Shown here one piece after another: positions 1 through 25,303 of a DNA stretch of 25,303 nt (positions within the stretch are counted from its first letter, which is position 1; every line of letters starts with the position of its first letter). This stretch comes from a virus. Both the position numbers and the translations under genes were made by a program. The stretch is from IMG/VR virus record IMGVR_UViG_3300037807_000553, positions 1 through 25,303 of that record; one strand, 5' to 3'. The notes under the pieces were generated by a model that saw nothing but the letters and a program-made list of their open reading frames with translations, made no database searches and was not told the DNA's origin.

Positions 1-93
1 TTTTTGGTCATAAGCTACAAAGCATGAGTAGCACATTCCTTGCCACACGTTGTATTCTTCGCAAATCGGGCATTTCTTCGCTTTTTCAGTCAT
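1..93 (-). CDS. Zinc-ribbon microprotein (3' end cut by window edge)
   Basis: The leftward reading frame opens at 93 and is still open at base 1 (31 codons visible). It begins MTEKAKKCPICEEYNVWQ and contains two Cys pairs, CPIC (residues 8-11) and CYSC (21-24), spaced like a small treble-clef or zinc-ribbon fold. A strong ribosome site, GAAGGAG, lies 6 nt before the ATG. Cysteine pairs of this type bind structural zinc; the partner is unknown. It is divergent from the phosphoesterase at 281. Several other tiny zinc proteins in this window have the same look. Function is not recognised. Confidence 0.7.
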   Translation of the reverse strand, partial: MTEKAKKCPICEEYNVWQGMCYSCFVAYDQK

Positions 94-107
94 CGTCTTT
101 CTCCTTC

Positions 108-123
108 GGCGGGTTGCCCCGCC
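108..123 (-). other. GC-rich stem-loop in the leader of the zinc-ribbon gene
   Basis: GGCGGG (108-113) pairs with CCCGCC (118-123) around a 4-nt loop. The hairpin lies just upstream of the GAAGGAG ribosome site of the leftward gene, so it would form in that gene's 5' leader. No T-run follows on the leftward strand, so it is not an obvious terminator. It may stabilise the mRNA or modulate ribosome access (inference). Confidence 0.4.
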
Positions 124-174
124 TGATTGGGTGGATGTCTCTATCTATAAAGATTATATACCTATTCGTTTAGG

Positions 175-209
175 TTGTCAATAACCAAAGCGAGTAATTA
201 TCCTATAAA
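175..209 (+). promoter_or_regulatory. Candidate rightward promoter and operator region
   Basis: TTGTCA (175-180) resembles a -35 box. TATCCT (199-204, 18-nt spacer) or TATAAA (204-209) could serve as the -10. Inside it, 188-202 matches 14 of 15 bases of a block in the strong promoter at 9056-9083, which suggests a shared regulator. The -10 assignment is uncertain. Confidence 0.4.
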
Positions 210-280
210 TCCAACATACCTGCCCTTTGCGCTATCCCCCCGTTTCGGGTATGATTGGGGGCGAATCAAGGACGGTTAAA

Positions 281-1084
281 TTGACAACTTACTTATTCAC
301 AAGTGACACTCACAGCGGGGGAAGTACCGCGCTCATGCCAGAGATAACGCACGACTTATCAGGCGATGAAGTAATGATGCTTCGAGATAGATCAGAAATA
401 CAGAAAATTATTTATGAGCAATGGTTAGATGTTGCCAGAAAAGTCAAAGAAACACGGAGAATTAGAGAACAAGTCGTTTGGATAATGAACGGGGACGCAG
501 TAGAAGGGGATCACCACAATACACCGCAATTAGTAACAAAATACTTATCACATCAAGCATATATGCACATTCAGAGCGTAAAGGAAGCACGCGCCCTGAT
601 GGGTTGGAAAAAGACAGACCGCGCTTTATATGTTGCTGGTACACCGATTCATGTCGGGGAATGGGAGCGATTAGCAGCAGACGCGCTTCGAGCAGAGTTT
701 CACCCTATTATCAAGATGAATACACCAGCTGGGCAGTTGTGGGTAACGCATCACGGGGCAAGCGGTGGGCGTGGTGCAAATGCTGGCAACGCTTTGACCA
801 ATAGAATCAGGGATGAACTTGTCACCGCCCTAACACACGGAAAAACACCGCCCCGCTTTGTTGTCTATTCTCACCATCATACGAAAAGGCATAGGCAGAT
901 TGAACTAGGTAATCATAAGGTAGACGGATGGATTTTACCTAGTTTTCAATATAAAACTAGCTTTGGGTACAGGGTTGCCCCTTTCGAGCCTGAACATATC
1001 GGCGGCTTGATTATGAAAATAAATAGAGATGGGACTTGGAGTTATAAGTGGGAAACCTTAGAACGTGAGGAGATAATATTATGA
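281..1084 (+). CDS. Calcineurin-like metallophosphoesterase
   Basis: The 267-residue product carries the metal-binding blocks of metallophosphoesterases in order: SDTH (8-11), NGD (70-72) followed by EGDHH, GTPIH (120-124, replacing the usual GNHD), THHG (156-159) and YSHHH (196-200, replacing GHxH). Such enzymes hydrolyse phosphomono- or diesters with two divalent metals. In phages they may act on nucleotides or nucleic acid ends. The start is taken as TTG at 281 because AAGGACGG lies 5 nt before it. An in-frame ATG at 251 and TTG at 227 have no ribosome site. The stop overlaps the next ATG (ATGA at 1081), so the two genes are probably translated together. The substrate cannot be read from the sequence. 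Family call is firm; the exact start is less so. Confidence 0.85.
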   Translation: MTTYLFTSDTHSGGSTALMPEITHDLSGDEVMMLRDRSEIQKIIYEQWLDVARKVKETRRIREQVVWIMNGDAVEGDHHNTPQLVTKYLSHQAYMHIQSVKEARALMGWKKTDRALYVAGTPIHVGEWERLAADALRAEFHPIIKMNTPAGQLWVTHHGASGGRGANAGNALTNRIRDELVTALTHGKTPPRFVVYSHHHTKRHRQIELGNHKVDGWILPSFQYKTSFGYRVAPFEPEHIGGLIMKINRDGTWSYKWETLEREEIIL

Positions 1085-1314
1085 ACGTATCAGTAGATCG
1101 CATCAAAGAAGCAATGGACGAGTTTATTGCCGATAACATCCCCCATGATGACTACCACCCCGCAAGCTGGTACAGAGATAACTTTTATCCTAATATGACA
1201 TCTGCAAAGGTTAGGGGGATTTTAGCCGCAATGGTGAACGCTGGGAGCGCAGAGCGGAGCGAGAGACAGTATAACGAAGTCTGGTACTATAAAGTAAAAG
1301 CCCCTTCTGAGTGA
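1081..1314 (+). CDS. Small protein with winged-helix-like pattern
   Basis: 77 residues; ATGA overlap with the phosphoesterase and a GAGGAG ribosome site. Residues 1-35 look like an amphipathic helix region (MDEFIADNIPHDDYHPASWYRD). A second helix, SAKVRGILAAMVNAG (41-55), is followed by EVWYYKVK, a beta-wing-like ending. The layout recalls a winged helix, but no family is recognised. The stop codon (1312-1314) sits inside the stem of the terminator at 1297-1323, so translation to the end would disturb the hairpin. Likely expressed only with the phosphoesterase. Confidence 0.65.
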   Translation: MNVSVDRIKEAMDEFIADNIPHDDYHPASWYRDNFYPNMTSAKVRGILAAMVNAGSAERSERQYNEVWYYKVKAPSE

Positions 1315-1323
1315 AGGGGCTTT
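1297..1323 (+). terminator. Bidirectional intrinsic terminator
   Basis: A perfect 11-bp stem, AAAGCCCCTTC (1297-1307) and GAAGGGGCTTT (1313-1323), encloses a 5-nt loop. The A/T ends give a short U-run in both directions. It lies between convergent gene ends (1314 and 1344), so it probably stops both the rightward phosphoesterase unit and the long leftward early operon. Confidence 0.85.
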
Positions 1324-1343
1324 ACGGTTATAAGTGATTTATT

Positions 1344-1571
1344 TTATCTACGATAAGGCAATCCAGCGGCATCTGGAGCGTAGAACAAAGCTCTTGCAAT
1401 ATCTTCTGAAATCTTATCTCCTCTTGACGCTACTTCATCATCTGACCGATCGGTAAGCCCACGATAAGCAGCCCAATCATACGCGGTAATTACTGCGATG
1501 ATCTTGAAGCCAAGTTTGTCACCTGATACTAAATCGTTTGGTATTACTGTAACTGGATTTAGGGTTGTCAT
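1344..1571 (-). CDS. Hypothetical protein, last gene of the leftward operon
   Basis: 75 residues, starting with ATG 5 nt after AAAGGAAA. The first half is hydrophobic and beta-rich (VTVIPNDLVSGDKLGFKIIAVITAY). The second half is charged and helical and ends LPYRR. No membrane segment or cysteine motif is present and no family is recognised. It lies 45 nt downstream of the 268-residue gene and about 20 nt before the bidirectional terminator, so it is the distal cistron of the replication arm. Confidence 0.6.
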   Translation of the reverse strand: MTTLNPVTVIPNDLVSGDKLGFKIIAVITAYDWAAYRGLTDRSDDEVASRGDKISEDIARALFYAPDAAGLPYRR

Positions 1572-1616
1572 TTCATTTTCCTTTCCCGCGCTCCACCTGC
1601 ACGCGGGGGTTGTTGG

Positions 1617-2423
1617 TTACGGGAACGCCGCGTCTACGTCCATTTCTGCATCCATTGTTTCAGCGGTTACAGGGGTTTGAGCGATTGGCGCGGTTTCTTC
1701 GGTTTCATTCTTCAACCAGCGTTTATCAGTCGCCCATTCTTTTGCTTGTTCTTCAAGTTCTGAGATTTTGCGAGCAAGATCATTGCCGACATAAACCTTT
1801 TCCAAAAGTTCTTTGTTCATCTTTGGTAAAAATGCGCTGATGGGGGTGATATTGCTCTTGATTGACTTGCCAACGGATTCCTCTACGAACTCACCAGAAG
1901 TGCCGAGTGCTTGCCAAAAGTACCAGCTTGGTACATTCGGGGCATGTTCTAAGCGCATTGGTTTTGTGTGTACAGTCCAAGCCTTGATTGCTTCGGATAA
2001 GCGGTCAGTAGCATATCCTTTGGCGGTCAGGACAATAGTTCCCCACACCTTGAAGCCACCGCCTTCCTTCGGTAAACCTAGAAGGCAAAGCGTCTGGCTG
2101 TGTGAGCGACTATCTACCCAGCGTTTACGCGCTTTGATTGGAACAACGGTCAATGAGCGGCGGGAATAAACAGAGTATGCGCCTTCATTGCCCATGCGGG
2201 AATCAAGTACAAAATCTTCTGGTAATTCACCGTTCTCGATCATAGCGTCTCGAATATCATCCTCGTTGCCTTCCCACCCACCGAAGTATTGAACGCCGTT
2301 ATCGTGGCTCATGCGTTTATCGCCATTTTTCCACCAAAAAACAGGGGCTACAAAAGGAAGCTGTATGCCGTCCGCTTCTGGGTTTGGATTGATTGCTTTT
2401 ACATCGTCTGGAAGTTGTATCAT
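1617..2423 (-). CDS. Possible ssDNA-binding/recombination protein with SSB-like tail
   Basis: 268 residues, start supported by AGAGG 7 nt upstream. The body is an alpha/beta protein with many aromatic residues (FVAPVFWWKNGDKR, YFGGWEG, SWYFWQALG). A helical segment (about 206-232) contains DLARKISELEEQAKEWATDKRW. The C-terminus is disordered, then acidic, and ends EMDVDAAFP. Single-stranded DNA-binding proteins use an acidic tail ending in a Pro/Phe tip to recruit partners, and this ending resembles that pattern. With a DnaB helicase and initiator upstream in the same operon, an ssDNA-binding or annealing role is reasonable, but no OB-fold signature could be confirmed by eye. It could also be an unrelated conserved phage protein. 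Confidence 0.5.
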   Translation of the reverse strand: MIQLPDDVKAINPNPEADGIQLPFVAPVFWWKNGDKRMSHDNGVQYFGGWEGNEDDIRDAMIENGELPEDFVLDSRMGNEGAYSVYSRRSLTVVPIKARKRWVDSRSHSQTLCLLGLPKEGGGFKVWGTIVLTAKGYATDRLSEAIKAWTVHTKPMRLEHAPNVPSWYFWQALGTSGEFVEESVGKSIKSNITPISAFLPKMNKELLEKVYVGNDLARKISELEEQAKEWATDKRWLKNETEETAPIAQTPVTAETMDAEMDVDAAFP

Positions 2424-2490
2424 TTTATTACCTCTTGATTAGTTTTGATAAGACATTGTGGGCATTGTTTTCTGAGATTGATCTCCTTTG
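2424..2490 (-). pseudogene. Possible remnant of a zinc-knuckle gene
   Basis: Leftward, between an AAAGGAG ribosome-like site and the 268-residue gene, one frame reads LRKQCPQCLIKTNQEVIK and ends in a TGA that overlaps the next ATG (ATGA), as in genuine gene pairs of this operon. There is no ATG, GTG or TTG at a usable distance, and a TAG closes the frame just upstream. It may be a decayed gene, an unusual start, or chance. Confidence 0.25.
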
Positions 2491-2497
2491 TCTAAAG

Positions 2498-2551
2498 TAA
2501 CCCAGCCAGCCTAATGAGCAACTCATTTACACATCTTTGCTGACTGGGTTA
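2498..2551 (-). ncRNA. Structured intercistronic RNA element
   Basis: In the leftward transcript a 13-bp outer stem (2539-2551 with 2498-2510) closes over an inner 6-bp hairpin with a 3-nt loop (AATGAG/CTCATT, 2513-2527). The outer stem has one G-U pair on the leftward strand, where the rightward strand would have a C-A mismatch. That favours an RNA acting in the leftward operon. It lies between the 110- and 268-residue genes. No U-run follows, so it looks like a processing or stability element rather than a terminator. Confidence 0.5.
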
Positions 2552-2584
2552 GATTACCACTGCGGCGAGTGCCACAGAAAATGG

Positions 2585-2917
2585 TTATACTAATGCAACC
2601 GTTACGGAAGGCTTGCCAACGGTGCATGGTACATCTTCAATTCCAGCGTGTTTGCAGATTTTATGCCAGTCAATTTTGGGTGCTGGTTGCGTTGTAAAAA
2701 GGCTTAACGTTGCATCGCTTACCATTGGATGATCTTCTGCACCAGCTTTATAATCGTAAGACTTGCGCCCATTGCGGAAGGTCGCCTTGACGTTGCCGAC
2801 TGTTTGCGTTTTCTCTAAATCTAAAACGGCGGTTTCGATTTCAGTTTTGAGCGCATTCGCTACTTCTTGCGCGTCACCATAAGCCAACATTTTTTCTGCT
2901 AATTCTTTTGCGTTCAT
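2585..2917 (-). CDS. Conserved-looking small phage protein of the replication arm
   Basis: The start at 2917 is chosen because AGGAG lies 6 nt before that ATG. An earlier in-frame start would overlap the upstream gene with no ribosome site. The product is 110 residues. An N-terminal helical part (1-40, MNAKELAEKMLAYGDAQEV) is followed by a compact beta segment, VGNVKATFRNGRKSYDYKAG, then a second helical part with DWHKICKHAGIED. This arrangement is seen in small phage proteins near recombination genes, but I cannot give a function. It has three cysteines or histidines in WHKICKHAG, not a clear zinc site. Followed by the RNA element at 2498-2551. Confidence 0.6.
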   Translation of the reverse strand: MNAKELAEKMLAYGDAQEVANALKTEIETAVLDLEKTQTVGNVKATFRNGRKSYDYKAGAEDHPMVSDATLSLFTTQPAPKIDWHKICKHAGIEDVPCTVGKPSVTVALV

Positions 2918-2936
2918 TTTTTCTCCTATAATTTGG

Positions 2937-3158
2937 TTACTGTAAACCGATATGGTCGGTTTCAATCAGTCTGATTTCTTTCAATTCTTCGCCGTACAGC
3001 TTGGCATCTTGCGCTAGTTCTTCGGCTTCTTTTTTAACGGCTTGGCAACAGTCAGGGTTTGTTATTTTTCTCCCACACTCGAAGCATAAACCAAGATTAT
3101 CATACATTTTTTTTGCTTTCTCTTCTGATAGGTTATTCATTAGGTTTATTCTAGGCAT
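2937..3158 (-). CDS. Small zinc-binding-like protein with coiled coil
   Basis: 73 residues. The ATG at 3158 is preceded by AAAAGGAAAAG. CFECGRK (25-31) and DCC (36-38) give four cysteines in 14 residues, a likely small zinc knuckle. The remainder (40-65) is strongly charged and helical (KKEAEELAQDAKLYGEELKEIRL). Its stop lies 19 nt upstream of the next gene's start. One of several tiny cysteine-pair proteins in the operon; no function recognised. Confidence 0.65.
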   Translation of the reverse strand: MPRINLMNNLSEEKAKKMYDNLGLCFECGRKITNPDCCQAVKKEAEELAQDAKLYGEELKEIRLIETDHIGLQ

Positions 3159-3186
3159 GTTCTTTTCCTTTTCTAATTATGAGCGG

Positions 3187-3243
3187 ATAGCGGAGTGATC
3201 GCGCTTCCTGTGCTGTTCTCGAAGTAGACTTTATCTCCGCTAT
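3187..3243 (-). ncRNA. 5'-terminal stem-loop leader
   Basis: ATAGCGGAG (3187-3195) and CTCCGCTAT (3235-3243) form a perfect 9-bp stem with a 39-nt loop. The leftward -10 box at 3250-3255 predicts a transcript start near 3243, so the RNA would begin with this stem. The hairpin is followed by the ribosome site of the gene at 3158. Confidence 0.45.
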
Positions 3244-3249
3244 GAGTTC

Positions 3250-3255
3250 ATTATA
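3250..3255 (-). promoter_or_regulatory. Candidate leftward -10 box (TATAAT)
   Basis: A perfect TATAAT on the leftward strand lies in the 200-nt gene-free stretch between the genes at 3361 and 3158. No good -35 is visible at 16-18 nt, so activity may need an activator or be weak. The next 8 nt and AGCGGA match the spacing seen at 11721-11740. Confidence 0.4.
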
Positions 3256-3360
3256 CTATTTTGCGGGGATGAGTATATAGTACTGTGGTCACAAATTTAT
3301 GTTCTAATTATGTCCTGTGTGCAGAAAGTACGCTCTCCCGGGACTTTGGGCACATGGGGG

Positions 3361-3669
3361 CTAATTCTGTGCTTGGCAAATGTACCTTCTTTTCGGGGCG
3401 TATTCATCAAGACAAAAGACAAGACTTACAAAATATTTGTCACAGGTATATTCTTTTTTGGAAATATGTTCAACATAAGGGCAACCATATCCATCTGGTA
3501 GTATGCAAAATTTACCGCTTGGAATATCGTCATCCATTGTTTCAATATAGCATTTTTCACAATACGACTTTTCGTTGTACACCTTACAATCCCCAGCGTA
3601 CACCAACACGCCGCATCCTTCGCAATCATATTCATTTTCTAGTGGGGCTTGTCTCATATACTCAATCAT
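3361..3669 (-). CDS. Cysteine-rich zinc-binding protein
   Basis: 102 residues; AAGGAG lies 7 nt before the ATG. CEGC (17-20) with CEKC (37-40) forms a four-cysteine site with a LIM- or DnaJ-like spacing. The second half has four more cysteines (FCIL, GCPY, TCDKY, FCLDEY), so a second metal site is possible. The product is acidic and probably cytoplasmic. The stop lies about 106 nt from the candidate promoter at 3250. Function is not recognised. Confidence 0.65.
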   Translation of the reverse strand: MIEYMRQAPLENEYDCEGCGVLVYAGDCKVYNEKSYCEKCYIETMDDDIPSGKFCILPDGYGCPYVEHISKKEYTCDKYFVSLVFCLDEYAPKRRYICQAQN

Positions 3670-3681
3670 CGTTTTTCTCCT

Positions 3682-3843
3682 TTACTTTTTTGTATTGGTG
3701 CTGATTTCACGGACAATATCAGTATAAATGCAAATCCGCTTGTCGCAATGCTGGCATCTAGCGTACTGACCGCCGCAAGCCGCATCGTTCGGGTGCATCT
3801 GATTCGTGTCGGTTTCCTCGCCGCAATGGGTGCAGGTTATCAT
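3682..3843 (-). CDS. 53-residue zinc-ribbon protein
   Basis: A short leftward gene starts at 3843, where its ATG overlaps the helicase stop (ATGA), and stops at 3682 directly before the AAAGGAG of the next gene. CTHC (4-7) and CQHC (30-33), with extra Cys at 23 and 38, look like a zinc ribbon. The tight placement on both sides and the clean cysteine spacing argue that it is real. It may be a small accessory of replication or transcription; no function is recognised. Confidence 0.7.
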   Translation of the reverse strand: MITCTHCGEETDTNQMHPNDAACGGQYARCQHCDKRICIYTDIVREISTNTKK

Positions 3844-5147
3844 TGGAAGATAACCTTGCGCTTTGTCGCATTTTCAAACTTCGTCAAGTGCGGTACAAAT
3901 ATCAAATCAACAATTCCAACCGCTCCGTTCCTGTGCTTTGCTATTGCTAAGTCAATTATAAATGGATTCGCTTTGTCAAGTTGGTTTATAAGCATAACAA
4001 TATCGCTATCTTGTTCTAGTGACCCGCTTTCCCGTAGATCTGATAATATTAGTCGCTTATCTTTTCTACCATCCACGCCCCTGCTAACTTGCGCCCCTGC
4101 TATAAGCGGGGTATTAAATTCCTTCGCAATCTGTTTTAGACCGCGCGAAATCTCGCCTACTTGCTGTTCCCGTGTTCCGTGCTTTTGTTCTGCTCTCATT
4201 AGTTGCAAGTAATCTACAAGAATAATATCTACTTTACCCATGCGGCGCAACTCCTGGCGCATCTGCGAGAGCGTGATACCGCCTAAGTCGTTTAGTTCTA
4301 TATCGTAGGCTTTGACCTTCTTTGCGCCTTCGTGATAATCTGCCCATTCCGATTCTGTTAGTTTTCCGCTCTTTTGCTTGCTATAGGAAATACCGCTCTC
4401 AGCGGCAATCAGTCTCATGGCGACTTGCTGATTTGACATCTCAAGCGAAAATAGCGCGGGGCGTTTTCTTGCCCTAGCTACGTTTCCCGCAATGGTTGTC
4501 AAAAAGCCAGTCTTGCCGCTTCCTGGACGACCTGCAATTATAGCAAAATCAGGGGCTTCTAATCCCCCGCCGAAAAGATCATCTAAATCTTTGAAGCCTG
4601 TTTTGATGTATTCTATTTCTCCCCGTGAAGCCCTGTCCGTTCTATTGCTCGCCATGGTCACCGCGTCCGCAATAGAATCGGTGTGTTGTAAGGTCTTGGT
4701 GCTGAAGGTTGGGACATCATCCAGGAGTTGAGTAACGTCTGTTTTTATATCGGCGGCGTGCCTGCCATTTTCTGCCCAATATGAACCTTGACTAAAAACG
4801 TCTGTCATTGTCTTTTTAGCGGCATAGTCTACGACATTAGCGGCGTAGCTTACGGCGTTTCTCGGCTTGCCATTGGTGCGAAGGTGCCCCAGACCGACCC
4901 TATCAGGCGACTTGGTATCATAGGTTTGAAACTCGCTCAACTTCCCCATGCGGTCAAGTTCATCGCCCACCGTGATAACGTCTATTCCCATTTTCTGATC
5001 TTCAAGTTTCAGGATAGCTTTCCATGCCCACCCGTGCGGGTGCCAGCCGAAGAAAGATGGTTTAACTAAGTCCTTGACGCTCTCAAGTTGTTTCTGGTCA
5101 CGCATGACCGCGCCCAAAAGCCCTGCTTCGCTTTCGTATCTATTCAT
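3840..5147 (-). CDS. dnaB: DnaB-type replicative DNA helicase
   Basis: 435 residues. The N-terminal DnaB domain starts ESEAGLLGAVMRD (5-17). The RecA-like ATPase domain has Walker A GRPGSGKT (206-213), the SLEMS block (234-238), Walker B DYLQLM (312-317), SDLRESG plus EQDSD (369-382), and the arginine-finger-like KHRNG (404-408). These are the standard DnaB motifs. The enzyme unwinds the fork as a ring hexamer using NTP. The family is usually about 450 residues, so it is full length. Its start overlaps the 84-residue gene by 8 nt, with GGGAG upstream, and the initiator gene lies just ahead, so initiator, loader candidate and helicase are expressed together. Confidence 0.95.
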   Translation of the reverse strand: MNRYESEAGLLGAVMRDQKQLESVKDLVKPSFFGWHPHGWAWKAILKLEDQKMGIDVITVGDELDRMGKLSEFQTYDTKSPDRVGLGHLRTNGKPRNAVSYAANVVDYAAKKTMTDVFSQGSYWAENGRHAADIKTDVTQLLDDVPTFSTKTLQHTDSIADAVTMASNRTDRASRGEIEYIKTGFKDLDDLFGGGLEAPDFAIIAGRPGSGKTGFLTTIAGNVARARKRPALFSLEMSNQQVAMRLIAAESGISYSKQKSGKLTESEWADYHEGAKKVKAYDIELNDLGGITLSQMRQELRRMGKVDIILVDYLQLMRAEQKHGTREQQVGEISRGLKQIAKEFNTPLIAGAQVSRGVDGRKDKRLILSDLRESGSLEQDSDIVMLINQLDKANPFIIDLAIAKHRNGAVGIVDLIFVPHLTKFENATKRKVIFQ

Positions 5148-5394
5148 TCATAACTCCCGCCGCAAATTCTGCGAAATCGTCCGCGTTCTCAAATTTGATA
5201 TGCTCACCGTTTATCTTTATCAATACGCTGGCATCAAACTCAAATTCCGCATCTTCTAATTCTTCTAAAATGTCGCAATGTTGTTGCTGTAATTCAATCG
5301 CCTGAGCTAGGTCCCGATTAGTTGGACTTTTTATCTCGCCCAATTCGTCAAGCTGATCTGCGATTTTATTTATTCGGGTTCGGTATGTATTCAT
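5140..5394 (-). CDS. Small acidic helical protein between initiator and helicase
   Basis: 84 residues with GAGG 6 nt before the ATG. Residues 1-48 are predicted helical and coiled (INKIADQLDELGEI, DLAQAIELQQQHCDILEELEDAEFEF), and the rest is a small beta unit ending FAEFAAGVMNE. It overlaps the initiator by 29 nt and the helicase by 8 nt. Its position between initiator and helicase is where phages often place a helicase loader, but it is short and lacks an ATP-binding motif. A loader or adaptor role is only a guess. Confidence 0.6.
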   Translation of the reverse strand: MNTYRTRINKIADQLDELGEIKSPTNRDLAQAIELQQQHCDILEELEDAEFEFDASVLIKINGEHIKFENADDFAEFAAGVMNE

Positions 5395-6205
5395 CGCTCG
5401 CCTCTGGGATATATTTTTTATGGTATAGCTTTGTATCAGGGATTTGCTCTGACTGTACCGCGTGCGCTCTCGGCATCCATGCCTTTAGTAATGCGTGGGG
5501 GTCTTTCATCAAAGAGCCATAACTCAATTTGTCTTTTTCATACTTCACATCATCGCTATTGACATAAAGCCAAAGCACCTGAAATGACCACCCCTTTTCC
5601 TTTTTCATTTTGATTAGGTATCTGATAGCCTTTTCCCACTTGCCACTTCCCCCCATATTTACGCAATCAAGAATGCCTAAAGCCTTTTCGACTTCGTTTA
5701 TCATGCTTTCGGTTTCTTGTACTTTTTGGTTTGCTTCTTTTGAGAAAAGGGGGTGGTCAGTTTCTTTAATACTTTCTTTAATACTTTCTTTAGCCGCTAT
5801 ACTGTCCCTCACGGATTGAGGGGGTAGGGGTTCACGGATTGAGGGGGTAGTAGTCACGGATTGAGGGGGTTCAGATTTTGAAGGGGTGCTTTTTATTACT
5901 AATTCCCATTCAGCCGATTTGCCACTTTCTGAATTTGTGCGAGTTATAAACCCCATTGCTTCGGCTTCATCTGCCCCCTTCGTGACGCTATTTCGTGACA
6001 TGCCTGTCATACTCATAATTTTAGCAATACTGAATTTTACTTTTTCCCTATGATAGCCTACCGTCTGCCGCGTTATGGATAAAACAATCCGCAAGCATGG
6101 GTTTGACATATTTTGCATGTGTACATCAAATAAATCATTCGGGGTCATTGTGTGATTCTGCGATTGAAAACCGCCCGCAATATATTCTCCTTGATGTTCT
6201 GTCAT
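5366..6205 (-). CDS. Replication initiator, lambda O-like
   Basis: 279 residues. The N-terminal third has the replication protein O pattern: TPNDLFDVHM (21-30), LRIVLSITRQTVGYHR (38-53), then a helix-turn-helix block, SIAKIMSMTGMSRNSVTKG (59-77), followed by AEAMGFITR. This winged-helix domain binds origin iterons. A Pro/Ser-rich linker (about 107-155) carries the repeated sequence PPQSV and then KESIKESIKE. The C-terminal helical domain (160-250) probably binds the loader or helicase. The linker DNA contains three 18-bp repeats and an AT-rich tandem repeat, as in lambda, whose origin also lies inside O. AGGATAGG lies upstream of the start. Confidence 0.85.
   Translation of the reverse strand: MTEHQGEYIAGGFQSQNHTMTPNDLFDVHMQNMSNPCLRIVLSITRQTVGYHREKVKFSIAKIMSMTGMSRNSVTKGADEAEAMGFITRTNSESGKSAEWELVIKSTPSKSEPPQSVTTTPSIREPLPPQSVRDSIAAKESIKESIKETDHPLFSKEANQKVQETESMINEVEKALGILDCVNMGGSGKWEKAIRYLIKMKKEKGWSFQVLWLYVNSDDVKYEKDKLSYGSLMKDPHALLKAWMPRAHAVQSEQIPDTKLYHKKYIPEASDEYIPNPNK
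5761..5871. repeat. Candidate replication origin: three iterons plus AT-rich tandem repeat
   Basis: Three direct copies of TCACGGATTGAGGGGGT(A/T) lie at 5809-5826, 5832-5849 and 5854-5871, about one to two helical turns apart (periods 23 and 22 bp). Beside them, a 12-bp AT-rich unit, TTTCTTTAATAC, is repeated in tandem at 5761-5772 and 5773-5784, with a partial third copy to 5792. In the direction of the gene the order is iterons then AT-rich, as in the lambda origin. The likely role is initiator binding and strand opening. Confidence 0.7.
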
Positions 6206-6247
6206 GCTTTGCCTATCCTGTAGTTTTTATTCGTAAATAAGTCAAAT

Positions 6248-6376
6248 TCATTTTTGCCCAACCGCCCAGTGCGCCCCATAACTAGCAAAACCGCACTGAG
6301 GACATCCTTTGTGTTGGTGCAATTTGAATATCCATTCACATTTTGCGCAAATTCTCAGGTCAGCGGTTTTACTCAT
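6248..6376 (-). CDS. 42-residue zinc-ribbon protein
   Basis: ATG at 6376 is preceded by a strong GGAGG site. CAKC (10-13) and CPQC (25-28), followed by GFASYGAHWA, form a typical short zinc ribbon. It starts one base after the stop of the 23-residue membrane gene and ends about 40 nt before the initiator start. Short zinc ribbons like this are common in phage early operons, but the target is unknown. Confidence 0.75.
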   Translation of the reverse strand: MSKTADLRICAKCEWIFKLHQHKGCPQCGFASYGAHWAVGQK

Positions 6377-6377
6377 C

Positions 6378-6449
6378 CTACACCTCCCCCGCTGCCCACA
6401 GTGAGAGAGCGGCGATGATTACGATTACAACTGCGGTTGTGATTGTCAT
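6378..6449 (-). CDS. 23-residue single-span membrane microprotein
   Basis: The frame starts at 6449 with AAGGAG 7 nt upstream, overlaps the methyltransferase stop by ATGA, and ends one base before the next gene's ATG. Almost the whole product is one hydrophobic helix (TAVVIVIIAALSLWAAG) with a Glu near the end. It probably inserts in the inner membrane. Function unknown; five other single-span microproteins occur in the window. Confidence 0.6.
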   Translation of the reverse strand: MTITTAVVIVIIAALSLWAAGEV

Positions 6450-6460
6450 GGTTTGCTCCT
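6444..6460 (-). repeat. Duplicated 17-nt ribosome-site/start junction (copy 1)
   Basis: These 17 bases are identical to 7313-7329. Each copy carries the ribosome site AGGAG, the stop of the upstream gene and the ATG of the downstream gene. Both upstream proteins therefore end RSKP and both downstream proteins begin MT. Confidence 0.75.
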
Positions 6461-7318
6461 TGAAAATAAAGTATTTTGTTTTGGATTTTTTATCTGCATA
6501 AGTGTATTTGAAAAACCATGCTCCGTTATTTCTTCTTTTACTGTCCAGGTTTTTTCAATCCACTTAGACCCCTGATTATAAAAATCTTTGATTATCTCAA
6601 ATCCATATCCCCTGCGCCCTAAGTTCTGCGCGGCTATGAGTGTTGATGCGCTTCCTGCTACGGGGTCAATGACGACTTCACCTTCATCCGTGAAAATAGT
6701 TATTAGTTTTTCCAATAATTTAACGGGTTTTTGCGTTGGGTGTATTTTGTCGTGCAGTTTGTTTTTTTTATCCTTTTCCCAATCTATGATATTGAAAACC
6801 ATCTTTCCATTGTTGTTGAACTTTGGCAACTTGTCACGATAAAAAAGCAATCCGTATTCAGCGTTACCGACCACGCGCATATTTGCCTTTAATACCTGCG
6901 CGGAGAAGTTCTTGCGAAAGATAAGATTTATATAGTTCTTGAAGCCGTGCCTGTTGCCAAGTTCAATAAGCGGGAATTGTTGCTCAAATGAGCAAAAGAC
7001 AATCATGCATGGGGCTTTGCCGCGTTCTTTTGGCTCTTTCACTAATAACTTGCTGGCAAAGTGGAAAAATTCATAAACATTGAAATTATGATCTCCGTTG
7101 AAAAAAGCCTTCCCAGCAAGTGCGCTTTCACCGTTTTTTCTATCCCCGCCTTTGTACCATGATGGGTTAGACCCATAGGCGTTTATGCCGATATTATAAG
7201 GGATGTCGGCTATAACGAGTTGAGCCTTTGGGATATGATAGCCTTTGAAGTTTTGAAAATTATCTCTGAATAGTTGCGCCTTTGTTTTCTTTTTTCTGTG
7301 TTCTTGTTTTGGTGTCAT
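6446..7318 (-). CDS. DNA methyltransferase (N4-cytosine/N6-adenine, beta-class order)
   Basis: 290 residues. Catalytic motif IV is DIPYN (38-42), a variant of DPPY. HPTQKP (193-198) and the cofactor motif DPVAGSAST (218-226) follow, the last binding S-adenosylmethionine. Motif IV before motif I is the beta-class order. The middle (about 60-180) should contain the DNA target domain. It methylates an exocyclic amino group of DNA, probably to hide the phage from host restriction. No restriction partner is present. The gene is AT-richer than its neighbours. Start is set by TAGGAG upstream, in a junction duplicated at 6444-6460. Confidence 0.9.
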   Translation of the reverse strand: MTPKQEHRKKKTKAQLFRDNFQNFKGYHIPKAQLVIADIPYNIGINAYGSNPSWYKGGDRKNGESALAGKAFFNGDHNFNVYEFFHFASKLLVKEPKERGKAPCMIVFCSFEQQFPLIELGNRHGFKNYINLIFRKNFSAQVLKANMRVVGNAEYGLLFYRDKLPKFNNNGKMVFNIIDWEKDKKNKLHDKIHPTQKPVKLLEKLITIFTDEGEVVIDPVAGSASTLIAAQNLGRRGYGFEIIKDFYNQGSKWIEKTWTVKEEITEHGFSNTLMQIKNPKQNTLFSRSKP

Positions 7319-7329
7319 GGTTTGCTCCT
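7313..7329 (-). repeat. Duplicated 17-nt ribosome-site/start junction (copy 2)
   Basis: Identical to 6444-6460. It joins the SWIM-like gene to the methyltransferase through an ATGA overlap. Confidence 0.75.
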
Positions 7330-7590
7330 ATTGTGAAACTCTAAGGCTTTATCGCCATTCAAAAAAAACTCTACCGCCAACTTATGACAGCAAAGTCTTC
7401 CTTCTTGATGCACGTTGCCTAAAAACTCGCCAGAGCTATGCACGCATAAAGACTTGTGTATGTTAGGGAAGTGAACGATGTAATCACTCTCGCCACCTGA
7501 AACCGCAAATGTTTGAACGTCTATTTTCTCAACAATGCGTTTGCGTGCGCTGTTTCTCATTCTGTTTGTGCCTATGAATTTCCTACTCAT
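7315..7590 (-). CDS. SWIM-like zinc-finger protein
   Basis: The start at 7590 is chosen for AGGAG 5 nt upstream; an earlier ATG at 7614 has none. The product has 91 residues. The first 22 are basic (SRKF, RMRNSARKRIVEK). SDYIVHFPNIHKSLCVH (35-51) and LCCHKLAVEFFL (66-77) resemble the SWIM pattern CxC...CxH, here C49xH51 and C67xH69. SWIM domains bind DNA or protein partners. The stop overlaps the methyltransferase start, and a promoter and structured leader lie upstream, so it is the first gene of a sub-operon. Confidence 0.55.
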   Translation of the reverse strand: MSRKFIGTNRMRNSARKRIVEKIDVQTFAVSGGESDYIVHFPNIHKSLCVHSSGEFLGNVHQEGRLCCHKLAVEFFLNGDKALEFHNRSKP

Positions 7591-7610
7591 CTTCTCTCCT
7601 AAAATAAAAA

Positions 7611-7694
7611 GCAACCCTTTTTCAAGTGTTGGTGCTAAGGGTAGTCGTTGTCATCCAGTAAATGACGCACACTCAGCACTTGAAAAAAAATTGC
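7611..7694 (-). ncRNA. Structured 5' leader with an 18-bp stem
   Basis: In the leftward RNA, bases 7694-7677 pair with 7628-7611 over 18 consecutive pairs, three of them G-U. On the rightward strand these three positions would be C-A mismatches. Inner stems are 7672-7676 with 7635-7639 and 7662-7666 with 7650-7654. It lies between the promoter at 7746-7774 and the ribosome site of the gene at 7590. It may be a regulatory leader or a stable small RNA. Confidence 0.6.
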
Positions 7695-7745
7695 TTCGTT
7701 CTGGTTACTATTCGCGGCGACTACTCCGCTTTTTCTTACTCCAAA

Positions 7746-7774
7746 ATATTACTACAGGTTGCCATAAGAGTCAA
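7746..7774 (-). promoter_or_regulatory. Leftward sigma70-like promoter
   Basis: TTGACT (7774-7769) and TAATAT (7751-7746) are separated by exactly 17 nt on the leftward strand. Transcription would start near 7739, produce the structured leader at 7611-7694, and then cover the SWIM-like, methyltransferase and replication genes. The -35 box overlaps the stop of the 37-residue membrane gene. Confidence 0.6.
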
Positions 7775-7884
7775 GGGCGAAGTTTTCTCCGCACCCACAT
7801 ACAAAGTTCTGACGGTATCAAGATAATAAACAAGATTACCGCCGCCCACAGTGGAAGATCGCCGCTAATTGTGCTTCGTTTCAT
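7771..7884 (-). CDS. 37-residue single-span membrane microprotein
   Basis: The ATG at 7884 overlaps the end of the 88-residue gene. An A/G-rich but weak ribosome site (AAAGAAAA) lies upstream. PLWAAVILFIILIPSELCMW (11-30) is one hydrophobic span and is followed by VRRKLRP, a positive tail that should stay in the cytoplasm. Function unknown. The following 180 nt carry only a promoter and an RNA leader. Confidence 0.5.
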   Translation of the reverse strand: MKRSTISGDLPLWAAVILFIILIPSELCMWVRRKLRP

Positions 7885-8131
7885 TTATTTTCTTTGCGAT
7901 ATAGATAGTATTTTTTTTTGCGTCTATTCTGATTCTGAGCTTAATCCCATTTTTATAATATAAGTTTCTGGCATTTCTGGCTAGAGTTACACACTCTTTA
8001 CCGTTTTTCAACTGACTTATTTTGATGTATTCGCCAGCGTCCGCCTTATCTATTTCTCTAAAAACATCAGCGTATTTTGTATTTCTTCTAAGCATTTTGA
8101 CTTCACTATTTGTTGCTTTTGATATCTTCAT
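7865..8131 (-). CDS. Small basic alpha/beta protein, unknown function
   Basis: 88 residues with AAGGAG 6 nt before the ATG. The composition is strongly basic. Helical NSEVKMLRRNTKYADVFREI (8-27) is followed by ECVTLARNARNLYYKNGI and a beta hairpin (LRIRIDAKKNTIYIAKK). The shape would suit a nucleic-acid binder, but no family is recognised. It starts 11 nt after the stop of the 28-residue membrane gene. Confidence 0.6.
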   Translation of the reverse strand: MKISKATNSEVKMLRRNTKYADVFREIDKADAGEYIKISQLKNGKECVTLARNARNLYYKNGIKLRIRIDAKKNTIYIAKKINETKHN

Positions 8132-8141
8132 TTCTTCTCCT

Positions 8142-8228
8142 TTATAGTAACCATATCAACCCACAAGCGCACGCTGTAATCAGTAGCCCGATGCAGATGC
8201 CCTTTGCGGGGTTGCCGAGAATGTTCAT
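8142..8228 (-). CDS. 28-residue single-span membrane microprotein
   Basis: The ATG at 8228 overlaps the stop of the pentapeptide gene (ATGA), and the stop abuts the AAGGAG of the next gene. KGICIGLLITACACGLIWLL is one hydrophobic helix rich in Cys and Gly. No ribosome site is obvious, so it would depend on coupling. Function unknown. Confidence 0.5.
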   Translation of the reverse strand: MNILGNPAKGICIGLLITACACGLIWLL

Positions 8229-8965
8229 GCCGCTAGATTTTCTGAAACTGTTTTAATCCATGCGCCGTACATTGTTAGCTCGCTCTTGCTATAACCATAT
8301 TTTAGCCCGATTTCTTTGTAGTTCTTAAGCCAGTATTTAACAGTGTGGCGTTCACAGCCTATTGATATATGGGTGGCGGTTGCAATGCAGTGATGATGCC
8401 CGAAATATGCGATATAAAACACTTTGCCTTGCGCGTTATTCAGTTCCGCATAATTCAGTTGCGCGTTATTCAGTTTCGCGTTATTCAGTTCCGCATAATT
8501 CAGTTGCGCGTTATTCAGTTTCGCGTTATTCAGTTGCGCGTCATTCAGTTTCGCGTTATTCAGTTGCGCGTCATTCAGTTTCGCGTTATTCAGTTGCGCG
8601 TTATTCAGTTCCGCATAATTCAGTTCCGCGTTATTCAGTTTCGCGTCATTCAGTTGCGCGTCATTCAGTTTCGCGTTATTCAGTTCCGCGGCATTCAGTT
8701 GCGCGTTATTCAGTTGCGCGTCATTCAGTTGCGCGTCATTCAGTTTCGCGTTATTCAGTTCCGCGGCATTCAGTTGCGCGTAATTCAGTTTCACGTTATT
8801 CAGTTGCGCGTTATTCAGTTCCGCGTTATTCAGTTGCGCGTCATTCAGTTTCGCGTAATTAAAAGAAATACCATTCTTTACCCCATCTTCCAGTAATTCT
8901 TTTATTGTTTCAAAGTCGCCTTTGTGCAATACGCTACCGTCAATCCAGCTATATATTTTTATCAT
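8225..8965 (-). CDS. Pentapeptide-repeat protein with C-terminal domain
   Basis: 246 residues. After a short N-terminal domain (MIKIYSWIDGSVLHKGDF, 1-37) come 28 uninterrupted pentapeptides of the A(K/Q/E)LN(N/D/Y/A) type (38-177). They should build a right-handed four-sided beta-helix about seven coils long. The C-terminal 69 residues (GKVFYIAYFGHHHCIA, IGCERHTVKYWLKNY) form a separate domain often found after such repeats. Some pentapeptide proteins mimic DNA and bind gyrase, but this acts here only as a possibility. AAGGAG precedes the start, and it is the first leftward gene after the divergent control region, so it is transcribed early. Confidence 0.85.
   Translation of the reverse strand: MIKIYSWIDGSVLHKGDFETIKELLEDGVKNGISFNYAKLNDAQLNNAELNNAQLNNVKLNYAQLNAAELNNAKLNDAQLNDAQLNNAQLNAAELNNAKLNDAQLNDAKLNNAELNYAELNNAQLNNAKLNDAQLNNAKLNDAQLNNAKLNNAQLNYAELNNAKLNNAQLNYAELNNAQGKVFYIAYFGHHHCIATATHISIGCERHTVKYWLKNYKEIGLKYGYSKSELTMYGAWIKTVSENLAA
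8435..8854. repeat. Tandem 15-bp DNA repeat encoding the pentapeptides
   Basis: About 28 near-identical 15-bp units (core ATTCAGTT(G/T/C)CGCG on the rightward strand) run head to tail, with a 30-bp higher-order pattern in places. Codon choice is nearly fixed, so the array looks recently expanded or homogenised and should be prone to copy-number change. Confidence 0.9.
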
Positions 8966-8987
8966 TATTTTTTCTCCTTATGCGTTC

Positions 8988-9015
8988 ATTATACACAAAA
9001 GAGCGCAGAAATCAA
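8988..9015 (-). promoter_or_regulatory. Leftward early promoter
   Basis: TTGATT (9015-9010) and a perfect TATAAT (8993-8988) are separated by 16 nt on the leftward strand. Transcription would start near 8981, just before AAGGAG of the pentapeptide gene, leaving a very short leader. Confidence 0.65.
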
Positions 9016-9055
9016 GGAAATTAGTACCAAAACACTATTTTGGTCGCTTTTTCTA

Positions 9056-9083
9056 TTGACAAGCGAGTCATTATCAGTATAAT
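9056..9083 (+). promoter_or_regulatory. Strong consensus rightward promoter
   Basis: TTGACA (9056-9061) and TATAAT (9078-9083), both perfect sigma70 boxes, are 16 nt apart. The predicted start near 9090 is the A of the first ATG, so the mRNA may be leaderless. The spacer contains the block at 9061-9075 that also occurs at 188-202, which is well placed for a repressor. Confidence 0.75.
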
Positions 9084-9089
9084 GGAAGA

Positions 9090-9236
9090 ATGGAATTAAT
9101 AATTTTTACATTGGCTTGTTTTTTAGTTAGCTGTTTTGTGGGGATTTTTATAAACAGAAAAGATGAACGAGAGATAAAAGAAGCTGGTCAGTGGGAAGAT
9201 TATAGCGCGTCTATGGCGCAAAGGAAGGAAGCATGA
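9090..9236 (+). CDS. 48-residue membrane-anchored protein
   Basis: The frame opens at 9090 and ends with TGA overlapping the next ATG (ATGA at 9233). ELIIFTLACFLVSCFVGIFI (2-21) is a single N-terminal membrane span. It is followed by a charged tail (NRKDEREIKEAGQWEDY). The usual ribosome site is missing because the -10 box ends 6 nt before the ATG; translation from a leaderless mRNA is likely. It is the first rightward gene and partners the membrane protein at 9233. Function unknown. Confidence 0.6.
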   Translation: MELIIFTLACFLVSCFVGIFINRKDEREIKEAGQWEDYSASMAQRKEA

Positions 9237-9880
9237 AGGATTTATCTAAATGGATTGGAAAGTTGATGTTTTGGGGAATGGCTATCGCGCTGATTACTTA
9301 CGCGGCAAGTCGAACACTGGACTTTGTGTCTAACACCCTTCCACAAGAAGATCGAATGGTTGGCTACCTGGCTTTAGCGGCAACGACCATCGGTGCTATT
9401 GCGTGGCTTCTCACGTTCCTGCAAAACTCAGAAGGTATCGCGCAAAAAGGTATCGCTCTTGTTATGATCGTTTTAGATGTTGGCGGTGAAATCGTTTTGT
9501 TTACTGTTGATACCTTGATGCGTTCAGGTGAAGCGGGTTTGACCAGAGTATTGACCGCCGAAGAAGTCCGTATGACTGTTATGGGGATGTCTATTCTTAT
9601 TGGTCTTAATATTATTGCTACTTTCGCTTTTCACATCATGGATATTGAGAATATGGAAAACATGGAAGAACAATTATCCGATTGGAAAATTCGACTAGCT
9701 ATCCAAAAGGCAAAGCGAGAAAAAGCAACCAGCATCGCAGAAGAAATCGCTAATCGTGAAGCTGAAAAGTACGCAAAGACTCAGCGACAAAAAGACCGCA
9801 CGGATAGAACTTTGCCAAAAGGTGTTCCTGTAATGGCGGCTGAGACTGAACAAGAAAATTTAGCAGACAGCCAACGGTAG
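9233..9880 (+). CDS. Four-span membrane protein with coiled cytoplasmic tail
   Basis: 215 residues, with AAGGAAGG before the ATG. Hydrophobic spans lie at about 8-25, 42-62, 72-96 and 113-136. A highly charged helical tail (137-215) follows, with repeated Glu/Lys/Arg heptad-like stretches (IENMENMEEQL, IQKAKREKATSIAEEIANREAEKYAK). An even span number puts both ends on the same side, probably the cytoplasm. Being first in the rightward unit under a consensus promoter, it may act early at the host membrane, such as in exclusion or take-over. This is inference; no family is recognised. Its 3' end enters the GTTGGC motif cluster. Confidence 0.7.
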   Translation: MKDLSKWIGKLMFWGMAIALITYAASRTLDFVSNTLPQEDRMVGYLALAATTIGAIAWLLTFLQNSEGIAQKGIALVMIVLDVGGEIVLFTVDTLMRSGEAGLTRVLTAEEVRMTVMGMSILIGLNIIATFAFHIMDIENMENMEEQLSDWKIRLAIQKAKREKATSIAEEIANREAEKYAKTQRQKDRTDRTLPKGVPVMAAETEQENLADSQR

Positions 9881-9924
9881 ACAGCCCCGCTCCGTTGGCA
9901 GATGGGGGAGTGTTGGCAGAATTG

Positions 9925-10158
9925 ATGCGTGACCTTCCAACACTCCCTAATACCGTTGGCATTGACCTTTCAAAATTGCGCCCTGAGAAACGCGCACACC
10001 CGAAAGACCACCCAACACTAGCAGGTGAAATCTTTGGAGTTTATTACCGCCTGAGAGTGAACGGAGAAGATATAAAGAGTAAATATTATGGCAAAAGACA
10101 TCAAAACTTCGAGTACCACAAAAGCAAATATATCGCTTACAGAGACAGAAAAAAATAA
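9925..10158 (+). CDS. Small basic protein, unknown function
   Basis: With ATG 9925 the product is 77 residues; TTG 9922, GTG 9910 or TTG 9895 are alternatives, and no start has a well-placed ribosome site. It is basic (LSKLRPEKRAHPKDHP) with a beta-like YYRLRVNGEDIKSKYYGKR and a Lys/Arg/Tyr tail. The last 71 nt overlap the 63-residue gene in another frame, so either the two share DNA or one is false. The coding stretch contains four of the GTTGGC motifs. Confidence 0.4.
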   Translation: MRDLPTLPNTVGIDLSKLRPEKRAHPKDHPTLAGEIFGVYYRLRVNGEDIKSKYYGKRHQNFEYHKSKYIAYRDRKK

Positions 10159-10279
10159 AATCATAGCGTTGGCAGTTCTCAAAGACGCTGTTGATAATGC
10201 CCTGAGTGTTGGCATCATCAAGAAAACATATTACAAGAAAGCCAACACTACGCTTATTGCTTGTGAAGGTGAATTATGA
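10088..10279 (+). CDS. Small protein coupled to the SH3 lipoprotein
   Basis: 63 residues. Polar N-terminus (MAKDIKTSSTTKANISLTETEKN), then helical IIALAVLKDAVDNALSVGIIKKTYYKK. The stop overlaps the lipoprotein ATG (ATGA), which supports it being translated. A weak AAGAG lies 9 nt before the start. No membrane span or known motif. The overlap with the gene at 9925 lowers confidence. Confidence 0.45.
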   Translation: MAKDIKTSSTTKANISLTETEKNKIIALAVLKDAVDNALSVGIIKKTYYKKANTTLIACEGEL

Positions 10280-10614
10280 AAAACCGTTGGCTTATCATAG
10301 TGTTGGCATTTTCTCTAGCTTGCGGCGTAACCGCGCCAACTGCCAACACTCTAACAATGGCAACCCGCCCCGCGCCAACAGAAATGCTAACGGTGCAACC
10401 TACCAGAAAGCCACAGGACGCGCCAACAATGACGGTAGCGCATGTAACGGGTAAATGGCACTTACGATATGCACCTGGCGGCGGTGGCGTGACAGTGGCG
10501 TTTTTAGAAAATGTGGAAGTTGTGATTATAGATCGGCGTGATGGCTGGCTACAGGTGCAAACGCTAACGCAACCGATACTATCGGGCTGGGTAAATGATG
10601 GAGCGATAAAATGA
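10276..10614 (+). CDS. Lipoprotein with SH3 domain
   Basis: 112 residues; AAGGTG precedes the ATG. Residues 1-15 are a lipoprotein signal peptide with lipobox SLAC (13-16), so Cys16 would be lipid-modified and the protein anchored outside the cytoplasmic membrane. A Thr/Pro/Ala-rich linker (17-52) leads to a bacterial SH3 domain (about 55-112: WHLRYAPGGGG, VEVVIIDRRDGWLQV, GWVNDGAIK). Such domains bind peptides or cell wall. A phage lipoprotein made with membrane proteins may block superinfection or help lysis; this is inference. The linker codons contain several GCCAAC motifs. Confidence 0.75.
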   Translation: MKNRWLIIVLAFSLACGVTAPTANTLTMATRPAPTEMLTVQPTRKPQDAPTMTVAHVTGKWHLRYAPGGGGVTVAFLENVEVVIIDRRDGWLQVQTLTQPILSGWVNDGAIK

Positions 10615-10627
10615 ATAGGACTATAAT

Positions 10628-10756
10628 TTGTGGCTTGCCTTGATACCGTCAAGCGTTATTTATGGGGCTTGGGTCGTAGGCTTGATGATTTCAGACGCGG
10701 CGCATATACATAATGGATGTAATAAATTGCGGTTAACCGTAAAGGTGAATAGATGA
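10628..10756 (+). CDS. 42-residue single-span membrane microprotein (TTG start)
   Basis: The frame lacks an early ATG. TTG at 10628 has AGGA 7 nt upstream and gives LWLALIPSSVIYGAWVVGLM, one clear membrane span, followed by a polar C-terminus with basic residues. The stop overlaps the next ATG (ATGA at 10753), as in other real pairs here. Function unknown; a holin-like role is conceivable but not shown. Confidence 0.45.
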   Translation: MWLALIPSSVIYGAWVVGLMISDAAHIHNGCNKLRLTVKVNR

Positions 10757-10995
10757 TAAAAAGAATAACACCGCTAAAAAAGACACGGCGCGGAAAGAGC
10801 ATATTGCCAAAGCGATACTGCGCAAGTTGCGAGAAAACACAAACACCGCTTATATCAGGCGAGTTGCACGGGGCAAGCATGTACAAAGGTGAAGTTGACG
10901 AGCATCTTGATAGCGTGGACGTTGGCTTAGCCTTGACTTGTCGAAGCTGCGGGGCTGTGATCGGCTCTGGGCGCGGTGATATAGATATAGTATAG
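10753..10995 (+). CDS. Zinc-ribbon protein
   Basis: 80 residues, with AAAGGTG before the ATG. A basic N-terminus (MIKRITPLKKTRRGKS) precedes CASC (23-26) and CRSC (63-66), a four-cysteine zinc site. The end is acidic (GRGDIDIV). The basic arm and zinc ribbon would fit nucleic-acid binding. It lies between two microprotein membrane genes. Function not recognised. Confidence 0.65.
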   Translation: MIKRITPLKKTRRGKSILPKRYCASCEKTQTPLISGELHGASMYKGEVDEHLDSVDVGLALTCRSCGAVIGSGRGDIDIV

Positions 10996-11004
10996 GAGAA
11001 TAAA

Positions 11005-11103
11005 ATGAGCGAAAAAACCAAAAAGATAATCCTAGTCGCATGGGCTGCGATTGCGACCCCGTTTATTCTGCTAATGATAGCGTGGGGGCTTGCTAATGGC
11101 TAG
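11005..11103 (+). CDS. 32-residue single-span membrane microprotein
   Basis: ATG at 11005 has AGGAG 6 nt upstream. A charged start (MSEKTKK) leads into IILVAWAAIATPFILLMIAWGLA, one membrane span. The stop lies inside the start of the next gene. N-in topology is expected from the lysines. Function unknown. Confidence 0.6.
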   Translation: MSEKTKKIILVAWAAIATPFILLMIAWGLANG

Positions 11104-11314
11104 ATATTATCGTTATTACTCAAGGATAAAAAACAGTACAAACCGCGCCGCTGAATTTGACGAGATGGTATCAAAACAGGGTGAGATTTCGCAAGCTATA
11201 GCTAAGAACGATCTGCGTATTATGCAAAATAGCGGCTTGGGCGAAAAGGGTGCAAAAGAGTTGTTATTGCAGGTATATAAATATTTGGCAAAAAAGAAGG
11301 CGAAGGATGAATAA
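11096..11314 (+). CDS. Small basic helical protein
   Basis: 72 residues starting MARYYRYYSRIKNSTNRAAEFDEM, then mainly helical (GEISQAIAKNDLRIMQNSGLGEKGAKELLLQ), ending in KKKAKDE. The ATG at 11096 lies 8 nt inside the preceding gene with a G-rich upstream stretch. The stop overlaps the resolvase start region. No family recognised; nucleic-acid binding is possible because of the basic charge. Confidence 0.55.
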   Translation: MARYYRYYSRIKNSTNRAAEFDEMVSKQGEISQAIAKNDLRIMQNSGLGEKGAKELLLQVYKYLAKKKAKDE

Positions 11315-11705
11315 TCACAAACTCTTGATACACTTTCCTAGCAGGATATTGAGCGGCAATAGTACCGCCCATTGGCGTAGAAAGGCAGAAGTCAAGAAGA
11401 TAGAGCAACTCAAAACCTTAGAAGCGATAGGCAAGCACGGGAGCTTTTATCTACCAGATGCGCTTTACATAGTTCAGCGGATTGTATTTTTCCCGCCTGA
11501 TAAACGCAAAAGGGACGATGATAATTTTATGATTGCGCTCAAGGCGGCGCGTGATACCATCTTCGCACAGAGTGACGAGCATGACGATAGTCAGATCAGG
11601 TTAACGATTATCGAGTGGGGCGAAGTCTGCAAAGGCGGCGCGGTTGGGCTTGAGTTCAGCCCATTCGTGGAATACGAAAAGGAAAGGGTGAAGGATTGGG
11701 AATAG
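11307..11705 (+). CDS. rusA: RusA-type Holliday junction resolvase
   Basis: 132 residues from ATG 11307, with GAAGG just upstream; a longer frame from 11250 lacks a ribosome site. The RusA features are STAHWRRKAEVKK (19-31), FPP (62-64), RKRDDDN (67-73) with the metal-binding aspartates, the helix ALKAARDTIF (77-86), and a further pair of aspartates (DDS, 93-95). RusA dimers cut four-way junctions symmetrically. In phages this clears branched DNA before packaging, which fits the position just ahead of the packaging genes. Length is normal for the family. Confidence 0.85.
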   Translation: MNNHKLLIHFPSRILSGNSTAHWRRKAEVKKIEQLKTLEAIGKHGSFYLPDALYIVQRIVFFPPDKRKRDDDNFMIALKAARDTIFAQSDEHDDSQIRLTIIEWGEVCKGGAVGLEFSPFVEYEKERVKDWE

Positions 11706-11720
11706 TAATGTTTTTTAGTG

Positions 11721-11726
11721 TATAAT
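11721..11726 (+). promoter_or_regulatory. Candidate -10 box (TATAAT) for the holin-like unit
   Basis: A perfect TATAAT lies in the 117-nt gap after the resolvase. TTGGGA is present upstream but 19 nt away, so the -35 is weak. Transcription would start near 11733, inside the left arm of the hairpin at 11730-11794. Confidence 0.45.
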
Positions 11727-11729
11727 AGG

Positions 11730-11794
11730 AATACAGCGGACAAAATTCGACCTCATGTCGTGTGGCTGGCAATCGGTCCTATATCCGCTGTATT
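11730..11794 (+). ncRNA. 5'-terminal stem-loop leader of the holin-like gene
   Basis: AATACAGCGGA (11730-11740) and TCCGCTGTATT (11784-11794) form a perfect 11-bp stem around a 43-nt loop with an inner CGAC/GTCG hairpin (11749-11761). A T-rich stretch (TTTATTC) follows, so it could also act as a weak terminator. The AGGAG of the gene at 11823 comes 16 nt later. Confidence 0.5.
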
Positions 11795-11822
11795 TTATTC
11801 ATCCCCTATAGGAGATACAAAA

Positions 11823-12017
11823 ATGAAGTTGCCTTACAAAAGTAAAACTATCTTATTCTCGCTCTTGGCGTTTGTTATCGCCATTGCCGCTTATTTCGGT
11901 TTTGACGGTTTCGTCATGCCCGAAGAAATCAAAGAAGTCTACGATCTGGCTTTGCCTGTTGCGTTTTTCATTCTGCGTTTTGTGACTGAGAAGAAAATCG
12001 GCGCGTCAAAGGGATAG
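11823..12017 (+). CDS. Holin-like two-span membrane protein
   Basis: The start at 11823 is set by AGGAG upstream; the frame extends further but without a ribosome site. The product is 64 residues. The spans are about 8-25 (KTILFSLLAFVIAIAAYF) and 42-55 (LALPVAFFILRFVT). It starts basic and ends basic (TEKKIGASKG). Small two-span proteins with the ILRFVT ending occur in phages and are often labelled holins, which make the membrane lesion in lysis. No endolysin is next to it, so the role is not proven. A terminator follows at 12025. Confidence 0.55.
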   Translation: MKLPYKSKTILFSLLAFVIAIAAYFGFDGFVMPEEIKEVYDLALPVAFFILRFVTEKKIGASKG

Positions 12018-12024
12018 TAAAAGG

Positions 12025-12048
12025 TCGCCCTCTTCGGAGGGCGATTTT
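12025..12048 (+). terminator. Intrinsic terminator with UUCG loop
   Basis: TCGCCCTC (12025-12032) and GAGGGCGA (12037-12044) form a perfect 8-bp stem with a stable TTCG tetraloop, followed by TTTT. It ends the holin-like unit 8 nt after its stop codon and separates it from the gene at 12065. Confidence 0.9.
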
Positions 12049-12064
12049 AGATTAAAGGAGAAAC

Positions 12065-12646
12065 ATGGAATACTACACCCCGAAAGATGTACTCGAAGGC
12101 ATAGGACAGGAAAACGATGAAACACAAGCAAGCTATTGGAGACAATGCGAGTGGGTTTTATTAGGCTGGGAGTTATCAAAAGCGGGGAAGTGGGTCAAGG
12201 ATAACCAACCACCTGATAAGCGAAAACATAACAGAACATGGGCAAATGACATCGCTGAGGAAATCGGCATAAAACGTAGAGCCGTCTATGAGCGCAAAAA
12301 CGCTCTGCTCATGCGTATTCTATTCAACGGGGCTTTTGATAAAGAGCGCGTAGATCGTGCGGCAAAGCGCGGCTTCTCATATTTTACGATTGCTTGGCAA
12401 TACAGAAAAGATACTATCCTACTCGAATTGCTAGACGCTATTGAAATGGCTCATAATTTGGACGATTTGAAATTTAATCTTTCTGACCGCTTCGGCAGTG
12501 GCACGGATGAAGCGGGGCGCATAAACAAGTTTTCGCAATACGTCACGGACTTTCTCGGCATGGCTGAGTTCTTCAAAGCCCCAGAGCCAGTTCGCCACGC
12601 TCTCGCTAATCTGCAAAGTGCGCTGAGCGAATGGAATTATGGATAA
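12065..12646 (+). CDS. Helix-turn-helix DNA-binding protein
   Basis: 193 residues; AAGGAG lies 5 nt before the ATG. The N-terminal part has aromatic helices (YWRQCEWVLLGWELSKAGKW). ANDIAEEIGIKRRAVYERKNAL (60-81) is a helix-turn-helix candidate. The rest is helical (DTILLELLDAIEMAHNLDDLK). It sits between a terminator and the packaging unit. It could be a transcription regulator or a packaging-related DNA binder; the small terminase is already assigned at 14002. No family recognised. Confidence 0.6.
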   Translation: MEYYTPKDVLEGIGQENDETQASYWRQCEWVLLGWELSKAGKWVKDNQPPDKRKHNRTWANDIAEEIGIKRRAVYERKNALLMRILFNGAFDKERVDRAAKRGFSYFTIAWQYRKDTILLELLDAIEMAHNLDDLKFNLSDRFGSGTDEAGRINKFSQYVTDFLGMAEFFKAPEPVRHALANLQSALSEWNYG

Positions 12647-12717
12647 TATCAAGAAATGCTCACATGGTTAGCAGAAGTCAATCAGCACGTTATCATCCCG
12701 TATGTTTTCGATTGATA

Positions 12718-12726
12718 TGGTATACT
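12718..12726 (+). promoter_or_regulatory. Candidate extended -10 promoter
   Basis: TGGTATACT (12718-12726) fits an extended -10 element (TGnTATAAT with one change). No -35 is visible, which is tolerated by extended -10 promoters. A transcript from about 12733 would end at the terminator at 12777-12813, giving an RNA near 80 nt. Confidence 0.35.
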
Positions 12727-12776
12727 AAACTCGTTCATGGCTCTTTCTCCTTGCGGACTGATTACCCGCGCCAATT

Positions 12777-12813
12777 AGCTCCGTTTAGACGCTTGCGCCT
12801 ATCGGGGCTTTTT
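12777..12813 (+). terminator. Intrinsic terminator in the gap before the ParB-methyltransferase
   Basis: AGCTCCG (12777-12783) pairs with CGGGGCT (12803-12809) over 7 bp, with one G-U, and TTTTT follows. The 198-nt gap 12647-12844 also holds a GCGG/CCGC hairpin (12753-12769) and the extended -10 at 12718. No convincing rightward gene was seen in it. Confidence 0.6.
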
Positions 12814-12844
12814 GGTTGTGGTACAATAATATATGGTGTAAACT

Positions 12845-14002
12845 ATGGCAAAACTATCAGATTTCAAACCACAAGAGAAAAATGCAAATAAACACAACGA
12901 ATACGGCTTAACGCTATTAGAGCGTAGCATTCAGGAAAACGGCTGGATGGGCGCAATCACAACCGCCGCCGATGGTGAGACGTTCGCAGGGAGCGCAAGG
13001 CTTGAAAAGCTGGCTGAGTTGATGCCAGACAAAGAGCCTATTGTGATTGAGACAGACGGGGCGACGCCTGTTATCATCAAGCGAACTGACATCCCGAACG
13101 CAAAAGACAAAAGAGCGGTACGGGCTGGCATAGCTGATAACAGAGTGCAGGAAGTCGATCTTGAATGGGACACCGATATTATGGGGGATATGATAGCGGA
13201 AGATGAAACGATATTTGACGGATTATTTAACGAAGATGAGCTTATAGATTTTGGCGTGATGGATGAGCCAGAGAGCCAAGACGCGGAGCCGCAAGTGGAC
13301 CGCGCCGCTGAGTTGCTTGAAAAGTGGCAGGTGAAAACGGGCGACTTGTGGCAGATTGGCGACCACCGAATCATTTGCGGAGATTGCACAGACGCGGCGG
13401 TCGTGGAGCGGGTTATGGGGGGGGAGAAGGCGGACTTGTGCCTGACTGACCCGCCGTACGCAACTGGCGGAAAATCTAAAGATTATGATATTAGCGAAGA
13501 AGAGTTAATTGTTCTTATTGGGAAATTCTTGCCACTTGCATTATCTGTTAGCAAAAGAATTTTATTAACCCCTGGAAACAAATATCAATTTTTATACCCA
13601 AAGCCGGAGTGGGTTTTAGCTTGGTTTGTTCAAGCAGGCGTAGGAGCTAATCCTTGGGGCTTTACATTTTGGAACGCTATATTCGCCTATGGAAAAGACC
13701 CATATTTAGAAAGTGGGATTGGGAGTAGACCAGACGCTTTTGTGAAAACAGAAGCATCCGAAAAAATAGGACACTCAACTTCAAAGCCACTTGGCGTGTG
13801 GTCGTGGATATTAGAGCGAGGTAGTATAAATAAAGGTGACATTATTCTTGACCCATTCGCCGGAAGCGGGACAAGTTTAGTCGCCGCCGAAAACCTATCC
13901 CGCCAATGCCGAGCGGTAGAAATCAGCCCCGCCTATGTCGCTGTAACGCTTCAGCGGATGGCGGACGCGTTTGAAGGCATAGAGATAAAGCGGATTGAAT
14001 AA
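12845..14002 (+). CDS. ParB-domain DNA methyltransferase
   Basis: 385 residues with two parts. Residues 1-150 form a ParB/sulfiredoxin-like domain (QENGWMGAITTAADGETFAG and NAKDKRAVRAGIADNR). Residues 165-380 form an N4/N6 DNA methyltransferase: HRIICGDC, catalytic TDPPY (201-205), STSKP (311-315) and the cofactor motif DPFAGSGTS (336-344). Fusions of this kind are frequent in phages beside the terminase and may mark DNA for packaging or evade restriction. From about 13470 the DNA turns clearly AT-rich until 13850, covering the target-recognition part. The ribosome site is weak (GGTG). It overlaps the small terminase by one base (TAATG). Confidence 0.9.
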   Translation: MAKLSDFKPQEKNANKHNEYGLTLLERSIQENGWMGAITTAADGETFAGSARLEKLAELMPDKEPIVIETDGATPVIIKRTDIPNAKDKRAVRAGIADNRVQEVDLEWDTDIMGDMIAEDETIFDGLFNEDELIDFGVMDEPESQDAEPQVDRAAELLEKWQVKTGDLWQIGDHRIICGDCTDAAVVERVMGGEKADLCLTDPPYATGGKSKDYDISEEELIVLIGKFLPLALSVSKRILLTPGNKYQFLYPKPEWVLAWFVQAGVGANPWGFTFWNAIFAYGKDPYLESGIGSRPDAFVKTEASEKIGHSTSKPLGVWSWILERGSINKGDIILDPFAGSGTSLVAAENLSRQCRAVEISPAYVAVTLQRMADAFEGIEIKRIE

Positions 14003-14409
14003 TGTCAAAGCCAACTAAAGCCGAACTAACGCAACGCGTAGCCCGAATTTCGGAGCTGCTTTTGCGCGGCGCGTCCCGTGCTGTTATCTGTCAATATGTG
14101 TCAGAAAAGACAGATTGGGGAGTGACGGATCGAACTGTAGACCGCTATATTGAAAGTGCTACCGTTACGATAAAAGCGGGTGCTGAGACAGATTTAGAAT
14201 ACGAGACAGGCAAGGCAAAAGAGCGGTACGAGTTTCTATGGAATAAAGCACTGTCTACGCATGATTACAGGGAAGCGCGCGGCGTGCAGAAAGACCGCTC
14301 CGCGTTGCTAGGTCTCGAAGCCCCGAAGCGTACCGACATCACCAGCGCGGGGAAAGAGTTAAAAGGTTACGCAGTGGTAAACCCTGATGATTGGGACGAT
14401 GGCGATTAA
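14002..14409 (+). CDS. terS: Terminase small subunit
   Basis: 135 residues. The N-terminal part carries a helix-turn-helix (VARISELLLRGASRAVICQYVSEKT, 13-37, then WGVTDRTVDRYI). A central helical segment (about 60-110) probably forms the oligomer ring, and the acidic C-terminus (NPDDWDDGD) may contact the large subunit. It recognises the packaging site on phage DNA. The next gene is the large terminase, whose start overlaps its end. The assignment rests mainly on position, size and the domain order. Confidence 0.8.
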   Translation: MSKPTKAELTQRVARISELLLRGASRAVICQYVSEKTDWGVTDRTVDRYIESATVTIKAGAETDLEYETGKAKERYEFLWNKALSTHDYREARGVQKDRSALLGLEAPKRTDITSAGKELKGYAVVNPDDWDDGD

Positions 14410-15634
14410 ATCAATCTATGCGCCGCTTGATTGGCAGATTGCGCCCTTTCGTGATAAGTCGCCTGTCTTGCTACTCACAGGCTCGGCTGGTGGTGGTAAG
14501 TCAAAGATAGCGGCAGAGAAGGTGCACGCCTATTTATTGAAATATGCAGGTGCAACGGGTATCATCGGGCGCAAAGATAAAACAGCGGCGGGTAAGTCCG
14601 TTGTGCCTTTTTTGAATAGCAACGTGCAGGGGGATAGTAATTGGGGAAGGCTTGTCAAGAGTACAGGACTTTTCAAATATAATAACGGCTCTGAATTGTG
14701 GGTTGTCGGTATGCAAGGCAAAGACCAGCAAGAAGCTCTTAAGTCTATTGGTAAAGATGGGCGCGTGGATATTGCTTGGTTTGAGGAGGCTAACGCGCTA
14801 ACAGAAGATGATCATAATCTTATTCTAACTCGTATGCGTGGCACGGCGGCTGATTGGACGCAGATTATATATACAACCAACCCAGACCGCCCGAATCACT
14901 GGATAAACCAAAGGCTAATACTAGGCGGTGAAGCATCCGTATATTACAGCAAGGCAACGGATAACCCGCACAACCCGAAAGCATACATCGAAACGCTGAA
15001 TAAGCTAACGGGCGTTATGCGTTTGCGCTTGCGTGATGGGCTTTGGGTTATGGCAGAGGGCGCAATATATGAGATGTTCGACCCGTCTATCCATGTGAAG
15101 CGGCGCAATAGTGCTGAGATGAAACGATGGATGCTTGCGCAGGATGAAGGCTATACCAATCCCGCTACTATAATTTTAGTAGGCGAGGACGGTGACGGGC
15201 GTTGGCATATTTTCAGAGAGTGGTATGAGCGCGGCAAACTTCAAAGCGAAGTTGTGAAGCGTGCGGTTTATTATATGGAACTTGTACGCAGATACGGTGC
15301 TGAAATCTCAATTGACGCGGTAGACGCGGCGGCGGCTGGGCTGATTGCAGAGTTGAGAAATAACAACGTACCAGCGGTATCTGCAAAGGGTCGCGTACTG
15401 GATGGAATACAAAACGTGCAAGACAAATTAGCGGTACAACGTGACGGATTACCTCGATTGACAGTAGATCCTAGATGTAAAAATGCTATTATGGAATTTG
15501 AGAGCTATACTTGGAAGAAAACGAACACAGGCACAAAAGACGAGCCGAATAAAGAAAATGACCATATCTTAGACCCTATAAGATATTTAGATGATACGGC
15601 AACAAATAGCGCGGTTATCGCGTGGGAATGGTAA
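14399..15634 (+). CDS. terL: Terminase large subunit
   Basis: From ATG 14399 the product is 411 residues; ATG 14387 is also in frame, and neither has a good ribosome site, so coupling to the small subunit is likely. ATPase motifs: Walker A GSAGGGKS (28-35) and Walker B VDIAWFEEAN (123-132), then a TTNP coupling motif (159-162). The RNase H-like nuclease shows Asp249 (AQDEG), Asp306 (SIDAVD) and NDHILD (387-392). It cuts and pumps phage DNA into the prohead. Length and motif order are normal, so it is intact. Confidence 0.95.
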   Translation: MAIKSIYAPLDWQIAPFRDKSPVLLLTGSAGGGKSKIAAEKVHAYLLKYAGATGIIGRKDKTAAGKSVVPFLNSNVQGDSNWGRLVKSTGLFKYNNGSELWVVGMQGKDQQEALKSIGKDGRVDIAWFEEANALTEDDHNLILTRMRGTAADWTQIIYTTNPDRPNHWINQRLILGGEASVYYSKATDNPHNPKAYIETLNKLTGVMRLRLRDGLWVMAEGAIYEMFDPSIHVKRRNSAEMKRWMLAQDEGYTNPATIILVGEDGDGRWHIFREWYERGKLQSEVVKRAVYYMELVRRYGAEISIDAVDAAAAGLIAELRNNNVPAVSAKGRVLDGIQNVQDKLAVQRDGLPRLTVDPRCKNAIMEFESYTWKKTNTGTKDEPNKENDHILDPIRYLDDTATNSAVIAWEW

Positions 15635-15636
15635 CA

Positions 15637-17241
15637 ATGGAAAATCTAAAGGCTGGTATATACATTCAGAACGGTGACGGCAAAGTGGACGCTCTAAAGA
15701 ATTTCGGCGTTCTTGAGAGCATACTTGGGGAGACTGAAACAAGCGCGGCTTCGATGGCTTCATTAGTGCCTTACGTTTTCGCTGCAATGGATAGACGCGG
15801 GGCGCGAATTAGCGAGATAGAGCACGAATGGCGGCGCGGTGACGAGGTGACGAAGGACGCGCCATTTCCCGTTCAACTAAGGCAATTGCTTCGCCGCACG
15901 GATGAAGCAATGCAACTGATAGGAACAGCCTATTGGTATAAACTACGCAACGGCTCGGGCAAATTGGTCGGCGTGCGTTGGCTTGACCCGTCCAGCATGA
16001 CCCCCGACCCTAACAGCATAGAAAACCCAATAGGTTATACCAATTATAAGCGAAGCACGGAAGGCGGCGAGATTGACGTTCTCGCTGATGACCTTTTTGT
16101 TTTTCGTAAGCTAGGCTTGAGAGAGTACCAAGCGGGCGGCATAGCAGGAACAGCAACGAGGCTAGCAACTGAAATATTATATAATCTTAGCCAAGCTGAA
16201 AACACGCTATACAAAAACCCGCTCCCCGTGTCTCTGATAGTAGTACCGCAGGGGACGGCGCAATCCGAGCGGGACAGGGTAAAAAATTTCTTCTGGCGCG
16301 TGTTCAATCCGTCTAGTAAATCAAGCCCTGAAAATAGGGTAATGCCAGTATTTGAAGGAACGGAAGTTAAGCGGATTAGCATGACCGCTGAAGAACTGGA
16401 TTTCGAGGGCGGTAGGCAGCCAAACGCCGTAGCGGTAATCGCCGCTCATGGTGTACCTGTTTCTGAAATCTTTGACGATGCCGCGAATATGGCGACCGCT
16501 TCGGAGTACGGGCGGTCATTCACCACGCGGCTTGGTACGCGGCTCTTTGATATTGCGGACGTTATCAACTTAGATTTTGACATGGTGAAAATTGGGTATA
16601 CTTTGGACTTCTTCCCAGAGCGGCACGCCACCATGCAGAAAGACGATTTAGATGTTAGTAACGCTTTTGTAAATTACGGCGTTGGCGGCTTGACCCCAAA
16701 AGCGGCGGCTTATTTAGTGGGCATCACGGACGATGATTTCCCGCAGGACTTCGGGGAAGTCTTTGCAACAGAAACAGAGCCAATCGAAGAAACAGAAGCA
16801 GAGCCAGACGAGCCGATAGAAACGAAGGCGCGGGGCGACTTGCTAAAATGGCGGCGTAAGGCTTTGCGCGTTGGCGGGTGGTGTGAGTTTGAGAGTGACA
16901 ACATCCCGCAGAGTTTAGCGAAAGAAATCAGCGGCGCATTGAAGGCGCAGAAAACTGAGAGCGGTATAAAGTCGCTGTTTAGTGATTATTTAGAAGATGA
17001 GATCCCAGACGAAAAAGAAGAGTTAAACGGGCTAATGGATAACATCATCAAAGCGTTGCAAGATGATACGCCGCCCCCCCAACCAGTGACACAGGTTTTC
17101 AATATGACGGTAAAGGGCAAGGAAGGCGCAACACCCGAAGAAATCGCCGCAGAATTTGCGAAGGCGGTCAGCGAGATGCAACCCGCGCAAATTGTAGTCA
17201 ATAACGAAGTGCCAACGCCGAACGTAACCGTAAGGAAATAA
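15637..17241 (+). CDS. Portal protein
   Basis: 534 residues from ATG 15637, which follows the terminase stop by 2 nt with GGGA upstream. The core (about 40-375) has the HK97-type portal pattern: YVFAAMDRRGARISEIEHEWRR, GTAYWYKLRNGSGK, LDPSSMTPDPN, and AANMATASEYGRSF. The C-terminus is a Glu/Pro-rich linker followed by charged helices and a Pro-rich tail (TPPPQPVTQVFNM). Twelve copies form the DNA entry ring at one capsid vertex. It follows terminase in the standard head order. Confidence 0.9.
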   Translation: MENLKAGIYIQNGDGKVDALKNFGVLESILGETETSAASMASLVPYVFAAMDRRGARISEIEHEWRRGDEVTKDAPFPVQLRQLLRRTDEAMQLIGTAYWYKLRNGSGKLVGVRWLDPSSMTPDPNSIENPIGYTNYKRSTEGGEIDVLADDLFVFRKLGLREYQAGGIAGTATRLATEILYNLSQAENTLYKNPLPVSLIVVPQGTAQSERDRVKNFFWRVFNPSSKSSPENRVMPVFEGTEVKRISMTAEELDFEGGRQPNAVAVIAAHGVPVSEIFDDAANMATASEYGRSFTTRLGTRLFDIADVINLDFDMVKIGYTLDFFPERHATMQKDDLDVSNAFVNYGVGGLTPKAAAYLVGITDDDFPQDFGEVFATETEPIEETEAEPDEPIETKARGDLLKWRRKALRVGGWCEFESDNIPQSLAKEISGALKAQKTESGIKSLFSDYLEDEIPDEKEELNGLMDNIIKALQDDTPPPQPVTQVFNMTVKGKEGATPEEIAAEFAKAVSEMQPAQIVVNNEVPTPNVTVRK

Positions 17242-17247
17242 TAATTC

Positions 17248-17940
17248 GTGAAGAAAAATAAATCACTGATAGTTTTGCGCGTTGTCTCTGATTACATGGC
17301 TCGAAAAGGTGTGTACTATAGGGACGCTGAAATCACCGAACTTATAAAGACCTTCACGGGCTACAGAAACGCTTTACAGCGTGCGGTTTATGATTTATAC
17401 AATTACAGGGTGGATGAATTAACATTCGTTGGTCGTGTTGCCGATTTGATAACAGACCAGCTATCAAGAGCATACCGCGAAGGGCTGAGAGCGGCGGGAC
17501 ATGACCCCAAGCACATGACGGGTGCAATGGACCTGGAACTTAATAGCGTTATAAACAGCGAAGAGTTTTTTATTCTAGAATTTGCGAGCGAGATATTAGA
17601 AAACAGAGACAAAGACCCCCGTCCTCCGTCCACGATATTTAAGCCCAAGATTGAACTAAGAGCCTTTAGGTATAATGACGTTGTAAACATGGCGGCGGCG
17701 CGTGCTACGAAAGACGGCGACCTGATGGAGTGGACGCTTGGCGCAACTGAGGAACATTGTCCTGAGTGCGCTGGTCTGCATGGAAAGGTTGCGACTAAAT
17801 TCCAATGGTCGAATAGCCAATACAAGCCGCAAAACCCGCCCAATGAGATGCTAACTTGTGGCGGGTGGCGTTGCGATTGTAAACTAATGCCAACGGAAAA
17901 GAAGGCGACAATTCCCGCCGATGGTATAATCACTATATGA
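17248..17940 (+). CDS. Mu F-like head morphogenesis protein
   Basis: 230 residues from GTG at 17248; AAGGA lies 11 nt upstream. The C-terminal domain has the Mu F signature with metal-binding cysteines: WTLGATEEHCPECAGLHGK (162-180; Cys171, Cys174) and CGGWRCDCKLMP (204-215). The N-terminal two thirds are helical. These minor head proteins are packed near the portal and assist prohead assembly or DNA ejection. Standard position after the portal. The stop overlaps the next ATG (ATGA at 17937). Confidence 0.85.
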   Translation: MKKNKSLIVLRVVSDYMARKGVYYRDAEITELIKTFTGYRNALQRAVYDLYNYRVDELTFVGRVADLITDQLSRAYREGLRAAGHDPKHMTGAMDLELNSVINSEEFFILEFASEILENRDKDPRPPSTIFKPKIELRAFRYNDVVNMAAARATKDGDLMEWTLGATEEHCPECAGLHGKVATKFQWSNSQYKPQNPPNEMLTCGGWRCDCKLMPTEKKATIPADGIITI

Positions 17941-18161
17941 CAGATAATAACGAAGCATGGCATAAATATAAATTCGGCTATTCAAAAAAGTTTAGCGATA
18001 ACTGGTCAAGGATATTCGGCAATGATAAGCACAAAGATAGTGACACGAGGCTTGGCGAAAAGAAACAACATGACGCGGCTAAAGCGTGGAATGAGTCCAG
18101 TGGCAACGAGAGCGGCGGCGAAGTACCTAGTCGGCAACAAAAGGCGCGGGCTAAAGCATGA
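17937..18161 (+). CDS. Small hydrophilic protein overlapping the next gene
   Basis: 74 residues, coupled by ATGA to the Mu F-like gene. It is polar and basic (HKYKFGYSKKFSDNWSRIFGNDKHKD) with a disordered C-terminus (NESSGNESGGEVPSRQQKARAKA). The last 140 nt are also read in another frame by the gene at 18022. The coupling supports translation, but the long overlap leaves doubt. No function recognised. Confidence 0.5.
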   Translation: MTDNNEAWHKYKFGYSKKFSDNWSRIFGNDKHKDSDTRLGEKKQHDAAKAWNESSGNESGGEVPSRQQKARAKA

Positions 18162-18516
18162 GCCGAGATACAAAACGATAAAGCGCAAACGCGCCTATGG
18201 AAAAACCTTTTTTACTGACAAGCAGAGAAAGTGGTTTTTTTGGGCTTTGCGAACTGGCAAGATAAAGCCAGGACGAAACAACAGAACACATGAAATGAGC
18301 AACGGTTGGGAAGTTGTGAAAACTAAAAGCGGCGCAAACATAGTAAACCGCGTCAAACATGCCATATGGAGTTATGATAACAAAAGGCAAGCGCGGCTTA
18401 ATAAATTAGTCGGCTGGCGTAAAATCAAAGACATAGAAAATCCTAGCAACAAAAAAGGGATGCTGAGAGCAGCAGATCAAGCAGTTCAAAGATTTATAAA
18501 CGATTTGCAAAAATAG
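18022..18516 (+). CDS. HK97 gp10-like neck/minor tail protein
   Basis: 164 residues, with AAGGA 9 nt before the ATG. The composition is very basic. The pattern GKTFFTDKQRKWFFWALRTGKI (60-81), then NNRTHEMSNGWEVVKTKSG and IVNRVKHAIWSYDNKRQARLNKLVGW, matches phage proteins of the gp10/neck type that join head and tail. The N-terminal 47 codons overlap the previous gene. Its end contains the -35 box of the capsid promoter. The family call is from pattern and position. Confidence 0.65.
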   Translation: MISTKIVTRGLAKRNNMTRLKRGMSPVATRAAAKYLVGNKRRGLKHEPRYKTIKRKRAYGKTFFTDKQRKWFFWALRTGKIKPGRNNRTHEMSNGWEVVKTKSGANIVNRVKHAIWSYDNKRQARLNKLVGWRKIKDIENPSNKKGMLRAADQAVQRFINDLQK

Positions 18517-18533
18517 AACGAAGGTGCTATAAT
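18505..18533 (+). promoter_or_regulatory. Capsid promoter
   Basis: TTGCAA (18505-18510) and a perfect TATAAT (18528-18533) are exactly 17 nt apart. The -35 overlaps the end of the gp10-like gene. Transcription from about 18540 gives a 120-nt leader before the capsid start, so the most abundant structural protein can be made separately from the upstream head genes. Confidence 0.65.
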
Positions 18534-18560
18534 GCCCTTAGTAAGAACAATTAAATAAAT

Positions 18561-18641
18561 TGCACTAGAGGCAAATAACGATTTTGCGGTGCATGTAACA
18601 AAGCCTGAAAAGGTGATTTTGTTGCATGTGCCGCTTTTGTG
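18561..18641 (+). ncRNA. Attenuator-like structured leader before the capsid gene
   Basis: Bases 18586-18602 pair with 18618-18634 over 17 bp, with three G-U pairs. Inside, GCCT/AGGT closes a GAAA tetraloop (18603-18614). TTTTGTG follows at 18635, so this is terminator-like. An alternative fold uses TGCAC (18561-18565) with GTGCA (18589-18593) plus GCAAA/TTTGC (18571-18587), and takes part of the same left arm. The two folds exclude each other, as in attenuators. A separate stable small RNA is the alternative reading. Confidence 0.6.
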
Positions 18642-18659
18642 TTATAGGAGAGACTTATT

Positions 18660-20300
18660 ATGGAAAATATCTTTTTTGGTGATACCGTCAAGGCTTTGGG
18701 TGATGGCAAGGTCGTCGGGTATCTCGTCCGCTTTAGTAACCAAGAAATGCCAGACTTAGAAGACGACTTCTTTACTGCTAAAACTGAATTCGGAACGAAT
18801 ACAACCCCGCCAGTGGTTTATCATCACGGCATGGATAGCACGCTAAAGGCTAAGATCATCGGTACAAGCGAATTGAAGTTCGATGAGTTGGGCGTGTGGA
18901 TTGAAGCGCAATTAAATATGCGTGATGAATACGAGCGTGCGGTCTATGGCATGGTTGAAGCTGGCAAAGTTGGCTGGTCATCGGGCGCAATCTCTCACCT
19001 ATATGAGAGCGAAGAAACCGAAAAAGCACGTTGGATTAAGACGTGGGTTATCGGGGAAGCAAGCATCACCCCCACCCCAGCAGAGCCGCTAAATAATGTA
19101 CTAACGCTGAAATCTTTCTTAGAGAGCGGTGCTACCGCTGAGAGTGACGAAGGCGAAAACGAAAATAAAACTATTGAAGAGGTCAAAATGAAACCCGAAG
19201 AAAAAGAATTGGATTTAGGCTATGATGAAACCGCCGAAACCGTAGATGTCACCGAATTGGTACAAGATGCGGTCGCAGAACAAATGAAAGCTTGGGAAGA
19301 AAAACAGGTCATTGATAAAGCTGGCGTTGCCGCCAAGCGCGTTAATGTCAACAGCAAAACCAAGCGCGGCGATAGCGAGACGAAAGCCTTTGCATATTTC
19401 GCCCGAACAGGTGACGAAGGCGCAATCAAAGCAAGCAATGATACTGATATGAATATCGGTACCGATGCAGACGGCGGTTATACCGTTCCCACTGGTCACT
19501 ATAACGGCATCATCGCAAAACGTGATGAAAGTATGCTCTCTGCTAAATTGGGCGTACGGATGATTCCCGGGACAGGCACAACCGTAAATGTCCCGCTCGA
19601 CAACGAAGCTGATGGCGAATTTGTCGTAACTGGCGAGGCAAGCGGTTTCGACCGTGACGCCCCTGCGCTCTCCACCGTAGCAATGACGCTACTCAAGTAC
19701 ACCAAGAAAATTGAACTCTCTTATGAGTTGCTCCAAGATGAAGATAGTCGATTGATGGCTTTCCTTGCTGATTTCGTTGGGCGCGGCATGGCTAAAACGC
19801 ACAACGATTTACTCTTGACCGAAGTTGCCGCCAATGGTACGCAATTCAAAGAGTTTGCAAGTGCAACCGTCATTGCAGTAAACGAACTGGAAACCATCCC
19901 GTTCAATAGTGCGCTTGGTAACTATTTAGATGAAGCTGGCTCGGTTGGCTGGGTTATGCAACGCCCCGTACATGGTGAAATCGTGTTACTGGATGACGCG
20001 AATACCCGCCGCTATGCTTCTAATACCATGCCCGATAGCACAGGCGTGTTTGCCCCGTCCTTGCTCGGTTACCCCGTGCATTACAGCGCAAAAGCTGGCT
20101 TGACCGCCGCAAATGCTAAAAGCGTATTCTTTGGTAACTGGAACTTTGTGGGTAAGCGTGAAGCCCCTGGCTTTACCGTTCTGCGTGACCCATACTCCAA
20201 AGCCGAAAATGGTCAGGTAGTGCTTCATTACTACTTTAGAACTGTTTATGACGTTCTGCAAGCTGAAGCAATTGGCTATGGCGATCACCCAACAGCATAA
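18660..20300 (+). CDS. Fused prohead protease and HK97-fold major capsid protein
   Basis: 546 residues; AGGAG lies upstream of the ATG. Residues 1-150 are a prohead protease: YHHG (54-57) and GWSSGA (105-110) supply the catalytic His and Ser, with EASITPTPAEP beyond. A Glu/Lys-rich linker (about 155-235) is scaffold-like. From about 240 the HK97 capsid domain follows (GTDADGGYTVPT, RMIPGTGTTVNVPL, SRLMAFLADFVGRGMA, GNWNFVGKREAPGF). One chain therefore carries protease, scaffold and coat, probably processed at assembly. Codons 184-193 lie in the 28-bp repeat shared with the tail-tube gene. The stop overlaps the next ATG. Confidence 0.9.
   Translation: MENIFFGDTVKALGDGKVVGYLVRFSNQEMPDLEDDFFTAKTEFGTNTTPPVVYHHGMDSTLKAKIIGTSELKFDELGVWIEAQLNMRDEYERAVYGMVEAGKVGWSSGAISHLYESEETEKARWIKTWVIGEASITPTPAEPLNNVLTLKSFLESGATAESDEGENENKTIEEVKMKPEEKELDLGYDETAETVDVTELVQDAVAEQMKAWEEKQVIDKAGVAAKRVNVNSKTKRGDSETKAFAYFARTGDEGAIKASNDTDMNIGTDADGGYTVPTGHYNGIIAKRDESMLSAKLGVRMIPGTGTTVNVPLDNEADGEFVVTGEASGFDRDAPALSTVAMTLLKYTKKIELSYELLQDEDSRLMAFLADFVGRGMAKTHNDLLLTEVAANGTQFKEFASATVIAVNELETIPFNSALGNYLDEAGSVGWVMQRPVHGEIVLLDDANTRRYASNTMPDSTGVFAPSLLGYPVHYSAKAGLTAANAKSVFFGNWNFVGKREAPGFTVLRDPYSKAENGQVVLHYYFRTVYDVLQAEAIGYGDHPTA
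19209..19236 (+). repeat. 28-bp exact repeat (copy 1, capsid linker)
   Basis: The 28 bases beginning TTGGATTTAGG and ending AACCGCCG are identical to 23203-23230, 4 kb away. Both copies are read in the same frame as LDLGYDETA, here in the linker between protease and capsid. Confidence 0.9.
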
Positions 20301-21124
20301 TGAAAACCGTTGCTCTGGTAGGCTTCAATAAAACTACGATGAAATACCACACCAAAGCCCCGAAAGGGGCTGAGGTGTGGACTGTGAATCACGCTTGGAA
20401 GTACGATATTCCCAAGATAGACAGGCTCTTTGAAATACACCTACCAGAGCATAGACTAACCAGCAACATAATAACAAAAGAGCATGATGTTTGGTTATCA
20501 AAAGAACACGACTTCCCGATTTATACGCTTCCTAGTACCTATGAAAAGATACCGTCAAGCGTAGCATACCCCTATGATGAGATAGTCGCAGAGCATTGCG
20601 GAAACCTATTAGCGGGCGACAAAGTTCAAAAAGTCTTTACATCATCTTTTGATTACATGCTTGCGCTTGCTATCCACGAAGGCTTCAAAAATATTTATAT
20701 TTACGGCTTCGCTATGCGTGGGAATAGCGAATACGGTTACCAGCGAGATGGATTAGCCTATTGGCTAGGATATGCTAACGCACGCGGTATAAAAATAATA
20801 CAGCACGCGAAAAGCACGTTACTACGCCCTAAGGTTTACCATAAAGGAAGTCAGATGATTTCAAGGCAGATGGCAGAACATCATATTCAAACGCACGAAG
20901 AACAGGTTAAAAGATTAGAAAACCAATTAGCAGAGAAGCAAGGCGCGTTAGGTGTTCTTATCTCTTTGCATCAAAATAAAAAAGTCTCTGATAACGTGGT
21001 ACAGAAGGCACAGACCGACTACTGGCAGATAGCTGAGAACTTGCAAATAGCACGCGGCGCGGTTGGTGCGGTCAAGATGCTTTTGGATGACCACGACACG
21101 GAAGGGCTAAATGGCGATAACTAA
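20300..21124 (+). CDS. Rossmann-like protein with coiled-coil tail
   Basis: 274 residues; its ATG overlaps the capsid stop (TAATG). The N-terminus VALVGFNKTT (4-13) looks like a nucleotide- or sugar-binding loop. SSFDYMLALAIHEGFKNIYIYGFAMRGN (115-142) and YWLGYANARGIKIIQHAKSTLL (154-175) have the alternating beta-alpha pattern of a Rossmann fold. Residues 190-270 form a coiled coil. Proteins of this look occur among phage structural genes, perhaps modifying virion sugars, but substrate and function are unknown. Confidence 0.55.
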   Translation: MKTVALVGFNKTTMKYHTKAPKGAEVWTVNHAWKYDIPKIDRLFEIHLPEHRLTSNIITKEHDVWLSKEHDFPIYTLPSTYEKIPSSVAYPYDEIVAEHCGNLLAGDKVQKVFTSSFDYMLALAIHEGFKNIYIYGFAMRGNSEYGYQRDGLAYWLGYANARGIKIIQHAKSTLLRPKVYHKGSQMISRQMAEHHIQTHEEQVKRLENQLAEKQGALGVLISLHQNKKVSDNVVQKAQTDYWQIAENLQIARGAVGAVKMLLDDHDTEGLNGDN

Positions 21125-21707
21125 CGGGTACATTACCCTAGCAGAATTTAAGAACGAGCTGAATATTACAAGCAATACTAACGATTCTTGGCATGAGGAC
21201 ATCATAGAAGCCGCAAGTCGCCTGATTGATAATCACACGGGGCGCAGGTTTTACGCCACCACGGAAACAAGATACTATTCGCCTGATCAATCCTATCTTT
21301 TACAGGTAGACGATCTCCTGACTGTCACCACGTTGAAAACAGATGATAGTACAAGAGCATACGCGACCACGTGGGAAACTACGGATTACGATTTGCATCC
21401 ATTGAACGCAGGTGCAGACGGGCGACCCTATACAGAAATTGGCACAACGGTAAATGGTGATTATGTTTTCCCGCATTATATAAAGGGCGTTGAGTTAGCT
21501 GGCTCTTTTGGCTTTTGTACTCTTGTGAACGCCCCGCCAGACGTCAAGGCGGCGTGCATGATGTTATCGCTTCGCGTGTTCAAGCGATATGATACCCCGC
21601 TCGGCGTTACGGGTGGCTCGGTAGGAACGCAAGCAATCAGAATACCAAGCGTGATTAATGACCCTGACATTGTGGCTTTGCTTACACCTTATAGGCGGTT
21701 AGTATGA
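21111..21707 (+). CDS. Head-tail connector (gp6-like)
   Basis: 198 residues; overlaps the previous gene by 14 nt. YITLAEFKNELNIT (7-20), DIIEAASRLIDNHTGRRFY (29-47) and VDDLLTVTTL are typical of connector proteins that dock under the portal. The end (PPDVKAACMMLSLRVFKRYDTPLG) carries the usual helix. A tail terminator candidate follows with an ATGA overlap. Position and pattern agree. Confidence 0.8.
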   Translation: MAITNGYITLAEFKNELNITSNTNDSWHEDIIEAASRLIDNHTGRRFYATTETRYYSPDQSYLLQVDDLLTVTTLKTDDSTRAYATTWETTDYDLHPLNAGADGRPYTEIGTTVNGDYVFPHYIKGVELAGSFGFCTLVNAPPDVKAACMMLSLRVFKRYDTPLGVTGGSVGTQAIRIPSVINDPDIVALLTPYRRLV

Positions 21708-22108
21708 CACTTCAAGCCGCTGTTGAGCAGGTGCAAGATTTGATGGGCGCGGTCAGCGGCGTAAAATCTGCCCCTGACTATCCCCCCGAAAATATCAATG
21801 AGTACCCTTTTGTAGTTGCGTACATGGGCGGCGGTGAGATTGTTTTCGACACTCCATCCGCTTATAAAGGATTGCATACAATCATTATTGAATTGCACAT
21901 TGCGAGAAAAGACTTACCTAATGATATTGAGATTGCCGCGCCCTATGTGGACAGTATACCAGCCGCTCTAATGGCAGATGCTACGCTCGCTGGAACGGTG
22001 AATTTATTCGATAATATTACTTATGAATTTACAGAGATGCTATGGGACGCGGTAGAGACAATCGGCTTTAGATTTTCAATCAATGGTGTATCTCAAAGGA
22101 GTTGTTAG
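21704..22108 (+). CDS. Tail terminator/completion protein candidate
   Basis: 134 residues, coupled by ATGA. An N-terminal helix (TLQAAVEQVQDLMGAVSGVKSAPDYPP) precedes beta strands (YPFVVAYMGGGEIVF, HTIIIELHIARKDLP) and the C-terminal ETIGFRFSINGVSQ. This helix-then-beta layout and the place between connector and tail tube fit tail terminator proteins that cap the tube. No single diagnostic motif. Confidence 0.65.
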   Translation: MTLQAAVEQVQDLMGAVSGVKSAPDYPPENINEYPFVVAYMGGGEIVFDTPSAYKGLHTIIIELHIARKDLPNDIEIAAPYVDSIPAALMADATLAGTVNLFDNITYEFTEMLWDAVETIGFRFSINGVSQRSC

Positions 22109-22276
22109 ATGCTTAAATATATAGGCGGCGGGGACGCTCTTATTGGTGTACCCGCAAGAGACTTATCAAACGAAGAAGTTAAGGAACTTGGCAAAGCCGC
22201 CCTTTTGAATTCTGGCTTGTACCAAGAAATTAAAACAAAGGCTAAAAAGGCGGCAAAGCCGCAGGTGACTAAATGA
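22109..22276 (+). CDS. 55-residue small structural-region protein
   Basis: The ATG at 22109 directly follows the previous stop with AAAGGAG upstream, and the stop overlaps the tail-tube ATG (ATGA). It begins MLKYIGGGDALIGVPARDLS and ends in a Lys-rich tail (KTKAKKAAKPQVTK). The GVPARDLS...LLNSGLY pattern is common in short phage proteins before the tail tube gene. Its function is unknown. Confidence 0.7.
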   Translation: MLKYIGGGDALIGVPARDLSNEEVKELGKAALLNSGLYQEIKTKAKKAAKPQVTK

Positions 22277-23280
22277 GTGGTATTAAAGTATTACGAAAGA
22301 TTCAACTTGGCGGCGAGACAACCGCAGGAACAGCCGTTGCCGCTGATTTCATTTGGCGCGGTATTGCCACGGGCTTAGAAGATACACGGGAGAAAGTACG
22401 CCCAGAAGAAAACGTGGGTTTGACTTCTATGACAACCCGCCAATATACGCCCAAGATCGCGGCACAATTGAGCATGGCGGCAACAGAAGCCACATTCGAG
22501 CAGTTGCCCCATATTCTCGAAGCGGCTTTGATGAATGCAACCCCAGTGCAAGACGGGGCAGGGTCTGGGTATCTTTATACCTACAACTTACCCACGACAG
22601 CGCGAGCGGTCACAGACATCAAAACTTATACGATTGAAGGTGGCGACAATCAGCAAGCCGAGGAAATGGCTTATGCTTTTGTTAGCGAGTTTGAAATCTC
22701 TATGAACGCTGGCGAAGCCTGGATGGTATCTGCCACCTGGCAGGGACGGGAAGCGAGTACAACCACCTTTACAGGCGCGCTTGCTATCCCTTCAATTGAA
22801 GAAATCCTGACACAAGAAACGAAGCTGTATATTGACGCGGTGGGCGGGACGATTGGCACGACAGAGATTGCTTGTACTTTGCTGAGCGCGACCCTGAATA
22901 TAACCACAGGATTAATTGCACGCTTCACCGCGAGCGGAGAATTGTTTTTCTGCGTTGCTGAAGATGTCGGAATGCGCGGCACGTTAGAACTAACTTTCTT
23001 GCATAATACAACCGCCGTTGCTACTAAAGCCAATTGGCGAGCTGATACCCCCGCTCTTGTAAGATTAGAAGCGGACGGCTCTGCGCTCGACACGGGCGCA
23101 ACCTATACTTATAAAACCGCGCAAATTAATTGCGCTGGTATTTGGAACACATTCGATGATTCAGACGGTGACGACGAAGGCACAAATACCGCCGTTGCTA
23201 CTTTGGATTTAGGCTATGATGAAACCGCCGCGCTTCTTGGTAGCATTTTAATTGTGAATGAACTAACCGCGCTCCCGTAG
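22273..23280 (+). CDS. Major tail tube protein
   Basis: 335 residues, ATGA-coupled. It begins MSGIKVLRKIQLGGETTAGTAVAADFIWRG and has the beta-rich pattern of long-tail tube subunits with repeated Thr/Ala-rich strands and hexamer-forming sandwich folds (WMVSATWQGREASTTTF, ELTFLHNTTAVATKANWR). The position between connector-type genes and chaperones is standard. The C-terminal part contains the LDLGYDETA segment of the 28-bp repeat shared with the capsid gene. Confidence 0.8.
   Translation: MSGIKVLRKIQLGGETTAGTAVAADFIWRGIATGLEDTREKVRPEENVGLTSMTTRQYTPKIAAQLSMAATEATFEQLPHILEAALMNATPVQDGAGSGYLYTYNLPTTARAVTDIKTYTIEGGDNQQAEEMAYAFVSEFEISMNAGEAWMVSATWQGREASTTTFTGALAIPSIEEILTQETKLYIDAVGGTIGTTEIACTLLSATLNITTGLIARFTASGELFFCVAEDVGMRGTLELTFLHNTTAVATKANWRADTPALVRLEADGSALDTGATYTYKTAQINCAGIWNTFDDSDGDDEGTNTAVATLDLGYDETAALLGSILIVNELTALP
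23203..23230 (+). repeat. 28-bp exact repeat (copy 2, tail-tube C-terminus)
   Basis: Identical to 19209-19236 over 28 bases, including third codon positions; the flanks do not match. Read in frame as LDLGYDETA near the end of the tail tube protein. Confidence 0.9.
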
Positions 23281-23296
23281 TGCGAAAGGCTAGACA

Positions 23297-23569
23297 ATGA
23301 AAGTCGAACATAAAAAGTTAAAAGTGACCGCAGAGATTCACGCGGATTTTACGCAGAAACAGCTTGAGACATATCAAGAAACTTTGCTTGAGAGAGCGAA
23401 GGAATACAAATCAGGCGCGGCTTATAATCGAATTATGGTAGAAGCCGCGCAAGAGGCGAAGATCGTCACAGACTTAGAAGGTGATGCAACCCGCCCCGCC
23501 GTTGTGATGTGGCTTACTCAAAAGATACGCGCTACAGTAGACGAAGCGACAAAAATCCCCCCAGAATGA
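23297..23569 (+). CDS. Tail assembly chaperone, upstream frame (G-like)
   Basis: 90 residues beginning MKVEHKKLKVTAEIHADF, mainly helical (KQLETYQETLLERAKEY). Position between tail tube and tape measure is that of the G chaperone. The last codons contain C CCC CCA (23557-23563), a -1 slippery heptamer in the right phase, just before the stop. Chaperone frames of this kind coat the tape measure during tail assembly. Confidence 0.75.
   Translation: MKVEHKKLKVTAEIHADFTQKQLETYQETLLERAKEYKSGAAYNRIMVEAAQEAKIVTDLEGDATRPAVVMWLTQKIRATVDEATKIPPE
23557..23563 (+). promoter_or_regulatory. Candidate -1 ribosomal frameshift site (C CCC CCA)
   Basis: The heptamer is in the zero frame as ATC CCC CCA, so both tRNAs can re-pair after a -1 slip, joining the 90-residue frame to the frame that ends at 23874. 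The stop of the first frame follows within two codons. Confidence 0.5.
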
Positions 23570-23874
23570 TTCTAGCGGCGGCTGATTATGCACTAGGCAA
23601 AAAAGATGCCGTCCCGCCGTTAGAACTCTCTGATTATTTCAAGTGCGAACTTTTTTCATCTTTGCCTAATGGCGGGGGTTGGAAGCAAGAGCCGTTTCGC
23701 TGGTTGCAACGTGTGACGGTTTTCGTCAATGTTTATAACGCGATAAAGAGCCACAGCGAAGCCACCAAGAGATTGAAAGGAAAAGACTTGGGCGAATGGC
23801 TCGCTAATAATAAGCAGACGCTTAATGTAATCTTGCATATCGAAGAACTAAGAGGCGAGCATGTCAAAAATTGA
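23566..23874 (+). CDS. Tail assembly chaperone, downstream frame (T-like)
   Basis: If started independently, the ATG at 23566 overlaps the upstream stop (ATGA) and gives 102 residues (MILAAADYALGKKDAVPP, then LSDYFKCELFSSLPNGGGWKQEP). If reached by the -1 slip at 23557-23563 it becomes the C-terminal part of a fusion of about 190 residues. The arrangement, two overlapping frames before the tape measure, is classic for G/GT chaperones. Both routes may operate. Confidence 0.7.
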   Translation: MILAAADYALGKKDAVPPLELSDYFKCELFSSLPNGGGWKQEPFRWLQRVTVFVNVYNAIKSHSEATKRLKGKDLGEWLANNKQTLNVILHIEELRGEHVKN

Positions 23875-25303
23875 AATCATCGTCGAAGCCGAAACAAAGA
23901 AGGCACAGCGAGAACTTGAAAATCTCAATGATGAAATAAGCCGAACTGAAAACGAAGCCGAAAAGCAGAATGACGCTTTTGGCGGTACTGCCGTATCTCT
24001 GAACGCAATGATTGAGATTGCACAACAAGCAGTTGAAGCACTTAAGGCGATTTATGCAACGGCGAGAGAAGGGGCTGAACTAAACTTCTTGCAAGGCAAA
24101 TTTGAAAACCTAGCAGAATCAATAAACACAACAGCGGATGCGCTACTCGAAGAAATGCACATAGCGACTAAAAACACGATGTCGGATATGGAAGCTATGG
24201 CAACTGTGACGGAGTTAGTCGGCTTGGGCTTGGCGGGTGATGCAGAGGAAGCTGTAAGATTGGCGCGGGTGATGTCTGGGTTAAACATGAATTCAAATCA
24301 ATTGACATTGACCCTTACCAATATGACCACCATGCGCTTTGATGCTTTGGGTGTGCGCGTGGACGGCTTCAAGGAACGATTGCAAGACCTGAAGGATCAA
24401 GGGCTTGACACGGATTCAGCTTTCAAAGAAGCCTTTTTGCAACAGGCAGAAAGACAACTTGACTTAGTTGGTGATGCCGCCGACAGTCAGCTAGGAACAT
24501 TCAAGAAACTAGAAGCGCGCTTCAAAAATCTTGGCGATGAAAACAAGACTTTCATATCGGATGCTTTAGAGCCTTCAATAGCTTTATGGTTAGACCAAGC
24601 CGAAGCGATAGACGAAGCAGTCGAAGCGTATGACGAATTATTCGGAGAAGCGTTAGCACCTGATTTGTATTTGCGCAACAGAGATGAGATAGACGAGACC
24701 ATTAAAAAACAACGCGAATGGAATGATTTTACCGATAAAATGCCGCAGAGCTTCAACCGCATGGAAGCCGCAATCAAGGAAAGCACAGAGCCGATGAAAA
24801 GTCTCTCTTTCGCTTTTGGTGGGTTACTAGATGCCACGAAGCAATCAGGCGCGGAATTGGACAAGTTTCACGCAGAGCAGGAAAAGCTAAACACAAGTCT
24901 TGATGAAGGCAAAATAACGCTTGATGAATACAATCAAGCAATAGACGCTAATACCGAAAAGTTTGAAGAAAATACAAACAAGCGGATTCTAAAGCGCGTA
25001 GAAGAACGTCTCGCCGCTGATGGATTAACGGTAGCAGAGGAAGAATTTTTGCTTCGCCAAGGTCTGGCAATGGGGCTGTATACAGAAGAATATATTCTAG
25101 AAGCGGGGCGTGTTATTCAGGAAACTGAAAAGATGGTTGCTGATTTCAACGCTCTTGATGGTAAGCGTGTTTCCGTTTTTGTTACGACTTTTCTAAACTC
25201 AATCGGCGTTTCAGAGGGCGGTCTTTCAAAGATGCCTGGCTTTGCGCGGGGTGGGATTGTGAACGCGCCTGCCTCGGGTGCGCCTGCAATGTTACACGGA
25301 CAC
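23861..25303 (+). CDS. Tail tape measure protein (3' end beyond the window)
   Basis: The frame opens at ATG 23861 with AGAGG upstream and is still open at base 25303 (481 codons). It begins MSKIEIIVEAETKKAQREL, then long charged helices (LENLNDEISRTENEAEKQ, DQAEAIDEAVEAYDELFGE, HAEQEKLNTSLDEGKITLDEY) typical of tape measures. Near the edge PGFARGGIVNAPASGAPAMLHGH matches the Gly-rich segment often seen toward the end of tape measures, so the protein is probably only a little longer. If so the tail is short to medium for a siphovirus (inference from length). Confidence 0.85.
   Translation, partial: MSKIEIIVEAETKKAQRELENLNDEISRTENEAEKQNDAFGGTAVSLNAMIEIAQQAVEALKAIYATAREGAELNFLQGKFENLAESINTTADALLEEMHIATKNTMSDMEAMATVTELVGLGLAGDAEEAVRLARVMSGLNMNSNQLTLTLTNMTTMRFDALGVRVDGFKERLQDLKDQGLDTDSAFKEAFLQQAERQLDLVGDAADSQLGTFKKLEARFKNLGDENKTFISDALEPSIALWLDQAEAIDEAVEAYDELFGEALAPDLYLRNRDEIDETIKKQREWNDFTDKMPQSFNRMEAAIKESTEPMKSLSFAFGGLLDATKQSGAELDKFHAEQEKLNTSLDEGKITLDEYNQAIDANTEKFEENTNKRILKRVEERLAADGLTVAEEEFLLRQGLAMGLYTEEYILEAGRVIQETEKMVADFNALDGKRVSVFVTTFLNSIGVSEGGLSKMPGFARGGIVNAPASGAPAMLHGH

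Follow-up and report, generated by a model that had tools for sequence, protein, structure and literature searches.

The window, that is the whole stretch of DNA analysed, was the 25.3-kb IMG/VR virus record IMGVR_UViG_3300037807_000553 (positions 1–25,303) from an uncultivated phage. Its plus strand carried a late gene cluster comprising terminase (14387–15634), portal (15622–17241), unknown ORFs, a gene for a prohead protease (S78)–major capsid fusion (18660–20300) and head-tail genes. Outside this cluster, a minus-strand pentapeptide-repeat gene (8225–8965) was built of near-identical 15-bp tandem units, with which the near-identical contig L080 aligned at several offsets, suggesting a change in copy number. 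A ParB-like/DNA methyltransferase gene (12845–14002) was absent from contigs L079 and L080, both near-identical to the window, and ~0.2 kb stood there in place of the window's ~1.1 kb.

Promoter, hairpin and competing fold before the capsid gene

The capsid ATG was preceded, in this order, by an extended -10 promoter, a leader, a hairpin, the sequence TTTTGTG and a Shine-Dalgarno site, all on the plus strand. The -35 hexamer TTGCAA (18505–18510; TTTGCA one base upstream fits too) lay inside the 3′ end of an upstream ORF (18022–18516) and was separated by a 17-nt spacer from the -10 hexamer TATAAT (18528–18533). With TG at 18525–18526 the latter formed an extended -10 element (TGcTATAAT, 18525–18533) of sigma70 type. 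The TTGCAA-17-TATAAT promoter claimed in a preliminary description of this DNA was borne out, since it scored 10/12, the top of nine matches in 3.5 kb, and none of 100 shuffles reached this score. A transcript start was predicted at ~18540, placed 7 nt past the -10 hexamer. A short frame (MPLVRTIK*, 18532–18559) with a GAAGG site overlapped the -10 hexamer and stopped just 5′ of the antiterminator strand described below; it could be read only on transcripts coming from upstream. Attenuation by a leader peptide was considered for the promoter at 18505 and rejected, because the transcript from 18540 had no usable start codon before the antiterminator.

The terminator-like hairpin (18586–18634) had 17 contiguous pairs, including three G-U pairs, followed by a 4-bp apical helix with a GAAA cap. 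As had been claimed from its G-U pairs, it belonged to the rightward RNA, at -29.2 kcal/mol compared with -14.6 kcal/mol on the opposite strand. No hairpin with T4 behind it was more stable on either strand of the whole window, and the folding of the leader (18540–18660) gave z = -4.9, with none of 200 shuffles as stable. The hairpin was followed by a U-tract (TTTTGTGTT, 18635–18643) and the Shine-Dalgarno site AGGAG (18646–18650). A G+C-containing hairpin and then a U-tract is the form of an intrinsic terminator, and the terminator score d was 26.7 in the window and 25–52 in relatives. The U-tract of the window was weaker than most of those in relatives (tail score 4.7 versus 4.65–5.8), so termination in the window may be poor.

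When growing transcripts from 18540 were folded step by step, the leader adopted an alternative fold at -10.6 kcal/mol before the 3′ arm of the terminator was made. This predicted antiterminator hairpin (18561–18593) paired 18561–18566 with 18588–18593 and 18571–18575 with 18583–18587; it contained the TGCAC/GTGCA pairing noted earlier, as part of a larger structure, and ruled out the eight lowest pairs of the terminator, those adjoining the U-tract. A lone 5-bp match of the TGCAC/GTGCA type is expected by chance in ~23% of shuffles, and the total stability of the truncated leader was marginal, being reached by 6% of shuffles. The probability of upstream pairing of the terminator base was 0.97 in the window and 0.45 in shuffles, and none of 300 shuffles reached 0.97, indicating an alternative pairing, beyond chance, that excludes the terminator base. 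In the comparison of the two energies that the preliminary description had called for, the terminator was favoured by ~10 kcal/mol once its 3′ arm was made. A switch between the predicted folds is plausible as geometry.

Recurrence of the layout at head genes of related phages

Near-identical contigs carried the leader with 0–2 differences, one of these in the loop. In L079 the identity with the window broke in the upstream gene, which had diverged there, and resumed at 18502, three bases before the -35 hexamer, indicating that promoter, leader and capsid gene stayed together while the upstream gene diverged. Relatives with ~45–54% capsid identity, among them L009, L014, L015, L016, L114, L121 and L124, had different sequences in a similar layout, consisting of a hairpin, a T-run and the start codon; most also had a promoter upstream. 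More distant relatives with the layout included L181, L188–L197, L201, L207, L219, L222, L250 and others. Searches of isolated phage records gave no DNA match to the leader, and protein matches there were distant or absent.

In a control set of 110 non-redundant loci, a hairpin with TTTT at the gene start was found at 24 of 72 protease/capsid genes and at 21 of 765 other genes (Fisher p = 5e-16). Eight of the 21 other genes were portal genes (L077, L118, L139, L148, L184, L186, L202 and L251); the protease genes of these eight contigs were absent from the 24, indicating that the element precedes portal or protease/capsid but not both. The distance from hairpin to start codon was 6–31 nt in all but L228, a weak match among the 24 (61 nt) that was excluded from later steps, and this spacing leaves no room for another promoter between hairpin and start codon. 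Of the 23 leaders, about 15 had a promoter upstream of the hairpin that scored better than shuffles at p ≤ 0.05.

The hairpin was lacking at 48 of the 72 related protease/capsid genes, some of them at 52–56% identity. The preliminary description had named capsid relatives without conserved pairing as evidence against its proposal of an attenuator-like layout before the capsid gene, and in part such relatives were found: L007, L010 and L089, with ~52–56% identical capsids, had no such leader. Its proposal stood as regards promoter, leader, terminator, the competing fold at the terminator base and recurrence in diverged phages.

Covariation was analysed in a set of 20 distinct portal leaders, whose proteins were ~60–90% identical. 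In the terminator stem, 9 of 16 pairs were changed on both sides (37 cells, 92.6% paired), and none of 500 shuffles did as well. The alternative hairpin at the terminator base was short in this set (GGCG/CGCC or GCG/CGC), and two of its pairs were changed on both sides, in one lineage only (L382/L383). Among all leaders, upstream pairing of the 8 nt proximal to the terminator base was 0.53, compared with 0.44 in shuffles (p = 0.02 in the capsid group and 1e-4 in the related portal group), a modest group effect, and that of the next 8 nt of the terminator was not above shuffles.

Several minor features were seen in these contigs. In L015, L016, L121, L114 and L124 the capsid start lay 6–11 nt past the terminator with no Shine-Dalgarno site between, and several other genes on the same contigs do have such a site. 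A scan of the collection with the hairpin TTAGGCATNGCCTGAC, common to L016 and L121, gave mostly chance matches. On L009 (1631–3277, minus strand), three consecutive ORFs each had a GAGCCCC..GGGGCTC hairpin and a T-run near the start. A host among the Anaerolineae/Chloroflexota was considered but gained no support, as prophages there with a related capsid or portal were without the cassette of promoter, AAYYRAATA motif (described below), terminator and head gene. The contig of a metagenome-assembled genome (JAIXKI010000007.1; L147, 4590–4800), binned as Chitinophagales, had TTGACA-17-TATATA, AACTGAATA, a hairpin and a likely TTG start. The usual promoters of Chitinophagales differ from the sigma70 type, and the sigma70-like promoter of this cassette makes the binning doubtful.

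A motif at the predicted transcript start

The sequence AAYYRAATA occurred in 26 of 57 non-redundant leaders, whereas 200 shuffles gave 0.43 such leaders on average and never more than 3. Because some of these leaders had served to derive the pattern, the enrichment counts are partly post hoc and the exact odds optimistic. The -10 matrix score upstream of the motif peaked sharply at a gap of 6 nt, which places the motif at the predicted +1. For an earlier, narrower form of the motif there were nine occurrences in the leaders (3.4 kb in all), compared with seven in 1.72 Mb of other DNA once the tandem-repeat gene of the window was set aside; three of the seven again lay in cassettes.

All fetched DNA was then scanned for the motif with a -10 hexamer at 5–8 nt, a hairpin and an ORF. 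This yielded 19 full cassettes, a few of them close relatives of one another, and all 19 stood before a protease/capsid or portal gene. Large contigs totalling ~0.66 Mb contained four sites that combined the motif with a -10 hexamer, namely two known cassettes, one site without a hairpin and one with a hairpin on L432 (14676–14760), which is not at that contig's capsid gene. Gibbs sampling of all leaders was marginal at width 10 (217 versus a shuffled maximum of 214) and clearer at width 12 (230 versus 215); the case for this candidate signal is carried by the enrichment counts rather than by the sampling. The internal stop codons of the motif had been considered as gene ends, an explanation that was dropped, as most of the sites lie in non-coding DNA behind a promoter. 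In L219 (upstream of 3430) the motif followed an apparent tRNA gene, judged by eye, and not a promoter.

The leader of the window contained a full match to the motif (AATTAAATA, 18549–18557), but 15 nt past the -10 hexamer, at about +10 and not +1; the shuffle probability of the motif in this leader was 0.015. The motif of the window was thus out of register with the 6–7 nt past the -10 hexamer that is typical of the cassette, and by this position and its weak U-tract the window is an atypical member.

Proposed conditional termination and other readings of the cassette

The reading that we favour, with somewhat better than even confidence, is a promoter-proximal conditional terminator through which head-gene expression would be gated by attenuation or antitermination. 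Computation provided the promoter, the terminator, the alternative fold, the recurrence of the layout in relatives, the start-site motif carried by many of them and the stem covariation of the portal set; termination, its relief, its timing and the relieving factor are steps that we infer. Host RNA polymerase would start near 18540 and make a leader of ~95–100 nt, and polymerase may also come in from upstream genes. It would then reach the intrinsic terminator, whose end lies 25 nt from the capsid start codon, and in the default state most transcripts would go no further. Read-through, and with it capsid synthesis, would occur if the leader took the alternative fold or if the polymerase were modified to a terminator-resistant form, most likely by a phage or host factor late in infection.

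The same promoter and terminator, with no ORF in between, could instead belong to a phage small RNA gene. A stable, trans-acting RNA of ~100 nt would be its product, the location at head genes would be secondary and the capsid gene would be expressed through partial read-through. Conservation of the 5′-end motif in many relatives would fit such a gene, as would the sequence that groups of leaders have in common: L330, L332, L335 and L349 have longer leaders that share GCTTGATGGAGTTCGTTGGTCAAGG, or a close form of it, between start motif and terminator, a region that is possibly a structured RNA of its own. The reading nevertheless appears rather unlikely, because the length and body of the leaders differ widely among groups and the terminator lies nearly always 6–31 nt from a head gene, a proximity that a trans-acting RNA would not need; in addition, Rfam leaders and riboswitches gave no match at gathering score in the window and 18 relatives.

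A plain insulating terminator, limiting leaky capsid or portal expression from upstream or host transcription, would call for no trans factor and no switch, just a fixed partial read-through. It would account for terminator shape and U-tract being the most constant parts of the cassette. We hold it to be unlikely, given that the promoter often stands before the terminator and not after it, that the predicted start carries a conserved motif and that the base of the terminator shows a preference for pairing with the leader.

The T-run kept directly behind the stem in nearly all relatives, and the short, terminator-like stems of many of them, speak against a third reading, in which the structure is a 5′ hairpin of the capsid mRNA for processing (e.g. 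by RNase III) or stability and no terminator. The hairpin search itself required a T-run, so that its presence is partly due to selection; the enrichment at head genes is not. The long, near-perfect double strand of the stem, the weak U-tract of the window and the several relatives without a Shine-Dalgarno site between hairpin and start would agree with this reading, which we regard as very unlikely. A chance hairpin beside a promoter is highly improbable: hairpins are frequent in intergenic gaps and the element is patchy among capsid relatives, but the enrichment, the motif association and the portal-set covariation already disfavour it.

For the conditional terminator, recurrence of the layout at the first head genes of many distant relatives, in many cases together with a common start motif, points to an on/off control of late genes that has not been described before. 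A more specific form of late-gene antitermination or attenuation can be put forward only tentatively, as it may well prove wrong: the first transcribed AAYYRAAUA would flag either the polymerase or the emerging transcript to a phage factor, and the terminator abutting the capsid or portal start would be read through only late. If true, one compact cassette would gate capsid and portal synthesis in a group of uncultivated tailed phages, and the start-site motif, of which no description was found in the open-access literature, would mark this cassette in many of them. Motif, spacing, terminator and start codon would then provide a sequence handle on late-gene switches in metagenomic phages, and the cassette would be a test case of how polymerase becomes terminator-resistant from the first transcribed bases.

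Among known systems, classical leader attenuators such as trp have mutually exclusive antiterminator and terminator folds. Such folds were also predicted in the leader of the window; unlike those attenuators, the transcript from 18540 was without a credible leader peptide.

In phage lambda, late transcription from pR′ ends at tR′ as long as Q has not loaded; the loading site is embedded in the promoter and comes with a -10-like pause element in the initially transcribed region (PMC6606751). The cassette resembled pR′-tR′/Q in its sigma70-type promoter and short terminated leader ahead of late genes, whose read-through would turn structural genes on. In relatives it also has a conserved element where the lambda pause element lies, at +1 to +9, though by inspection AAYYRAATA mostly lacks the T at the sixth -10 position. 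It differed in the competing leader fold predicted and in the place of its terminator, which directly adjoins the start codon of capsid or portal within the structural cluster. The scan of window ORFs revealed no antiterminator, Q-like or otherwise, and neither a Q-type protein nor a small antiterminator gene common to the cassette contigs was found on these partial contigs. As the motif is not clearly -10-like and no Q was seen, the cassette was not assigned to the lambda type.

A cis-acting leader RNA able to alter polymerase without a phage protein, like the put RNA of HK022, is likewise conceivable here; put acts on early genes (PMC9378689), whereas the conserved part of the cassette is a short 5′-end motif and a terminator, and no put-like structure was noticed in it. 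The late genes of Xp10 carry intrinsic terminators that are overridden by the phage factor p7, which abolished termination at unrelated terminators in vitro (PMC4513864). The cassette is alike in placing intrinsic terminators at late phage genes, but those of Xp10 are spread along a long operon and no motif of the AAYYRAATA kind is described for them (PMC4513864). In searches of the open-access literature, no terminator was found that adjoins the start codon of a capsid or portal gene and is accompanied by a motif of this type.

Inverted repeats just 5′ of phage gene starts are also a feature of the mycobacteriophage SAS/ESAS elements, in which a fixed 13-bp sequence (GGGATAGGAGCCC) precedes genes of many types and is discussed in connection with translation (PMC3203893). 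Unlike these, the cassette had a hairpin followed by a T-run and was concentrated at head genes; the window shared only ATAGGAG with GGGATAGGAGCCC, around its Shine-Dalgarno site (by inspection).
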